From Pectobacterium brasiliense (GTDB lineage Bacteria > Pseudomonadota > Gammaproteobacteria > Enterobacterales > Enterobacteriaceae), in the NCBI RefSeq assembly GCF_016950255.1, contig NZ_JACGFN010000001.1:2170001-2234000 (forward strand): a DNA stretch of 64,000 bases, in the 5' to 3' direction. Each line of letters opens with the position of its first letter. Position 1 is the first letter of the stretch. The position numbers and the translations under genes were made by a program. This document shows, one piece after another, positions 1 through 64,000 of this stretch. The notes beneath the pieces were generated by a model. The model was not told the DNA's origin. It ran no database searches and saw nothing but the letters and a program-made list of their open reading frames with translations.

Positions 1-888
1 AGGTTGACCGAATGTGTCTTTATCATTGAAACGATAGACAAATGACACCTGGCTGCTGCCACTTTGGCTATCCTGTAAACGCGCGACTTTGAGCTGCGGT
101 TTCAACAGCGGCTCATAGTAATCACGGGCTGGCACAGTGACATGTGGCAACGGCGCAAAATAGCGTTGAATTTCACGTTCTGCATCCGCAGGCGTGATAT
201 CACCAATAATCATCAAACGCATATTCGACGGGTGATACCAGCGTTGATAGAAATCTTGCAGTACGCTGGCTGGCGTGTCGTTAATCGACGCTTCCGTACC
301 AATCGTCGGACGGGAAGGATAACGAGAGTCATGGCGAATCGCCTGTACGCGCTGCTGATTCATGCGTTCCGCTACGCCCAGCTTGCCACGCCACTCTTCC
401 AGAATAATTTTGCGCTCATCGTCGAGATCGTTTTGCAGCAGCTTGGCATGGCCCGTCATCTGGCTCAGCGCCTGTAGCGTCGTGCCCAGATCGCGATTCC
501 CTTTCGGCGGACTCATCATGTACATGGTGCGCTCGTAGTTGGTCACGGCGTTATAGCTCTGACCGCGTACCCACCCCTGCTTGTGCAGTTCGGTACTTAC
601 GCCTTGAGGAAATGCCTCGCTGGCGCGGAACACCATGTGCTCCACGATATGCGCCACGCCGGATTCGTTGTCGTTCTCATCAATCGAACCGACATCAACA
701 ATCAGGCGAATATCGACCCGCGATTTCTGCCCTTCCAGCGGCACGAGGATGTAGCGAAATCCATTCGCCAGCGTCCCATCTTTAAAAACCGGCAGCGGAC
801 TTTTGATTTCTTCGGCCTGACTCACCAGACTCCCCGCTAACAGGCCGACAGCCGTTAGCGATAACCAGCAACATTTCTTCCAGTTCAT
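1..888 (-). CDS. fusC: M16 zinc protease FusC (3' part outside window)
   Basis: Partial gene: the start is present and the C-terminus runs off the left edge. The 296 visible residues begin with a signal peptide (MNWKKCC..., likely cut after SQA at about residue 25). They carry the inverted zinc motif HIVEH at residues 80-84, with a further Glu-rich segment (DLDDERKIILEEW) about 75 residues on, as in M16 peptidases. In Pectobacterium, FusC is known to cleave plant ferredoxin after import so that its iron can be used. This assignment rests on the operon: a TonB-dependent receptor and a TonB-like protein lie directly upstream on the same strand. The start at 888 is preceded by an AAAGG-type ribosome site. 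A FusD exporter gene would be expected beyond the window. Confidence 0.85.
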   Translation of the reverse strand, partial: MNWKKCCWLSLTAVGLLAGSLVSQAEEIKSPLPVFKDGTLANGFRYILVPLEGQKSRVDIRLIVDVGSIDENDNESGVAHIVEHMVFRASEAFPQGVSTELHKQGWVRGQSYNAVTNYERTMYMMSPPKGNRDLGTTLQALSQMTGHAKLLQNDLDDERKIILEEWRGKLGVAERMNQQRVQAIRHDSRYPSRPTIGTEASINDTPASVLQDFYQRWYHPSNMRLMIIGDITPADAEREIQRYFAPLPHVTVPARDYYEPLLKPQLKVARLQDSQSGSSQVSFVYRFNDKDTFGQP

Positions 889-947
889 AACAACCTTTTC
901 GTTTTTATTTTTGCCTGTAAGGCAATTTCTGAATGCATCAATGCAAA

Positions 948-988
948 ATGCCCCGCCATACGTCAGCATGTGACGTATGGCGGGGCAT
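948..988 (-). terminator. Perfect 18-bp stem-loop between fusA and fusC
   Basis: Arms at 948-965 and 971-988 are perfectly complementary over 18 bp (TGACGTATGGCGGGGCAT and its complement) with a 5-nt loop. On the minus strand the stem is followed by only a short T stretch. It could be a leaky terminator that lowers protease expression relative to the receptor, or an mRNA-stabilising hairpin protecting the fusBA message. Confidence 0.6.
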
Positions 989-993
989 AGGAT

Positions 994-3597
994 TTACCAG
1001 GTGTAAGCGACACCAAGCCAGAACTGACGGCCGGGTTTGTAGGTGACAGTGCTGTTAGTAGAACTCACCTTCTGCTGAGTTTCTACTACGTTATCCAAAA
1101 CGTTCAGCACATCCAAAGTAATATCCAGCGTCTGAGTTTTGTATACCGGTTGTGAATAGGAAAAACGCCAGTCGTAGGAGATAAAGTCATCGTATTGAGT
1201 TGAGATATACTCTATAGCGCTTCCTGTAAAGCTAGGATCCGCGCCGCACGCTGAGCTCCCGCCAGGACACACCGTCGCCGATGATAAGGTAGTATACCCT
1301 TTGTAACCAGAGGTATAGCCGACGCGCTGCCCCCAGTTGAGACGAATCGCTGGGAAGTAAGTATCTACATTCAGGAAGGCAGTCCAGGGCGTATTGAAGT
1401 CCATGGCATCCATATCGCCTTTATACATTAACTTATTGTCAACAATCACCCGACTCTCATCTGAATTCACATCATCGTAATAAGCAATTGAGTTAGCTTT
1501 ATTTTCTGCGATACCCGCTCCAAATTTCCAATTCACTTCAGCAAAACTGAAGCGGTGCGGGCTAATTGGCTCCACTTCCAGAGACAATGTATTCCCTTCC
1601 GTCCGGCCAGCATTATTCATTACACGGTAGCGTTGCCCATCAACGGTCATTGATTCAGCACCAAACTGATCTTTTCCCTTACGATTAACCCACTTTGCCG
1701 TCCACACCGTATTCATCACACGCTGTGATAACCCCAGTGTTATTTCGTCACTGTAAGGCGTGTTTAAATCAGAAATATCGTAGTCAAGACCCGCAATTCT
1801 TGCAGGGTTGGAAACCCATGGATCGCTGGCTGACGTACGGTTTTGAATAATATTCGTGTTAATCCCCTGACGCAGCTTATACGACAGCATATTCGCGCCA
1901 TAATAGCGATTCGCCCCACCAAACAGACGTGTTGACCGGTCGCCGAAGACATCATAAGAGGCAGAAAAACGGGGCGCGAAATTCAGGTTCTCCAGAAAAT
2001 CATCATAACTAGCACGCACTCCGGGGGTCACTTCTACACGGCCAAAAGAAATACTGTCCTGAAGGTAAACGGCGTAATTAGTATAACTTCCCTCAACGGT
2101 ACGTTCTGGATATAGAGTCCGGCCTTTGAAATATTGTTCCCCGGCAATACAATAGTCATCCCCAGCCTGACACACTGTATTTTTATCAAAAGTTGGTCTT
2201 GCTCGGCTTGAGCTAACATCGCTAAAGCGGCGGTATCTTGTATTATAAGAATCAACTTGCCAGCCTAAATCTAACTGATGCTGGGTTCCCCAAATTGCTA
2301 AAGGGTTAAGCTCATAGTCCTGCTTTAATGTAATTGTGCTTTTTTCTGTTGCAAACGTTCCGGATCCGCCTATTAATGAATTTTGATAGCTACCAGCAGG
2401 AATAGAACTAACCCAGTCAATTTTTTCGGAAATAAAATTATCCCTTGTACTGTAACGATTCCATGTCTGAAAAGAATTTGACTCATGTTCAATTTTATTT
2501 TGTTCAGACTGATATCCCGCCAAGCTGATCACTTTCCCCCAGTTGGCATTGTGCTCCCACTCCATATTAAAACGGTAACCACCACCAGTATTAGTGAACG
2601 AACCGTTTTTAACATCTCGTTTATAATATTTTGATTCGTGCGGAGAATACATGCCCATCATGCGAACAATATCACCATTATCCGCCAGATAGACGCCTTT
2701 TAGCAGGTAGGTTTCACTCACTCGCTCCTGATCGTCCCACTGTTGCAAATACTGATGATAATAGGGAATATCTGACTGCTGACGGTTATAGGCAAAAATA
2801 AAGCCTGCTTTATCACTCAACGGCTGATTAAAGGTGGCTGAATAGAACTGCTTCTTAAATTTTGGTTGATAGTACAAGTTAGTAGCAGAATAGAAGTTTT
2901 CGCTAATGTTGGAATCAACGTGATAACTCGTCCAGCTATCGTTCGAGGTACGGTAAGAAACCTTGCCAAATACATTATCCAGTTTAGGATCCATCAGTTT
3001 GGCATCCACCACACCGCCAGTAAAATCACCGTACTTAGCGGATATGTTGCTATCAAATACTTCCAGCGACTCAATCAGCTCCGAGTTAATCCAGAATGAC
3101 TGTGTCCCCCCCGCAGGTAGATCTGTCGCATTGTAACCATCAGGATCGCCATCTAGCTGCCCCTTATTGGCTCCGGGGTTGATATTGCTATTATTCGATA
3201 GCCCATCGATCATAAAATTATTGTTATAAAATTTCTCGCCGTGGAACGAGACGTTCTCTGGAGCCAACTCGCCCGGCGTATTGCTGCTATTCGCTGTGTT
3301 CGAGAACTGCACAGCAGCGTTATTCTTTAATAACTCCGGTATCGAACCGTTTCCAGTAGGCATCTTTTTAATCTGCTCAGCATTAATAATCTGCGTCCCC
3401 ATGGACTGACTCGTCGGGGTTGAGCGAACTAAAATCGTATCTTCACCATTTGCCGAAGAGGAATCACCCTGCTGTTCTTCTTCGGTTTCTGTCTTGTTTT
3501 TCTGCTGATTTTCATCGGCAGAGGTATTATTTTGCTGTGCGAGTGCAGGCCCTGATAATAATGACAATAGCATCATTAAATAGACGTTTTTATTCAT
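994..3597 (-). CDS. fusA: TonB-dependent ferredoxin receptor FusA
   Basis: 867-residue outer-membrane receptor. It has a signal peptide (cleavage after ALA, residue 20), a Gln/Glu-rich linker, a TonB box-like DTILV at residues 53-57, a plug domain (about 60-200) and a 22-strand barrel ending in an aromatic residue (GVAYTW). The size, the plug sequence and the neighbours (TonB homologue upstream, M16 protease downstream) match the Pectobacterium FusA receptor. FusA imports plant [2Fe-2S] ferredoxin and is parasitised by ferredoxin-containing pectocins. The symbol fusA follows that literature and is unrelated to elongation factor G. Expression is probably iron-repressed through the Fur-like sites upstream of fusB. 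It is separated from fusB by 77 bp, so one transcript is likely. Confidence 0.85.
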   Translation of the reverse strand: MNKNVYLMMLLSLLSGPALAQQNNTSADENQQKNKTETEEEQQGDSSSANGEDTILVRSTPTSQSMGTQIINAEQIKKMPTGNGSIPELLKNNAAVQFSNTANSSNTPGELAPENVSFHGEKFYNNNFMIDGLSNNSNINPGANKGQLDGDPDGYNATDLPAGGTQSFWINSELIESLEVFDSNISAKYGDFTGGVVDAKLMDPKLDNVFGKVSYRTSNDSWTSYHVDSNISENFYSATNLYYQPKFKKQFYSATFNQPLSDKAGFIFAYNRQQSDIPYYHQYLQQWDDQERVSETYLLKGVYLADNGDIVRMMGMYSPHESKYYKRDVKNGSFTNTGGGYRFNMEWEHNANWGKVISLAGYQSEQNKIEHESNSFQTWNRYSTRDNFISEKIDWVSSIPAGSYQNSLIGGSGTFATEKSTITLKQDYELNPLAIWGTQHQLDLGWQVDSYNTRYRRFSDVSSSRARPTFDKNTVCQAGDDYCIAGEQYFKGRTLYPERTVEGSYTNYAVYLQDSISFGRVEVTPGVRASYDDFLENLNFAPRFSASYDVFGDRSTRLFGGANRYYGANMLSYKLRQGINTNIIQNRTSASDPWVSNPARIAGLDYDISDLNTPYSDEITLGLSQRVMNTVWTAKWVNRKGKDQFGAESMTVDGQRYRVMNNAGRTEGNTLSLEVEPISPHRFSFAEVNWKFGAGIAENKANSIAYYDDVNSDESRVIVDNKLMYKGDMDAMDFNTPWTAFLNVDTYFPAIRLNWGQRVGYTSGYKGYTTLSSATVCPGGSSACGADPSFTGSAIEYISTQYDDFISYDWRFSYSQPVYKTQTLDITLDVLNVLDNVVETQQKVSSTNSTVTYKPGRQFWLGVAYTW

Positions 3598-3674
3598 TTA
3601 TTCAAAATCCCCAGTGAACCTTATCATTTTAAAAATAAAATTATTTTTGTAATTACCGCATGTAACATGTATTG

Positions 3675-4625
3675 CTAATCATCAACCTGAATATGACCAT
3701 TCAGTTTAAACACGATGGAAACCACCTGATTCTCCACCGGTGCCTCCGTGCGATAGCGCCAGCGCGCCATGTCTTTCATCACGTCATCGCCAAATACGCC
3801 GTCTGGCGTTTCAGACAGAATCTGTACGTTAGTGACCGTACCGCTGCCGGTAATATCGAATTTGACGCGCACTTTTCCTTCCACGCCCAGCGCTTTTGCC
3901 CGAGCGGGATAATTCACGCGGCGATGTAGCGCTTTGAAATTTTGACTATTGCTTTTCCCAGCCCCACGAGCCGCCTGACCGCTATCGCTTTCTCCAGCCT
4001 TAGCGGTTGCTGCACTCCCCGGCATCCCAACCGAAGATGGCATCGGAGAAGGAGCATCACCGGTTTGCGCTGTCGCTACGGGAGACTCACTCTTCTTCTC
4101 GGTCTGTTGTGTCCGCTGCGTTCTGGCCTGCAGCTGTTCTTTCGGCTTCTCTTCCGGTTTCTTTTCAGGCTGTTTTTTCTCACGCACGGGCGGCTTTTTT
4201 TCCGCAACGGGTTTGCGCTCAATGACAGGCTGTTTAATTACGGGATTAGGGTGTTCTGGTAACGGCGTTAAAATCGGCATCACGACGGGAGTCGGTTGAG
4301 CAACAGGAGGATCGGCTACGGGTGGCGACGTGTCGGCAGCCTGTGACATCGCAGCAGCCATCATGGTCACCTGCATGCTGCCGCCCGCGTTTCCTGCCAT
4401 ATCTTCAATGTTTTCTTTTGGGGAATAGTGCAATAGAAAGAAAACTGCCAGTAACGCATGCGCCACACAGGACAACACAAAAAAGGCCAGCGAACGCCAG
4501 TTAGGCACATCGGCGGTCAGCGCTGAGGTTGGATAGGAATGAGCAAGAGGACGAGAGCCCAGCAATACGCTGCGGCCAGTGCGGTTCGCCCCCAGCAAAG
4601 CCCCCTGAAGATTTTCACGACTCAC
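3675..4625 (-). CDS. fusB: TonB-like energy transducer FusB
   Basis: 316 residues: a cytoplasmic N-terminus of about 43 residues (longer than in E. coli TonB), one membrane anchor at about 44-66, a Pro/Lys/Glu-rich periplasmic linker (about 100-175), and a C-terminal TonB fold at about 230-312 with the signature YPARAKALGVEGKV and a WRY motif. The start is GTG at 4625 with GGAG 8 nt upstream; the nearby ATG is out of frame. A dedicated TonB next to a receptor and an M16 protease is the hallmark of the ferredoxin uptake system. FusB is reported to drive import of the protein substrate through FusA. First gene of the fusBAC transcription unit. Confidence 0.85.
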   Translation of the reverse strand: MSRENLQGALLGANRTGRSVLLGSRPLAHSYPTSALTADVPNWRSLAFFVLSCVAHALLAVFFLLHYSPKENIEDMAGNAGGSMQVTMMAAAMSQAADTSPPVADPPVAQPTPVVMPILTPLPEHPNPVIKQPVIERKPVAEKKPPVREKKQPEKKPEEKPKEQLQARTQRTQQTEKKSESPVATAQTGDAPSPMPSSVGMPGSAATAKAGESDSGQAARGAGKSNSQNFKALHRRVNYPARAKALGVEGKVRVKFDITGSGTVTNVQILSETPDGVFGDDVMKDMARWRYRTEAPVENQVVSIVFKLNGHIQVDD

Positions 4626-4767
4626 TATCCAACTCCATCTCTAAACTTCAACTTCCTGGTGTCAGTCGTGCAATCACAATCTTCCAGGCGATAAAATGTC
4701 AGCAAGATCGGAACACGAAAAAACATGTCAAGGCCGATCGGAAAACATTAATAAATAATAATACAAA

Positions 4768-4800
4768 TGAGAATCGTTTTACAAATGAAAACTATTACCC
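4768..4800 (-). promoter_or_regulatory. Two adjacent Fur-box-like sites upstream of fusB
   Basis: TGAGAATCGTTTTAC (4768-4782) and TGAAAACTATTACCC (4786-4800) each match about 10 of the 14 defined positions of the 7-1-7 Fur consensus TGATAATNATTATCA. They lie 140-175 bp upstream of the fusB start in an AT-rich stretch. Iron repression of ferredoxin uptake is biologically expected. No transcription start can be placed with certainty. Confidence 0.55.
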
Positions 4801-4860
4801 GCAAAGTCTAACTAACTGCATGCAACATCATTACAAATCACAGTAACGCATTGAGGTTAA

Positions 4861-4893
4861 ATGAAAAAAGTGCGCTAACAGAGGCGCACTTTT
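4861..4893 (-). terminator. Rho-independent terminator of ypeA
   Basis: Arms 4866-4875 and 4884-4893 (AAAAGTGCGC / GCGCACTTTT) with an 8-nt loop, followed on the minus strand by a run of T. It lies about 70 bp past the ypeA stop. Confidence 0.75.
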
Positions 4894-4962
4894 ACTAAAA
4901 GGGGGATAATTCGGAGGGAGAAACGGTTCAGGGATAGCGGTTTAGCATCAACGCAATAGCGA

Positions 4963-5388
4963 TCAATATTCCCGATCTTCAATCAGGCGTTTTCCCAGCG
5001 TGATGCAGTCAACGATCTCATAGTCGAGTTTTTCGTACATGCCGATGACAGCATCGTTGTCTTCGCGCACCATCAGGTGAATCTTTGGACAGCCGCGGGC
5101 AATGAGTTTTTTCTCCAGACGGCTAATCAACGCATTCGCAATGCCGCGCCCGCGAAAATCAGGATGTACGCCCAGATAGTATGCCGACCCACGGTGGCCG
5201 TCGTAACCGCCCATCACCGATCCCACGATTTCGCCGTTCACCTCTGCGACCAGAAACAGATCGGGATCGTGATTGAGCTTACGTTCGATGTCCATTTCAG
5301 GATCGTTCCACGGGCGCAGCAAATCACAGCGTTCCCAGAGGGTGATCACGGCTTCAAAGTCATCCTGCCTGAATATGCGGATTTCCAT
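4963..5388 (-). CDS. ypeA: GNAT-family acetyltransferase YpeA
   Basis: 141-residue GNAT protein, nearly identical in motifs to E. coli Ype[29 protein letters not shown] at the N-terminus (shown here in fragments: [14 protein letters not shown]), the acetyl-CoA loop [10 protein letters not shown] at about residues 78-87, and the C-terminal [10 protein letters not shown]. The start at MEIR (5388) is chosen to agree with E. coli; an in-frame ATG four codons upstream (5400) is possible and neither has a strong ribosome site. The substrate is unknown. In E. coli ypeA lies next to amiA and hemF; here it is divergent from hemF and amiA is missing from this interval. Confidence 0.9.
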
Positions 5389-5491
5389 CACAGTCGCCAT
5401 TTTGCAATAAGGTAAATCGTGATTATCGCGTGATTTTTATCAGACGCAATCTCAAATTGCGCGCCGCCGTCAGGAATCACACAACAGGTGA

Positions 5492-6502
<1,011 letters not shown>

Positions 6503-6505
6503 GTC

Positions 6506-6958
6506 ATGCAGATTTGGGTCGATGCCGACGCCTGTCCTAACGTCATCAAAGAAGTGCTATTTCGCGCGGCGGATCGCACACAAACACAGGTCACGCTGGT
6601 TGCCAACCAGACTATAAAAGTACCGCCGTCGCGCTTTATTCGCACGCTGCGTGTCTCAGCAGGATTTGACGTCGCCGACAATGAGATCGTGCAACGCGTT
6701 GAAGCCGGCGATCTGGTGATCACTGCGGATATTCCGCTGGCATCGGAAGTGATAGAAAAAGGCGGCATCGCGTTAAATCCGCGCGGAGAGCGCTATACGC
6801 CGGATACCATTCGGGAACGGCTGAACATGCGGGACTTTATGGATACCATGCGAGCCAGCGGGATACAAACCGGTGGCCCCAGCGCATTAAACCAGCGGGA
6901 CCGTCAGCAGTTTGCTAATGAGCTGGACAAGTGGTTGCAGCAGGCGAAAAAGCCATAA
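6506..6958 (+). CDS. yaiI: UPF0178 family protein YaiI
   Basis: 150 residues of the YaiI/YqxD family, which has a PIN-like/NYN-like fold but no firmly established reaction. Typical features are the N-terminal [15 protein letters not shown], the central [22 protein letters not shown], and the conserved tail [14 protein letters not shown] inside the end of hemF serves as ribosome site (3-bp intergenic gap), so translation is probably coupled to hemF. Confidence 0.9.
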
Positions 6959-6971
6959 TGACCTGAAGCTC

Positions 6972-7018
6972 TCGCCATCCCGCGTTTGCTGCTTTTAACA
7001 GGCAAAGCAGGATGGCGA
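6972..7018. terminator. Convergent-gene hairpin between yaiI and mtr
   Basis: TCGCCATCC (6972-6980) pairs with GGATGGCGA (7010-7018) and the stem continues imperfectly inward (CGCGTTTGC against GCAAAGCA). It sits between converging genes. There is no clear T tract, so termination is inferred. Confidence 0.4.
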
Positions 7019-7025
7019 TACTGAC

Positions 7026-8300
7026 TTAGCGATACACTGGCAGCAGATCGAGGCTGGAAAGAATGTGTATCAGCGCGGTGCCGATACCAAATAGCAGTAC
7101 CAGCGCAATCATCGCATTACCACCGCGCACGCGAAACATCGGGCTACCGAAGCGGGCTCGCGATGCACGAGCCAGCAACGCAGGCGTAATCACCGCCCAC
7201 ACCGTAGCGGCAAGCCCCGCGAAGCCAATCGCATAAATAAAGCCGTTCGGATATAGCAGGCCACCGATGACTGGCGGCAGAAAGGTCACCAGCGCTGTTT
7301 TGGCTCTCCCCATTCGGCTATCGTCAAACTTCAGCAAATCTGCCAGATAATCAAACAGCCCCAGCGTCACGCCGAGAAACGAGCAGGCGACGGCAAAGTT
7401 GGAAAAGACAGTGAGCAGCACGTCCAGATAAGGGCTGTTCAACACCCCACCCAACGCCTGCACCAATACATCGATATTACCGCCCCGCTCGGCAATCCCG
7501 ATAAAGTCAGGACGGGCAATGTTTCCCATCGTGCCAATCAGCCAGATGGTATACATCACCAGCGCCAGCAAACTGCCAATAAACAGGCAGCGCTTGATGA
7601 TCTGCGGTTCACGGCCATAGTGCTTCACCAGGCTGGGGACATTGCCATGAAAACCGAAAGATGCCAGGCAGAATGGCAACGTCATCAGCACATAAGGCAG
7701 ATAGCTGGGTGCCGGTTCCGCCACATTCAACAATACCGTTGGCTTCACATTCCACAGCAGGCTGCCGAACGTCATGAAAAAGGTCAGTACTTTCGCCGCC
7801 AGAAAAAAAGCAGTCATGCGGCTCACTGCCGCGGTGCTCCACCATACGGTCAACGCGACAAACAGCGCAAACAGGAAGCCGCCAATGCGTGCAGAGAAAT
7901 CAACCGACATCTCAGCAAGCGTGTGATGGATGATTGAACCACTCGCCGAAATGTAGGCGTAAGTCAGGATATAGAGGACAAAGGCGATCGATATGCCGTT
8001 AATGACATTCCAACGCTTGCCCAGCAAATCTTTAGTCAGCGTATCGAAGCTGGAGCCGGTCGGATAATTAAGGTTCGCCTCCAGTATCATCAATCCCGAG
8101 TGATACATGCAAAACCAGGTAAATACCAGCACGGCAAATGACCAGAAAAACCAGGCCCCCGACATCACCACCGGCAGGGAAAACATCCCGGCGCCAATAA
8201 TCGTTCCTGCAATAATCATCGACCCGCCAAACAGCGAAGGAAGACGCTTTCCTGTACCGTTTTTTTCTACTGTGTTCTCGTTCACTGCGCGTGTTGCCAT
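7026..8300 (-). CDS. mtr: Tryptophan-specific permease Mtr
   Basis: 424-residue inner-membrane protein of the aromatic amino-acid (HAAAP) permease family with about 11 membrane segments. It aligns almost residue for residue with E. coli Mtr: [105 protein letters not shown] (the last given in part), and the C-terminal LVHILSS-like segment ending LPVYR. This points to high-affinity H+/tryptophan symport rather than TnaB or TyrP. No obvious TrpR operator was found in the 100 bp upstream. Monocistronic. Confidence 0.9.
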
Positions 8301-8437
8301 AACCGATAGTTGCTCGTTGTTTTTTATCGAGTCCGGGGAAGCCCCCCTAAAGACGAGACGGGATCATGGCACAAAACGAAAATTATTCCATTGATTCATA
8401 TTAGCTAAGCGACTATTTGGTCGATAAGCTGAGAGAA

Positions 8438-8468
8438 TAAAAAACCCAGCCAACAATCGACTGGGTTT
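8438..8468 (-). terminator. Rho-independent terminator of maeB
   Basis: AACCCAG (8443-8449) pairs with CTGGGTT (8461-8467), and on the minus strand the stem is followed by six T. It lies about 25 bp after the maeB stop. Confidence 0.8.
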
Positions 8469-8489
8469 GTCTGTATTAATGTAAATAAC

Positions 8490-10769
8490 TTACAGCGGCT
8501 GAGTTTGTGCTTCCACCACCGCCAGCGCCACCATGTTCACAATCCGGCGTACCGAAGCAATCGGCGTCAGGATGTGTGCTGGTTTCGAGATCCCCATCAG
8601 TACCGGCCCTACCGTCACGCCTTCTGAAGACGACACGCGCAGCAGGTTATAGCTGATACGCGCAGACTCCATATTTGGCATAATCAGGATGTTAGCCGAG
8701 CCTTTCAGCGGGCTGTCCGGCATTTGCTCGCGGCGGATGGCTTCGACTAGCGCGGCGTCGCCGTGCATCTCGCCATCGATCTCCAGTTCCGGTGCCAGCT
8801 TGTTGACCAGCGCCAGCGTTGCACGCATCTTCTGCGCCGTCGGAGAATCCGACGTGCCGAAGCTGGAATGCGACAGCAGCGCGACTTTCGGTTCGATACC
8901 GAAACGGCGTACGCTTTCTGCCGCCATCAGCGTGATTTCTGCCAGTTGTTCCGGCGTTGGATCCGCATTGACGTAGGTATCAGCGATAAAGGTATTGCCG
9001 CTCGGCAGCATCAGCGCGTTCATCGCACCCGCCGCATGTACGCCTTCGCGGTAGCCGAACACTTTCTCAACCACATCGAAGTGCTCTTCATAGGTGCCAA
9101 TCGTGCCGCAAATCAGCGCATCCGCTTCGCCACGGTGAACCATGATAGCCCCGATCAGCGTTGGGTTGCCGATCACCGCACGCTGCGCTTTTTCCTGCGA
9201 TACGCCACGACGCTTCATCAGTTGGAAATACTCGCTCCAGTATTCTTTGAAGCGCGGATCCGATTCGTTATTGACCACTTCGAAATCTTTACCGATGGTC
9301 AGCTGTAGTCCCAGTTTTTGCAAACGCATTTCGATGACGCTCGGACGACCAATCAGAATCGGGAACGCCAGACCCAGCGTCACCAGCTCCTGTGTGGCGT
9401 GCAGCACGCGCGCATCTTCGCCTTCCGCGAATACCACGCGTTTCGGCTGCTGACGCGCCTGCGCGAAGATCGGCTTCATAAACAGGTTAGTTTTGTAGAC
9501 GAACTGGGTCAGTTTTTCGATGTAGGCATCGAAATCCTCGATCGGACGCGTCGCCACGCCGGAATCCATCGCTGCCTTCGCCACCGCCGGTGCGATCTTG
9601 ATGATCAGGCGCGGATCGAACGGTTTCGGAATCAGATACTCCGGGCCGAATGACAGCTCCTGATCGCCGTAAGCAGATGCCACCACTTCACTCTGCTCTG
9701 CCAGCGCCAGATCGGCAATCGCGTGCACGCAAGCCAGCTTCATCTCTTCGTTAATCGTGGTCGCGCCCACATCCAGCGCGCCACGGAAGATGAACGGGAA
9801 GCACAGCACGTTGTTCACCTGATTCGGGTAGTCGGAACGGCCGGTACAGATAATCGCATCCGGGCGCACTTCCTTCGCCAGCGGCGGCAGAATTTCTGGC
9901 TCCGGGTTTGCCAACGCCATGATCAACGGACGCGGTGCCATGGTTTTCACCATTTCCGGCGTCAGCACACCAGGACCGGAGCAACCGAGGAAGATGTCGG
10001 CATCCGGGATCACGTCAGCCAGTTTGCGCGCGCCGTTATCCTCCACCGCATAGGCCGCTTTAGTTTCTTCCATATTTTCGTCACGACCGTGGAAAATCAC
10101 GCCGCGCGAATCACACACCACGATGTTGTGCTTCTGGAGACCCAGCGCCACCAGCAGGTTCAGACAGGCGATAGACGCCGCGCCCGCACCGGACACCACC
10201 AGACGCACATCGGAAATATTCTTCTCTACGACGCGCAGGCCGTTCAGAACCGCAGCAGTACAGATGATCGCTGTGCCGTGCTGATCGTCATGGAAGACGG
10301 GAATCTTCATGCGCTCACGCAGCTTCTTCTCGATGTAGAAGCACTCCGGTGCCTTGATGTCTTCCAGATTGATACCGCCGAACGTCGGCTCCAGCGCGGC
10401 GATCACATCGATCAGCTTGTCTGGATCCAGTTCATCGACTTCGATATCGAAAACATCAATGCCGGAGAATTTTTTGAACAGAACGCCTTTACCTTCCATC
10501 ACCGGCTTACCGGCCAGTGCGCCGATATTGCCGAGGCCGAGAACGGCCGTTCCGTTAGAGATCACGGCGACCAGATTGCCGCGCGCGGTGTATTTGTAGG
10601 CAGCCAGCGGATCTGCCGCAATTTCCAGACAGGGAGCCGCAACACCGGGAGAATACGCCAGCGCCAGATCGCGCTGCGTCGCCAGCGGTTTAGTCGGGGA
10701 AACCTGAATTTTGCCGGGGATCGGATACTGGTGGAAATCAAGGGCGCTTTGCTTTAGCTGTTCATCCAT
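8490..10769 (-). CDS. maeB: NADP-dependent malic enzyme
   Basis: 759 residues, the same length as E. coli MaeB. The N-terminal malic-enzyme and NAD(P)-binding domains (about 1-420, with HDDQHGTAI and [15 protein letters not shown]) are fused to a phosphotransacetylase-like regulatory domain (about 430-759) that lacks independent activity in the E. coli protein. It decarboxylates malate to pyruvate and makes NADPH. ATG 10769 ([12 protein letters not shown]) is preferred over the upstream in-frame ATG because AAGG stands 9 nt upstream and it matches the E. coli start. Followed by its own terminator. Confidence 0.95.
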
Positions 10770-11028
10770 CTTATGTACCTTTTCGGTTTTGTTGTGTTGT
10801 ATCTGTAGGGTCAAGAGTACCCAGTATAGTGTTTGCGTATGGCTAAACTACCGAGGATGGCAAAAACTGAGGGGGAATGCTGGTTAATATAGTTATTTTA
10901 TTTGACGGTTTTTTGTTCAATTTTCAGCTAGCGTCGAAGACAGCAGGCGGGATAATTGAGAGAGACTCAGAGAAAACGGGGAGGGGCGTCACGTGATGCA
11001 AACACACCACGCAACAGAGAAAGAGAGG

Positions 11029-11991
11029 TTACTGCGTCATATTCAGAATAGTACGAATGTTGCCTGCACTGGTGGCGATAATATCGATGGCTCCGGTGCG
11101 CAGCGCGCCGAGAATCGCTAAGGCTTTGGTATTTTCAGAAGCAATCGCAATCACACAGGGGATTTTGTGTAGCTCTTCAATACTCACGCCAATCACCCGT
11201 TCGTTCATCACCGTATCCACATGCTGACCCTGCGCGTTAAAGAAGTCATATCCGGCGATATCCCCAATCACGCCCTGATTGAGGCTGGCATCAATAATTT
11301 CATGCGGGGTGAACCAGCCGAGTTTAACCATGTAGCTGTTCTCATTCATATCCCCAATGCCCACCAGCGCGATATCGGCCTTGCGCGCTCGATCCAGCGT
11401 TTCCTTAATGGTGCCGTTCTGCATGAAGGCTTCTTTGAGCGCCCGGTTTTCGACATAAGCGGGTGAATACAGCGTTTCGCTGCTGCCACCGAATTTCTTT
11501 GCTAGACGGCGACTGATATGGTCGGCGTTAATCGCATCACCGGGACGGTGTGTTCCGCCGATACCGCAGATAAAGCGGCAGTTACGTTCCGTCACATTGC
11601 TCACATGGTCGGCGACCGCCGCCACATTACGCCCCTGCCCAACGGCGACCACGGTATCGTCTTTCAACGACAGCGCCAGATAGTTGGAAACCAGTGCCGC
11701 AACCTGCCGACGCTGCTCCTCTTCATCCTGATGATCGAGTGCAATCAGCGCACGCTTGATCGAAAAGCGCTCCAGCATCTGCTGTTCAAGACGCGTGCTG
11801 AAGACCGGATGATAGCGCACGGTAATTTCAACAATACCTTCTTCTTTCGCTCGTTTCAGCAAACGCCCGACTTTGATACGCGAAATACCGAATTTCTTGG
11901 CGATCTCTTCCTGAGTAATTTCGTCCTGATAATAAGCAACGGCGATTTCAGTCAGAAGTTCGCTTTCCTGAGATCCTGATTGTTTTTCCAT
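11029..11991 (-). CDS. SorC/DeoR-type sugar-responsive transcriptional regulator
   Basis: 320 residues. An N-terminal helix-turn-helix (about 12-55: YYQDEITQEEIAKKFGISR, then VGRLLKRA) precedes a SorC-type sugar-phosphate binding domain (about 60-318; GQGRNVAAVAD, CGIGGTHRPG, VGIGDMNENS). This architecture is shared with the erythritol regulator EryD and with SorC. It lies just downstream of, and on the same strand as, the D-apionate genes and is their likely regulator. A repeated TGAACATWTGAA motif in the derI-MFS divergent region is a candidate operator. The effector is inferred to be a tetrulose or tetrose phosphate; this is not shown. Confidence 0.75.
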   Translation of the reverse strand: MEKQSGSQESELLTEIAVAYYQDEITQEEIAKKFGISRIKVGRLLKRAKEEGIVEITVRYHPVFSTRLEQQMLERFSIKRALIALDHQDEEEQRRQVAALVSNYLALSLKDDTVVAVGQGRNVAAVADHVSNVTERNCRFICGIGGTHRPGDAINADHISRRLAKKFGGSSETLYSPAYVENRALKEAFMQNGTIKETLDRARKADIALVGIGDMNENSYMVKLGWFTPHEIIDASLNQGVIGDIAGYDFFNAQGQHVDTVMNERVIGVSIEELHKIPCVIAIASENTKALAILGALRTGAIDIIATSAGNIRTILNMTQ

Positions 11992-12190
11992 CTGGTCACA
12001 TTTTCCTTACGCAAGGGGATCGGTTTATACAGACGCTGTGTCTACAGATGAAAACCGTCGCAATGAATAATTGTTACACGCTGGGAGAAGAGGCTCAAGC
12101 CCAGCGAGATTATCCCTGATGGTGGCGCAAACGGACAGAGGCAGAAGCGCCGGAGCCAGACAAAAAGGCTGACTCCAGCAACGTGACACA

Positions 12191-13048
12191 TTACCGCTGA
12201 ATGGCATCAATCTTCAGCATTTTGGCAATCACCAGATCGAGCTCTTTCTCGTCGAAAATCTTCTTCCAATCTGGCTTGATGATATTCTCTTTACCGTATT
12301 CAATCGCGATCATACACGCATCCGAGAACGGATTCGTACTGCGGAAAGCCACCGCCAGCGCGATCTGAATGTGTCCATAAAGCATAGCTTTCGCCGCGGC
12401 CTCCGGTACGCCAATCGTGTTGATGGTTTCATCCAGCGCTTCTTTCATCAACGTGCCAACCATACAGGCGACGGTTTCAACCAGCGTAGGTTCCAGATAG
12501 GCCAGCTGTTTTACCGTCACCCAGTGCACGTCAATCACCGGGCCATACATCACTTTAACCACGCGAGCTAAGGTGGCCTTCTGCTCGTCACTGCCCGCCT
12601 CATAAGAGGCGGCAACGTGCTGTGGCGCGGCCACACCGCCAAATGCATCGGCATGTTCTTCCGGCGTGAAGCGATCCAGAAACACGGAAGGATGACACGG
12701 ATGGGCGACGGCATAATCGATATCATCACGCTTGGCGATAAGATTGGCATAGGCCGCCGCCGGGTCCAGTGTCAGCAACACCGCGTTGCTTTTCATCTGC
12801 GGGACAACAAGTTCAGAGACCACTTTCAAGGCAATATCAGGAACAGCCAGAATCACCACATCGCTTTCAGGAATCACCTGCTCAGCAACAGACAATTCTC
12901 TGCCTGCGGCAACCACTTGCTCCTGCGCACGCGGCGAGTTCTCGCAGTAAAACACCTGATAGTCACTTTTCTGGAAATTGGCAGAGATACGCATGCCCAT
13001 TTTGCCGCCAGCGCCCAGTACAGTAATGGTTTTTAATTCAGCAGCCAT
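12191..13048 (-). CDS. apnO: D-apionate oxidoisomerase ApnO
   Basis: 285 residues. The N-terminal Rossmann fold carries a GAGGKMG dinucleotide motif at residues 12-18, and the C-terminal half is the helical domain of the phosphogluconate-dehydrogenase-like family. In Pectobacterium this family member is the characterised D-apionate oxidoisomerase, converting D-apionate to 3-oxo-isoapionate with NAD. The identification depends strongly on context: the next gene is an OiaD-like TIM-barrel protein, then LerI and LerK, which complete the non-phosphorylating decarboxylase route. A GAGGAG ribosome site stands 8 nt before ATG 13048. Probably co-transcribed from the MFS gene promoter. Confidence 0.8.
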   Translation of the reverse strand: MAAELKTITVLGAGGKMGMRISANFQKSDYQVFYCENSPRAQEQVVAAGRELSVAEQVIPESDVVILAVPDIALKVVSELVVPQMKSNAVLLTLDPAAAYANLIAKRDDIDYAVAHPCHPSVFLDRFTPEEHADAFGGVAAPQHVAASYEAGSDEQKATLARVVKVMYGPVIDVHWVTVKQLAYLEPTLVETVACMVGTLMKEALDETINTIGVPEAAAKAMLYGHIQIALAVAFRSTNPFSDACMIAIEYGKENIIKPDWKKIFDEKELDLVIAKMLKIDAIQR

Positions 13049-13075
13049 GATTGTTACTCCTCGGATTTGGGATAT

Positions 13076-13903
13076 TCAAAGAATGTGTGATGAACGGTTC
13101 GCATCGGGATTGCGCGTGTAGAGATAATTCAGGCTATGGCGCGTCCAGGCATCTTCCAGACGGCACGTTTCTTCCGCGTTGGCCTGCCACGGCAGCCAAT
13201 GCTCGACGATCTGATTAATGTTTCGCTCGTTCGGACGTACGATCTGATGAAGCGCGCCGTAATCCAGCAGGCCAGTTCCCAGCAGACAGCCGGAATAGGT
13301 AAAGCCCACCCAACCTTCCTGACGGGCAAACGCAAAATCTTTGATGTGCAGGTTAACTACCCGCGAGGCCGTTAGTTCAATCACCTCACGCGGGTACTCC
13401 AGCGCGGCAACACAGTTGCCAGGATCGAGACAAATTCCCAGAGCCGGACTGTCGATCGCGTCAACAACCGCCAGCACGTCGCGCGTTCTTACCTGCTCAT
13501 AAGTTTCCAATCCCAGTTGTATATTGTGCTGCTCAAACTCAGGCAGCACGCGGCGCAGCAAAGCAAGCGCCTCGTCTTGTGTTGGCTTATGTGTTGCTGT
13601 GTTGAACATGGTGCGGATAAAACGGACATCCAGCGCGCGAGCCATCGTGAGATAGCGTGTCAGGTGATCCGTGGCGAGCCCTCGTGTTCCCAATTCCAGT
13701 TGAATACCGAGATCGACCGCGCGCTGCCGTAATTTTTCCAACTCGGCAGACGAGAGTGCTTCCACCGCCGCGTAATCACAAATCTGGAAAACGCCCGCAC
13801 CAGACTCTGCGGTTTGTTCCAGCATGGCTTCCAACCCCAGCGGATTCGGCACGCGGGAAGAGGCTCGCCAGAAGAACGCATAGGTACTTAATCCAATTGC
13901 CAT
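13076..13903 (-). CDS. oiaD: 3-oxo-isoapionate decarboxylase OiaD
   Basis: 275 residues with the xylose-isomerase-like TIM-barrel fold (AP endonuclease 2 family). Candidate metal ligands lie in LGLETYEQ, CLDPGN, LHIKDF and the late QIVEHW segment. In the described apionate pathways OiaD removes CO2 from 3-oxo-isoapionate to give L-erythrulose. It lies 28 bp from apnO and 17 bp from lerI on the same strand, with GAGAGGA before ATG 13903. The fold alone would also fit other sugar isomerases; the operon makes OiaD the best reading. Confidence 0.78.
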   Translation of the reverse strand: MAIGLSTYAFFWRASSRVPNPLGLEAMLEQTAESGAGVFQICDYAAVEALSSAELEKLRQRAVDLGIQLELGTRGLATDHLTRYLTMARALDVRFIRTMFNTATHKPTQDEALALLRRVLPEFEQHNIQLGLETYEQVRTRDVLAVVDAIDSPALGICLDPGNCVAALEYPREVIELTASRVVNLHIKDFAFARQEGWVGFTYSGCLLGTGLLDYGALHQIVRPNERNINQIVEHWLPWQANAEETCRLEDAWTRHSLNYLYTRNPDANRSSHIL

Positions 13904-13919
13904 ATTTATTTCCTCTCAC

Positions 13920-14699
13920 TTACGCCTGCGAACAGAGCGTGAAGGCTTCATCCATAATGGCGTTAAACGCAGACGGGTCATGGGCAAAGCGCCCCAAAAA
14001 CAGGCCATCAGCGGCGTCACCAAGCTGACTCAGCAATCCCGGTCCGGCGCTGCCGCCATAAATAATTCGTCCCTCACGCACGCCAGCCTGTGTTGGAAAA
14101 TGCTGTTTTAATGCCTGACAGACCTCGCTGATGTACGCTGTCGGGGCAGGCTCCGTACTACCAATCGCCCACTGCGGTTCATAGGCCAGTACCAGATCGC
14201 CCGTCAGCTCTTGCTTCTGGGCCAGATTCAGTGCAGCGTCTAATTGAGCCTGACAGGTGTCGATGGCTTGTTGCGTCGAGCCACGTGTCTCCTCGCCCAC
14301 GCACAGCACAGGCGTTAACCCATTACGCCAGGCCGCCGCCGTTTTCAGCGCGAAATGCTCATCCGTTTCGCCAAAATAGCGACGACGCTCGGCATGTCCG
14401 ATTTCGACATAGCGACACCCCATTTCATGCAGCATGGTGCCGCTCACTTCTCCGGTGAAGGCTCCGTTATCCGCCCAGTGCAGATCTTGTGCACCAACAT
14501 GAACGGGTGACTGGGCAAAGCGCTGCACTACGGGCGCTAACGTCGGGAAGGCGGGCAGCACAAACAGCCGGACTGAGGGCAGTGATGCCAGCGGATGCTG
14601 TTCGGCTATCTCATGGATTTTCTGGCACCAGTCGAGTGTCTGCTGATAGCCGAAATACATTTTCAGGCTGACGCCCAGCGTTAATTTGCGCGAACTCAT
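13920..14699 (-). CDS. lerI: L-erythrulose-1-phosphate isomerase (TIM-like)
   Basis: 259-residue triosephosphate-isomerase homologue. The catalytic set is intact: Lys13 (VSLKMYF), His102 (EIGHAERR) and Glu174 (AYEPQWAIGS), plus the GGSAGPG phosphate-binding loop. It diverges from housekeeping TpiA at the N-terminus. In tetritol and apionate pathways this paralogue interconverts L-erythrulose-1-phosphate and D-erythrulose-4-phosphate. Its ATG overlaps the lerK stop (ATGA), so translation is coupled to the kinase that supplies its substrate. Confidence 0.82.
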   Translation of the reverse strand: MSSRKLTLGVSLKMYFGYQQTLDWCQKIHEIAEQHPLASLPSVRLFVLPAFPTLAPVVQRFAQSPVHVGAQDLHWADNGAFTGEVSGTMLHEMGCRYVEIGHAERRRYFGETDEHFALKTAAAWRNGLTPVLCVGEETRGSTQQAIDTCQAQLDAALNLAQKQELTGDLVLAYEPQWAIGSTEPAPTAYISEVCQALKQHFPTQAGVREGRIIYGGSAGPGLLSQLGDAADGLFLGRFAHDPSAFNAIMDEAFTLCSQA

Positions 14700-16468
14700 C
14701 GCTCACTCTCCGCTTGCGTCGCCGTCTGATGCGAAGGAGTTGGCGTCGTATCGCTGTTCAACACGGCTGACACCGCATCAAGGATCATGGCTAGCGATAT
14801 CGCCCCCGCATCGGGCGTTCCCAGGCTTTTTTCTGCCAGCGGGCGGGCGCGACCAATTTTGGGTAACAGCTGTGCCGTGTCGTCAGCGGCCTGTTGGGCA
14901 CACTGCGCAGCCTGCTGCCAGGCTTCTGGCAAGCGCATTCCCGCTTCGACTCGTTGCGTCAGTGCCAAACTAAAGGGGATGAGCGCATCCACCAGCGTTT
15001 TATCCCCCGGTTTCGCTTTACCGAAATGCATAACGCTCTCTTTGGCCTGACGTATACCGTCCGCCACGCGACGACCGTCAGGACGTTGTTCATCACCCAA
15101 CACCGTTCCCAGCGCATTCAACGCGACACCCCAGATTGCGCCAGACGTTCCTCCTGCGCGGTCGGCCCAGGCGTCTGCCGCACGTTGCAATAACGTGCCA
15201 GCGCCTGCCTGCCGTTCCAGCATCTCCGCGGCCTTTTCCGCCGCGGCAATCACCCCGCGCTCCATGCCTATACCGTGATCGCCATCTCCGGCAATGGCAT
15301 CGATACGTCCCAACTCAGTGACGTTAGCCAGTACAATGTCACGCGCCGCGTTCAACGCCGCCGCAACACAGTGTGCCGCGGCTTTCGATGCCGCCGTCGC
15401 GGCTGGGATCACATCGAGTTCTGCCGCAAATGTCCGTTCAGCCAGCGGTTCGGCGGGAGACATACTGCCTTTACGGAATGCTGGTGCATCAGCAGGCGCA
15501 CGCCAGAAACGCTCCAGTTCCTCATCGAGCCAGAACAATGTGAGTGATAGACCCGCCATATCGAAGCTAGTTACCAACTCACCGACTTCCGGATCGACCA
15601 CCGTCAGCCCCTGCTCACCCAGCAGTTGTGATACGCGGCGATAAACTACAAACAATTCTTCGTATTTCACCCCGCCGAGGCCGTTGAGTACCACGCTAAT
15701 CCGCTGTCTGGAGAGCGTCGTGATGCCTTGCGGTACCTCTTTCAACAGTGAACTGACCAACAGCTCAGCCAGTTCATCAGCGGTTGAAATAGGGACATCA
15801 CGGATACCCGGTTCGCCGTGAATCCCCATGCCTACCGCCATCATTCCTTCAGGAACGGTGAACAACGGGTGTTCCGCGCCCGGCAGGGTACAGCCAGAGA
15901 AGGCCACGCCGAGTGAGCGGGTGCGCTGGTTGGCACGTTCGGCAACCTCAAGTACGGCGGCCAAATCATAGCCCGCTTCCGCCGCCGCAGAGGCAGCCTT
16001 AAAGACCATCAGATCGCCCGCTACCCCGCGACGCTTTTGCCATTCGTTCAGTGGCGCACTGGAAATGTCATCGGTAACCGCCAACAGCTCACACGGGATA
16101 CCTTCCGCATTCAGACGCGCCTTGGCCTGTCCGAAATGAAGCACATCGCCCGCATAGTTACCGAACGTCAGCAGTACGCCACCACCATTGTGTGCCGCTC
16201 GGGCAACGCTACAGATCTGCTGGGCCGATGGCGAAGCAAACAGGTTGCCCATCGCCGCGCCGTGCGCCAGCCCCTGCCCGACCAGTCCGGCAAACGCCGG
16301 GTAGTGACCGGAGCCACCCCCGACCACAATGGCGACCCCACCTTCACGACTGCGAGTGCTTCTAACCACACCGCCTGGTACCTGACGCACTTTGTCAGCA
16401 TGCGCCGCCACAAAGCCTTCGGTCAGTTCTCGGGCAAAGGCGGAAGGTTGGTTGAACAAATACGTCAT
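14696..16468 (-). CDS. lerK: L-erythrulose kinase (dihydroxyacetone kinase family)
   Basis: 590 residues. A DhaK-type substrate domain (about 1-340, GGGSGHYPAFAGLVGQG and GIHGEPG) is fused to a DhaL-type ATP domain (about 380-570, AIAGDGDHGIGMERG), the architecture of ATP-dependent dihydroxyacetone kinases. With LerI and DerI homologues in the cluster, phosphorylation of L-erythrulose at C1 is the likely reaction. ATG 16468 is chosen because AGGAG lies 7-8 nt upstream; longer in-frame starts overlap the MFS gene. One base separates it from the MFS stop and its stop overlaps lerI. Confidence 0.82.
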   Translation of the reverse strand: MTYLFNQPSAFARELTEGFVAAHADKVRQVPGGVVRSTRSREGGVAIVVGGGSGHYPAFAGLVGQGLAHGAAMGNLFASPSAQQICSVARAAHNGGGVLLTFGNYAGDVLHFGQAKARLNAEGIPCELLAVTDDISSAPLNEWQKRRGVAGDLMVFKAASAAAEAGYDLAAVLEVAERANQRTRSLGVAFSGCTLPGAEHPLFTVPEGMMAVGMGIHGEPGIRDVPISTADELAELLVSSLLKEVPQGITTLSRQRISVVLNGLGGVKYEELFVVYRRVSQLLGEQGLTVVDPEVGELVTSFDMAGLSLTLFWLDEELERFWRAPADAPAFRKGSMSPAEPLAERTFAAELDVIPAATAASKAAAHCVAAALNAARDIVLANVTELGRIDAIAGDGDHGIGMERGVIAAAEKAAEMLERQAGAGTLLQRAADAWADRAGGTSGAIWGVALNALGTVLGDEQRPDGRRVADGIRQAKESVMHFGKAKPGDKTLVDALIPFSLALTQRVEAGMRLPEAWQQAAQCAQQAADDTAQLLPKIGRARPLAEKSLGTPDAGAISLAMILDAVSAVLNSDTTPTPSHQTATQAESER

Positions 16469-16469
16469 A

Positions 16470-17852
16470 TCAATGCTCCTGTGTGGCTGATACGGCTTTC
16501 GATACCCGATCCGAACGGCTGAGCAGGACAATCAACACGGCGGAGAGCAGCATCAACCCACCGACAATCATCATCGGCAGCACGTAGGTTCCCGTTACCC
16601 CCCGCACCGCACCGGTGATGTATCCCGCTGAAAATCCGGCAACATTGCCAATGGTATTGATGAGTGCGATGGCCGCCGCCGCTGACGCTCCCGTCAGGAA
16701 CTGGGTCGGTAATGTCCAAAAGTTAGGTAGCGCAGCGAAGATGGAACAGGCCGTTACGGTAATCACCGCAATGGTCGCCGTCGGGGATTCCATAAATAGC
16801 GCCAGCGGAATGCTGATCGCACCAGTCAAGGCTGGGATGGCGATATGCCATGAACGACAGCCGCGGCGCGTTGCATCACGCGACCAGAAATACATCACGA
16901 TGGCCGCAGGCAAGTAAGGGATCGCGGTAATTAGCCCTTTATCCATGACATTGAACGTCGTGCCGAACTGCTGTTGGAAACCCGCGATAATCGTGGGCAG
17001 GAAGAACGCCAGCGCGTAGAGGCCGTAAATAAAACCGAAGTAAATCAGGCACAGTACCCAGACGCGTTTATTGAACATCACGGTCATCACGCTAGGGTGT
17101 TTGCTGTGACTTTTCGTGGCATGCTCGCTTTCCAGTTCACTGACCAGCCAGCGTTTCTCATCAGCGTTAAGCCACTTGGCATCGGCCGGACGATCCACCA
17201 AATAGAACCAGGTAATGATACCGACGATAATGGCCGGAACAGAGACACCGAGGAACATAACCCGCCAACCGGACAGGCCGAACAGGCCGTGCTGCTCAAT
17301 CAGCCAGGCAGCCAGCGGCGCACCTAACACCACCGTCAGCGGCTGTGCCAGATAGAACAGTGACAGTATTTTGCTGCGGTAGCGGGCAGGCACCCACATA
17401 CTGAGGAACAAGATCGCGCCGGGGAAGAAGCCCGCCTCTGCAATCCCCAACAGGAAACGTAGGATATATAACCCTTCAATACTGCTCACCCAGGTAAACA
17501 GCAATGACACGATGCCCCACGACACCATAATTCGCGACAGCCATTTGCGCGCGCCGAAACGGTGCAGCGCCAGATTACTTGGGACTTCCAGCAGAATATA
17601 ACCAATGAAGAAAATGCCAGAAGCCAGTCCGAACTGCGCCACGGTGAGAGCAAGATCGGTGTTCATGCCATTCGGTCCCGCGAACGAAATAGCCGTACGA
17701 TCGAGAAAGTTAATGAAAAACATCAAGCCGACGAAAGGCACCAAACGCCAGGAGATCTTGCGAATGGCCGATTGTTCTACAGCAGATGGTGTTGTGGTGG
17801 ACGGTTTTGTGGCAGATTGCCCCGCCGTTGCAGCAGCCGATACTTTACTCAT
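16470..17852 (-). CDS. MFS transporter, anion:cation symporter family
   Basis: 460 residues with 12 predicted membrane segments and the ACS-family signatures FINFLDRTAISFA in TM1 and RFLLGIAEAGFFPGAILFLS around TM4 (shown shortened: LLGIAEAGFFPG). Members of this family import organic anions such as tartrate, glucarate and tetronates. As first gene of the operon leading into lerK-lerI-oiaD-apnO it is the probable D-apionate importer, which is inference from context. The N-terminal 28 residues are Ala/Thr/Ser-rich and cytoplasmic. AAGGGGG precedes ATG 17852. Confidence 0.8.
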   Translation of the reverse strand: MSKVSAAATAGQSATKPSTTTPSAVEQSAIRKISWRLVPFVGLMFFINFLDRTAISFAGPNGMNTDLALTVAQFGLASGIFFIGYILLEVPSNLALHRFGARKWLSRIMVSWGIVSLLFTWVSSIEGLYILRFLLGIAEAGFFPGAILFLSMWVPARYRSKILSLFYLAQPLTVVLGAPLAAWLIEQHGLFGLSGWRVMFLGVSVPAIIVGIITWFYLVDRPADAKWLNADEKRWLVSELESEHATKSHSKHPSVMTVMFNKRVWVLCLIYFGFIYGLYALAFFLPTIIAGFQQQFGTTFNVMDKGLITAIPYLPAAIVMYFWSRDATRRGCRSWHIAIPALTGAISIPLALFMESPTATIAVITVTACSIFAALPNFWTLPTQFLTGASAAAAIALINTIGNVAGFSAGYITGAVRGVTGTYVLPMMIVGGLMLLSAVLIVLLSRSDRVSKAVSATQEH

Positions 17853-18044
17853 ACAGCCCCCTTACTACCGATAGCCAATCCCTTCCCTGTCATTGCCTCT
17901 ACGCCAGGCTGTTCCTGCATTTCATCCTCTTTCGTCATTCGATACCCGGTGTGACCTTTGTTGTTTGTTGTCTTTTTTATGGTTTGCATACAGGTCTGAC
18001 ACATTGTTATGCCCTCTAAAGATTTAGATCATTAACACACACTG

Positions 18045-18057
18045 TGAACATATGAAC
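18045..18057. promoter_or_regulatory. Candidate SorC-type operator, copy 1
   Basis: TGAACATATGAAC lies about 190 bp upstream of the MFS start in the divergent region. The same motif recurs as TGAACATTTGAAA at 18228-18240. Repetition of a 12-13-bp motif only in this regulatory gap suggests binding by the neighbouring SorC-family regulator. Confidence 0.45.
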
Positions 18058-18101
18058 GATATATTTGCCCTAGTCTTTTGCCTATCTCTCTGTTTAAAAA
18101 T

Positions 18102-18117
18102 TGTGAGCATGATCTAA
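18102..18117. promoter_or_regulatory. Weak CRP-like site
   Basis: TGTGA-N6-TCTAA has a perfect left half-site and a degenerate right one. It lies 58 bp from the stronger CRP-like site in the same divergent promoter region. Confidence 0.3.
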
Positions 18118-18159
18118 ATATGTATAAAAAAGGTAAAATAGCGCCTTAAAAGCCGTAAA

Positions 18160-18175
18160 AGTGACCAAGATCACT
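18160..18175. promoter_or_regulatory. CRP-like binding site in the divergent apionate promoter region
   Basis: AGTGACCAAGATCACT has the palindromic GTGA-N6-TCAC core of the CRP consensus. It lies in the 544-bp gap between the MFS gene (leftward) and derI (rightward), consistent with catabolite control of both arms. Confidence 0.6.
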
Positions 18176-18227
18176 CTTTTAATCACCATTTCCTCTCCGA
18201 GAAAACAAAAAACAAATAATCACACAT

Positions 18228-18240
18228 TGAACATTTGAAA
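18228..18240. promoter_or_regulatory. Candidate SorC-type operator, copy 2
   Basis: TGAACATTTGAAA lies about 155 bp upstream of derI and is the partner of the motif at 18045-18057. The two copies are 183 bp apart, one nearer to each divergent gene. Confidence 0.45.
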
Positions 18241-18396
18241 GAAGCGGTATATGTTTAGCCATGAAAAGGCCGGAAATGTACGGAATCAGGCAGAGAGATT
18301 CTCGTTAGCGTCTGTTTATTAATGTTTTTTTATAAACAACTTAGCGAAAGCGACATATCAGGCTCACTTTGACCCTCAGCCAGGCAGGAGATAGAT

Positions 18397-18855
18397 ATGC
18401 TCTCGATTGCAATTGGTGCAGACAGCGCCGCGATTGATCTGAAAAACACGATTACTGATTATTTACAGCAGAAAGGGCTGACGGTGACCGACTACAGCTA
18501 CGATCCCACAGGGGAAAACCCGATCTATCCCGATGTTGCCTACACGCTGGCGCACGCGATTAAAGACGGTAAGCACCAGCGCGGGATCCTGCTGTGCGGC
18601 ACCGGGATCGGCATGTGCATCGTGGCTAACAAGGTCAACGGCATTCGTGCCGCTCAGTGCCATGACACCTATTCCGCTCAGCGGGCGAGAAAAAGTAACG
18701 ATGCGCAGGTGATCGCACTCGGTGCGCGGGTTATCGGTCCCGAACTGGCAAAAGAGATTGTCGGAGCCTGGCTGGATGCCGAGTTTGAAGGCGGTGGATC
18801 CGCACCAAAAGTCGAGAAAATCAGCTACTACGAGCATCAGGAAAATCATCGGTAA
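18397..18855 (+). CDS. derI: D-erythrulose-4-phosphate isomerase (RpiB family)
   Basis: 152-residue RpiB/LacAB-family sugar-phosphate isomerase. The core loop [20 protein letters not shown] contains the active-site Cys67, and [17 protein letters not shown] supplies the phosphate site. In tetrose catabolism this paralogue turns D-erythrulose-4-phosphate into D-erythrose-4-phosphate. CAGGAGA stands 7 nt before ATG. Divergent from the MFS-lerK-lerI-oiaD-apnO operon and followed by talA and tkt, whose substrate is erythrose-4-phosphate; this supports DerI over a ribose-5-phosphate isomerase. Confidence 0.8.
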
Positions 18856-18863
18856 TCCTGTCT

Positions 18864-18899
18864 GACGGCCCGCAGTTATCCCCAAACTGGCTGGCCGTC
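18864..18899 (+). other. Stem-loop between derI and talA
   Basis: GACGGCC (18864-18870) pairs with GGCCGTC (18893-18899), with an inner CAGTT/AACTG pairing. No T run follows, so it is more likely an mRNA-processing or stability structure, or a weak attenuator, than a full terminator. Confidence 0.4.
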
Positions 18900-19067
18900 C
18901 GTCTTACTGTTCGTTTAGCCGACTTTCCGTGCAGCAAAATAGTGTTCAGTCGAGACAGCCCAACCGCAGCAATCGGAAAAAGCGCATATTATTCCACGAC
19001 CTCATGGTGCAGTGTGTTGGCTCTGTTTTGCGCTGCTATTTCTCTATTTACATCAAGGAGCTCATTC

Positions 19068-20018
19068 ATGAACCAACTCGAAGCCCTTAAACAATTTACC
19101 GTGGTGGTCGCCGATAGCGGCGATATCGACTCCATTCGTCAATTTTCACCGCAAGATGCCACCACGAATCCGTCCTTGATTTTGAAAGCCGCCACCCTGC
19201 CTCAATACCAACCGCTGTTTGATGACGCGATTGCCTATGCGAATCAGCAAGGCGGTAGCTCGGAAACGCGGCTCATCAACGCCAGCGACCGACTGGCGGT
19301 GAACATCGGCGCAGAAGTGCTGAAAAGCATTCCGGGGCGCATCTCCACCGAAGTGGATGCACGCCTCTCGTTTGACCGCGGGATGTGCGTCGCCAAAGCA
19401 CGCAAACTAATTGGGATGTATCAGGAAAAAGACATTCCACGCTCGCGCATTCTGATTAAACTCGCCGCCACCTGGGAAGGAATTCGCGCCGCTGAAGAGC
19501 TGGAAAAAGAAGGGATCAACTGCAACCTGACGCTGCTGTTCTCATTTGCGCAGGCGCGCGCCTGCGCCGAAGCGGGCGTCTTTCTGATCTCCCCGTTTGT
19601 CGGCCGGATTTATGACTGGTATCAGGAAAAGCAGCCCACCAGCGACTATCAGGCAGACAACGATCCCGGCGTGATCTCCGTGCGTAATATCTATGACTAC
19701 TACAAACGCCACCGCTACCAAACCGTGATCATGGGCGCCAGCTTCCGCAAAGTGGAACAGATTCTGGCGCTGGCCGGATGCGACCGCCTGACGATCTCCC
19801 CTGCGCTGCTGGAACAGTTGAAAAACAGCGATGCGCCGGTTGAACGTCAGCTAACACCGTCAACCGAAGGATTCCATCATCCCTCTCCGCTGTCTGAAGC
19901 TGAATTCCGCTGGGAACACCATCAGGATCCGATGGCCGTCGATAAACTGGCGGAAGGCATTCGCCTGTTCGCTGCCGATCAACAAAAGCTGGAAACGCTG
20001 CTGGCAGCCAAGCTATAA
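19068..20018 (+). CDS. talA: Transaldolase A
   Basis: 316 residues, the length of E. coli TalA. It transfers a dihydroxyacetone unit between sedoheptulose-7-phosphate and glyceraldehyde-3-phosphate to give erythrose-4-phosphate and fructose-6-phosphate, reversibly. The Schiff-base Lys131 is in [24 protein letters not shown] and [12 protein letters not shown] are the other class signatures. AAGGAG at spacing 8 sets ATG 19068; an upstream in-frame extension is ignored because it lacks a ribosome site. The talA-tkt order is as in E. coli talA-tktB, but here it sits behind an erythrose-4-phosphate-forming pathway. Confidence 0.95.
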
Positions 20019-20033
20019 CTTTTGGAGTCAAGC

Positions 20034-22028
20034 ATGTCCTCTCGTAAAGAACTTGCCAATGCTATCCGCGCGCTGAGCATGGATGGGGTGCAGAAAGCCA
20101 AATCCGGTCACCCGGGCGCACCGATGGGCATGGCCGATATCGCCGAAGTCCTGTGGCGCGATTATCTTAACCATAATCCGGCCAACCCTAACTGGGCCAA
20201 CCGTGACCGCTTCGTGCTGTCCAACGGCCACGCGTCCATGCTGATTTACAGCCTGCTGCATCTCTCCGGCTACGACCTGCCGATTGAAGAACTGAAAAAC
20301 TTCCGTCAGCTGCATTCCAAAACCCCAGGCCACCCGGAATACGGCTACACCGCCGGTGTGGAAACCACCACCGGCCCGCTGGGTCAGGGGATTGCCAACG
20401 CCGTGGGTATGGCGATTGCCGAGCGCACGCTGGCCGCGCAGTTCAATCGCCCGGGTCATGAGATTGTCGACCATCACACCTACGCGTTCCTGGGTGATGG
20501 CTGCATGATGGAAGGGATTTCTCACGAAGTCTGTTCGCTGGCCGGCACCATGAAGCTCGGCAAACTGACTGCGTTTTATGATGACAACGGCATTTCCATC
20601 GACGGTCACATTGAAGGCTGGTTTACCGATGATACCGCGGCCCGCTTTGAAGCCTACGGCTGGCACGTGGTGCGCGGCGTGGACGGTCACGATGCGGACG
20701 CTATCAAACGCGCCATCGGTGAAGCCCAACTGGTGACCGACAAACCGTCGCTGCTGATGTGCAAAACCGTGATTGGTTTCGGCTCACCGAACAAAGCGGG
20801 TACGCACGACTCCCACGGTGCGCCGCTGGGCGATGCAGAAGTGGCAGTGTCGCGCGAACAGCTGGGCTGGACGCACGCGCCGTTTGATATTCCGGCTGAT
20901 ATTTATGCCGCCTGGGATGCGAAACCGGCCGGTCAGCGTAAGGAAGCGGCCTGGGATGAGGCGTTTGCCGCCTACGCCAGCGCGTACCCTGAGCTGGCTG
21001 CCGAGTTCAAACGCCGCACCGGCGGTGAACTGCCAGCCAACTGGCAGGCGGACGCACAGAAATTTATCGACGATTTGCAGGCGAATCCGGCGAAAATCGC
21101 CAGCCGCAAAGCGTCACAGAACGCACTGGAAGCCTACGGCAAACTGCTGCCGGAATTCCTGGGCGGCTCTGCCGACCTGGCACCGAGCAACCTGACCATC
21201 TGGTCTGGTTCGGTTTCGCTGGATAAAGACCACGCGGGTAACTATATCCACTACGGCGTGCGCGAATTCGGTATGACGGCGATTGCCAACGGGATTGCGC
21301 TGCACGGTGGTTTTGTGCCGTACACCGCGACCTTCCTGATGTTCGTGGAATATGCGCGTAATGCCGTGCGTATGGCCGCGCTGATGAAAATCCGCAGCAT
21401 CTACGTTTACACCCACGACTCCATCGGTCTGGGCGAAGACGGCCCGACCCACCAGCCGGTTGAACAGCTGGCCAGCCTGCGCGTGACGCCGAACATGAGC
21501 AACTGGCGTCCGGCAGACCAGGTGGAAACGGCGGTGGCGTGGAAATACGCCATTGAGCGTCAGGACGGCCCGACGTCACTCATCCTGTCTCGTCAGAATC
21601 TGGCACAGCAGTCACGTACGGCTGAACAGCTGGCGAACGTGGCGAAAGGTGGCTATGTGCTGAAAGACAGCGAAGGTCAACCTGATCTGATCCTGATTGC
21701 CACCGGTTCTGAAGTTGAACTGGCTGTCGGCGCGTATGACAAGCTGACTGCCGCAGGCCGCAAGGTGCGCGTGGTGTCCATGCCGTCTACGGATGCGTTC
21801 GACAAGCAGGATGCAGCTTACCGTGAAGCGGTGCTGCCGAAAGCGGTATCAGCACGCGTAGCGATTGAAGCGGGTATCGCGGACTACTGGTTCAAGTACG
21901 TCGGCCTGAATGGCGCGATTGTCGGCATGACGAGCTTCGGCGAATCGGCTCCGGCGGAGTTGCTGTTCGAAGAATTCGGCTTCACCGTCGATAACGTCGT
22001 TGAAAAAGCGCAGGCGCTGCTGAAGTAA
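20034..22028 (+). CDS. tkt: Transketolase
   Basis: 664 residues. Thiamine-diphosphate enzyme moving two-carbon ketol units in the non-oxidative pentose phosphate pathway. Landmarks: [18 protein letters not shown], the ThDP motif [18 protein letters not shown] followed by the Asn of DDNGISIDG, the catalytic segment [19 protein letters not shown] (shown shortened), and the C-terminal domain from about 530. It is closest in character to TktB given the talA-tkt pairing. TGGAG stands about 8 nt before ATG 20034, 15 bp after talA, so the two are co-transcribed. Confidence 0.93.
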
Positions 22029-22103
22029 AGCAGCGAGGCGGTAAAATTGATGCGATAAAACCGCGATACCGTGCGCAAAAGGATCGCAAGCAGCCACATT
22101 GTT

Positions 22104-22119
22104 TGTGATCCAGATCAAT
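22104..22119 (+). promoter_or_regulatory. CRP-like site upstream of the beta-glucoside operon
   Basis: TGTGATCCAGATCAAT: a perfect TGTGA left half and TCAAT right half with N6 spacing, about 90-105 bp before the RAT element. Catabolite control of a PTS operon is expected. Confidence 0.6.
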
Positions 22120-22208
22120 TAATTCATCTGACCACATTGCATGACTCCAGCGCCGCATGCTGATATTGCGGCGCAACACCATAAGTTGCACCAGCCTATT
22201 TTTATCGC

Positions 22209-22237
22209 GGCGTGCTACTGCTTCGGCAGGCAAGACC
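22209..22237 (+). promoter_or_regulatory. RAT: BglG/LicT-type ribonucleic antiterminator
   Basis: A 29-nt element whose core GCTACTGCTTCGGCAGGCAA closely follows the bgl-type RAT pattern (internal CTGC/GCAG stem, conserved GGCAA on the 3' side, ending ACC). Its last seven bases form part of the 5' arm of the adjacent terminator, so the two structures are mutually exclusive, as in E. coli bgl. Confidence 0.8.
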
Positions 22238-22296
22238 AAAGTAAAAATGCATTTCCTCTTTTTTAGAGGTGCATTTTTATTTTGGTCTTTTTTTTT
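22232..22296 (+). terminator. Leader terminator controlled by antitermination
   Basis: AAGACCAAA (22232-22240) pairs with TTTGGTCTT (22281-22289); the stem continues as TAAAAATGCA (22242-22251) with TGCATTTTTA (22270-22279), then CCTCT with AGAGG. A run of nine T closes it at 22288-22296. It ends about 30 bp before the PTS gene, so expression requires antiterminator binding to the RAT. Confidence 0.88.
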
Positions 22297-22327
22297 GGCC
22301 TAATTGGCGTCAACACAGGGTAAAACT

Positions 22328-24247
22328 ATGAATTATCAAAAAATGAATTATCAAAAACTTGGCGTCGACATCCTCGCGTTAAGCGGCGGCAAGCAGAACG
22401 TCAGCAAGCTGACCCACTGCGCCACCCGCTTACGCTTTGAGTTCAACGACAGCGATGCCGTACAGGCAGACGCGATTGCCAAACTCCCCGGCGTCATCAG
22501 CGTGGTCGACCGCGGCGGTCAGTTTCAGGTGGTCATCGGTAACGATGTCCAAATCACCTATCGCGCGATTTTGAACGAGATTGGCGAGATGAACGGCCAG
22601 CGCACTGCCAGCAATAAAGAACCGCAAAAGAAAGGCGGCATTTTCTCGCAAATCATTAGCGTGATTTCCACCACCTTCACGCCCGTTATCCCGGCGATTA
22701 CCGGCGCAGGGATGATTAAAGCCCTGCTGGCGATCCTCAAGCTGACGGGGCTAATTTCCGCTGACAGCACGACCTATCGCCTGCTGGACACTATCTCCGA
22801 TGCAGCCTTCTTCTTCCTGCCTGTGCTGCTGGCTTACGGTGCCTCCATCAAGTTCGCCTGTAACCCGATTCTGGCGATGACGATTGCGGGCGCACTGCTG
22901 CACCCGAATCTAGCTCAGCTACTGGCCTCCGGCGGCCCCATCAGCTTTATCGGTATTCCGGTGCGGCTGGCGGACTATGCCGGATCGGTATTGCCGATCA
23001 TTCTTACCGTCTGGATCATGTCTTACATCGAGCAGTTTGCCGAAAAGATCTCGCCTTCGATGATCAAATTTTTCACCAAGCCGATGATCGTGCTGCTGTT
23101 TACCGCGCCGCTCGCGCTGGTGGTGATTGGGCCTTTCGGGATTTTCCTCAACGATCTGGTCGCCAGCGGTGCGGCGATCATTGACGGAAAAGCGAGCTGG
23201 CTTATTCCGATGCTGATGGGCGGTCTGCAACCGTTTTTGGTGATCACCGGCACCGCCTGGGCGATGACGCCAATTGCCACCTCGCAGCTGACTCGCAACG
23301 GCTTTGAGATGATCAACGGGCCCGGCATGCTGGCCTCCAACATTGCGCAGGGTGCAGCCACGCTGTGCGTCGCGTTTAAAACCAAGAACAAGAATTTGAA
23401 ACAGCTAGCGTCTTCCGCAGGCTTCACCGCACTTCTGGGTATCACCGAGCCTTCCCTGTACGGGGTGACGCTGAAGCTGAAGAAACCGCTGATTGCCGCC
23501 ATGATCGGCGGGGGCTGTGCGGGGATCTATGCCGGGCTGGCCGGGCTGGTTCGCTATGCCTTCGTTTCACCGGGTCTCGCGGCGCTGCCCGCCTTCATTG
23601 GTGAAAACCCGATGAACATCGTCCATGCGCTGATCACCTGCGCCATTGCGATTGTCGTCACGTTTGCGCTCACCTGGATCATGGGATTCGACGATCCGGT
23701 GGATGAAACTGACGACGCACCAACCACCAATGGTCCATCTACCTCGGAAACAGAGACCGCCAAAAAACCGCAGGCAGCGGAAAGTCACGCGGAACAGCAA
23801 GCGATTATGAGTCCCTTGTCCGGCAAGCTGGTCGCACTGAGTGACATCAACGATGACGTATTTTCACAGGGTTTACTGGGACAGGGCGTGGCGATTATTC
23901 CTGACAAGGGAGAAGTCGTCGCGCCGGTTAGTGGCGAAATCATCACGTTCCTTGAGTCTAAACATGCCGTCGGTATCCGGACAGATAACGGTCTGGAATT
24001 ACTGATTCATGTCGGCCTCGACACGGTGAATCTCAACGGCAAGCACTTTATCGGCCATATCAAACCGGGCGACCGGGTTAGCGCGGGCGACAGGCTAATT
24101 AGCTTCGATCTGCATGAAATCACCCGTCTGGGCTACGACCCGATTACGCCAGTGGTGATCATCAACAGCGATGACTACACCAGCGTCATCTGTACCGCAC
24201 CACAGCCGATCGCACCGCTGGATACGATCATTAAAGTGAACGCCTAA
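22328..24247 (+). CDS. bglF: Beta-glucoside PTS permease EIIBCA (BglF-type)
   Basis: 639 residues in the order IIB-IIC-IIA. IIB carries the phosphorylated Cys31 (SKLTHCATRLRF); IIC (about 105-455) is the membrane channel; IIA carries His561 (LLIHVGLDTVNLNG). It imports and phosphorylates aryl- or cello-type beta-glucosides and negatively controls its BglG partner by phosphorylation. The start is at 22328 with AGGG about 9 nt upstream. The first ten codons are a perfect 15-bp tandem duplication (MNYQK twice), so 22343 is an alternative start. Followed by a GH1 phospho-glucosidase and a BglG homologue. Confidence 0.9.
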   Translation: MNYQKMNYQKLGVDILALSGGKQNVSKLTHCATRLRFEFNDSDAVQADAIAKLPGVISVVDRGGQFQVVIGNDVQITYRAILNEIGEMNGQRTASNKEPQKKGGIFSQIISVISTTFTPVIPAITGAGMIKALLAILKLTGLISADSTTYRLLDTISDAAFFFLPVLLAYGASIKFACNPILAMTIAGALLHPNLAQLLASGGPISFIGIPVRLADYAGSVLPIILTVWIMSYIEQFAEKISPSMIKFFTKPMIVLLFTAPLALVVIGPFGIFLNDLVASGAAIIDGKASWLIPMLMGGLQPFLVITGTAWAMTPIATSQLTRNGFEMINGPGMLASNIAQGAATLCVAFKTKNKNLKQLASSAGFTALLGITEPSLYGVTLKLKKPLIAAMIGGGCAGIYAGLAGLVRYAFVSPGLAALPAFIGENPMNIVHALITCAIAIVVTFALTWIMGFDDPVDETDDAPTTNGPSTSETETAKKPQAAESHAEQQAIMSPLSGKLVALSDINDDVFSQGLLGQGVAIIPDKGEVVAPVSGEIITFLESKHAVGIRTDNGLELLIHVGLDTVNLNGKHFIGHIKPGDRVSAGDRLISFDLHEITRLGYDPITPVVIINSDDYTSVICTAPQPIAPLDTIIKVNA

Positions 24248-24312
24248 TCGCCCACACGGCATTGGGCGCCCTACCCGATGCCTTTTCCGTCTTCCCGGAT
24301 GTGAGAGAACAT

Positions 24313-25740
24313 ATGCATTACCAACAGCAAAAACACTTCCCTGCGGACTTTCTGTGGGGAGCCTCGACCTCGGCTTATCAGGTCGAAGGAGGCTGGCAGG
24401 CCGAGGGGAAAAGCCCGTCGATTATTGATAAATGCCTGCACCCGGAAAACACCGCCGACTTCACCGTGGCCAGCGATCACTACCATCGCTTTAAAGAAGA
24501 CGTGCAGCTTTTCGCGGAACTGGGATTAAAGGCCTATCGCTTCTCTATTGCCTGGACGCGTATTCTTCCCGACGGCACCGGTGCAGTAAGTCCGCTGGGC
24601 ATCGCGTTTTACAACAGCCTGATTGATGAACTGAACGCGCACGGTATCGAGCCGGTCGTCACGCTCTACCATTTCGATTTGCCTTATTGTCTGGAAGCAC
24701 AGGGCGGCTGGCAGAATCGCGCCACGATTGACGCCTTTGTTCACTACGCCCGCACGCTGTTTACGCATTTCGGCGACAAGGTGAAATACTGGCTGACGAT
24801 TAATGAGCAGAACACCATGATTCTGCACCCCGGCGCGATTGGCCTGCCGGAAGGTGGCGTGTTGCCATCCAAAAAGGTGCTATATCAGCAGAACCACCAC
24901 ATGATGCTGGCACAGGCGCAGGTCATGGCGTTGTGCCACGAACTCGCGCCCAACGGCCTGATTGGCCCGGCGATCAACACCACCTCCATGTATCAGGCCA
25001 CCAGCAAGCCAGAAGATGCCATCGCCGCGCACAACTGGGAAACGCTGCGCTGCTGGAGCTTTCTGGATGTCGCGGTGCATGGCCGCTACAACGCGCTGGC
25101 CTGGCGTTATCTGGAAGATCGCGGTCTCGCGCCGGAGACATTGCCCGGCGATGACGACATCCTACAGTCAGGCAAGCCCGACTACGTGGCGATTAACTAC
25201 TACTCCACCGCCACCATTGCCGCCAGTAAAGGCGATGCATCGGATGTCAGCGCCCGCGCGGGCGATCAGCAGATCATGCTGGGTGAACCCGGCGTCTATC
25301 GCGCGGCGGAGAATCCGCACGTCGATAAAACGCCTTATGGCTGGGTGATCGATCCCATTGGTTTGCGTTTAACGCTGCGTAAAACCTACGAGCGCTATCA
25401 TCTGCCAATCCTGATTACGGAAAACGGCATGGGTGCGCCGGATAAGCTTGAGGCCGACGGGACGATCGACGATCAATATCGCATCGATTTTATTGCACGC
25501 CACATTGAACAGATGCAGCTCGCTATCAGCGATGGTGTTGATCTTATTGGCTATTGTCCATGGTCGGCGATCGATGTAGTCAGCACGCATCAGGGCTACG
25601 GTAAGCGCTATGGATTTATCTATGTGAACCGCGATGAGTTCGATCTGAAAGATCTGCGCCGCATCAAAAAGAAAAGTTTTTACTGGTATCAGGGTGTCAT
25701 AGCATCAAATGGCGCACGGCTATTTCCTGGGGAATCCTAA
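24313..25740 (+). CDS. 6-phospho-beta-glucosidase, GH1
   Basis: 475 residues. Glycoside hydrolase family 1 signatures: FPADFLWGASTSAYQVEG at the N-terminus, the acid/base Glu in TINEQN (variant of NEP), and the nucleophile Glu in LITENGMG. It hydrolyses the phosphorylated beta-glucosides delivered by the adjacent PTS. ATG 24313 is chosen for its fit to family N-termini and the GAGAG upstream; longer in-frame starts exist. It lies 65 bp after bglF and belongs to the same operon. The gene equivalent in other soft-rot bacteria is arbB or bglB/bglA. Confidence 0.9.
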   Translation: MHYQQQKHFPADFLWGASTSAYQVEGGWQAEGKSPSIIDKCLHPENTADFTVASDHYHRFKEDVQLFAELGLKAYRFSIAWTRILPDGTGAVSPLGIAFYNSLIDELNAHGIEPVVTLYHFDLPYCLEAQGGWQNRATIDAFVHYARTLFTHFGDKVKYWLTINEQNTMILHPGAIGLPEGGVLPSKKVLYQQNHHMMLAQAQVMALCHELAPNGLIGPAINTTSMYQATSKPEDAIAAHNWETLRCWSFLDVAVHGRYNALAWRYLEDRGLAPETLPGDDDILQSGKPDYVAINYYSTATIAASKGDASDVSARAGDQQIMLGEPGVYRAAENPHVDKTPYGWVIDPIGLRLTLRKTYERYHLPILITENGMGAPDKLEADGTIDDQYRIDFIARHIEQMQLAISDGVDLIGYCPWSAIDVVSTHQGYGKRYGFIYVNRDEFDLKDLRRIKKKSFYWYQGVIASNGARLFPGES

Positions 25741-25794
25741 TACTGACGCCCCAGTACACGCGGTTAAAACAGGGATAAGCTCACTCTGAATACT

Positions 25795-25824
25795 CATGTT
25801 GCGGGAAAACGCCCCCGCAACATG
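25795..25824 (+). other. Stem-loop between the GH1 gene and bglG
   Basis: CATGTTGCGGG (25795-25805) pairs perfectly with CCCGCAACATG (25814-25824), loop 8 nt. There is no T run. It may stabilise the upstream message or reduce readthrough into the antiterminator gene. Confidence 0.45.
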
Positions 25825-25884
25825 AAAGAGAAGAAATGAGTTATTATTTTACCGACGCTCCCACAGATATCACTCAAGAAACGC

Positions 25885-26757
25885 ATGATGGCTGAACCGA
25901 TAAAAGCAATAAAAATACTGAACAATAGCCTGGTGTTATCTTCCGATGCAGATAACAACGAAATCATTGTCATGGGGAAAGGGATCGGTTTTAACAGCAA
26001 AACCGGCGATATTCTCGATCCGACCAAAATTGAGAAGACCTTTATTCTCAAGGACGGCACATCGCCACGCGAATTTGCTCGTCTGATTGAGCACGTCGGG
26101 GAAGAATATGTTCATATCGTGAATAAGATTATTGATGATGCGAACCGACAGCTTCATGGTCGCCTGAGCGAACAGGTATTTTTTACGCTGATCGACCATA
26201 TCAGCTTTGCGATTGAGCGCTATCGCAAAGGCATCAGCATACAAAATCGTCTGCTTTATGAAGTAAAGCGATTTTACCCGCAGGAGTTTGCGATTGCCTC
26301 GCGGGCGCTCAACGACATTAACCAGCAAATGAATCTGGAGTTACCCGAAGAGGAAGCGGGCAATATCGCGTTCCATTTGGTCAACGCCCAAACCGACGTC
26401 CAGAATATGGAAAACACGCTCCAGTCGGTCAAAATGCTGAAAGATATCTTTAATATCATTCAGTACAACTTCCATATCGTGATTGATAAAGAGTCGATTA
26501 ACTACTCACGCTTCCTGACACATATGCAATTCTTTATTCAGCGTCTGCTGGAAAATAGCCTGATTCATTCAAACGATGACTTTATTTTTGAGCAGGTCAC
26601 CAAAGAATATCCTGATGCCTATAAATGCAGCCGACTGATCAAAGACTATATTCACAACCTGCTCAACATCGACATTTCTAACGATGAAATGCTGTACCTG
26701 ATTATTCATATCGTCCGTATCACCCCAGAACAGGAAAGCGCGCCCAATCGGCGATAA
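25885..26757 (+). CDS. bglG: BglG/LicT-family transcriptional antiterminator
   Basis: 290 residues: an RNA-binding CAT domain (about 1-57, IKILNNSLVLSSDADNNEII and VMGKGIGFN), followed by PRD1 (about 70-170; LIDHISFAIERY) and PRD2 (about 175-285; EYPDAYKCS, LIIHIVRIT). It binds the RAT at 22209-22237 to let transcription proceed into bglF; phosphorylation by the PTS controls its dimerisation. The gene is last in the operon, unlike E. coli bglGFB where it is first, so autoregulation works through the same leader. ATG 25885 or 25888 (adjacent in frame); the ribosome site is weak. Confidence 0.88.
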   Translation: MMAEPIKAIKILNNSLVLSSDADNNEIIVMGKGIGFNSKTGDILDPTKIEKTFILKDGTSPREFARLIEHVGEEYVHIVNKIIDDANRQLHGRLSEQVFFTLIDHISFAIERYRKGISIQNRLLYEVKRFYPQEFAIASRALNDINQQMNLELPEEEAGNIAFHLVNAQTDVQNMENTLQSVKMLKDIFNIIQYNFHIVIDKESINYSRFLTHMQFFIQRLLENSLIHSNDDFIFEQVTKEYPDAYKCSRLIKDYIHNLLNIDISNDEMLYLIIHIVRITPEQESAPNRR

Positions 26758-26983
26758 GTTGATAAGCGGTTTTCCTGCCGCTGCTGCCCTCCTCGTTCTG
26801 ATGACCTCACAAGTGCAACACGCGCAAGACCCCATCCCTGATAACCCCATCTGGAGAGGATACAGCCATACAGGTGACGCAGCGATTACTGAAGATTTCA
26901 TCGCATTTTTGAGTACTGAGCATGTTCAATCAATAAGGCATTGGCTACTATCATTTTCATAAGCAAATTATGGAAAATTTTTT

Positions 26984-28021
26984 GTGGCAACGATTACAGA
27001 TATCGCTCAAAAAGCCGGGGTGGCAGCCTCAACCGTTTCTCGTGTACTTAATAACGATCCCAGCCTGTCCATAACCAAAGAAAAGCGCCAACTCATCAAG
27101 AAAATCGCCCATGAGTTGGCATATTTATCGCCTACACAACGTAAGCAGCAGAAAAAAAGGTTAGAGAACTCGCTTGTTGTCCGCTCTCATTTCAAAATGG
27201 ATAATGACAATTTATTGAATCTCGCCGTCGTCCACTTTCTTACGCCCTCAGAAGAACTTAACGACCCTTATTTCACCGCAATGCGTATTGGCATTGAAAA
27301 CCGCTGCCACCATTTTAATATTTCGTTACGCAATCTATTCACCACCAATTTATCATCCAATAGCCAGACTTTAGCTCAGGCGCAGGCGATCATTTGCGTA
27401 GGTCACTTTAGCGATAGCGATATCGCCTTAATCTCTTCATTAAATAAAAACCTGATTTTTATCGACTCAGCTCCCCTCGATAAACAATGTGACGCCGTGC
27501 TTTTTGATCGAGAAGCGGCTGCACGCGAAGTATTACATTACATTGTGAATAGCGGTGCTCAGCGCCCCGCATTTATAGGAAATAATGAGAGCCGGTTGCA
27601 TGTATTTCAGGAAGTAACGCAAAAACACGGTATCTACGACGAGTCACGATGCAAGGTCAGTCAGTTATTCTGTATTGAGTCCGGTTATCAGGCGATGAAT
27701 GAGTTACTGCAACAAAAAGAGTGGCCTGATGTCGTGTTCGCGGCGACAGACATTATCGCTATTGGCGTGTACCGGGCGATTCAAGAGAAAGGTATTGCCA
27801 TCCCTAAGCAAATAAAAGTGATTGGGATGAATGACATCCCCACAGCACAACATCTCAATCCCAGTTTGACTACAATGCGACTTTACCCCACTGAAATGGG
27901 CGAAGCCGCCGTCGATCTGTTTTTAGAATTGGTGGCAGGACGCTATTACAAAAAACACGTACAGATTGGTTATGAGATGGTTTGGCGCGAAAGTTTCACA
28001 CCCAACGATGCCCTTTTATAA
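26984..28021 (+). CDS. LacI-family transcriptional regulator (galactan genes likely)
   Basis: 345 residues starting at GTG 26984 (VATITDIAQKAGVAASTVSR), with GGA about 8 nt upstream. The N-terminal LacI helix-turn-helix (2-25) and hinge (about 45-58) are followed by a periplasmic-binding-protein-like sensor domain resembling GalR/EbgR repressors. It converges on a beta-1,4-galactanase and a sugar ABC importer, the place where soft-rot bacteria carry the gan repressor GanR. A LacI-type operator candidate stands upstream of the binding-protein gene at 34418-34431. Specificity for galactan oligosaccharides is inferred from position. Confidence 0.75.
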   Translation: MATITDIAQKAGVAASTVSRVLNNDPSLSITKEKRQLIKKIAHELAYLSPTQRKQQKKRLENSLVVRSHFKMDNDNLLNLAVVHFLTPSEELNDPYFTAMRIGIENRCHHFNISLRNLFTTNLSSNSQTLAQAQAIICVGHFSDSDIALISSLNKNLIFIDSAPLDKQCDAVLFDREAAAREVLHYIVNSGAQRPAFIGNNESRLHVFQEVTQKHGIYDESRCKVSQLFCIESGYQAMNELLQQKEWPDVVFAATDIIAIGVYRAIQEKGIAIPKQIKVIGMNDIPTAQHLNPSLTTMRLYPTEMGEAAVDLFLELVAGRYYKKHVQIGYEMVWRESFTPNDALL

Positions 28022-28053
28022 TACGTTCCCTTATCTTTCCTATCCTTACAAAT

Positions 28054-28178
28054 ATACCCTAAATAATTCGAGTTGCGTGAAGGCGGCAACCGAGCGAATC
28101 CCCAGGAGCTTACACAAGTAAGTGACTGGGGTGAGTAAGGGCGGCCAACGCACAAGCAGCTTGAAGTATGACGGGTAT
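28054..28178. repeat. 125-bp palindromic intergenic repeat (ATACCC...GGGTAT)
   Basis: The element begins ATACCCTAAATAATTCGAGT and ends TGAAGTATGACGGGTAT, with inverted 6-bp termini and an internal CCCCAGGAGCTTAC/GTGACTGGGG hairpin. Sequences of this kind recur in intergenic regions of Pectobacterium, Dickeya, Serratia and Yersinia genomes (from memory). A degenerate second copy occurs at about 43600-43690. It lies between two converging genes and is non-coding. Confidence 0.7.
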
Positions 28179-28182
28179 AAAG

Positions 28183-28209
28183 TGGCCACGTAAGCACACT
28201 ACGTGGCCA
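28183..28209. terminator. Bidirectional hairpin between converging genes
   Basis: TGGCCACGTA (28183-28192) pairs perfectly with TACGTGGCCA (28200-28209), loop 7 nt. It stands 8 bp from the galactanase stop. T tracts are absent, so termination is inferred from position. Confidence 0.5.
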
Positions 28210-28216
28210 GAGAGCG

Positions 28217-29740
28217 TCAATTAGCGGTTATTGTCCACAGCTGATTCCATCCCCCGTTATCATGCCATTGAATACCGGAGGCACCGTTCTCTGTTGAACG
28301 GCTGTTAACATCCAAAAGCTTCCCACTGTTCCTATTCATGATTTTATAATAGCCATCGCCAGCATCCAAAATCAGCCATTGCTGGCTAAAATGGCCGGTG
28401 TTATACATTTGAAGAATTTGTGCACCATCCTCATTGGCACTGGAATTAACATCAATGTACTTTCCGCTATTCACATTCACCAGATTGAAGTAACCATTGC
28501 CAATCGCGTTAAAATAAAAACGCTGGCTGTCCCAGTTGCCGTCACTGTATTGTTCAACCCATGCGCCGTCTTCATGCGAACCGCTCACAACATTAAGTGA
28601 TTTGCCACTATGTCGATTAACAATCTTATAGCGGGTTCCATTGATGAAATTGATTTGTGATTCGGCAAACGCGTCCAGCGCTCGGGTAAATTGCAATACA
28701 TTGGTTGAAACTTGCGTCGTCGCGCCTAAAGCGTAGCCGTCCGGTAACACCTTTGCATTACCCGCAGGTTCCCAATAAAAAACCCCAATTCCTTTATTTC
28801 CCGGCACTGCTTTAACAAGATTAATCGTATCCCTAATCGTCCAGTAACTGTCTGTCGGGTTGGTTTCCAAACCGCCGACTTCAACGACCATGACTTCCTT
28901 ACCATATCGGCTCGCCATATCATTGAGATTGCTCGCCAGAGCGCCAGTGAGCTCCCAATAGTTTTTCCCTTCCCAGTAGGGATAGAACGAAAAGCCAATC
29001 ACATCGGTTTTCCCACCGTGCGTGGTGAGGAAATTGTCAAAAAACCAGCGAGAGTTGGAATTATTATTTCCATGCGCCAGATGGCTGATCACCTTAGAGG
29101 AAGGGCTGACCGCTTTAACCGCATCATAGCCCGCATTCAGTAGCTGCGTTAAATTAGCAAACCGACTGGTACTGCCTTCCGGGAGTAAAATTCCCGGGTT
29201 CATTTCGTTGCCGACCTGCACCCATTCCGGCGTCACGCCTGCGGAAATAAGCGCAGTCATCACCTCATGTGTATGGTTATAAACGGCCGTCGTTAATTGA
29301 CTCAGATTGTAGTTCGCCCACGCTGCTGGCTTTATTTGATGACCCGGATCCGCGAAAACATCACTGTAGTGGAAATCCACCATGACGCGCATTCCCATCG
29401 CTTTGGCACGCTGCGCGGCATCCACCACGCGGGTTTTATCCGTATAGCCAAGCATCGTCCAGGTCGTATTATCTTTATGCCATAGCGCACTGGGGTCGGG
29501 ATTAACGAAAATGCGTAACCGTACAGCGTTTATGCCGTGATCGCGCAATATCTGTAATACATCGCGCGACATTCCTGCATCATCACGCCAGCTTACCCCG
29601 CGATCTTCTAATTGCTTTACCCAGCCAATATCTGCGCCATAAGCAAACGGCTGCGCCGCTTTCGCCAGATTGGCTGACATGAACCCTATAAACAGCATTA
29701 ACAATATAGAGATGATTCCTGAATAATTATTCTTTTTCAT
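28217..29740 (-). CDS. Endo-beta-1,4-galactanase GH53 with C-terminal ricin-type lectin domain
   Basis: 507 residues. A signal peptide (cleavage after AKA, about residue 29) precedes a GH53 catalytic domain (about 32-360) with acid/base Glu in VGNEMNPGIL and nucleophile Glu in VVEVGGLETNP. A ricin-B/CBM13-like domain (about 365-507) shows three SGK-hhdVxS...QQW-type repeats (SGKSLNV, SGKYIDV, SGKLLDV). It cleaves beta-1,4-galactan side chains of pectin (rhamnogalacturonan I). AAGGAG stands 6 nt before ATG. It is the last gene of the minus-strand ABC cluster that would import the released oligosaccharides. Gene names differ between species (ganA in Dickeya, ganB in Bacillus), so none is given. 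Confidence 0.9.
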   Translation of the reverse strand: MKKNNYSGIISILLMLFIGFMSANLAKAAQPFAYGADIGWVKQLEDRGVSWRDDAGMSRDVLQILRDHGINAVRLRIFVNPDPSALWHKDNTTWTMLGYTDKTRVVDAAQRAKAMGMRVMVDFHYSDVFADPGHQIKPAAWANYNLSQLTTAVYNHTHEVMTALISAGVTPEWVQVGNEMNPGILLPEGSTSRFANLTQLLNAGYDAVKAVSPSSKVISHLAHGNNNSNSRWFFDNFLTTHGGKTDVIGFSFYPYWEGKNYWELTGALASNLNDMASRYGKEVMVVEVGGLETNPTDSYWTIRDTINLVKAVPGNKGIGVFYWEPAGNAKVLPDGYALGATTQVSTNVLQFTRALDAFAESQINFINGTRYKIVNRHSGKSLNVVSGSHEDGAWVEQYSDGNWDSQRFYFNAIGNGYFNLVNVNSGKYIDVNSSANEDGAQILQMYNTGHFSQQWLILDAGDGYYKIMNRNSGKLLDVNSRSTENGASGIQWHDNGGWNQLWTITAN

Positions 29741-29850
29741 TCATTTCTCCTTGAGGTAACACGCTTAAAGGGTATTTATTACATAAATACCCAGGTACAG
29801 ATTAAAAATAGAGAGTGACACTGATAAAAATAAATTTCACAGAATAAACC

Positions 29851-29872
29851 AAGCAGCCATTAATGGCTGCTT
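29851..29872. other. 22-bp perfect palindrome in the ABC-galactanase gap
   Basis: AAGCAGCCAT directly followed by its partner around a TTAA centre, spanning 29851-29872. It stands 79 bp after the ABC ATPase gene. It may act as a transcript-processing hairpin or a partial terminator separating importer and enzyme expression. Confidence 0.4.
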
Positions 29873-29951
29873 AGCTAATTCTCTGAGTTTTTCACTTATT
29901 CAATAGGGTGTTTTCCATGGCGTTATCCTCGCCATGACAGACATTTTATTT

Positions 29952-31037
29952 TTAATTAATCCGTTTTCCATTTTCATCAAAAAAGTGCAGATGTTCACTA
30001 CGGCACGTCAGCGGAATCGTTGAGTAAGGCACAATATTATTATCACCCGACAAATGAACCTTGAAATTATTAACGCCAGAATACGCACCAAAAATATAGG
30101 TAGCATTACCCAACCTTTCAGTGACCTCACTAGTGATCGACAAGCTGACGTCCCCGCCATTCGGGTCAATACTCAGGTGTTCAGGGCGAATACCCACGGT
30201 AATTTTCTGATCGACGCACAATCCGTGGTTAGCAAGATTAACGGAAAGTGTATTGAGCTTATTGATCAAGATATTCACGTTGCTCCCTTCAACCTGTAGC
30301 ACTTCGCCAGGTAGAAAGTTCATATTCGGCGAACCGATAAAACCAGCGACAAAAAGATTTTCTGGCTTATGGTAGAGCGCCATCGGTGTCCCAACCTGCT
30401 CAATATATCCCTTGTTTAACACCACAATTTTATCCGCCAGCGTCATAGCTTCCACTTGATCGTGCGTCACATAAACCATGGTGTTACGCATTTCCTGATG
30501 AAGCCGGGCGATCTGTAAACGCATTTCCACGCGTAATTCGGCATCGAGGTTCGATAAAGGCTCATCGAATAAGAACACTTTGGGATCGCGCACAATGGCA
30601 CGCCCAATCGCAACGCGCTGACGTTGACCGCCAGACAACTGTTTCGGTGTGCGGTCTAACAGTGCTTCTAGCTGGAGCGTCATCGCGGCCTTACGCACCA
30701 TTTTTTCGACTTCCGCTTTGGGGTGCCCGTTCATTCTCAACCCAAATCCCATATTTTCAGCCACCGTCATATGCGGGTACAGCGCGTAAGACTGGAACAC
30801 CATCGCAATCCCCCGCTCTGCGGGATCGCAATGGTTAACTAAACGGTTATCAATATGAATTTCGCCATCCGTGATCTCTTCCAATCCTGCGATCATTCTC
30901 AGCAACGTCGATTTACCACACCCCGACGGACCAACGAAGACCACAAATTCGCCTGAATTAATCTCAAGATTAATACGATGGATTGTTTCAATCTTATCGT
31001 AACGCTTCACTATATTTTTTAATAAAATATCAGCCAT
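29952..31037 (-). CDS. Sugar ABC transporter ATPase (MalK/UgpC/MsmX family)
   Basis: 361 residues: Walker [10 protein letters not shown], signature [14 protein letters not shown], Walker [17 protein letters not shown], and the C-terminal OB-type regulatory domain of the MalK family (about 240-361). It powers the two permeases encoded just upstream. ATG 31037 is chosen because GAGG lies 8 nt upstream; a TTG four codons earlier is in frame. Probably galactan-oligosaccharide import, from the linked galactanase. Confidence 0.88.
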
Positions 31038-31073
31038 GTTGAACCTCAAACTTAATTTGCCATTGCGCGCGCA

Positions 31074-31886
31074 TTACTTCACTGCGCCCGTCATACTTGC
31101 GATAAATTGCTTTTGCATGGCGAAGAAGATAAGTAAGCTAGGAAGAGTAGAGATAACCGTTCCCACCATAATAAGCCCGAAGTCTGGAGAATAGGCGGAA
31201 GCAAAGCTGGATAACACCAGATTAATCGTCTTTAATTCATTAGACTGGAGGACAATAAGCGGCCAGAGAAAGGCATTCCATGACGTCATAAAAACAATGA
31301 TAAACGCAGCGGAATAGCTGGCTCGCATAATCGGTACGTAGACATACAGGAAAATTTTCCACTCCGCGACACTTTCCACGCGCGCCGCATCGATCAACTC
31401 TCTCGGAAATGTTTTCGTACATTGCCTAAAGTAGAAAATAATAAATGCGCCTGCCACCGTCGGCATGACAACGGCAAAATGCGTATCCAGTAAGCCAGCC
31501 TTACCAAACATGGTGAAAAGCGGGATCATTAATGCCGCAAACGGGATCATCATCGTCGTTAATAGCGCCACATAGACACGTTCACGATTCTTGCTGGAAT
31601 AAATCTCAAAGGCATAACCCGCGATAGAGCACACCACCAGCGTTGACACCGTACTGATCAATGCAATCTTTGAGGTATTCCAAAACACCAGCGCCAGATC
31701 CACCTGACTCGTCAGATTGGTAAAGTTGACCAGTAATTGATCGCCAAACGTGAATTTACCCATGTTGATTTGAGTGGTGCTATTCGTGCTCGATACCACC
31801 ATCCAATAGAATGGGAAAAGCGAGAAAATGCTCATCAGCACGAGAAAAATATGCATCAGTATGCTGTTAATTTTACTTTTTCTCAT
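31074..31886 (-). CDS. Sugar ABC transporter permease, MalG-like
   Basis: 270 residues with six membrane segments and the cytoplasmic EAA-type loop ELIDAARVESVAEWKIFLYV, the contact point for the ATPase. It belongs to the CUT1 carbohydrate importer family (GanQ-type in Bacillus nomenclature). The gap to the MalF-like gene is 1 bp, so they are co-translated. Confidence 0.88.
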   Translation of the reverse strand: MRKSKINSILMHIFLVLMSIFSLFPFYWMVVSSTNSTTQINMGKFTFGDQLLVNFTNLTSQVDLALVFWNTSKIALISTVSTLVVCSIAGYAFEIYSSKNRERVYVALLTTMMIPFAALMIPLFTMFGKAGLLDTHFAVVMPTVAGAFIIFYFRQCTKTFPRELIDAARVESVAEWKIFLYVYVPIMRASYSAAFIIVFMTSWNAFLWPLIVLQSNELKTINLVLSSFASAYSPDFGLIMVGTVISTLPSLLIFFAMQKQFIASMTGAVK

Positions 31887-31887
31887 A

Positions 31888-32769
31888 TTATCCCTTCCGT
31901 GCTGCTTTAAACTGAATCAGCGCCAATATTGCTGAAAAAACAACAATGACGTATGAAACCGTTGCCGCATAGCCAAAGTTCGGTACAAATTTGAATGACA
32001 AGTTATAAATATAAAGCGATAACGTCAGCGTCGCATTTGCCGGACCACCATTGGTAATATTCATGACTTCATCAAACAGCTGTAATGTGCCAATGGTTGA
32101 TGTCACACTGGTAAAAAGAATAACCGGCTTCAATAAAGGTATGGTGATGAAGAAAAACTGCTTAATTGGGCTGACGCCATCAACTCGGGCGGCCTCATAA
32201 ATCGATTTATCAATATTCTGCATAGCGGAAAGATAAAATATCATATTATAACCCGTCCAACGCCATGTAATGGCAATAATGATGGTCACTTTCGCCCAGA
32301 AAGGATCGGATAACCACGGAATCGGATCGTCAATAACATGAATAAACAGCAAGAATGAATTAATCACACCATCCAATTCAAACATGCTCTTGAAAAGAAT
32401 GGAGTAGGCCACCAGTGAGGTTACACAGGGTAAAAAAATCGCTATTCTAAACCATTGGCGATATTTAAGCTGAGACGAGTTCAAACAAGAAGAAATAGCC
32501 AGTGATAATAGAATCATAATGGGGACTTGGATTACCAGAAACGTTAAGGTATTCCAAAGTGCCGTTTTGAACATAGGGTCACTGAATAAACGAATGACAT
32601 TTCCCAGGCCAACAAATTGTGTCACCACACCACGGCCAGACTGAAAAGAAAGCCACAGTGATTTGAAAATAGGGTATATCGTCATTAAGGCAATTAACCC
32701 AACAGCGGTAGCGACAAAAGCCCAGCCGTTGATGTTATAAAGCCTATTCATTTTAGGTTTATACATCAT
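31888..32769 (-). CDS. Sugar ABC transporter permease, MalF-like
   Basis: About 293 residues with six membrane segments and the EAA motif SIYEAARVDGVSPIKQFFFI. CUT1 family (GanP-type). ATG 32769 (MMYKPKMNRLYN) is used because GGTG stands about 7 nt upstream; a GTG two codons earlier (32775) and ATGs at 32766 and further in are alternatives. It follows the binding-protein gene by 60 bp. Confidence 0.87.
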   Translation of the reverse strand: MMYKPKMNRLYNINGWAFVATAVGLIALMTIYPIFKSLWLSFQSGRGVVTQFVGLGNVIRLFSDPMFKTALWNTLTFLVIQVPIMILLSLAISSCLNSSQLKYRQWFRIAIFLPCVTSLVAYSILFKSMFELDGVINSFLLFIHVIDDPIPWLSDPFWAKVTIIIAITWRWTGYNMIFYLSAMQNIDKSIYEAARVDGVSPIKQFFFITIPLLKPVILFTSVTSTIGTLQLFDEVMNITNGGPANATLTLSLYIYNLSFKFVPNFGYAATVSYVIVVFSAILALIQFKAARKG

Positions 32770-32832
32770 TATCACACCATCGATTTCTGGAGAGAAATAC
32801 TTGAGGGCTTGCCGCCCTCAAGCTCACACTCG

Positions 32833-34098
32833 CTACTGCATAATCTGATTTTTTAATGTCGCTTCGGCGCGTTTTAAAACGTCATCAACAGAATCGCCTT
32901 TCAGTAATGCAGGTATTTCAGCAGCAATGGCGTTATCAACTTCCTGGGTATACATTCCGTAGGAAACCTGTGGAATTTCAGTCACCCATTTAGAGAAATC
33001 AGCAAACACGGGCTGACCACCAAAGAACGGATCCTTTACTGCATAAGCAGGGCCGGAAGTGGCGGGAAGGAAGGTGGCGAGCGCACCGCGATCAACCAAA
33101 AGGGTTTGATACATATTGCTATCTGCCGCAAAGGTTTTCTGCAAAAATTCAATCGCCTGTTTAGTATTTTTGCCACCTTTTAAGACATACCAGCTCGATC
33201 CCCCCTGATTGGAAGCATGTACCGCTTTATCGAGGTTCAACCGTGGGATCGGCGCGACACGCCATTTTCCTTTCTGATCTTCAGCACTTTTAATGGAGCC
33301 AATCACCCATACGCCAGAAACCACACTCGCCGATTTTCCGGCATTAAAGCTCCCGACAAAACTCGACCAGCCTGAGATAGGACGTGCAATTTTCGCGTCA
33401 TTAATCGCTTTAATCGTTTTTAACGTTTCTTTCAGTGCATTGTTTTTGGTGAGATTGAGTTGTCCTTGATTATCGAAGAACCATTCTCCACCGGACTGCA
33501 TCATAATATGAGGGAGAACCACATCATTCATATCGTAGGTCAGCATATCAACACCGGTTTTCGCTTTTACCTGCTTACCGATCTCAATATATTTATCCCA
33601 GGTAATATTCACCATATCACTCTCTTTATATCCGGCAGCCTCCAGATAATCGAGTCGATAGAACATTCCCGCCACGCCGGAATCAAAAGGAACACCGTAT
33701 ACCTTATCCCCTACCGTCATCACTTTCGTTTTATAAGGTGCAAACTGGCTGTAATCGATAGCATCTTGTAATGGAATAAACGAATCAGGATAAGCCTGAA
33801 GATATTTCTGAGCATTATAATCTTCAATAAGCACAATATCAGGAAGCGAGTTTTTAACCCCTGAAGCCAACATGGTATTTAATTTCTGCTCAATATCTTC
33901 TTTACCTGAGTCGATCACTTTCAGACTAAAACTTGGATCGGCTTTTTTATATATCGACGATGCCTCATGCATTGCCGCAACATTGAAGTTAGGATCCCAG
34001 GCCCACACGGTGACTTCAGCAGCCAGGCTGTGACTCGATAAGCCCAGCGTGAGGAATGAAACTGCAAATAGGGTAGATACTTTATTCTTGATCTTCAT
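32833..34098 (-). CDS. Extracellular sugar-binding protein (CUT1 family)
   Basis: 421 residues with a signal peptide (cleavage near SLAA, about residue 26) and a family-1 solute-binding fold (EVTVWAWDPNF; MQTGGEW-like and GVWVIGSI segments). It would capture galacto-oligosaccharides in the periplasm and deliver them to the adjacent permeases. First gene of the importer-galactanase operon; the upstream region has a CRP-like site (34189-34204) and a LacI-type operator candidate (34418-34431). Confidence 0.87.
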   Translation of the reverse strand: MKIKNKVSTLFAVSFLTLGLSSHSLAAEVTVWAWDPNFNVAAMHEASSIYKKADPSFSLKVIDSGKEDIEQKLNTMLASGVKNSLPDIVLIEDYNAQKYLQAYPDSFIPLQDAIDYSQFAPYKTKVMTVGDKVYGVPFDSGVAGMFYRLDYLEAAGYKESDMVNITWDKYIEIGKQVKAKTGVDMLTYDMNDVVLPHIMMQSGGEWFFDNQGQLNLTKNNALKETLKTIKAINDAKIARPISGWSSFVGSFNAGKSASVVSGVWVIGSIKSAEDQKGKWRVAPIPRLNLDKAVHASNQGGSSWYVLKGGKNTKQAIEFLQKTFAADSNMYQTLLVDRGALATFLPATSGPAYAVKDPFFGGQPVFADFSKWVTEIPQVSYGMYTQEVDNAIAAEIPALLKGDSVDDVLKRAEATLKNQIMQ

Positions 34099-34188
34099 CA
34101 GAGCAGTCCTTCTTTACTTTTTGTAAAGAGAGAATATGAGTTACTGCATAATGAAGCAACGAGTTACACCGCTTACATTCTTTCATCC

Positions 34189-34204
34189 GGTGATACGGGT
34201 CACA
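34189..34204 (-). promoter_or_regulatory. CRP-like site upstream of the galactan operon
   Basis: GGTGATACGGGTCACA on the plus strand reads TGTGA-N6-TCACC on the minus strand, nine of ten core bases matching. It lies about 90-105 bp before the binding-protein gene, a suitable place for class I activation. Confidence 0.65.
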
Positions 34205-34417
34205 CAACAGGGAGAAAAATGACTAAATATTCGATCTAAATACAAAAAATTTAGGAAAATTTTCCTCCCATAAAGCCCATACCAGCCAATAAAAATGATG
34301 AAAACAAAAACAAAAACCGACACATACCATTGAAAATAAAACAAAAAATGACAGTATAAAAAGGTTAATCAGCTCATATTAACCATAATCACACCTTCAT
34401 CGTGGAATTACGCAAAA

Positions 34418-34431
34418 ATGAAAGCGTTACC
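34418..34431 (-). promoter_or_regulatory. LacI-family operator candidate
   Basis: TGAAAGCGTTACCA fits the LacI/GalR operator pattern with a central CG and TG/CA ends, one base off the classic form. It is about 320 bp from the galactan operon start and 50 bp past the nudK stop, so the distance is a weakness. Confidence 0.3.
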
Positions 34432-34443
34432 ACAGAAAATCAA

Positions 34444-34470
34444 GCGGCACATGGGATACCCGTGTGCCGC
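34444..34470 (-). terminator. Terminator hairpin of nudK
   Basis: GCGGCACATGG (34444-34454) pairs with CCGTGTGCCGC (34460-34470) with one G-U pair, loop 5 nt. On the minus strand TTGATTTTC follows. It lies 10 bp past the nudK stop. Confidence 0.6.
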
Positions 34471-34479
34471 AAAACATGC

Positions 34480-35061
34480 CTATGCCTTGGCAAACCAGCC
34501 GCGGATGATCGCGTGCTGTAGCAGCATGATGGTCTTGCCGTCTTTAATCCGGCCATCGTTCATCATCGCGACGGCTTCGCTGAACGGCAGTTCCAACACC
34601 TCGATATCTTCATCTTCCACGCCACCGCCCAGATTATCCCTCTGCGACTCATCATATTCAGCTGCGAAAAAGTGCACGCGTTCCGTCACGCTGCCCGGCG
34701 ACATGTAGGCATAGAACAGCTTTTCCACGTTGCCGATCGCATAGCCAGTTTCTTCGATGGCCTCGTTACGGATACATTCTTCGGGCGAATGGTCGTCCAG
34801 CAAACCCGCGCAGGTTTCCAGCAGCATGCCGCTTTCGTTGCCGTTGACGTAGGTAGGAATACGGAATTGTCGTGTCAGAATCACCGTGCCTTTCGCCCGG
34901 TTGTACAGCAGAATCGTCGCGCCATCACCACGGTCATAAACCTCACGAACCTGGCGCACGACGCCACCATTATTTCTTTTTAAATCAAATGTATATTTGT
35001 TAAGAATATACCAATTATCGGATAGCAGCTTCTTTTCGACGATATCAATGGGAGACGACAT
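34480..35061 (-). CDS. nudK: GDP-mannose pyrophosphatase NudK
   Basis: 193 residues of the Nudix family, very close to E. coli Nud[43 protein letters not shown] (shown in part: [14 protein letters not shown]), a Nudix box variant [14 protein letters not shown], then [14 protein letters not shown] and [16 protein letters not shown]. It hydrolyses GDP-mannose to GMP and mannose-1-phosphate. ATG 35061 is chosen for GAGGTG 7 nt upstream; an in-frame ATG 69 bp further upstream has no such support. The following 400 bp (35062-35462) up to gldA show no feature I can support. Confidence 0.9.
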
Positions 35062-35462
35062 GCAAACACCTCGATGCTCGATGACTGAAGGGACTTTTCG
35101 ATGATAACGCTTCGTTACAATCGTTTTCATTACAACGGTGCAAATTCATCATATCCCCTTTTAGCCCCTGCATAAACGGGCAGTGCAGCTTAAACCATAC
35201 GGAAACATCTCATTCAATAGACGCTAACCACATGATTTATATAACGTGAAATCCTCGCCAATCCGACCGCCCCTTCCATCCGGTATGTGTGCATCGTCTA
35301 TACTGAATCTTCAGTAACTCACGTTCCGGGAAGTCAGCTGCGTTTTCGTCGCCCTATAACCACCGTCAATTCGTCATAACGCACTTATCGCAACCGCCTT
35401 CCATGATTTACGCGGATTCAATACCGCATCACTTCTCCAATAACATCATCGAGGTAGATAAC

Positions 35463-36560
35463 ATGAGCCATTTCATCTTCTCTTCACCTAGAAAATATGT
35501 TCAGGGTCGCGGCGTGTTGGATGAGCTAGGCGAGCAACTTAAACCGCTGGGTACGAAAGCGTTTCTGATGGCGGACAGCACGGTGTGGGACATCATAGGC
35601 CAGCGCGTCGATGCCTCACTCAAACAGGCGAGCATCGGCTACCATTACGAGCGTTTTAACGGTGAGGCTTCCAGCAACGAAATCACCCGTCTTGCCAAGC
35701 TGGCGCGTGATGCAGGCACAAACATCGTCGTCGGATTAGGGGGAGGTAAAACGCTGGATACGGCAAAAGCCGTCGCCGATGAGCTAAAGCATAACGTCGC
35801 TATCGTCCCAACCGTGGCCTCAACGGATGCACCGTGCAGCGCGCTGTCCGTCATCTATACCGATGACGGCGTGTTTGAATCCTACCGCTTTTACAATAAG
35901 AACCCCGATCTGGTGCTGGTCGATACCGCCGTGTGTGCGCAGGCACCCGCGCGTCTGTTCGCCTCCGGCATTGCCGATGGCCTGGCCACGTTTGTCGAAG
36001 CACAGGCCGTTCAGCGCTCTCACGCCCTCTCCATGGTGGGCGGTAAACCCACGCTGGCGGGCATGGCAATTGCCGAAACCTGCGAAACAACGTTGCTAAC
36101 CTACGGCTACAGCGCCTATAAAGCCGTGGAAAAAGGCGTGGTCACACCGGCGGTAGAATCCGTGGTTGAAGCCAACACGCTGCTTTCCGGTCTGGGCTTT
36201 GAGAACGGTGGGCTGGCGGGCGCTCACGCCATCCACAACGGCTTTACCGCGATCAAAGGTGACATCCACCACCTCACACACGGGGAAAAAGTTGCCTACG
36301 GCACATTAACGCATATGGTGCTGGAGCAGCGGCCTGATGAGGAAATCGCCCACTACATCCGCTTCTACCGTGCCATCAACATGCCGACTCTGCTAAAAGA
36401 TCTGCATCTGGAAAATGAGCCGTTTGAGAATCTGATCAAAGTGGGTGAACTGGCGTGCAGCGACGCCGATACGTTGAAAAATCTGGACAGTCAACTAACG
36501 GCCGAAGACGTCGCCCACGCGATTGTGGCCGTCGATGCGTTCAGTAAAACCATCGCTTAA
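35463..36560 (+). CDS. gldA: Glycerol dehydrogenase
   Basis: 365 residues, iron/zinc-type alcohol dehydrogenase family, close in length to E. coli GldA (367). Landmarks: the NAD motif VVGLGGGKTLDTAKAVAD, TDAPCSALSVIYTDDG, and metal-binding Asp/His residues in GIADGLATF, GLAGAHAIHNGF and HGEKVAYGT. It oxidises glycerol to dihydroxyacetone and may handle related polyols. ATG 35463 has GAGG at spacing 8; a longer in-frame start at 35403 is unlikely. Confidence 0.9.
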   Translation: MSHFIFSSPRKYVQGRGVLDELGEQLKPLGTKAFLMADSTVWDIIGQRVDASLKQASIGYHYERFNGEASSNEITRLAKLARDAGTNIVVGLGGGKTLDTAKAVADELKHNVAIVPTVASTDAPCSALSVIYTDDGVFESYRFYNKNPDLVLVDTAVCAQAPARLFASGIADGLATFVEAQAVQRSHALSMVGGKPTLAGMAIAETCETTLLTYGYSAYKAVEKGVVTPAVESVVEANTLLSGLGFENGGLAGAHAIHNGFTAIKGDIHHLTHGEKVAYGTLTHMVLEQRPDEEIAHYIRFYRAINMPTLLKDLHLENEPFENLIKVGELACSDADTLKNLDSQLTAEDVAHAIVAVDAFSKTIA

Positions 36561-36759
36561 CCGCAGCCGCGGTAAAAAGCCTGACGTCAGCAAAGTCGAT
36601 TCAATGGCGTCGGGCTTGGTATACCAGATGTGCCCTTCTCTCCACATCACGGCCACAAAACGTTCTCGTTGCGTCATCAACCTACTCACGACTATTCACT
36701 TTCATTTGACGAGAAAACGGGCAGGATAACGACATACTCTCTCACCCCTGAGCCATCGA

Positions 36760-37926
36760 ATGACGGAACGTCCTCGCTATATCGCCCAATCGGATACGCT
36801 GGTTCTTGCCCTTTTCGGGACGATCGTGCTGGCGTTAGGAATGGGACTAGGGCGCTTTTTGTATACGCCGATGCTGCCTGTGATGCTGGAGGAAGGTCGC
36901 TTCACCTTCGGTCAACTGTCCTATATTGCCAGCGCGAACTACGCCGGCTATCTGTTCGGTAGCCTGTTTTTCTCTTTTAGCGGCAGCGCTTCAACCGCTC
37001 AACCCATGTTCCTGCTGTTTGCCGCAGCGGCCGCAACCGGCATTTTGCTCTTCGCGATGGCTCTGACCACCGATACGACGCTGGTCATGATCGTTCGCTT
37101 CCTCGCTGGGATCGCAAGCGCAGCGATGATGATCTTCGGTTCTTTGACTATTTTGCACCACACAAGAAATCCTCGCGTTATCGCCTCGCTCTATGCCGGG
37201 GTTGGCGTGGGGATCGTGTTGGGTAATGAATACATCATCATCGGACGGCATTACGCCCTCACCGCCGAGCCATTGTGGTGGGGTGCGGCTTTGATCGCCG
37301 TACTACTTATGTTCGCCATACTTATCCTTTCACCGCATCAATCCACCGTCGCACGGCAACCGATGGTCAATACCGATGAACCGCCTCTGCTTGGCTGGCG
37401 ACGGCTTGCGCTGCTGTACGGCCTCGCGGGCTTCGGGTACATCATCATCGCTACCTATCTGCCGTTGATGGTGACCGCACTGGACATGCCGCGTTTGTCC
37501 CTGCATTTATGGTCTCTGGCTGGGCTGGCGGTGATTCCTGGCTGTTTTTTCTGGCTATGGGCAGCCAGCCGCTGGGGAACGTTACCCTGCCTGACGGCAA
37601 ACCTGCTCATTCAGGGAAGCTGCGTCCTGTTGACGCTGTTCAGCCACTCCCCCGTGGCATTGATATTCAGCTGTATCGGCTTTGGTGCTACTTTTATGGG
37701 AACGACCTCGCTGGTGATGCCCTTAGCCAAGCGGCTACGCGTGCCGCACGGCATCAACCTGCTTGGGCTAGTGACGCTCACTTACGGCATCGGTCAAATT
37801 CTTGGCCCACTGCTCACCAGCGCGTTGACGAACACCCACGCTGTCGCGCCAGCCATTCTGTGCAGCGCAGCCGCACTTTTCATCGCGGCAGGGCTCTGTT
37901 TTCCCTACCGTCGTTCATTACCCTAA
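36760..37926 (+). CDS. YbfB/YjiJ-family MFS transporter
   Basis: 388 residues with about 12 membrane segments. The first segment (LALGMGLGRFLYTPMLPVML) and NYAGYLFGSL are characteristic of the YbfB/YjiJ branch of the major facilitator superfamily. The substrate is unknown. The ribosome site is weak (GAGCC). It is followed 13 bp later by a tautomerase gene, so a small operon is likely. Confidence 0.8.
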   Translation: MTERPRYIAQSDTLVLALFGTIVLALGMGLGRFLYTPMLPVMLEEGRFTFGQLSYIASANYAGYLFGSLFFSFSGSASTAQPMFLLFAAAAATGILLFAMALTTDTTLVMIVRFLAGIASAAMMIFGSLTILHHTRNPRVIASLYAGVGVGIVLGNEYIIIGRHYALTAEPLWWGAALIAVLLMFAILILSPHQSTVARQPMVNTDEPPLLGWRRLALLYGLAGFGYIIIATYLPLMVTALDMPRLSLHLWSLAGLAVIPGCFFWLWAASRWGTLPCLTANLLIQGSCVLLTLFSHSPVALIFSCIGFGATFMGTTSLVMPLAKRLRVPHGINLLGLVTLTYGIGQILGPLLTSALTNTHAVAPAILCSAAALFIAAGLCFPYRRSLP

Positions 37927-37939
37927 TCCCGGAGAACCC

Positions 37940-38143
37940 ATGCCATACGTCAACATCAAAATCACCAATGAAGGCGTCACCGCTGAACAAAAGCGTCAAT
38001 TGATTGAGGGCGTGACCCAACTGCTGGTCGATGTGCTAAACAAAAACCCCAAAACCACCGTGGTAGTGATTGATGAAGTCGAAACGGATAACTGGGGAAT
38101 CGGCGGCGTGCCGGTGACGGAGTTGAGGAAGGCCAGCAAGTAA
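37940..38143 (+). CDS. 4-oxalocrotonate tautomerase family protein
   Basis: 67 residues. Pro2 follows the initiator Met (MPYVNIKITNEG) and becomes the catalytic N-terminal proline after Met removal; QKRQLIEGVTQLL and TTVVVIDEVETDNWGIGG are family segments. It would catalyse keto-enol tautomerisation of a small acid; the physiological substrate is unknown. CGGAGA precedes ATG. Confidence 0.85.
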   Translation: MPYVNIKITNEGVTAEQKRQLIEGVTQLLVDVLNKNPKTTVVVIDEVETDNWGIGGVPVTELRKASK

Positions 38144-38168
38144 GAAGGCTGGTGATAAAGGGTGTAAA

Positions 38169-38212
38169 GGTGCCACGCTATTCTGATGTAATAATCGGTG
38201 GCACCCGTTTTA
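38169..38212 (+). terminator. Terminator after the tautomerase gene
   Basis: GGTGCCAC (38169-38176) pairs with GTGGCACC (38198-38205), followed by CGTTTTAT. The 21-nt loop is long, which lowers confidence. Confidence 0.5.
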
Positions 38213-39448
38213 TATCCCCAACATCGTATCAATCAGCAGATACATGTTCAGTGAAACTACCAGCACGACAATGAGTTGCCCGATACGCTGTACCCATTTG
38301 CCATTGACCATCGTCCCCATCAGTTCACGGTTACCCGTGAAGGACAGCAAGGGAACCAGCGCCAGCGCAATCCCAAAGCTCAGCACTACCTGACTCAATA
38401 CCAGCACCCGCGTCGGATCCATACCGGACAAAATCACGATAAACGACGGCAACATCGTCACGGTGCGGCGCACCCAAAGTGGGATATGGAAACGCACGAA
38501 TCCCTGCATTACCACTTGGCCCGCCAGCGTGCCAACGACGGTAGAAGACAGGCCCGCAGCCACCAGACTCAGACCGAAAATGACCGCGGCGGCTTTACCC
38601 AGCAGCGGCTCCAGCGTGAGGTAGGCTTTATCCAGATCGGCAATATCCTGATTACCACTGAAATGGAACGCCGCTGCCGCCGTCGCCATCATGGCCAGAT
38701 TGACGAATCCAGCGATGGTCATCGCAATTGCGACATCGACCTTCGTTGCCGAATAACGCTCGGCACGGGTATGGCTACCTTCATGCTGTGTCAGGGAAGA
38801 GTGCAGGTAAATCACATGCGGCATAATGGTCGCCCCCAACACGCCGGCGGCCAGCAGCACGGCATCAGAGGTTGGCAGACTAGGAATCGCCATGCCTTTG
38901 GCTAACGCGGACAGCTCAGGCTGAGAGAAGACCAGTTCAACAATATACGCCGCCGCAACAAACAGCAGCAGACCGCCGATGACCATCTCCAGCGGCTTCT
39001 GCCCGCGCTGTTGCAGCATTAAAATCAGGAAGGTTGCAATGGCGGTGAGGATCGCGCCTTCCAGCAGCGACACGCCCAAGAGCAGTTTGAAACCAATCGC
39101 CGCACCGATAAATTCAGCCAGATCGGTCGCCATCGCAATAATTTCGGCCTGCACCCAATACGCCCAAACGGCCGGACGCGGAAAGCGATCGCGGATATGT
39201 TCCGCCAGATTCTTACCCGTTGCGATCCCCAATTTGGCTGACAGCAGTTGGATCAGCATCGCCATCAGGTTCGCCCACACCACCACCCACAGCAGCGTAT
39301 AGCCATAGGCCGCGCCGGACTGGATGTTAGTGGCAAAGTTACCCGGATCGATATAACCAATCGCCGCGATAAACGCCGGGCCCATCAAAGACAGTTTGAC
39401 CTTCCTTGATGTGCGGCTTGTTGATTCAATAACACGGCTACCCGGCAT
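38210..39448 (-). CDS. mntH: Mn(II)/H+ symporter MntH (NRAMP)
   Basis: 412 residues, 11 membrane segments. The NRAMP metal-binding motifs are intact: DPGN in TM1 ([13 protein letters not shown]) and MPH in TM6 ([12 protein letters not shown]). It imports Mn(II), and Fe(II) less well, with protons; useful against plant oxidative defences. ATG 39448 has AGAAGGG upstream. A near-perfect Fur box lies 45-60 bp upstream. Confidence 0.95.
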
Positions 39449-39492
39449 AGTATGACCCTTCTAACACTGGTGTTTTATTACTCTCACAAAAA

Positions 39493-39507
39493 CGATAATG
39501 ATTATCA
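39493..39507 (-). promoter_or_regulatory. Fur box upstream of mntH
   Basis: CGATAATGATTATCA matches the 7-1-7 Fur consensus at all but one position. It is placed 45-59 bp before the mntH start. In E. coli mntH is repressed by Fur and by MntR; no separate MntR box was identified. Confidence 0.8.
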
Positions 39508-39612
39508 AGTGCATTTAGGGTGGTAATACCAATTCTTTTGATAGTTAATGATGATGAGTCATTCAAAACCTAAAAAACATCTTTTTTATCAAACAAATCT
39601 TAACAAAATATA

Positions 39613-39643
39613 AACAAAAAACCCCATGCAGGGCACGGGGTTT
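39613..39643 (-). terminator. Rho-independent terminator of grpE
   Basis: AAACCCC (39619-39625) pairs with GGGGTTT (39637-39643); the minus strand then reads GGTTTTTTG. It lies 64 bp past the grpE stop. Confidence 0.75.
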
Positions 39644-39706
39644 GGAATGAAGATACGCTGTCACTATGGTACGTAAAAAGCAGATAGTGCGTAAAAGCAG
39701 ACAGAA

Positions 39707-40294
39707 TCAGTCTTGTGCTTTTGATACCGCGACCATCGCCGGACGTAGCAAACGACCGTTCAGCGTATAGCCTTTTTGCATGACCATCATGACATGGTTC
39801 GGCTGGTGATCGGCCGAAGGTAGCATCGTCATTGCCTGATGCACTTCTGGGTTAAACGGTACGCCCACATCACCCACAACCTCGATGCCAAACTTGCGTA
39901 CAGCATCCAGCAGCGATTTCAGCGTCAGTTCAACACCTTCAATCATCGCAACCAGTGATTCGTTGGACTTATCCGCCGTATCCAGCGCACGCTCCAGGTT
40001 GTCGATAACCGGCAGCATTTCGCTGGCAAATTTCTCTACCGCAAATTTGTGCGCTTTCTCAACATCCATTTCCGCACGGCGGCGAATGTTATCGGCTTCA
40101 GCACGGACGCGAAGCATATTGTCACGTTCACGCTGTTGCAGTTCGCTCAACTGGGTTTCCAGTTCTGCGATGCGCGCATCACGCGGGTCAGCTACGTCTG
40201 CCGTCTCTGGCGCGGCATCCGCTTGCTGCCCTTTTGCTGCTTCCTTTTGATCCAGGACTTGCTCGTCAGGCGTTTTCTGTTCTTTACTACTCAT
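39707..40294 (-). CDS. grpE: Nucleotide exchange factor GrpE
   Basis: 195 residues. A Gln/Asp-rich disordered N-terminus (1-38), a long coiled coil (about 40-100; [20 protein letters not shown]), and the C-terminal beta domain with [15 protein letters not shown] and [17 protein letters not shown]. It dimerises and releases ADP from DnaK, and acts as a thermosensor. A sigma-32 promoter stands upstream. Confidence 0.97.
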
Positions 40295-40334
40295 GAAATT
40301 CTCCGCGGTTTAGCATTAATCTCGCTAGTTGCTT

Positions 40335-40363
40335 ATTATGGGGATCAAAATCGGGGATTCAAG
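40335..40363 (-). promoter_or_regulatory. Sigma-32 heat-shock promoter of grpE
   Basis: On the minus strand CTTGAA (40363-40358) is followed after 14 nt by CCCCATAAT (40343-40335), matching the heat-shock consensus CTTGAA-N13/14-CCCCATNT. It ends about 40 bp before the grpE start. Confidence 0.85.
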
Positions 40364-40425
40364 GGAACCAGTCATATATTGGTTCCAGCCGCTGCCGATA
40401 CACCACGCTGAGGACAAAAACAGCA

Positions 40426-41322
40426 ATGAACACACCGCTTACAATGAACAGGCCGTTTAATTGTATTGGCATTGTCGGCCATCCGCGCCACCCAACGGCG
40501 CTGGCAACGCATGAGATGCTCTATCACTGGCTCACCGACAAAGGTTACTCAGTTCTGATCGAGCAGCAGATCGCCCGTGAGTTGAATCTAAAAGACGCAC
40601 CGACCGCGAGCCTTGCCGACATCGGCCAGCAGGCAGATTTGGCGGTTGTCGTTGGCGGTGATGGCAACATGCTCGGTGCAGCGCGTGTGCTGTCGCGCTA
40701 TGACATCAAGGTGATCGGTGTGAACCGTGGCAACCTCGGTTTTCTGACCGATCTCGATCCTGATCAGGCGCAGCAGCAGCTTTCTGACGTTCTCGACGGC
40801 CATTATTTGAGCGAACAACGTTTCATGTTAGAAGCGCACGTTTGCCGCGCAAACCAGCAGGACAGCATCAGTACCGCCATTAACGAAGTGGTGCTTCACC
40901 CCGGAAAAGTCGCACATATGATTGAATTTGAAGTCTATATTGACGACAAATTCGCCTTCTCCCAGCGTTCAGACGGCCTGATTATCGCCACGCCTACCGG
41001 CTCCACCGCCTATTCCCTTTCCGCTGGCGGCCCGATTCTGACGCCGTCGCTGGATGCGATTGCGCTGGTGCCCATGTTCCCACACACGCTGTCTGCCCGC
41101 CCGCTGGTAATTAACAGCAGCAGCACGATTCGGTTGAAATTCTCCTGCATTACCAATGACCTGGAAATCAGTTGCGACAGCCAGATTGCATTACCGGTAC
41201 AGGAAGGCGAAGAAGTCCTCATTCGCCGCAGCGAACATTACCTGAATCTGATTCACCCAAAAAATTACAGCTATTTCAACACACTAAGCTCAAAACTCGG
41301 CTGGTCAAAAAAATTATTCTAA
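40426..41322 (+). CDS. nadK: NAD kinase
   Basis: 298 residues, about six more than E. coli NadK at the N-terminus. Contains [13 protein letters not shown] (the GGDGN motif, catalytic Asp), [27 protein letters not shown] and the tail LGWSKKLF. Phosphorylates NAD to NADP. GAGGAC stands 9 nt before ATG 40426; ATG 40444 is an alternative. Divergent from grpE with recN downstream, exactly as in E. coli. Confidence 0.95.
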
Positions 41323-41340
41323 AATTTTATCCAGCTACTT

Positions 41341-41360
41341 TACTGTATATAAAACCAGTT
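41341..41360 (+). promoter_or_regulatory. LexA (SOS) box of recN
   Basis: TACTGTATATAAAACCAGTT matches the LexA consensus CTGT-N8-ACAG with one mismatch (CCAG) and resembles the first E. coli recN box. It lies 44-63 bp before recN. Confidence 0.85.
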
Positions 41361-41364
41361 TATA

Positions 41365-41394
41365 CTGTATGTAATCACATGTGATTACATACAG
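41365..41394 (+). promoter_or_regulatory. 30-bp palindrome containing further LexA half-sites
   Basis: A perfect inverted repeat: CTGTATGTAATCACA followed by its exact complement TGTGATTACATACAG, with no gap. Each arm begins like a LexA site (CTGTATGTAATCACAT). The palindrome ends at the AGGGG ribosome site of recN, so in RNA it could form a hairpin next to the start codon. Confidence 0.65.
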
Positions 41395-41403
41395 GGGTTT
41401 ATC

Positions 41404-43065
41404 ATGCTGGCGCAACTCACTATCAGTAACTTCGCCATCGTGCGCGAATTAGAAATCGATTTTCAGTCAGGAATGAGCGTAATCACCGGAGAAACCGGTG
41501 CGGGGAAATCCATTGCGATTGACGCCCTCGGTTTATGTCTGGGAAATCGTTCTGACGCCAGCATGGTCAGGCCAGGCGCTGCCCGCGCCGACATTTGCGC
41601 CCGCTTTGCGCTGGCGGATACCCCGACGGCACGTCAGTGGCTGGAGGAAAACCAGTTGGATGACAGCAACGAGTGCCTGCTACGCCGCGTTATTAGCGCC
41701 GATGGTCGTTCACGCGGCTTTATTAACGGCACCGCCGTACCGCTGTCCCAACTACGTGAACTCGGCCAGCATCTGATTCAGGTGCATGGTCAGCATGCTC
41801 ATCAGCTACTGCTGCGTTCCGATCATCAAAAGCACCTGCTGGATGCCTATGCCGATGAACCGAAGCTGCTGGTTGCTATGCAGCAGGTTTGGCATCAGTG
41901 GCACCAAAGCTGCCGCGCGCTGGCGCAGCTGCAACAGGCGGCCATTGAGCGCGAAGCTCGCCGGGAACTGCTGCAATACCAATTAAAAGAACTGAATGAA
42001 TTCTCCCCGCAGCCCGGGGAATACGAACAAATTGACGTGGAATATAAGCGTCTGGCGAATAGCGGTCAGCTACTGACGATGAGCCAACAGGCCATGCAAC
42101 TGCTGAGCGAAGACGACGAGCAGAACATCATCAGTATGCTGCACAGCGTAAAACATCAGCTTGGCGAACTCATCAGCATGGATGACAAACTGTCTGGCGT
42201 GCTGTCCATGCTCGAAGAAGCCGGCATTCAACTTAGCGAAGCCAGCGATGAATTGCGCCACTACAGCGAACAAATGGATCTCGACCCGATTCGGCTGTAT
42301 GAACTGGAACAACGCCTGTCACGCCAGCTCGCGCTGGCACGCAAACACCATGTTGCTCCAGAAGCGCTCCCCGCGTTCCATCAACAGCTATTGGAAGAAC
42401 AGCAACAGCTGGAGCAGCAGGAAAGCGACCATGACGCGCTTAGCGCTTCCGTCGGCGAATACCATCAGCAGGCGTTGCACCTTGCAGAACAGCTACACGT
42501 GCGCCGTCAGCACCACGCCAGCGAACTGGCTCAGCTCATCACCACCAATATGCGTGAGCTGGCAATGCCACACGGCCACTTCACCATTGATGTGAAATTT
42601 ACGCCAGATAACCTGACGGTCACCGGTGCCGACAGTATTGAATTCCGCGTGACGACAAACCCAGGCCAGCCGCATCAGACATTGGCAAAAGTGGCCTCAG
42701 GCGGTGAGCTATCGCGTATCGCACTGATTATTCAGGTGATTACCGCACAGAAAATGGACACCCCAGCGATGATCTTCGATGAGGTCGATGTAGGTATTAG
42801 CGGACCAACAGCAGCCATCGTCGGTAGAATGCTGCGCCAGCTCGGCGAATCCACGCAGGTGATGTGCGTGACGCACCTGCCACAGGTCGCGGGCTGCGGT
42901 CATCAACACTTCTTCGTGAGCAAACAAACGGACGGTGCAGAAACGGAAACGCTGATGCAATCCTTAGATAAACGTGCTCGGCTACAAGAACTGGCACGTC
43001 TCTTGGGTGGTAGCGCCGTCACCAAAAATACGCTGGCAAATGCCAAAGAACTGCTGGCAGCCTAA
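41404..43065 (+). CDS. recN: DNA repair protein RecN
   Basis: 553 residues, SMC-like. N-terminal Walker A GETGAGKS (about 30-37), coiled-coil arms (about 165-340, Gln/Glu-rich), a signature motif [15 protein letters not shown] and Walker [13 protein letters not shown]. It acts in SOS-induced double-strand break repair, holding broken ends with RecA. AGGGG stands 7 nt before ATG. Regulated by LexA through the sites directly upstream. Confidence 0.96.
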
Positions 43066-43102
43066 AATCCACAGCCGACAAGGGCGAGAAAGGTGCATCA
43101 CC

Positions 43103-43127
43103 GGTAAAAAAGCTCAACTTTTTTACC
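43103..43127 (+). terminator. Terminator hairpin after recN
   Basis: GGTAAAAAAG (43103-43112) pairs with CTTTTTTACC (43118-43127), loop 5 nt. The stem is A/U-rich with the T run inside the 3' arm, so efficiency may be partial. Confidence 0.55.
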
Positions 43128-43147
43128 TTCCTGAGGTCATACAATCG

Positions 43148-43174
43148 CCTTGCAGGTTTCCAAGTCCTGCAAGG
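43148..43174 (+). other. Stem-loop in the bamE leader
   Basis: CCTTGCAGG (43148-43156) pairs with CCTGCAAGG (43166-43174), loop 9 nt, about 45 bp before bamE. It could be a second recN terminator or a leader structure. Confidence 0.45.
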
Positions 43175-43218
43175 TCTATTATCATCGGCAACCTATGCCC
43201 TTAAGGAATGTAATCACT

Positions 43219-43554
43219 ATGCGCTGTAAAACGCTGACTGTCGTCGCCGCGGTGGTTGTTATGCTGACTGCCGGTTGTTCCACACTGGAAAAGGTGGTCT
43301 ATCGGCCGGACATCAATCAGGGAAACTATCTGGCACCGGCTGACGTTGCGAAAATTCACACCGGCATGACCAAACAACAGGTCGCTTATACGCTGGGTAC
43401 ACCTATGATGCAGGATCCGTTTGGCAGCGATACCTGGTTTTACATCTTCCGCCAGCAGCCTGGCCATGAATCAGTAAAACAACAGACGCTGACGCTGACC
43501 TTCAGCGGCAGTGGCGTGTTAACCAACATCAACAACAAGCCCGCGCTGGATTAA
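43219..43554 (+). CDS. bamE: Outer-membrane assembly lipoprotein BamE
   Basis: 111 residues. Lipoprotein signal peptide with lipobox LTAGC (Cys20 lipidated), then [33 protein letters not shown] and [11 protein letters not shown], as in E. coli BamE (SmpA). A small subunit of the BAM complex that folds beta-barrels such as the FusA receptor. ATG 43219 is chosen by homology, with AAGGAA about 11 nt upstream. Confidence 0.95.
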
Positions 43555-43599
43555 TGCTTTCAATGCCGTTCGGCTGAATCAGGATAAACGATTCTGGCA

Positions 43600-43690
43600 G
43601 CCAGAGGCGACGCGTTAAGACGAAGCCCATAATGGGCGGGCTACTTGAAAGAAGCCAGCGCACACGCGGCTTGATGTATGACGGGTATAA
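43600..43690. repeat. Degenerate copy of the ATACCC/GGGTAT intergenic repeat
   Basis: The right half (CCAGCGCACACGCGGCTTGA, then TGTATGACGGGTATA) matches the right half of the repeat at 28054-28178 with a few substitutions. The left half is eroded. It lies between bamE and its terminator. Confidence 0.6.
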
Positions 43691-43693
43691 CAG

Positions 43694-43733
43694 CAGGCAA
43701 ATCTGAACACTTCAGGTTTGCCTGTGTTTTTTT
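43694..43733 (+). terminator. Rho-independent terminator of bamE
   Basis: CAGGCAAATCTGAA (43694-43707) pairs with TTCAGGTTTGCCTG (43711-43724) with one G-U pair, followed by GTTTTTTT. Strong and also correctly placed to separate bamE from the converging rnfH. Confidence 0.85.
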
Positions 43734-43792
43734 GTAAGGGCATTTCGATAATAACGCTCAGGAAAACGTCATGTGCCGTTCAACGACATCGT

Positions 43793-44083
43793 TCAAGATT
43801 TGCTCTTAGCACGTTCTGCGCGCTGACGACGTAGCTCTTTCGGATCGGCAATCAGCGGACGATAAATTTCCACGCGGTCCCCCTCTTGCACCACATCGGC
43901 CAGCTTCGCCGCACGGCTGTAAATACCGACTTTATTCACCTGCAAATCGATATCATGGCGCAGTTCCAGCAGGCCCGATGCCACAATCGCCTGCTCAACC
44001 GTACTGCCCTCTTCCAGCTTCACCGTGCGTAGATACTGGCGTTCCGGCAACGCGTAGACCACATCAACCTGCATTGCGGACAC
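43793..44083 (-). CDS. rnfH: RnfH family protein
   Basis: 96 residues, the same length as E. coli RnfH, a ubiquitin-like-fold protein of unclear function. Segments [45 protein letters not shown] and [19 protein letters not shown] are diagnostic. GTG 44083 (MSAMQVDVV) is chosen because AGAGG stands 6 nt upstream and it reproduces the family length. The start overlaps the end of ratA by 20 bp, as in E. coli. Confidence 0.9.
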
Positions 44084-44510
44084 TGTAGACCTCTTTTGCT
44101 CGCTGCGTGAAAGCCTGCACCATATTTCCTGCCAGCTCCTTGAATACTTTGCCAAAAGCGAGTTCAATCAAGGCATTGGTGAATTCAAATTCCAGATGCA
44201 GCTCGACTTTACAGGCATCGGCGCTCAGCGGCGTAAAATGCCAGTCGCCACCCAATTGACGGAATGGGCCATCAACCAACTGCATATTGATATTCTGGTT
44301 GTGCGTCAGCGTATTACGGGTGGTAAAGGTCTTGCTGATACCGGCTTTGGAAACGTCCACGGCGGCGGTCATCTCCCCTTCTGAGGAGGAGAGCACGCGG
44401 CTCCCCGTACAGCCCGGTAAAAACGCGGAGTAGGAAGCGACATCATTCACCAGCTTGTACATCTGTTCAGCGCTGAACGGCACCAGTGCGGAACGACTTA
44501 TCTTTGGCAT
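44064..44510 (-). CDS. ratA: RatA, START-domain ribosome association toxin / CoQ10-binding homologue
   Basis: 148 residues with a START/Coq10-like fold ([58 protein letters not shown]). E. coli RatA binds 50S subunits and blocks 70S formation when overproduced; homologues assist ubiquinone function. Divergent from smpB and overlapping rnfH at its 3' end. Confidence 0.92.
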
Positions 44511-44650
44511 ACTATTTTCCGTGATTCATAAAACGCGCAAAATAATAGCACTGATAGCCCGACAGACAAAAATTCTGCGAAGCTTATCGCACGATATCAT
44601 TAACCACGACACGGACGCACGACGGGGATTTCATTCCCAATGACATCCAG

Positions 44651-44656
44651 TATAAT
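44651..44656 (+). promoter_or_regulatory. Candidate -10 box (TATAAT) of smpB
   Basis: TATAAT ends 9 bp before the smpB ATG, implying a very short or absent leader if used. No good -35 element was seen, and no strong ribosome site precedes smpB. Confidence 0.35.
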
Positions 44657-44665
44657 GACGGCACT

Positions 44666-45148
44666 ATGACAAAGAAAAAAGCATACAAACCCGGTTCCGC
44701 CACCATTGCGCAGAACAAGCGCGCCCGTCACGAATACTTCATTGAGGAAGAATTTGAGGCCGGCCTTGCGCTGCAAGGATGGGAAGTCAAATCACTGCGC
44801 GCAGGCAAAGCAAACCTCAGCGACAGCTATGTCACCTTCATGAACGGTGAAGCTTACCTGTTTGGCGCAACAATCACGCCGCTGAATGTGGCTTCATCAC
44901 ACGTTGTGTGCGATCCCATACGCACGCGCAAACTCCTGCTCAACAAACGCGAACTGGATTCGCTGTTTGGCCGCGTCAGTCGCGATGGCTATACGGTAGT
45001 CGCGCTATCCATGTATTGGAAAAATGCCTGGAGTAAAGTCAAAATCGGCGTGGCGAAAGGTAAAAAAGATCACGACAAGCGTGATGACATCAAAGAACGT
45101 GAATGGAAGTTAGACAAAGCCCGTATCATGAAGAACGCCAATCGCTAA
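44666..45148 (+). CDS. smpB: SsrA-binding protein SmpB
   Basis: 160 residues as in E. coli. Contains [52 protein letters not shown] and the Lys/Arg-rich C-terminal tail ([20 protein letters not shown]) that mimics an anticodon arm. Required with tmRNA for ribosome rescue. Its partner ssrA starts 50 bp downstream. Confidence 0.97.
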
Positions 45149-45198
45149 GCCACTGGCTTAACAACGGTAAGTTCTGGTATACTGGCGACAGTTTCTTG

Positions 45199-45561
45199 GG
45201 GGCTGATTCTGGATTCGACGGGATTTGCAAAGCCCAAGGTGCATGCCGAGGGGCGGTTTGCCTCGTAAAAAGCCGCAAAAAAATAGTCGCAAACGACGAA
45301 AACTACGCTTTAGCAGCTTAATAACCTGCTTATAGCCCTCTCTCCCTAGCCTCCGCTCTTAGGACGGGGATCAAGAGAGGTCAAACCCAAAAGAGATCGT
45401 GTGGATGCCTTGCCTGGGGTTGAAGCACTAAATCTAATCAGGCTAGTTTGTTAGTGGCGTGTCTATTCGCAGCTGGCAAGCGAATGTAAAGATAGACTAA
45501 GCATGTAGTACCGACGGTAGAGTGGTTCCGGACGGGGGTTCAAATCCCCCCAGCTCCACCA
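45199..45561 (+). ncRNA. ssrA: Transfer-messenger RNA (tmRNA)
   Basis: 363 nt, very close to E. coli tmRNA: starts GGGGCTGATTCTGGATTCG, ends with the T-arm and CTCCACCA acceptor. The tag reading frame (45289-45318, then TAA TAA) encodes ANDENYALAA, preceded by the resume region AAAAATAGTCGCAAAC. Pseudoknot segments (GGTGCATGCCGAGGGGCGG; GCCTGGGGTTGAAG) are recognisable. The 3' end is the integration site of the satellite that begins immediately downstream, and integration preserves the tRNA-like domain. Confidence 0.97.
45539..45561 (+). other. attL in the 3' end of ssrA
   Basis: The T-arm and acceptor sequence TTCAAATCCCCCCAGC (45539-45554) reappears with 2 mismatches at 56751-56766 (attR1) and 3 at 59465-59480 (attR2). 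This identifies ssrA as attB for the adjacent P4-like elements. Confidence 0.7.
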
Positions 45562-45594
45562 CATTATGATCCGGATACGTCCGGTGAAATCCAG

Positions 45595-45629
45595 AAAGCC
45601 CGCACGGCACAAGCCCTGCGGGCTTTTTT
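45595..45629 (+). terminator. Terminator at the left end of the satellite
   Basis: AAAGCCCGCA (45595-45604) pairs with TGCGGGCTTT (45617-45626), followed by six T. It ends ssrA transcription and insulates int. A similar structure stands at the equivalent place of the second element (56810-56846). Confidence 0.85.
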
Positions 45630-45630
45630 G

Positions 45631-45695
45631 TGTCCGTCATTGTCCGACGATATTCGCCTGAATCCAGAGATTATTGGTATACGAATTGGTATACG
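45631..45695 (+). repeat. Left-end repeat of the satellite, copy A
   Basis: The 65 bp from TGTCCGTCAT to the second ATTGGTATACG correspond to 56846-56908 (shared blocks GTCCGACGA, ATTCGCCTGAATCC, ATTGGTATACG). Both copies follow a terminator hairpin, so they mark the left ends of two related elements. Confidence 0.75.
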
Positions 45696-45743
45696 GTAGA
45701 ATATATACCAAAAGGCGTATACCAATTGCATGCGTATACCAAT
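45673..45743. promoter_or_regulatory. Four ATTGGTATACG sites in inverted arrangement before int
   Basis: ATTGGTATACG at 45673-45683 and 45685-45695, and its complement CGTATACCAAT at 45716-45726 and 45733-45743. The block ends 16 bp before the integrase ATG. It is suited to binding by the integrase, AlpA or another regulator controlling int. Single copies occur at the right end (56675-56685) and in the second left end (56886-56896). Confidence 0.65.
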
Positions 45744-45759
45744 CACGAAGGATATCCCC

Positions 45760-46956
45760 ATGGCACGGACAACCCGCCCACTCACCCACACTGAAGTACA
45801 AAAAGCCAAAGCGACAGACAAAGATCTGACGTTGCACGATGGCAACGGGTTATTCCTCTTAGTCAAAACCACAGGTAAAAAGCTGTGGCGGTTCCGCTAC
45901 CAGAAACCCATAACCGGCCAGCGAACTATGATCGGATTTGGCGCTTACCCGGCATTGTCATTAGCCGACGCACGCGCCATGAGAGACGAAAAACTGTCTT
46001 TGTTAGCCAAAGGAATAGACCCACAGGAAAAAGTGACTAAGGAAGTCGAAGAAGCGCAAATCGCGGTAGAAAGCATCTTCATCAATGTGGCGCGTAACTG
46101 GTTCACACTAAAACAGACAAAGGTCAGCGCGGATCACGCCAAAGACATTTGGCGATCGCTGGAAAAAGATGTGCTCCCGGCGATTGAGAATATCCCAGTA
46201 CAGGAAATCAAAGCCCGCACGTTGATACAGGCGCTAGAGCCGATTAAAGCCCGAGGAGCATTGGAAACTGTCAGACGCTTAGTACAGCGTATTAACGAAA
46301 TCATGGTTTACGCGGTCAATACGGGGCTGATTGACGCTAACCCCGCCTCTGGCATTGGTATGGCCTTTGAACGCCCTAAAAAGCAACACATGCCGACTAT
46401 TCGGCCAGAAGAGCTACCCAAGCTAATGCGCACCATTGCCATGTCTAACCTGTCCATCCCAACCCGTTGCTTATTAGAATGGCAGCTACTGACGCTAATT
46501 CGCCCGGCAGAAGCCTCCGCAACGGCATGGGCAGAGATCGATATAGAGGAAAGAACGTGGAGCATTCCGGCTGAACGCATGAAAGCCAAGCGTGATCATA
46601 TCGTTCCGCTTTCCGATCAAGCGCTGGAACTACTCGACATCATGCGCCCTATCAGCGGCAACCGGGAACATGTATTCCCCAGCCGCAACGATCCTAAAAA
46701 ACCCATGAACAGCCAGACCGCAAACGCCGCATTAAAACGCATCGGCTACGGTGGCAAACTGGTCGCACATGGTTTACGCTCAATAGCCAGCACCGCCATG
46801 AATGAAGCCGGTTTTAATCCTGATGTGATTGAAGCGGCGTTGGCTCATAGCGATAAAAATGAGGTAAGAAAAGCTTATAATCGTTCAACATACTTTACCC
46901 AACGTATTGAATTAATGTATTGGTGGGGTGTGTTTATTAAAAACAAAGAGGGTTAA
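45760..46956 (+). CDS. int: P4-type tyrosine integrase
   Basis: 398 residues. N-terminal arm-binding DUF4102-like domain (about 1-90: LTLHDGNGLFLLVKTTGKKL, GFGAYPALSLADARAM), core-binding domain (about 100-190), and C-terminal catalytic domain with Arg in LIRPAEA, Lys in MKAKRDH, HGLRS, LAHSDKN and the nucleophile Tyr near the C-terminus (RKAYNRSTY). It integrates and excises the element at ssrA. ATG 45760 has AAGGA 8 nt upstream. It shares a palindromic stop region with the convergent 567-residue gene. Confidence 0.92.
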   Translation: MARTTRPLTHTEVQKAKATDKDLTLHDGNGLFLLVKTTGKKLWRFRYQKPITGQRTMIGFGAYPALSLADARAMRDEKLSLLAKGIDPQEKVTKEVEEAQIAVESIFINVARNWFTLKQTKVSADHAKDIWRSLEKDVLPAIENIPVQEIKARTLIQALEPIKARGALETVRRLVQRINEIMVYAVNTGLIDANPASGIGMAFERPKKQHMPTIRPEELPKLMRTIAMSNLSIPTRCLLEWQLLTLIRPAEASATAWAEIDIEERTWSIPAERMKAKRDHIVPLSDQALELLDIMRPISGNREHVFPSRNDPKKPMNSQTANAALKRIGYGGKLVAHGLRSIASTAMNEAGFNPDVIEAALAHSDKNEVRKAYNRSTYFTQRIELMYWWGVFIKNKEG

Positions 46957-46964
46957 CCCTCTTT
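46945..46964. other. 20-bp perfect palindrome at the convergent stop codons
   Basis: AAAGAGGGTT and its exact complement AACCCTCTTT: both convergent genes end in codons for Glu-Gly-stop read from the same palindrome. It may double as a compact bidirectional terminator. Confidence 0.6.
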
Positions 46965-48656
46965 CTCGCGATATAAACTAAAACACTCTATCAAATCGAT
47001 ATGCTGTGCGTTAGTTAATCGTGCTTTGATATAATCAAAAACTTTTTTAACAGAAGATATCTCCCTTAAAGCTCTATTAGTCATTAATTTATAATTTTCA
47101 TACATTCCAATTCTATAATATTGATTAGCCGCACGCACTAACATAGCGACCTCGGTCATCGCAGGCAGGTTAAAACGGTTTTTTTTAAATTTATTTTTAT
47201 CATAATCATTAAAACAAGAAGTAAACAACTTCAATGTATCAACACCTACAGTAGCATTAAATTCATTACCCAATGAGTTATAAAGATAAGAACAACAAGC
47301 ATACCAATAAATACTATCCTTCAAAAAACAATGCCTTTTCTCTGCAAAATCCCGCCACCCAACCTTATGCTCATTATGAATTAAATTATATAGGTAATAA
47401 AAGTGAAGAAGGCCATCTTTAAATTCTTTCTTTGATTGGTCAAAGATGATTTCAATTTTATCCATAATCTTCTGCAAATCAACAACTTGATTTGAATTTA
47501 ACATATTCAAATATTCACTAAACCATTTCCCCACAGCTTTGTCTGTAAAGGAAACTGGATTCCAAACCCAATATTGAGCAGACATTTCCCCAATAATCGT
47601 ACTAGATGTTTCCATTAGCCAGTTAACTGTTTCTTTTGTTTTACTCGTATTTTTTCGACAAAAGTTTTTTATTACATGACTTAATAAACGAAGCAATCCC
47701 GAATAGCTAAAATAAGGTTCCCCAAACCTAACAAGGCAGTCTGCCATTGGGTTATGCGCTTGAGAGATCATTACATCTAACGGCTTAAGCTCATGGACAA
47801 ATGATGAACGCATCTTGTATAAATTGTCCAATGCTCTATCAAGAAAGCTTCTACGAATTGGGAAGCGTTCGGTTTCATAAAAAAAATCATCCTCGATATT
47901 ATTTACGATAAATGACTTAAACCTTTTTTCGATTTTAAATTGTTTTTCATCAACAAGTACGTTTTTGATTTTATCTGATATTTCAGATGGAATATCTATA
48001 AAAATTTCTTCAAGCTTTCCCTTCGTATTTTGATCATAGTCTTCCCAATGAGATTGATATCTAGCATTTCTTTGAGATAAGGACTCGAGTGCATATACTA
48101 GCATAGAATAAGCTAAGTCAAAGTTCGTTGATAAAGACTCTTTTGTATCGCTAATTATTTTCAGCGCAGCTATCACAGACGTGAATCCAGCACGTTCGAT
48201 ACTTACTACATTTTTCAAAAAATCACAAAATCCATTGGCAGTGTTCTGTGAGACATTCCGATTAATCTCTACTAAATATGGAGCAACTTCTAAAGCAATT
48301 TTAGAGTGGTTTTTATTAAAATTTAATTGCGCACAAATCTTTTTCACCGATTCCTTTTCAAGTCTTGCCACGCAATTAAAATAAAACTCCCAAAGTAATA
48401 TGAATTGCTGGACATAATCTTGATCACCAGCTCTAACAACTACTCCAGCTTCAATTTTCTCAGGTTTTTCGGTCAATAAATTATAATCAACCAAATAACA
48501 ATTCACCCCATCATGGCTAATTTTTTTTAATTTAAAAAAAGGGGAGTTATTTTCTAATGAAAAAAACACATCAACATTTGAATAGAAAACAAAAGTTCCT
48601 TCATGCCTTTCAATTTTATCTGCATCAAAAAAAACACCTGATGATATTTGAAGCAT
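46953..48656 (-). CDS. Putative HEPN-domain protein, candidate anti-phage factor
   Basis: 567 residues, AT-rich compared with the rest of the satellite. I do not recognise a named family. Visible: an N-terminal all-beta-like region (1-80), helical middle, and a segment at about 175-330 that resembles the ApeA-like HEPN domain, with FDLAYSMLVYALESLSQR and then LYKMRSSFVHEL, whose Arg283-x4-His288 matches the HEPN RNase motif, followed by GLLRLLSHVIKNFCRK. The C-terminal 200 residues are helical and without known motif. There is no signal peptide. The gene occupies the interval between integrase and cos/late genes, which in P4-like satellites is a known hotspot for defence genes. Function is inference; the reading frame itself is certain. 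Confidence 0.6.
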   Translation of the reverse strand: MLQISSGVFFDADKIERHEGTFVFYSNVDVFFSLENNSPFFKLKKISHDGVNCYLVDYNLLTEKPEKIEAGVVVRAGDQDYVQQFILLWEFYFNCVARLEKESVKKICAQLNFNKNHSKIALEVAPYLVEINRNVSQNTANGFCDFLKNVVSIERAGFTSVIAALKIISDTKESLSTNFDLAYSMLVYALESLSQRNARYQSHWEDYDQNTKGKLEEIFIDIPSEISDKIKNVLVDEKQFKIEKRFKSFIVNNIEDDFFYETERFPIRRSFLDRALDNLYKMRSSFVHELKPLDVMISQAHNPMADCLVRFGEPYFSYSGLLRLLSHVIKNFCRKNTSKTKETVNWLMETSSTIIGEMSAQYWVWNPVSFTDKAVGKWFSEYLNMLNSNQVVDLQKIMDKIEIIFDQSKKEFKDGLLHFYYLYNLIHNEHKVGWRDFAEKRHCFLKDSIYWYACCSYLYNSLGNEFNATVGVDTLKLFTSCFNDYDKNKFKKNRFNLPAMTEVAMLVRAANQYYRIGMYENYKLMTNRALREISSVKKVFDYIKARLTNAQHIDLIECFSLYREKEG

Positions 48657-48784
48657 GGCTACACCCTACACATCAACAAAATTGATGTTATAAGAATACT
48701 CCATACATAGGCATAGAGAAACAAACATTATATCGCTAATAAAATCCGCTACATGATGCTAATTTAATTCCCCCCCCGCGCGCA
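48657..48784. other. Promoter-side spacer of the HEPN-type gene
   Basis: AT-rich start (promoter region of the leftward gene) changing abruptly to C/G-rich sequence at about 48770, just before the cos-like site. No gene is seen. Confidence 0.4.
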
Positions 48785-48803
48785 ATGCTATCCCCGCCAC
48801 GCC
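48785..48803 (-). other. cos: Candidate cos site (P2/P4 type)
   Basis: ATGCTATCCCCGCCACGCC is the complement of GGCGTGGCGGGGATAGCAT and matches the 19-nt cohesive end of P2/P4, GGCGAGGCGGGGAAAGCAC as I recall it, at 16 of 19 positions. It is flanked by other inverted repeats and lies between the defence-type gene and the late genes, the expected place. This implies packaging by a P2-like helper phage. Confidence 0.65.
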
Positions 48804-48963
48804 TGCCCGCTTTATGTAGCGCATTTCATGCAGTTGCATGGAAGCGCTCAGGCCGCGCCAGTACTGGCGCTGTAGGGCAGATACGGGGGTAAGTATTGCA
48901 TGCAAATCCATGCACCGTATGCATGCACGGTCAAAAAACCGCTAGCCAGAGAAAAAAACTCGC

Positions 48964-48987
48964 AAAAAAGCCCGCGCAATGGCGGGC
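48964..48987 (-). terminator. Terminator of the sid-delta late operon
   Basis: GCCCGC (48970-48975) pairs with GCGGGC (48982-48987), followed on the minus strand by six T. It stands 42 bp after the delta/ogr stop, so psu is not part of this operon. Confidence 0.75.
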
Positions 48988-49029
48988 GACGTTCTGATAT
49001 TAACGACAATGAAATTATAATCTGGCTAA

Positions 49030-49278
49030 TTAATTCCATTGAGTTGCGGTTGGGTAATCCTTATATTTTTTCTGCATAGCCGGTGATAGCGGAATATCCG
49101 GCACCGGCAGATCGCGTCTATTCGATGGCTGAATAATTTCCTCTATCGATTCCAGTGTGCGGAAAGTTGCTGAGCATTCAATATTCCGGCACTGGTGATA
49201 GCGCTGCTTAACGTTCTCTGATAACGGGCGACTGGTGCGGGCATGGGCAGCATGGCCGCAGAACGGACAAGACATCAT
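49030..49278 (-). CDS. Ogr/Delta-family late-gene activator
   Basis: 82 residues with a single Ogr/Delta zinc finger: CPFCGHAAHARTS ... YHQCRNIECSATF (C-x2-C-x22-C-x4-C). P2 Ogr and P4 Delta activate late promoters of helper and satellite. It is a one-finger form like Ogr (P4 Delta is a tandem double). It overlaps the sid stop (ATGATGA) and has GGAG 8 nt upstream of the first ATG. Confidence 0.9.
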   Translation of the reverse strand: MMSCPFCGHAAHARTSRPLSENVKQRYHQCRNIECSATFRTLESIEEIIQPSNRRDLPVPDIPLSPAMQKKYKDYPTATQWN

Positions 49279-50006
49279 TTCGTTTTCTCCCGTTGTTCGC
49301 GTAGCGCCTGACCTTTTTTCATTCTTGTTATTGGGCTGGTCAATAATTTCTGATCCACATTCTTAATGGATTCGCTATAGAGACGGATTTCCTGTAACAG
49401 TGCTTCTTCTTTCATGTCAAAGCGATAACTCTCCATCCGGCTTTCAAGTTGCTGAGTCACCTCCTGTAGCACAACCTGATTGTCGCTTGCTGTAAAATTC
49501 ACATGGTGATAGATCTGTTCATCATGCGATTTCAGGGAAAGTGCATGAAGACGTAAAGCCATACCCCTGATAAGCGGTTCTGCCGTTTCCATCGCTTTTT
49601 CCAGCTCGTAAGACGCGTAACTGCGCATCAGGGAACGGTGAGCATTTTGATAATTCAACCCGCTTTTGGCAGCAACCAGTTCGGCCAGCCCTTTATCCAG
49701 CTCCAGCGCAGCCACCAAACCGTCATACTCTTTCGCCAGCTCTTTGTGTGATACCTGCTGCAAATGGAGCGACTTCAAATCGTCTGACATCTGGCCGCCT
49801 GAATCGCGGAAACGCTGCCGCCAGTCGTTTTCCAGTAACTGGCTTTTTTCCTGCTCCACACGCTGCTGCTTTTGGGCATTCTCAATCGCGTTAATCACGT
49901 TCTGTAACGCGTCGCTGTCTTTCTGGTATTCCTCTTTAGCGCTGTTGTAGTAGTTACGTTGTTTTTCGATACGTTCATTCAGCAATGAGGCTACGGTTTT
50001 GGTCAT
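49275..50006 (-). CDS. sid: Capsid size determination protein Sid
   Basis: About 243 residues, highly helical. The segment DWRQRFRDSGGQMSDDLKSL, then VSHKELAKEYDGLVAALELD and AHRSLMRSYASYELEKAME, aligns with P4 Sid (DWRTAFRAAGGVLSDELKQR in P4). Sid forms an external scaffold forcing P2 capsid protein into a small T=4 shell that excludes the helper genome. ATG 50006 is chosen for GGAG at spacing 8; ATG 50012 is too close to that site. Confidence 0.85.
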   Translation of the reverse strand: MTKTVASLLNERIEKQRNYYNSAKEEYQKDSDALQNVINAIENAQKQQRVEQEKSQLLENDWRQRFRDSGGQMSDDLKSLHLQQVSHKELAKEYDGLVAALELDKGLAELVAAKSGLNYQNAHRSLMRSYASYELEKAMETAEPLIRGMALRLHALSLKSHDEQIYHHVNFTASDNQVVLQEVTQQLESRMESYRFDMKEEALLQEIRLYSESIKNVDQKLLTSPITRMKKGQALREQREKTK

Positions 50007-50042
50007 GGTCATTTCTCCGCTAGGGTTAGTGTCTGGTGGCTA

Positions 50043-50062
50043 TTGTGCAATTCACCACACAA
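50043..50062 (-). promoter_or_regulatory. Candidate Ogr/Delta binding site (TTGT-N12-ACAA)
   Basis: TTGT and ACAA halves separated by 12 bp, the Ogr/Delta spacing. It is centred only about 46 bp before the sid ATG, whereas P2 late promoters place it about 55 bp before the transcript start, so the spacing does not fit well. Confidence 0.3.
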
Positions 50063-50154
50063 CCCCCGCTATCTGAGCCTGTCCTGCCATCGACCACACA
50101 AAACAATCTCACTCTTAGGCGGTTTGCCCGATTTAAAACAACTCTTTTATAAAA

Positions 50155-50262
50155 CTATTCACTACTCTTCACCTGAGAAAAAAGAATAGATAAATCAATA
50201 AATAAAGAGGTGAACAGTTGATAGTAAACTCTTCACCGAGTGTTCACACTGTTCACTCGGTT
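50155..50262. other. Candidate replication origin of the satellite (P4-like iterons)
   Basis: An AT-rich segment with iterons of the GGTGAACAG type in both orientations: TCTTCACCTG (about 50166), AGGTGAACAGTTG (about 50210), CTCTTCACCGAG, TGTTCAC and CTGTTCACTCGG (to 50260). P4 alpha protein recognises related iterons in ori and crr. Four further 120-bp copies with the same iterons lie at 55.5-59.2 kb. The remaining gap sequence (50267-50551) shows no gene I can support. Confidence 0.5.
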
Positions 50263-50266
50263 TTTT
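50236..50266 (+). terminator. Hairpin with T run beside the origin
   Basis: CCGAGTG (50236-50242) pairs with CACTCGG (50254-50260), followed by six T. It also consists of iteron half-sites, so it may be either an attenuator before the alpA-alpha operon or part of the origin. Confidence 0.5.
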
Positions 50267-50551
50267 GAGCCTTTTTTCTGGCGAGCCTGTTTTTTGAATG
50301 TTTATTTAGATTGATTTTCATCTATCAATCACTTAATTAAATTAATTTGTAAGTAAGATGTGAGCATTACCAAACATAACTAAACATTACTATCAACCTG
50401 ATGAAGAGGTTGAATTTTAACCTCATTGTGCCAGATGTAGCACAACAGCCCCTTGTTGCCAGTCCTGAAAATATTCACATAATAGCGAGCTACCAGAGCA
50501 ATCCAGCGCCATCCGGCCAGAGCCGGACGGACATAAACGAGGTAGCGTCAC

Positions 50552-50812
50552 ATGTTGTCAGCCACACCCCCAGCCCCCATTCCTGCTATGCCCCCGATGC
50601 CACTTCATCCAGCCAGAGAGCGCTTAATGCGCCTGCCGGAAGTGCTGCACGTCACCGGCATTTCTCGCTCGACGCTGTACGAGCTGAGCAGCCGCAAGGC
50701 TTTTCCCGCCCGTGTGCCGCTGGGTGGGAAGAACGTCGCGTGGGTTGAGTCCGAAATTCATCACTGGGTGGCCGAGCGTATCGCCGCCCGTCAACAGGAG
50801 AACCACGCATGA
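50552..50812 (+). CDS. AlpA-family excisionase/regulator (Vis-like)
   Basis: 86 residues: a Pro-rich 22-residue N-terminus and an AlpA/MerR-like winged helix (LMRLPEVLHVTGISRSTLYE, FPARVPLGGKNVAWVESEI). P4 Vis and E. coli AlpA of this family act as excision directionality factors and repress int. It may bind the ATTGGTATACG array before int. Its stop overlaps the next ATG (ATGA). Confidence 0.85.
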   Translation: MLSATPPAPIPAMPPMPLHPARERLMRLPEVLHVTGISRSTLYELSSRKAFPARVPLGGKNVAWVESEIHHWVAERIAARQQENHA

Positions 50813-51033
50813 TCACCTTAACTATCGCCGGGCAGTCGGTCACACTCGATGAACGGGAAGCCCTCAGCCTGTGCGATCAACTATTTCCCGCCATCCGTAA
50901 CCCGGCCTCCGTTGCCGCCCGTGAACAGCGTTTCGGCGTATTGCTGCTGAGCATCGCACCGACGCCCGCCACTTCTGATTCATCCCGGCGTTACTGTGCA
51001 TCCCGTGCCGGTGATGCGCTGACTAACTGCTGA
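50809..51033 (+). CDS. Small hypothetical satellite protein
   Basis: 74 residues (MITLTIAGQSVTLDEREALS...). No family recognised beyond its frequent place between alpA and alpha in P4-like elements. Translation is coupled to alpA by an ATGA overlap. Confidence 0.6.
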   Translation: MITLTIAGQSVTLDEREALSLCDQLFPAIRNPASVAAREQRFGVLLLSIAPTPATSDSSRRYCASRAGDALTNC

Positions 51034-51041
51034 GGCTGTTC

Positions 51042-51791
51042 ATGACTGCGCAATTTATCCGTTTCTCCGGCTTGCCTGCCGGGGCTTTTTGGCGTTATAG
51101 TTTCGTCGCTGCCGCAAAATCGGCAGTCGGGCGTAGGAACCCGAGTTACTCAACGGCGACACCAGACGCGCCATGCGTCTTTTTTTACGTCGCAGCCTTA
51201 GCACACCTGCATAAAATGCGGCATGTTTTACGCCGTCATTGCATCCAGATTATGGTGGCTCAGGCGGGGCAGCCTTCGGGCTGGCCGGTGTTCGTTGAGG
51301 CCGGTATTCCTACCCCCGTCTGGGCTACCACCCATGAGTGTAGGAACTCCGGTGGTAGCAGTTTTAGCTACTCAACGGAGATTGCCACATGGCTACGACC
51401 CCTATCCCGTCACACCCGCAATTTACCTTCTTGTTTCTGGCCGTGCGCCGCGCCGAATTACGCGCCTTACCGCACCGTGAAGCCGTTATCGCCCCGGATG
51501 AAATCAGCGCCCGCCGTCTGCTGGCGCGGGACTATGTACTGTCGTTTGCTGGCCGTCTGCCGCTGCGGAGTACACGCCATGTTTGATGACACGCCCCTGA
51601 CCCCGGAAGAGCTGACCGACCAGTGCCGCGCCCTGACGCACGCCGTGATTGAGCTGGATAACCCGATGGCGAAAGAAGTGCTGTTGTTTGTGCTGGCTGA
51701 ACGGCTGGAAGTGCTGTCGTCCACGCTGGATACGCCCGACCTCATCGACGACCTGAACGATGTTGACTACACCGACACCACACTGCATTAA
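51042..51791 (+). CDS. Ash-family protein, open frame running into the next gene
   Basis: The N-terminal 110 residues resemble the phage Ash family: GRRNPSYSTATPDAPCVFFY and HCIQIMVAQAGQPSGWPVF, then PTPVWATTHE. From about residue 115 to 178 the frame looks non-coding (Cys/Arg/Pro-rich) because the Icd-like gene is read there in another frame, and from codon 180 it coincides with the 70-residue gene at 51579. Either Ash is a long fused protein or translation ends differently; the boundary cannot be fixed from sequence. Confidence 0.4.
   Translation: MTAQFIRFSGLPAGAFWRYSFVAAAKSAVGRRNPSYSTATPDAPCVFFYVAALAHLHKMRHVLRRHCIQIMVAQAGQPSGWPVFVEAGIPTPVWATTHECRNSGGSSFSYSTEIATWLRPLSRHTRNLPSCFWPCAAPNYAPYRTVKPLSPRMKSAPAVCWRGTMYCRLLAVCRCGVHAMFDDTPLTPEELTDQCRALTHAVIELDNPMAKEVLLFVLAERLEVLSSTLDTPDLIDDLNDVDYTDTTLH
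51290..51390 (+). ncRNA. Candidate C4/CI-like antisense immunity RNA
   Basis: GCTACCACC (51324-51332) pairs perfectly with GGTGGTAGC (51351-51359) around the loop CATGAGTGTAGGAACTCC. The loop word GTAGGAAC and the following TACTCAACGG also occur upstream at 51131-51165 (GTAGGAACCC, TTACTCAACGG). Hairpins of this form next to Ash/Icd genes recall the phage C4 antisense RNA that controls anti-immunity genes. Confidence 0.4.
51389..51586 (+). CDS. Icd-like host cell division inhibitor family protein
   Basis: 65 residues: FTFLFLAVRRAELRALPHRE, then ISARRLLARDYVLSFAGRLP. This matches small proteins annotated as Icd-like inhibitors in P1- and P4-type elements; activity is not established. It overlaps the Ash frame and ends 8 bp inside the next gene. 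Confidence 0.65.
   Translation: MATTPIPSHPQFTFLFLAVRRAELRALPHREAVIAPDEISARRLLARDYVLSFAGRLPLRSTRHV
51579..51791 (+). CDS. Small acidic satellite protein
   Basis: 70 residues, acidic (MFDDTPLTPEELTDQCRALT, ending DDLNDVDYTDTTLH). Commonly found before the alpha gene in P4-like elements; function unknown. Overlaps the Icd-like gene by 8 bp and precedes alpha by 10 bp. Confidence 0.65.
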   Translation: MFDDTPLTPEELTDQCRALTHAVIELDNPMAKEVLLFVLAERLEVLSSTLDTPDLIDDLNDVDYTDTTLH

Positions 51792-51801
51792 GGGGCGACG
51801 C

Positions 51802-54129
51802 ATGGCACACCTTACCGTGACACAGACCGTGAAACGCGCCAGCGGCCACTGGCCGCAACTGCTCCCGGCAGTGGGTATCCGCATTGATGCCACCGGGCAG
51901 CATACCGCCTGCCCGATGTGCGAGGGCAAAGACCGTTTCCGCTTCGATAACAAAGAAGGGCGCGGCACATGGTTCTGTAACCAGTGCGGCGCGGGGGACG
52001 GCCTGAATCTGGTTGAGAAAGCGCTGAACCTGACGCCGACAGAAGCCGCCCTGAAAGTCGGCGCATGGCTGGGTGACCTGCCGGACAGCCCGACAGCGTC
52101 CACATCTGACGACGCAGACAGCGAGGCCGCCCGGCAACGGGCGGCAGTTCAGGCACAGGCAAAACTGAAAGAGGCGGTGATGCAATCCGGCAACGCGTAT
52201 CTCAGCGCCAAAGGCTGGCCGGATATCGCCGTACCCACCCTACAGGGCAAGCCGCTGCGCGTGGGCGGTATCACCTATCAGCCCGGCGATGTGCTGGTGC
52301 CGCTGACCACACCGGACGGTGAAGTAGTGAATCTCCAGCTTATCAACGCACAGGGCGACAAGCGCACGTTAAAAGGTGGGCAGGTCAAAGGCACCTTTCA
52401 CTGTTTCAGCGGTAAACAGGCCAGCGTTATCTGGCTGGCTGAGGGCTACGCCACCGGCTTAACGTTGCATCAGTTAACTGGTGATAGCGTGTATGTCGCC
52501 CTCAGTGCCAACAACCTGCCGTCCCTTGCCCGTGAGCTGAAAACCCGCCACCCGGCGGTTACGCTGCTGATAGCGGCTGACCGGGACGAGAACGGCATCG
52601 GCCAGACCAAAGCGGAACAGGCCGCCGCTGCCGTCAATGGCCGTGTCGCACTGCCGCCGGTGTTTGGTGACTGGAATGATGTCTATCTTACAGAAGGTGC
52701 TGACGCCACCCGCCAGCACCTGAATGCGTTTACTCAACCAGAGCCAGTCAGCCCGTTTGCGTCGCTGGGCGAGGCCGAGTTCAAGGCCATGAGCGCCAGC
52801 GAGAAAGCGGAGAAGATACGCGACCACTACCGCGATACGCTGGCGATTGACGCCTTCGGGGAAACCTTCTTCCAGTACCAGAACGGCGCGTGGAAAGTGT
52901 TGCCCTACCGCCTGTTAAGCCGGGATATCGCGGCGCTGTTTCAGAAGATACACGCCCCCTTTACCGCGTCCGGGATTGGCAGTGTGTTAGATACCCTGAA
53001 ATTGATTATCCCGATGCAGGAAAAACCCCTGCGCCGGTTAATCGGCTTTCGTAACGGGGTGTTTGACACTGCCAGCGGTGAATTTAAACCGCATCGCCGG
53101 GAGCACTGGCTGAATACCGTCAATGATGTGGATTACACGCCGTTTAAGGCTGGGGAAAACCTTGCTGATAATGCTCCGCACTTCTGGCGCTGGCTGACCC
53201 GTGCCGCCGGGAGCAATACGGATAAACAGGAGCGTATTCTGGCCGCACTGTTTATGGTGCTGGCGAACTGCTACGACTGGCAACTGTTCCTTGAAGTCAC
53301 CGGCCCCGGCGGTAGCGGAAAAAGTATTCTGGCCGAAATTGCCACCATGCTGGCCGGGGAGGACAACACCACGGCGGCCACCATCAACACCATTGAATCA
53401 TCCCGTGAACGCTCATCGATTATTGGCTTCTCGTTAATCGTCCTGCCTGACCAAGAAAAATGGAGCGGTGACGGTGCAGGCATTAAAGCCATTACCGGCG
53501 GCGATGCGGTGATGGTTGACCCGAAATACCGCGACGCTTACTCAACCCGGATTCCGGCGGTGATTCTGGCCGTGAACAACTCACCGATGCGTTTTAGCGA
53601 CCGCAGCGGGGGCGTGTCCCGTCGCCGGGTGATAATCCACTTCGGCGAAACCATCCCGGCCAGCGAACGCGACCCCAAGCTGAAAGAGAAAATACGCGCA
53701 GAGCTGGCGGTGATTGTCCGTCACCTGATGAAACGTTTTGCCGACCCAAACGATGCCCGGACGCTGTTACAGGCACAGCAACACTCCGCTGAGGCGCTGG
53801 AAATCAAACGGCAGGCTGACCCGCTGGTTGATTTTTGCGGCTACCTGCTGGCACACGGCGATACCACCGGGCTGTATATGGGCAACGCCAACATTACGCC
53901 GCGTAACCCGCGTAAATACCTGTATCACGCCTACCTGTCCTTTATGGAGTCGCACGGCCACCAGAAGCCCATCAGCCTGACGGCCTTTGGTAAGGTACTG
54001 CCTAACATGATGTCGGAATACGGGCAGACGTATCTCAAGGGCAGGACCAATCAGGGCATACAGACTAACCTTGAACTGAAAGACGAATCCGACGCCGACT
54101 GGCTGCCCAAGTGCGAAATAGCGAGGTAG
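51802..54129 (+). CDS. P4-type primase-helicase Alpha
   Basis: 775 residues, similar throughout to P4 alpha (777). N-terminal zinc finger CPMC...CNQC (about 36-70: FDNKEGRGTWFCNQCGAGDG), TOPRIM primase domain with IAEGYAT-type WLAEGYATGLT and LLIAADRDENG, then a D5/SF3 helicase with Walker A TGPGGSGKSILAEIA and LPDQEKWSGDGAG, and a C-terminal origin-binding domain (LYHAYLSFMESHGHQK). It primes, unwinds and recognises the iterons. AAGGGG stands 7-8 nt before ATG 51802. The last 25 codons are duplicated as a remnant at 56918. Confidence 0.95.
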   Translation: MAHLTVTQTVKRASGHWPQLLPAVGIRIDATGQHTACPMCEGKDRFRFDNKEGRGTWFCNQCGAGDGLNLVEKALNLTPTEAALKVGAWLGDLPDSPTASTSDDADSEAARQRAAVQAQAKLKEAVMQSGNAYLSAKGWPDIAVPTLQGKPLRVGGITYQPGDVLVPLTTPDGEVVNLQLINAQGDKRTLKGGQVKGTFHCFSGKQASVIWLAEGYATGLTLHQLTGDSVYVALSANNLPSLARELKTRHPAVTLLIAADRDENGIGQTKAEQAAAAVNGRVALPPVFGDWNDVYLTEGADATRQHLNAFTQPEPVSPFASLGEAEFKAMSASEKAEKIRDHYRDTLAIDAFGETFFQYQNGAWKVLPYRLLSRDIAALFQKIHAPFTASGIGSVLDTLKLIIPMQEKPLRRLIGFRNGVFDTASGEFKPHRREHWLNTVNDVDYTPFKAGENLADNAPHFWRWLTRAAGSNTDKQERILAALFMVLANCYDWQLFLEVTGPGGSGKSILAEIATMLAGEDNTTAATINTIESSRERSSIIGFSLIVLPDQEKWSGDGAGIKAITGGDAVMVDPKYRDAYSTRIPAVILAVNNSPMRFSDRSGGVSRRRVIIHFGETIPASERDPKLKEKIRAELAVIVRHLMKRFADPNDARTLLQAQQHSAEALEIKRQADPLVDFCGYLLAHGDTTGLYMGNANITPRNPRKYLYHAYLSFMESHGHQKPISLTAFGKVLPNMMSEYGQTYLKGRTNQGIQTNLELKDESDADWLPKCEIAR

Positions 54130-54143
54130 ACACCAGAAACGAC

Positions 54144-54167
54144 AAACCGGCTCCGGCCGGTTTTTTT
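54144..54167 (+). terminator. Terminator after alpha
   Basis: AACCGGC (54145-54151) pairs with GCCGGTT (54156-54162), then a run of T to 54167. A close copy follows the alpha remnant at 57006-57029. Confidence 0.85.
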
Positions 54168-54239
54168 ATGTGGTTTGTTAGTGTTAATCTAACTAAAGTA
54201 TCAATATCATTTATGCTCTCTTTGACTACAAGGTGATAT

Positions 54240-54815
54240 ATGCCCGCTGAAGTTATACAAAACGGTGGTTTTGTAATTAATTTATTTATGGCTCTGATTG
54301 CAATTGCAGCGTCATTAATCAGTTATTTGGTCTACTCTGAAAACTCTATTCCCGATGTTGTTGTTTATATTGAGCAGGATAAAGATGCAAAGCAAATTTT
54401 AAATCTAGTAATTAAAAATATTGGGAAGGGCGCAGCTAAGAACATAGTGTTCAAATGTGAAACTCCATTGCCACAGCACGCCTTTGACATTACTGATACT
54501 GCTGAAATGACAAAAGGTGCCCTTGTTACAGGGATACCTTATTTAGCTCCCGGAGGGGAAAGGAGCATGATGTTTGGTAAATATCACGAACTGGCTAAAT
54601 GGTTCGAAAATGAAAAAATAACAGTTGATATTACATGTGAAAGAGCGAGGGGAATTCCATTTGGAAATAGAAAGATAAAAAACACAAGTTACCTTGAGGT
54701 TTTTTCTTTCTCAACAGTATCAGCATCTGATAATAGTATTGGGAATAAAATACGCGAGGAATTAATGAAAATAAGAAATGAAATCTCGAAGATAAAATCT
54801 GGGAACGGTAGGTGA
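54240..54815 (+). CDS. Membrane-anchored protein of unknown function
   Basis: 191 residues, AT-rich. One N-terminal membrane segment (about 10-32: FVINLFMALIAIAASLISYL), then a soluble domain with beta-rich segments (PDVVVYIEQDKDAKQILNLV, NIGKGAAKNIVFKCE, PYLAPGGERSMMFGKY) and a Lys-rich coiled tail. AAGGTG precedes ATG. It sits behind the alpha terminator as a separate cargo gene, a frequent place for accessory or defence genes; no function is assigned. Confidence 0.65.
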   Translation: MPAEVIQNGGFVINLFMALIAIAASLISYLVYSENSIPDVVVYIEQDKDAKQILNLVIKNIGKGAAKNIVFKCETPLPQHAFDITDTAEMTKGALVTGIPYLAPGGERSMMFGKYHELAKWFENEKITVDITCERARGIPFGNRKIKNTSYLEVFSFSTVSASDNSIGNKIREELMKIRNEISKIKSGNGR

Positions 54816-54939
54816 TATTAGTTTCTCATGATTAGACTAATTAATATTATTGTATTTTAAATATCCTGATGCGTTGTGACATTGCCTTGATGTTTATTTG
54901 GCGATAAATTTAGCATCAAATTCATACTAAAGGTGCTGA

Positions 54940-55191
54940 ATGATCATACAGCATATCCTTGTTAATGTGACTGTCAGTATGAGTGATTTCAAAAAATCAC
55001 CCAATGCTGCACTCAAAGAAGCCAACGGGCAACCCGTTGCTGTGCCCACTAATGGGCGTATCTCTGGGTACTACATTTCTCCAGAGTTGTGGGAAGCGTT
55101 AACTGACTATCAGGAAGATATTGAACTCGCGAAAATTGCCTATTCAAGGATGAAGGGGAAACGTGTGAAGTTTGATCTGGATGAGTTATAA
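54940..55191 (+). CDS. RelB/Phd-like antitoxin, copy 1
   Basis: 83 residues, nearly identical to copy 2 at 57251 (SDFKKSPNAALKEANGQPVA, YQEDIELAKIAYSRMKGKRV). Type II antitoxin of the StbD/Phd-YefM kind. N-terminus differs slightly (MIIQHILVNVTVSM). The partner toxin is broken, so this may be an orphan antitoxin cross-protecting against copy 2. Confidence 0.8.
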   Translation: MIIQHILVNVTVSMSDFKKSPNAALKEANGQPVAVPTNGRISGYYISPELWEALTDYQEDIELAKIAYSRMKGKRVKFDLDEL

Positions 55192-55462
55192 GCTGGAGTT
55201 TGAATAGCTAAGAAAGGCGGCTTAGCGTTGCATTTCGGACTTGAATCCGCCGTTCACCAAAAAACTGAAAGAGGTTTTACAAAAATCCCCGCGTCCAGCC
55301 AACCGGCTTCACGGAATGGTTGACTGTTACAAAATCAAACTTCGTTCCGCCGGCTATCGATTAGTTTATCAAGTGTTTGAGCATGAGATCGTGGTGCTGG
55401 TTTTAGTTGTGGGTAAGCGGGAACGCTCAGAGGTTTATCAAACAGCCAAGGACAGACTATAA
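55181..55462 (+). pseudogene. RelE-family toxin, copy 1, inactivated
   Basis: Begins ATG overlapping the antitoxin stop, reads MSYKLEFE and then a TAG stop. About 48 bp follow (55212-55250) that differ completely from the 51 bp in intact copy 2 before identity resumes at TTCACCAAAAAACTG. The C-terminal 70 residues (NRLHGMVDCYKIKLRSAGYR) are retained. Confidence 0.85.
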
Positions 55463-55512
55463 GCGCGAATATCTTACATTCACAGCTTTTTGTCATATGG
55501 TCTATCTGCCAT

Positions 55513-55632
55513 CAAGGTGATGAGTCACTCGTCACCTGTTCACCAACTCATCACCACTTAATTTATTGATTAATAAAAATAAAAAACCATAGTGAAGAGA
55601 GTGAACAGTTTTGTGCAAAATCTTTTTATTTT
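55513..55632 (+). repeat. 120-bp crr-like iteron repeat, copy R1
   Basis: Starts CAAGGTGATGAG, contains CACCTGTTCACCAACTCATC and AGTGAAGAGAGTGAACAGTT, ends AAAATCTTTTTATT. Iterons match those near the putative origin. Copies R2-R4 stand at 57044, 57827 and 59095 in the same orientation. P4 crr is built of 120-bp direct repeats with such iterons. Confidence 0.75.
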
Positions 55633-55682
55633 GAGATAAGCACACTCATCCCCAATGCGAATACTCAGACTATCTTTTGATA

Positions 55683-55707
55683 TGTACCTTTTATATACTT
55701 CTTGTAC
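55683..55707 (+). promoter_or_regulatory. Candidate operator of the tacAT module
   Basis: Two TGTAC words at 55683-55687 and 55703-55707, exactly 20 bp apart (two helix turns), about 35-60 bp before the antitoxin gene. Autorepression by the RHH antitoxin is typical. Confidence 0.3.
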
Positions 55708-55741
55708 GGCAATCTGCCGGAATTATGAATGTGAGGTAACT

Positions 55742-56008
55742 ATGCCTACAACCGCAAGACTGGAAGCGCGCATCCCTTCGGAACTCCACGCATTGATCAA
55801 ACATGCAGCCGAGTTGCAGGGGCGCACAATGACGGATTTTATTATCACAGCAACGCAGGAAGCCGCTAAAAGAGCCGTAGAGGAAACTGCGATCCTGAAA
55901 CTGGCAATTGAAGACCAAAAGCAATTTGCTGACTCACTGCTATCCGAATCACCGGTTTCCACTGCATTATTAGGCGCAATGCAAAGGCGTAAAACGTTGG
56001 GAAGATAA
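55742..56008 (+). CDS. TacA-like antitoxin (DUF1778, ribbon-helix-helix)
   Basis: 88 residues: N-terminal RHH (TTARLEARIPSELHALIKHA, GRTMTDFIITATQEAA) and a C-terminal toxin-neutralising tail. GAGG stands 5-6 nt before ATG 55742; longer in-frame starts lack support. One base separates it from the GNAT toxin gene. Pairs with it as a type II module. Confidence 0.88.
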   Translation: MPTTARLEARIPSELHALIKHAAELQGRTMTDFIITATQEAAKRAVEETAILKLAIEDQKQFADSLLSESPVSTALLGAMQRRKTLGR

Positions 56009-56009
56009 A

Positions 56010-56525
56010 ATGAGCTTATTGACCTACACGCTACTTGCCAAAAGCCATAACAAGAAAGATTTTAACTGCGGCGTTCCTGAGTTAAATACTTACCTGCAAA
56101 AGTACGCCGGGCAGGACAGCCGGGAACGCTTTACTAAATGTTATGTTGCCGTTGATGAAAACAATAACGTAGCAGGCTTTTATACGTTGTCTTCCAGTGC
56201 AATCGACATCAGCGGCCTTCCCGAGACGATTACCAAGAAACTTCCGCGTTATCCTTCTGTACCCGCTGCATTACTTGGTCGCCTTGCCGTCGATTCTGAA
56301 TTTGCGGGAAAAGGCATAGGCGGTTCATTACTTGTTGATGCGATCCTCAATGTTTCGCGCTCGACAACAGGAATATGGGCTTTACATGTCGATGCGAAAG
56401 ATGAGGTTGCGAAGAATTTTTATCTGAAATATGGGTTTATTGCCTTTCAACGTAAGCCTAATTCACTCTATCTTCCTATCACAAATACCCTGTTAAAAGA
56501 ATTAGCCTCATTTGAACTAGTTTGA
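56010..56525 (+). CDS. TacT-like GNAT toxin
   Basis: 171 residues with GNAT fold: LLGRLAVDSEFAGKGIGGSL gives the acetyl-CoA binding loop, FYLKYGFIAFQ carries the catalytic-type Tyr. TacT/AtaT toxins acetylate the amino group of charged tRNAs and stop translation. Downstream partner of the RHH antitoxin. Last gene of the first satellite before its right end. Confidence 0.88.
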   Translation: MSLLTYTLLAKSHNKKDFNCGVPELNTYLQKYAGQDSRERFTKCYVAVDENNNVAGFYTLSSSAIDISGLPETITKKLPRYPSVPAALLGRLAVDSEFAGKGIGGSLLVDAILNVSRSTTGIWALHVDAKDEVAKNFYLKYGFIAFQRKPNSLYLPITNTLLKELASFELV

Positions 56526-56674
56526 TAAGAATCCATCAGGATTAAGTACACACCAACACCACCAAAAAGTGATATTCGCGTGTACTTATCAAAGCATCAT
56601 CATAGATTGAGATAACAGAAGGGTGGGATTCACAGGGTGAAATCATTAGCAAAAAAACCTATCACTTTTCTGCA

Positions 56675-56767
56675 TTGGTATACGCTTAGGTATACCGACA
56701 AAGTCTGGAATCACACTTAAAACATTAATATCATTATGTTACGTGAATTATTCAGATTCCCCCAGCC
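56675..56767 (+). repeat. Right-end repeat of satellite A with attR1
   Basis: ATTGGTATACG (56675-56685) is followed by GTCTGGAATCACACTTAAAA (from 56703) and, at 56751-56767, the att-like TTCAGATTCCCCCAGCC. The stretch from 56703 matches 59417-59482 closely. TTCAGATTCCCCCAGC differs from the ssrA end TTCAAATCCCCCCAGC at two positions. Confidence 0.75.
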
Positions 56768-56809
56768 AATTTAGATTCCGGTTATTACCAGATAAGGCCG
56801 GAAACGTGA

Positions 56810-56846
56810 AAAAGCCGCTAACCGCAAGGTTCAGCGGCTTTTTTAT
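56810..56846 (+). terminator. Terminator at the left end of the second element
   Basis: AAAAGCCGCT (56810-56819) pairs with AGCGGCTTTT (56833-56842), then more T. Occupies the same place relative to the left-end repeat as 45595-45629 in satellite A. Confidence 0.8.
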
Positions 56847-56908
56847 GTCTGTAAGTCCGACGACATTCGCCTGAATCCGGTGACTATTGGTATACGTTTA
56901 GGTATACG
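56846..56908 (+). repeat. Left-end repeat, copy B (remnant element)
   Basis: Matches 45631-45695 (GTCCGACGACATTCGCCTGA, ATTGGTATACG, GGTATACG). No integrase follows: the sequence jumps directly to the end of an alpha gene. Confidence 0.75.
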
Positions 56909-56917
56909 CAAACTGAG

Positions 56918-57029
56918 CATACAGACCAATCTTGAGCTGAAAGACGAATCAGACGCTGACTAACTGCCCAAATGTGAGTCAGCGAGGTAGTTACCAGAAA
57001 CGGCAAAACCGGCCCCGGCCGGTTTTTTT
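56918..57029 (+). pseudogene. Remnant of an alpha primase gene (last 25 codons) and its terminator
   Basis: CATACAGACCAATCTTGAGC onward matches 54057 onward of the intact alpha gene to its TAG stop and through the CCGGCC terminator (57006-57029). A TGG codon has become TAA. Everything from integrase to alpha codon 750 is missing, a single internal deletion of a second satellite. Confidence 0.85.
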
Positions 57030-57043
57030 ACGTCCAAACACTT

Positions 57044-57163
57044 CAAAGGGTGACGAGTTACTCATCACCTGTTCACCAACTCATCACCCGTTAATACTTT
57101 GATTAATAAAAATAAAAAACCATAGTGAAGAGAGTGAGCAGTTTTGTGCAAAATCTTTTTATT
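57044..57163 (+). repeat. 120-bp crr-like iteron repeat, copy R2
   Basis: Same layout as R1 (CTGTTCACCAACTCATCACC, GAAGAGAGTGAGCAGTTTTG, ATCTTTTTATT). Follows the alpha remnant directly and precedes relBE copy 2. Confidence 0.75.
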
Positions 57164-57250
57164 TGGTGTCACGTTTATACCGTGATGTTGCTGCTTTTTT
57201 GATTAAGTGCTAAATTCAGTATCAAATATCACACTTAAAAGGGATTAACC

Positions 57251-57502
57251 ATGTCCGTACAACCTATCCTTGCGAATGCTGCCGTAAGTATCAGCGACTT
57301 TAAAAAATCGCCCAATGCCGCGCTTAAAGAAGCTAACGGCGAGCCTGTAGCGGTGCTCACTAATGGCCGTATCTCTGGCTATTATGTTTCCCCCGAAACA
57401 TGGGAGGCGCTGGCCGACTATCAGGAAGATATCGAACTTGCCAAAATCGCCCGTTCCCGGATGAAGGGGAAACGTGTGAAGGTCGATCTGGATGAGTTAT
57501 AA
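57251..57502 (+). CDS. RelB/Phd-like antitoxin, copy 2
   Basis: 83 residues (MSVQPILANAAVSISDFKKS, NGRISGYYVSPETWEALADY). AAGGGATT precedes ATG. Overlaps the toxin gene by 11 bp. Differs from copy 1 at a few residues, mainly at the N-terminus. Confidence 0.88.
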   Translation: MSVQPILANAAVSISDFKKSPNAALKEANGEPVAVLTNGRISGYYVSPETWEALADYQEDIELAKIARSRMKGKRVKVDLDEL

Positions 57503-57776
57503 GCTGGAGTTTGAAGAGCACGCGCTGAAAGAATTTAAGAAGCTGGGTGCGCCCGTGCGGGAGCAATTCACCAAAAAACTGAAAGCGGTTTTACAAAATC
57601 CCCATGTTCCCGCCAACCGACTTCATGGAATGGCCGACTGCTACAAAATCAAACTTCGTTCCGCTGGCTATCGGCTAGTGTATCAAGTGCTCGAACATGA
57701 GATCGTGGTACTGGTTTTAGCTGTGGGCAAACGGGAACGCTCAGAGGTTTATAAAGCAGCAATAGACCGACTATAA
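57492..57776 (+). CDS. RelE/ParE-family toxin, copy 2 (intact)
   Basis: 94 residues: YKLEFEEHALKEFKKLGAPV, FTKKLKAVLQNPHVPANRLH, CYKIKLRSAGYRLVYQV, VLAVGKRERSEVYKAA. This is the RelE fold with the conserved basic and Tyr residues of ribosome-dependent mRNA interferases. Its start lies inside the antitoxin gene, giving coupled translation. Confidence 0.9.
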   Translation: MSYKLEFEEHALKEFKKLGAPVREQFTKKLKAVLQNPHVPANRLHGMADCYKIKLRSAGYRLVYQVLEHEIVVLVLAVGKRERSEVYKAAIDRL

Positions 57777-57826
57777 GCTCGGTATTTTAAGTGTTCGACT
57801 ATCTTGTTGTGCGACATACCTACCAT

Positions 57827-57944
57827 CAAGGTGATGAGCCACTCGTCACCTGCTCACCAACTCATCACCCTTTAATTCATTGATTATTAAAAATAAAAAT
57901 CATTGGTGAAGAGAGTGAACAGTTTTGTGCAAAATCTTTTTATT
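57827..57944 (+). repeat. 120-bp crr-like iteron repeat, copy R3
   Basis: CAAGGTGATGAGCCACTCGT, CTGCTCACCAACTCATCACC, GAAGAGAGTGAACAGTTTTG, ATCTTTTTATT. Lies between relBE copy 2 and the Fic module. Confidence 0.75.
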
Positions 57945-57951
57945 GGGGATG

Positions 57952-58536
57952 TCAGAGAATACTTTTCTCAAAAATATCGGCTAATGGTCGAATATTGCCG
58001 TGGTATCCGGCCACGTTAGCCGCTAACCATTCCTGAACGTCGAGCTTTTCGAAAGAGACACCATAGCCACAATTAATAATCATATGCTCGAACAATAAAC
58101 GCTGAGAACGTCCATTGCCTTCCCGAAACGGGTGAATCACATTCAAATCTGAATAATATTCGGCTAACTGAGTTATTAGTGCTGGACGTTCAAGGCCTTG
58201 TAAAAAATCATCATTGGATAGCTGCATAAAAATTTTATTGGCTTCAATTTCAATACGGGATACGGTGCAAAAACGTGTTTGACCTTTAGAAATATCGATA
58301 CGCCGTATTTCTCCTGCCCAATCGAATAAATCCCCAAATATTTTCCCGTGCAGCCCACACCAATAATGCAGATCGTAAGTCGGTTCTTCAAATTCAATAT
58401 CGAGAACGGCCAGTTCAGATAACTGACGTTCCGCATCGTCGAATTGACTGTCATCGTTGATACCGAGTTTATTTATCAGAACATCGCTATCAGGGTAGAT
58501 GTAAGGATCTTGCCCTGAGCTGTATTTATCGGACAT
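57952..58536 (-). CDS. fic: Fic-domain AMP-transferase toxin
   Basis: 194 residues. The active-site motif HPFREGNGRSQR begins at His135 and is canonical (HPFx[D/E]GN[G/K]R), so the enzyme should be active; the N-terminus MSDKYSSGQDPYIYPDSDVL resembles E. coli Fic. Fic toxins AMPylate targets such as gyrase/topo IV. ATG 58536 overlaps the end of the upstream antitoxin gene by 11 bp; a longer start at 58560 is less likely. Confidence 0.9.
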   Translation of the reverse strand: MSDKYSSGQDPYIYPDSDVLINKLGINDDSQFDDAERQLSELAVLDIEFEEPTYDLHYWCGLHGKIFGDLFDWAGEIRRIDISKGQTRFCTVSRIEIEANKIFMQLSNDDFLQGLERPALITQLAEYYSDLNVIHPFREGNGRSQRLLFEHMIINCGYGVSFEKLDVQEWLAANVAGYHGNIRPLADIFEKSIL

Positions 58537-59020
58537 AACCACCCGCTTTATACATGGCAATCAGATTTTTTCTCAGCGCTTCCCTTTCCTGCTTGTCTGC
58601 GGGAAGCGGCGTATCCTCAACGCTGAATCCTTCAAGACGTATACTGTCCCGATAGTTTTTGAGTTTCACCTGATTGTAGTAATCACGCTTTTCTTCCAGC
58701 GTCACCAAACGTGGGGATCGCGTTTTGTCTGGCAACGCTTTTGTCGTGATTTTCCGGTGTTGTTTAAATATCGACAGATCGGTATTTTTCAATTTCTCGA
58801 TCAGCCGTTCCCCGTCGCCAAACACGCCCCATGACGAGATAGACAAGGCTTGCCGTTTGCCATTTTTCTCGCGTGATATGCTGATATCCATCGTTGACTG
58901 GAGCGTGTTTAACACGTCCTGTACTTTTCTTTCAGAGATACCTGTAGCGGTGACGATAGAGTGCGTATTAGGAGAATCCTCTTGTACCAGAGCCGCGAGT
59001 ACCGCCATTTCATAGCGCAT
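58526..59020 (-). CDS. YhfG-like Fic antitoxin fused to a winged-helix domain
   Basis: 164 residues. The N-terminal part (about 1-85: RYEMAVLAALVQEDSPNTHS, SERKVQDVLNTLQ) looks like a DUF977-type winged helix. The C-terminal part (about 105-164: TLEEKRDYYNQVKLKNYRDS, IRLEGF) resembles YhfG, the 55-residue antitoxin of E. coli Fic. A fusion would join DNA binding and toxin neutralisation. Directly upstream of fic, overlapping by 11 bp. Confidence 0.75.
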   Translation of the reverse strand: MRYEMAVLAALVQEDSPNTHSIVTATGISERKVQDVLNTLQSTMDISISREKNGKRQALSISSWGVFGDGERLIEKLKNTDLSIFKQHRKITTKALPDKTRSPRLVTLEEKRDYYNQVKLKNYRDSIRLEGFSVEDTPLPADKQEREALRKNLIAMYKAGGYVR

Positions 59021-59094
59021 GTGCTTTCACCTTTAATCCGCATATATATGCGATAAAGAGTATCACAATTACGACCTAGTCGTATCTTACCTGC

Positions 59095-59213
59095 ATGGGT
59101 GATGAGTGGCTCGCCAGCTGTTCACCCACTGTTAACCACTTAACCTGCTAAAAATAAAGATAAAAAATGAAAGGTGAAGAGAGTGAACAGTTTTGTGAAA
59201 AAATCTTTTTATT
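59095..59213 (+). repeat. 120-bp crr-like iteron repeat, copy R4
   Basis: The most diverged copy: GGGTGATGAGTGGCTCG, GCTGTTCACCCACTG, GAAGAGAGTGAACAGTTTTG, ATCTTTTTATT. It keeps two clear iterons. Confidence 0.7.
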
Positions 59214-59340
59214 TTGGCATCTCGTTTATACCGCCCTATTGCTGCTTTTTGGATTAATCGCTAAATTCCGTACCACGAGTGAAGGGGAAACGCATTAGGG
59301 TCGATCTGGAGTGAGTTATAAATTGAGAGTGAAGAATTGA
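59214..59340 (+). pseudogene. Scar of a third relBE module
   Basis: After R4 the sequence matches the relB copy 2 promoter region (CTCGTTTATACCG, TTGCTGCTTTTTGGATTAA, GCTAAATTC), then jumps to the end of relB (GTGAAGGGGAAACGCATTAG, GGTCGATCTGGA) and the first relE codons (GAGTTATAAATTGAGAGTG). The coding body is deleted. Confidence 0.7.
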
Positions 59341-59416
59341 GTAAAAATTGATCCCATTTTTATCTCACATACTCATCGTCATTTTTCGTAGGCTCACGTT
59401 TAGGCCTAGGAATGAA

Positions 59417-59482
59417 GTCTGAAATCACACTTAAAACATAAATATCATTTAGTTACGTTAATTATTCAGATTCCCCCTGCCC
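59417..59482 (+). repeat. Right-end repeat of the second element with attR2
   Basis: GTCTGAAATCACACTTAAAA and TTACGTTAATTATTCAGATT match 56703-56767. TTCAGATTCCCCCTGCCC at 59465-59482 is the outer att-like sequence and marks the return to core chromosome. Confidence 0.75.
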
Positions 59483-59580
59483 AAATGCCCGAACCATAAC
59501 AAGTAATCCTATTGATCCTTTACGCCATCAAGTCATGTAAAATACCAACAAAACACGCTGTTGATACAGGTCATGGATAG

Positions 59581-60159
59581 ATGTACCGTCTTTATAAAAA
59601 AGCAATAACCTATTTATTATCCAAGGATTTTCTCGTTACTCTCCTCGTCTTATCCATCATGCTATCTATTTTCTGGTACATGCTTTGGGCTTCGCAGCTG
59701 TCACGTCGTACGATACTGATCGAGACACTCCCTGACTTCACTATCTACCTTACCTTTGGGATCGTTCTGGGGCTTATCTTTGCTGGCCGGGCGATCTATT
59801 CTCGGTCGGTAAAGAAGAAACTAAAGCACATGCTCGAAATGTTCCTGTGTGGCTTTATGCTGGGATTTCTTTCCATCGTGAATATTTTTGATGTGTACGT
59901 TTATTTGTTCCCCGATGAGGTGATTAGTTACACATCCGACTATAAAATTGTTTTTCCTGGGCCATCTACAGGAAAAAGTAGTCGTTGCGAAGCCGGCATA
60001 TGGGTTAAAGATGTCCATACAGGGCAATTTAAACAGCTATGCACCAACAGAGAAATGCTGTTCAAAAAAAGAAGGCAAGGAATGGATGAGTTATGGATCA
60101 CTGCGCGGGTCAATAAACTCGGTACGTATATTGTCGATTATCGCTTTACCTACAAGTAG
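59581..60159 (+). CDS. Membrane protein of unknown function
   Basis: 192 residues with three membrane segments (about 15-36, 48-70, 83-110) and a C-terminal extracytoplasmic domain (about 112-192) containing two Cys (SSRCEAGIWV, FKQLCTNREM) that could form a disulfide. No family recognised. It is the first gene beyond the outer attR. The 366 bp after it (60160-60525) hold a TATAAT (60379-60384) but no convincing -35 and no gene. Confidence 0.65.
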   Translation: MYRLYKKAITYLLSKDFLVTLLVLSIMLSIFWYMLWASQLSRRTILIETLPDFTIYLTFGIVLGLIFAGRAIYSRSVKKKLKHMLEMFLCGFMLGFLSIVNIFDVYVYLFPDEVISYTSDYKIVFPGPSTGKSSRCEAGIWVKDVHTGQFKQLCTNREMLFKKRRQGMDELWITARVNKLGTYIVDYRFTYK

Positions 60160-60525
60160 CGCTCACCTTCAAGATCGCTAATTCCACCGGATTATTGGCA
60201 GCTTTAAACGTTAATAAATTAAAATACCAGAAACTCGCTCAGGTCGGTTTTCGGTATGCAATGAACATCTGCACCCCGCCAAAATGAAATCATCCACTGG
60301 AATGTATTTCCTGTTTACACGTTTGGACATCACCGATAGCGCAATTTTACATCACGAAAGCAAATAATAACAATTTGTTATAATTTCAAGTGTAAATTAA
60401 CGTCAGTTTTTAAAACGTAGGCTGGATGACGATGTGCGATCCAATTTACGTCCTATCACTGGTGATAATACGAATACCGAAATGTTGATATTCATTTTAT
60501 ACGACTAAAAAGAGGTGTTACTGCT

Positions 60526-61308
60526 ATGTTCAGAAAATTATCTCTCCTGAAGATCGTTGTCATTGTTGCTATTTCACCCTTTGCATTTGCTAAATCGGAC
60601 ATACTGCGTATCGGCGTCGATTTAACGTATCCCCCTTTTCAGAGCATGGATAAAAATGGTAATCCATCAGGGTTTGAAATCGAGGTAACCGATGCCATCT
60701 GTAAATCGGTAAATGCAAAATGTGACTATATCGTCAATACATTTGATTCCCAGATTACCGCCCTTCTCGCCAAAAAAATAGACGTCATCGCGCCGCTTGG
60801 TGTGACACGCAAGAGAAAGGAATCGATAGATTTCAGTGATTATGTTTTTCACGTCCCCACCAAGCTTGTTGCAAGGAAAGAGTCCAATCTTCTTCCCCAG
60901 GCTGAGCTGCTGCGCGGGAAAAATATCGCGGTACAGCAAGGCACCATTCAGGAAGCCTACGCCAATAAATATTGGCTACCCGCTGGGGTAATTGTTAAAA
61001 ACTATCCCGATCAGGAAGCCATTTATGAAGATTTACAGTCAGGAAGAGTGGAAGGCGCACTGTGTCCGTCGGTTGCCGTCACGTTTGGATTTTTAAAAAC
61101 ACCACAGGGTAAAGATTTTGAGCTAAAAGGAGAGGAAGTCACCGATGCGGATTTATTTAGCCTCGGTTCTGCATACGGTATACGCAAAGACGATACGGAA
61201 ACAAAACAGCTCATCAATCAGGGGCTGAAAGATATCGTTCAAAAAGGCATATATGCAAAAATACAGAAACGTTATTTCGGCGATATCAATTTAAGCGTGA
61301 AGGAATAA
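60526..61308 (+). CDS. Amino-acid ABC transporter substrate-binding protein
   Basis: 260 residues. Signal peptide (cleavage after AFA, about residue 22), then a family-3 solute-binding fold: LRIGVDLTYPPFQSMDKNG, GFEIEVTDAICKSV, AVQQGTIQEAYANKYW, and the C-terminal IYAKIQKRYFGD. Similar to HisJ/ArgT/ArtJ. There is no permease or ATPase nearby, so it is an orphan binding protein. AGAGG precedes ATG by 10 nt. Confidence 0.85.
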   Translation: MFRKLSLLKIVVIVAISPFAFAKSDILRIGVDLTYPPFQSMDKNGNPSGFEIEVTDAICKSVNAKCDYIVNTFDSQITALLAKKIDVIAPLGVTRKRKESIDFSDYVFHVPTKLVARKESNLLPQAELLRGKNIAVQQGTIQEAYANKYWLPAGVIVKNYPDQEAIYEDLQSGRVEGALCPSVAVTFGFLKTPQGKDFELKGEEVTDADLFSLGSAYGIRKDDTETKQLINQGLKDIVQKGIYAKIQKRYFGDINLSVKE

Positions 61309-61351
61309 TATCAGGTACGGTTTACTGACTATTTTCATGCTCAACGGCTCT

Positions 61352-61372
61352 CCCGGCCACCACAAGGCCGGG
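61352..61372. terminator. Hairpin after the binding-protein gene
   Basis: CCCGGCC (61352-61358) pairs with GGCCGGG (61366-61372), loop 7 nt; no T run follows on the plus strand. Confidence 0.4.
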
Positions 61373-61575
61373 GTGATTTCGTCGAAATGCCCCGTTTATT
61401 GCTGTACTCCGCACCAGCGTCAGCAACAGAATCTTAATGAAAGAGGGCGAGCGCCAGCAGCGCCTTTTCTGTTACTATCACGCGTTGGAAAATAGCGATA
61501 TATATGTGAATATATCTCGCTTCACATCACCGCTCTCAATCACGCTTTCACAGTGAACTACACGCAGGAGAAATC

Positions 61576-62202
61576 ATGAGCCTTCACCTCTGGCTGGCTT
61601 ATACAGGCATCATCATCGCCCTGATTGCCATTCCGGGCCCATCAGCCTTGATCAGCATGTCGCACGGTTTACGCTACGGCGCTTCACGCGCAACCGCAAC
61701 CGTACTCGGCGGCGTCAGTGCGGCAATGATCTTGATGTCCTGTTCAGCTCTGGGGTTAGGTGCCATCCTCGCTGCGTCAACCACCGCATTCATCGCATTA
61801 AAAATTGTTGGTGCGGTTTATCTCATCTGGTTGGGCATCGCATCATGGCGATCCAAGGATATGAGCACCGCGGAGCAGGACACACAGGAAGCCTCGGCTC
61901 CGGGCTGGTTCCCGTTATTCCGCAAAGGCTTTCTGGTCGGAATCAGCAATCCGAAAGATCTGCTGTTTTTCGCCGCGCTCTTCCCAAATTTTATCGATAC
62001 CAGCGCCCCGCACGCCTTGCAGCTCATCATTCTCGCTGTGACCTGGGCAGTCTTCGATTTCAGCATCATGTTTATCTATGCCTGCACCGGCCGTCGTTTA
62101 TCGGGCCTTTTCTCCAACCCACGCCGCATCAAGCTGTTTAACCGCTCGACGGGCGGGATCTTTATTCTGGCAGGCACCACGTTGGCGGCGTCAACGCGTT
62201 AA
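61576..62202 (+). CDS. LysE/RhtB-family amino-acid exporter
   Basis: 208 residues with about six membrane segments; IPGPSALISMSHGLRYGASR near the N-terminus and KGFLVGISNPKDLLFFAALF in the middle are family signatures. Exports amino acids or homoserine-lactone-like compounds; the substrate cannot be told from sequence. AGGAG stands 6 nt before ATG. Confidence 0.88.
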   Translation: MSLHLWLAYTGIIIALIAIPGPSALISMSHGLRYGASRATATVLGGVSAAMILMSCSALGLGAILAASTTAFIALKIVGAVYLIWLGIASWRSKDMSTAEQDTQEASAPGWFPLFRKGFLVGISNPKDLLFFAALFPNFIDTSAPHALQLIILAVTWAVFDFSIMFIYACTGRRLSGLFSNPRRIKLFNRSTGGIFILAGTTLAASTR

Positions 62203-62211
62203 TTAAATAGG

Positions 62212-62240
62212 GCTCCTGCTGCCTTCTGGCTAGCAGGAGC
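62212..62240. terminator. Bidirectional hairpin between lysE-type and GNAT genes
   Basis: GCTCCTGCT (62212-62220) pairs with AGCAGGAGC (62232-62240), loop 11 nt, between converging genes. On the minus strand it is followed by CCTATTTAATT. Confidence 0.55.
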
Positions 62241-62247
62241 GACACCG

Positions 62248-62745
62248 TTACGATGCCGTGACAAAATCAGCGATACCCTTCTCGTCCATCCGATAGCGAA
62301 CCCATTCATCCTGCGGCTTCGCGCCAATGCTCTTATAGAAATCGATCGCGGGTTGGTTCCAGTCCAGCACGCTCCATTCCAACCGTCCGCACTGTCTTTC
62401 CTGTGCAAGACGCGCAACCTGTTTCAGCAGCGCTTTGCCCGCTCCCGCATTACGATACGCCTGCGCAATGTAGAGATCTTCCAGATAGATGCCATATTTC
62501 CCCAGCCAGGTTGAGTAGCTCATGAAGAAAATCGCATAGCCGACGGGCTTGCCATCAATCTCGCAAATCAGCGTTTCAGCCGTCGCGCCCTCGCCAAATA
62601 ACGAGCGCTCAATATCCTCAAGCGAGGCCAGTACTTCGTGGCGCGCTTTCTCGTACACAGCAAGCTCGATAATTAAATCCAGAATCACGCTCGCATCTGA
62701 TTTCTGTGCGGGGCGGATGGCTATATTCATAAGGGCTGGGTTCAT
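62248..62745 (-). CDS. GNAT acetyltransferase, diamine/thialysine acetyltransferase-like
   Basis: 165 residues. GNAT fold resembling SSAT-type enzymes: IRPAQKSDASVILDLI, GYAIFFMSYSTWLGKYGIYL, EDLYIAQAYRNAGAGKALL (acetyl-CoA loop) and WSVLDWNQPAIDFYKSIGAK. Substrate probably a small amine; not proven. AGAGAG precedes ATG 62745; ATG 62730 is an alternative. Divergent from the LysR gene. Confidence 0.82.
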   Translation of the reverse strand: MNPALMNIAIRPAQKSDASVILDLIIELAVYEKARHEVLASLEDIERSLFGEGATAETLICEIDGKPVGYAIFFMSYSTWLGKYGIYLEDLYIAQAYRNAGAGKALLKQVARLAQERQCGRLEWSVLDWNQPAIDFYKSIGAKPQDEWVRYRMDEKGIADFVTAS

Positions 62746-62852
62746 AAAGTCTCTCTTCTCCGGTGCTAATTTTTCTAATGCTAACCATGACCAAGGCTTG
62801 CCATGCTACCGGATTAAAAATACTGTATGAACTGCATTCTCTACAGCGACTG

Positions 62853-63788
62853 ATGAATATCATGCATCTGGATTTACGGCGTATCGATTTAAATTTACTG
62901 GTGGTATTTAACAGCGTGTACCAGCATCGATCCGTCGCCGCAGCGGCAAAAGAGCTGGCGATGAGCGCATCGGCGGTCAGCCACGCGCTGACGCGCTTGC
63001 GCAATACGTTTTCCGATGAGCTGTTTTTTCGGGTTGGCAACACCATGCATCCGACCGTAGTGGCGGACGATATTGCAGAGCCGATCGCGGAAAGTCTGGC
63101 GCTGCTGACGCAGGGTCTGACGCCGCGTCCACGCTTTAATCCCGCTCGCAGCACGGAAAGTTTCACCTTTTCCATCACCGATTACACCGCGTTTTCGGTG
63201 TTTCCTACCCTGATGGCGCACATGGAAAAGCGGGCACCCCATATCAAATTCAATCTGGTTTATTCGCCGCAGAAGGTCGCGATTACCGATTTACTCGCAG
63301 GGAAAATCGACTTTGCTTTAGGGTGCACCGACATGACGCAACCGGAGAACAGGGAAATTGAGGAGATAGACTGGATTGAAGACAGCTATGTCATCATCAC
63401 CGCCGCGGATTATCCGTCAGGTGAGACGCTCACGCTGGATGATTATCTCGCCGCCCGGCACCTTGTCGTGACGCCCTGGAATGAGTCCCGTGGGGTGATT
63501 GACTACGCGCTGGATAAGCTCAACAAGAAGCGTCATGTCGCACTAAAGACGCCCTCCATGATGAGCGCGCCGTTTATCATCGCCGATTCAACGCTGATCA
63601 TGGCATTACCGTGCAATGTCGCGACATTCTTTACGCAATTCCTGCCGTTACGGATTCACGCCTTGCCTTTCACCGTGCCACCCTATCGCGTGAAGATATA
63701 CAGCCATCGCCGCAACAGCCGTTCGGAAGCCAGCCAGTGGATTAAAAACCTGTTACACAGGCTGGTGACACATCCCATAACGAACTGA
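62853..63788 (+). CDS. LysR-family transcriptional regulator
   Basis: 311 residues from ATG 62853 (62862 also possible). N-terminal winged helix (LRRIDLNLLVVFNSVYQHRS, AMSASAVSHALTRLR) and a LysR substrate-binding domain from about 95. The LRRIDLNLL start resembles the LeuO/YbeF/NahR branch. Divergent from the GNAT gene, which may be its target. No ribosome site is strong. Confidence 0.85.
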   Translation: MNIMHLDLRRIDLNLLVVFNSVYQHRSVAAAAKELAMSASAVSHALTRLRNTFSDELFFRVGNTMHPTVVADDIAEPIAESLALLTQGLTPRPRFNPARSTESFTFSITDYTAFSVFPTLMAHMEKRAPHIKFNLVYSPQKVAITDLLAGKIDFALGCTDMTQPENREIEEIDWIEDSYVIITAADYPSGETLTLDDYLAARHLVVTPWNESRGVIDYALDKLNKKRHVALKTPSMMSAPFIIADSTLIMALPCNVATFFTQFLPLRIHALPFTVPPYRVKIYSHRRNSRSEASQWIKNLLHRLVTHPITN

Positions 63789-63872
63789 TAGCGGCGATAG
63801 GCAAATCACAAGCCTGACTGTCTGATTTTCGGTTATTTTCTGGTAGCAATCCGGTAGCAAATTGTTCGGGTA

Positions 63873-64000
63873 TTAAATGCCGAGAGCGTCAGCAACCTGC
63901 TCACTTTCCGCTTTGGAAAAGCTGGCGTAGGTCAGCGCATCAAGCAATGCGGCGCGATCGATCGTCGGATAAATCTCTGGGCTCTGTAAAAGTGGGCCGA
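63873..64000 (-). CDS. C-terminal end of an unidentified protein (partial)
   Basis: On the minus strand an open frame enters from the right edge and ends at TAA 63873-63875, giving about 42 residues including IYPTIDRAALLDALTYASF and SKAESEQVADALGI. Composition looks coding. The family is not recognised. Confidence 0.45.
   Translation of the reverse strand, partial: GPLLQSPEIYPTIDRAALLDALTYASFSKAESEQVADALGI

Follow-up and report, generated by a model that had tools for sequence, protein, structure and literature searches.

A predicted HEPN-type RNase gene, probably a single-gene anti-phage system, in the cargo slot of a P4-like satellite

The psu-int slot of P4-like satellites is described as a reservoir of anti-phage systems (Rousset 2022, PMC9122126). 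In the passages of that study concerned with the slot, cloning of the canonical P4 set together with 18 other systems yielded seven that protected, and HEPN systems found there were named as uncharacterised. HEPN domains are described as four-helix up-down bundles with an RX4-6H motif at the end of helix 3 and an acidic residue in helix 2; an Ex3[KR] pattern is typical of many, not all, families, and the polar residue after the Arg is mostly N, D or H (PMC3710099). In ApeA, the HEPN domain is fused to an N-terminal domain that is mostly beta and about 300 aa long (PMC3710099). Tha, a HEPN RNase of a Staphylococcus prophage tested for its abortive-infection-like activity, needs the motif His for protection and is triggered by phage tail proteins (PMC11087260). 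PD-T7-4, reported from Asgard archaea, the Bacillus cereus group, and Citrobacter koseri, often overlaps an integrase gene, as do its homologues (Vassallo 2022, PMC9519451).

The locus considered here lies in a 64,000-nucleotide stretch of DNA (the window), which contains part of a P4-like satellite beside ssrA. The following features were assigned.

45199..45561, forward strand: ssrA (tmRNA), putative integration target
45730..46956, forward strand: satellite tyrosine integrase (ORF and profile matches)
46945..46964, reverse strand: terminator-like perfect inverted repeat across the ends of the 567-aa gene and the integrase (consensus match only)
46953..48656, reverse strand: predicted HEPN-type RNase gene, 567 aa, probable single-gene anti-phage system (ORF, ATG start)
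48785..48803, reverse strand: cos-like packaging site, a 19-mer adjoining the 567-aa gene (three mismatches to P2/P4 cos)
49030..49278, reverse strand: ogr/delta-type zinc finger activator, 82 aa (profile match)
49275..50012, reverse strand: gene in the sid position, Psu-like according to PHROG
51248..51335, forward strand: C4 antisense RNA
51760..54129, forward strand: P4 alpha-type primase-helicase (profile match)

The 567-codon ORF on the reverse strand (46953-48656), listed among the ORFs of the window, is a real gene. Its region had a GC content of 0.32 (47001-48000) and 0.38 (48001-49000), against 0.47-0.61 in the remaining kilobases between 40 and 54 kb, bearing out a sequence-only reading that had described an AT-rich gene of 567 residues. 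The gene occupies the P4 cargo slot, with int on one side and the cos end of the late genes on the other; it converges on the integrase, and the two 3' ends share 4 bases. The cos-like 19-mer, identified with what we take to be the P2/P4 cos pattern, gave 0 matches in 100 shuffles and was found exactly, at the same place, in the relative in E. coli ATCC 8739. An AlpA-like regulator was also present among the satellite genes. The cos-like site, integrase, tmRNA, delta gene, alpha primase, and C4 RNA agree with the earlier placement of the gene in a P4-like satellite hotspot, as does its position in the slot where HEPN-domain systems were noted as uncharacterised (Rousset 2022, PMC9122126). Psu was absent between delta and cos, and no ORF of at least 70 aa was found between delta and the 567-aa gene in the window; psu was present in ATCC 8739 and in the L034 locus. 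No candidate for the far attachment site emerged: exact same-strand repeats of at least 12 bases of the ssrA end were absent up to 18 kb past the end of the window. A palindrome just upstream of the 567-aa gene was not conserved in six relatives. The delta gene of this satellite encodes 82 aa, and the E. coli relatives carry a 501-base gene there.

To the right of the primase, a toxin-antitoxin-like cluster extended over 54940-59020 of the window. It comprised a Phd/YefM-like gene at 54940 that scored below the cut-off, a look-alike at 57251 recognised by eye, TacA and GNAT genes at 55655-56525, a ParE-type toxin at 57492, and a Fic gene at 57952-58560 adjoining a gene with a YhfG-like part. 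A 191-aa protein of unknown function (54240-54815) had an N-terminal hydrophobic stretch, judged by eye, and weak PHROG matches.

The 567-aa protein was divided into three parts, with the HEPN boundaries and the helix numbering chosen in the present analysis.

48261..48656, reverse strand: N-terminal part, residues 1-132, which has beta strands at 15-63 and begins with a conserved MLQIxxGxFF...SN (secondary structure, conservation)
47637..48260, reverse strand: predicted HEPN domain, residues 133-340, its second and third main helices separated by an insert (models, re-alignment)
48084..48086, reverse strand: Glu191, invariant acidic residue in helix 179-197 (alignment, model)
47793..47810, reverse strand: R283-S-S-F-V-H288, predicted catalytic motif, located where helix 269-289 ends (alignment, model)
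46956..47636, reverse strand: helical (TPR-like) C-terminal part, residues 341-567, proposed sensor and least conserved (model, alignment)

An isolated model of residues 130-345 (pLDDT 86) placed RSSFVH at a helix end and Glu191 in an earlier helix, as in HEPN domains. When the isolated domain was re-aligned to solved structures, 14 of the best 15 entries were HEPN-type, including AbiV, HepT-type toxins, AF_0298, and sacsin. In the predicted models, the four-helix up-down bundle, the absence of which had been named as an outcome that would refute the sequence-only reading, was present, with RX4-6H at the end of helix 3; the invariant E191 supplied the acidic residue of helix 2, and the invariant S284 the polar residue after the motif Arg. 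The Ex3[KR] pattern was not found, the sequence being E191xxxQ195. Foldseek alone gave no significant match for the domain, sequence profiles gave nothing significant linking the protein to HEPN families, and PDB sequence searches with the protein and with two alignments, A1 and A4 (36 of the 41 available pieces), returned nothing credible. The HEPN assignment of the earlier reading is thus supported by the invariance of the motif, the helix order, and the re-alignment of the isolated domain. Because of the conserved residues and the predicted fold, the protein is very probably of the HEPN type and a predicted RNase. The same reading had found nothing recognisable in the N- and C-terminal regions; this did not hold for the C-terminal part, which resembled TPR/Rap/PlcR-type solenoids, and AimR-type regulators too, among the structural entries listed.

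R283-x4-H288 is the sole RxxxxH in the protein, but 0.52 such motifs are expected from its composition, so its presence alone means little. We therefore turn to its conservation. At least 99 homologues, the window's own included, were found among the best 8,000 candidates scored. Alignment A1 contained 67 of the 99 (again with the window's own), the 32 left out being mostly fragments and near-duplicates. R283, S284, H288, and E191 were invariant in 67/67 aligned homologues, at identities down to 20%, and R283, H288, and E191 were kept in 40/40 loci examined; homologues lacking Arg283 or His288, which would likewise have refuted the sequence-only reading, were not encountered in either set. The complete list of unvarying positions across the 67 was R155, Y183, E191, L193, W204, F249, Y280, R283, S284, H288, L290, G320, and E342. 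Such invariance of R-x4-H is hard to explain by chance. The HEPN part was the best kept, with 24/208 columns conserved at 90% or more across the 67, against 11/132 in the N-terminal and 7/227 in the C-terminal part. Between the window and ATCC 8739, identity was 83% over residues 1-132, and 67% and 63% over the other two parts, the C-terminal part being the lowest (63%). Purifying selection acts on the gene (dN about 0.21 and dS, near saturation, about 1.9 against the ATCC 8739 copy).

ApeA shares with the 567-aa protein an R-x4-H following a conserved acidic helix, and HEPN_Apea (PF18739) was the nearest Pfam HEPN profile. The matches were weak: three of the 67 members reached E 0.01 or less (best 0.003), all below the curated cut-off of 24.4 bits, and the 567-aa protein itself had none. 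In the distant member P0090, residues 183-293, where the domain is expected, matched profile positions 3-103 with 14.4 bits. A comparison by hhalign with 11 HEPN_Apea pieces gave no support, and since these pieces are diverse and poorly aligned, it is weak evidence either way. In the profile check proposed earlier, HEPN_Apea was thus the nearest Pfam HEPN, but membership failed at the 24.4-bit cut-off. We rejected identity with ApeA because the cut-off was missed and the domain plan differs: in place of a beta-rich domain of about 300 aa, the protein has an N-terminal part of about 130 aa, and it ends in a helical stretch of about 220 aa. Judged by alignment and models, it is predicted to be a HEPN protein whose pattern comes close to the Apea group, and not ApeA. 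Tha, like the 567-aa protein as predicted here, is a HEPN RNase on a mobile element with an abortive-infection-like action; contrasted by description only, it is 301 aa long, with HEPN at 184-296 and no recognised N-terminal domain (PMC11087260). HepT/MntA, the SO_3166 HEPN toxins, and AbiV, unlike the 567-aa protein, have solved chains of 128-155 residues without a solenoid part.

Pfam, PADLOC 2.0.0, NCBIfam, and PHROGs contained no specific match, so the new HEPN family suggested by the sequence-only reading is new as far as these libraries go, and the same applies to the build of the protein. A Pfam DUF3810 match (17.9 bits, cut-off 28) was taken as chance. Repeating the homologue search with the alignment brought in a single further protein (P0100) and gave no Pfam label. 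No paper on the protein was recognised among the literature listed, and a search of main texts, supplementary tables excluded, gave no match to the ATCC 8739 accession.

Homologues in E. coli ATCC 8739 (69% identity) and in isolate Tig228 (68%) occupied this slot too, flanked by psu and int at ssrA. Among complete E. coli genomes, 19/5,426 had a match, 18 of them covering at least 80%; one E. coli copy was split by IS1, and another was shortened beside an IS5-type element. Occurrence was sporadic at wider ranks: 2/295 genomes of the same family and 3/398 of the same phylum had a match, the window's own genome counted in both and the third phylum match being a weak one of 60 residues. The family nevertheless reaches Pseudomonadota, Bacillota (including Bacillaceae), Myxococcota, Planctomycetota, Spirochaetota, and archaeal bins (including Sifarchaeota). 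Protein searches returned one weak partial match in the phage collection and seven distant matches on plasmids, one over 80% of the length. A P2-like prophage carried a distant copy (L045, 1456-3129), with gpS on one side and gpV on the other. In the tree, which left out the near-duplicates L016, L022, and L039 as well as L030, the P4 copies and the P2 copy fell into different, well supported branches, the long branch of L045 being of unsure place. The gpS-gpV slot is not mentioned in the published passages considered here.

We then considered the neighbours of the homologues. Flanking ORFs of at least 110 aa, at most three per side, were counted with the near-duplicates L016, L022, and L039 dropped, and no neighbour family occurred in more than 4/33 loci. 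Because no partner gene is common to most relatives, the gene looks like a one-gene system, in keeping with the single-gene system proposed earlier. Known or candidate defence genes adjoined the homologue in 7/15 loci scanned singly, loci that had been picked by size and place without a background control; the other eight had no defence match. The single-locus scan covered 20 proteins (E up to 1e-15), and the remaining 18 loci entered only a pooled tally of 131 proteins. Beside the homologue lay Gabija A and B (L020), an EcoRII-type endonuclease and methyltransferase (L006), a PglX/type IIG-like gene (L010), a PD-T4-6-type kinase (L013), PDC-S73 with a weaker TIR/argonaute-linked match (L015), and AbiU, next to an integrase-flanked homologue (L036). 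In L028, a type I methyltransferase preceded the homologue and the specificity gene followed it, one ORF further on.

Taking architecture, place, and neighbours together, we think it likely that the gene encodes a self-contained abortive-infection protein with a HEPN effector, a C-terminal sensor, and N-terminal control, and these three lines are also what suggest sensing and an anti-phage effect. The effector would be the central HEPN domain, about residues 133-340. Two copies would be expected to pair, with R283 and H288 forming a metal-independent RNase site near which Glu191 and Ser284 would lie. Sensing would probably fall to the C-terminal alpha-solenoid (341-567), and control or docking to the small N-terminal domain. 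When a competing phage infects, a trigger may relieve inhibition, upon which cellular RNA would be cut and growth would stop before phage release. The satellite would benefit because the host lineage, and with it the satellite, is protected. As a predicted HEPN RNase of a mobile element that would act in an abortive-infection-like way, the protein is likened to the tested prophage system Tha (PMC11087260). If confirmed, a broad family spanning Pseudomonadota, Bacillota, Myxococcota, and archaeal bins would join the one-protein immune RNases. Its members would combine the effector with a candidate sensor in a single chain and would share no cofactor gene, which would open a direct route to the trigger and the target. 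The enterobacterial copies, divided between P4 satellites and a P2-like prophage on far-apart branches (that of the P2 copy being long), would also be suited to studies of the arms race between helper phages and satellites.

The protein may already have been described under another name, as PD-T7-4 (Vassallo 2022, PMC9519451) or as a HEPN system of DefensePredictor. The gene ends inside the integrase in the window, ATCC 8739, L034, and L036, which recalls PD-T7-4, an anti-phage gene overlapping an integrase, the two being likened by description alone. The presence of the family in a Sifarchaeota bin, Bacillaceae, and enterobacteria is similar to the range of PD-T7-4, and 4/31 validated DefensePredictor systems, and DS-11 too, are described as containing HEPN domains. 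However, no match at E up to 1 came from PADLOC-DB 2.0.0, which has at least the PD-T4-4, PD-T4-6, and PD-T4-9 models, nor did any come from NCBIfam (June 2026), and the annotation of the ATCC 8739 copy reads hypothetical protein. We consider prior description unlikely, and it would bear on novelty without contradicting the mechanism.

The structural neighbourhood of HepT/SO_3166 HEPN toxins and the several toxin-antitoxin-like loci right of the primase would fit a toxin of a toxin-antitoxin or addiction module that serves to keep the satellite stable, defence being at most a side effect. The lack of a shared partner gene and the two further parts that flank the HEPN domain make this quite improbable. 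That the gene instead regulates the satellite or its helper through a non-nucleolytic HEPN-like domain seems highly improbable: it adjoins cos and the integrase, and its C-terminal fold is like Rap/PlcR/AimR-type regulators, among other TPR-like solenoids, but the motif residues are invariant and the family extends well beyond P4 elements, to archaeal bins, Bacillota, and a type I restriction locus. Within the abortive-infection reading, a more specific version appears very doubtful to us. It would make the solenoid a Rap/PlcR/AimR-like ligand sensor that turns on the attached HEPN RNase upon recognising a peptide or protein made by the phage, giving a one-protein receptor-effector, and would have two old branches taken up independently by P4 satellites and P2-like phages, parasite and helper, in the same bacterial family.

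Some neighbours recurred. One group, which we presume may be resolvases, was found in L017, L024, L035, and L037, and two pairs in L035 and L037, where the homologue lies beside umuC and an SRAP gene in both; the integrases of L034 and L036 also matched. The homologue of L028 (6467-12002) sits inside a type I restriction locus, as PrrC-like RNases do. In L008 (9843-14489, Desulfobacterales bin) and L029 (10335-14879, Eubacterium), which likewise shared a neighbour, homologous proteins of about 1,500 aa followed the gene. PADLOC had no match for either and Pfam none for that of L008, and they may represent a possible unknown defence gene.
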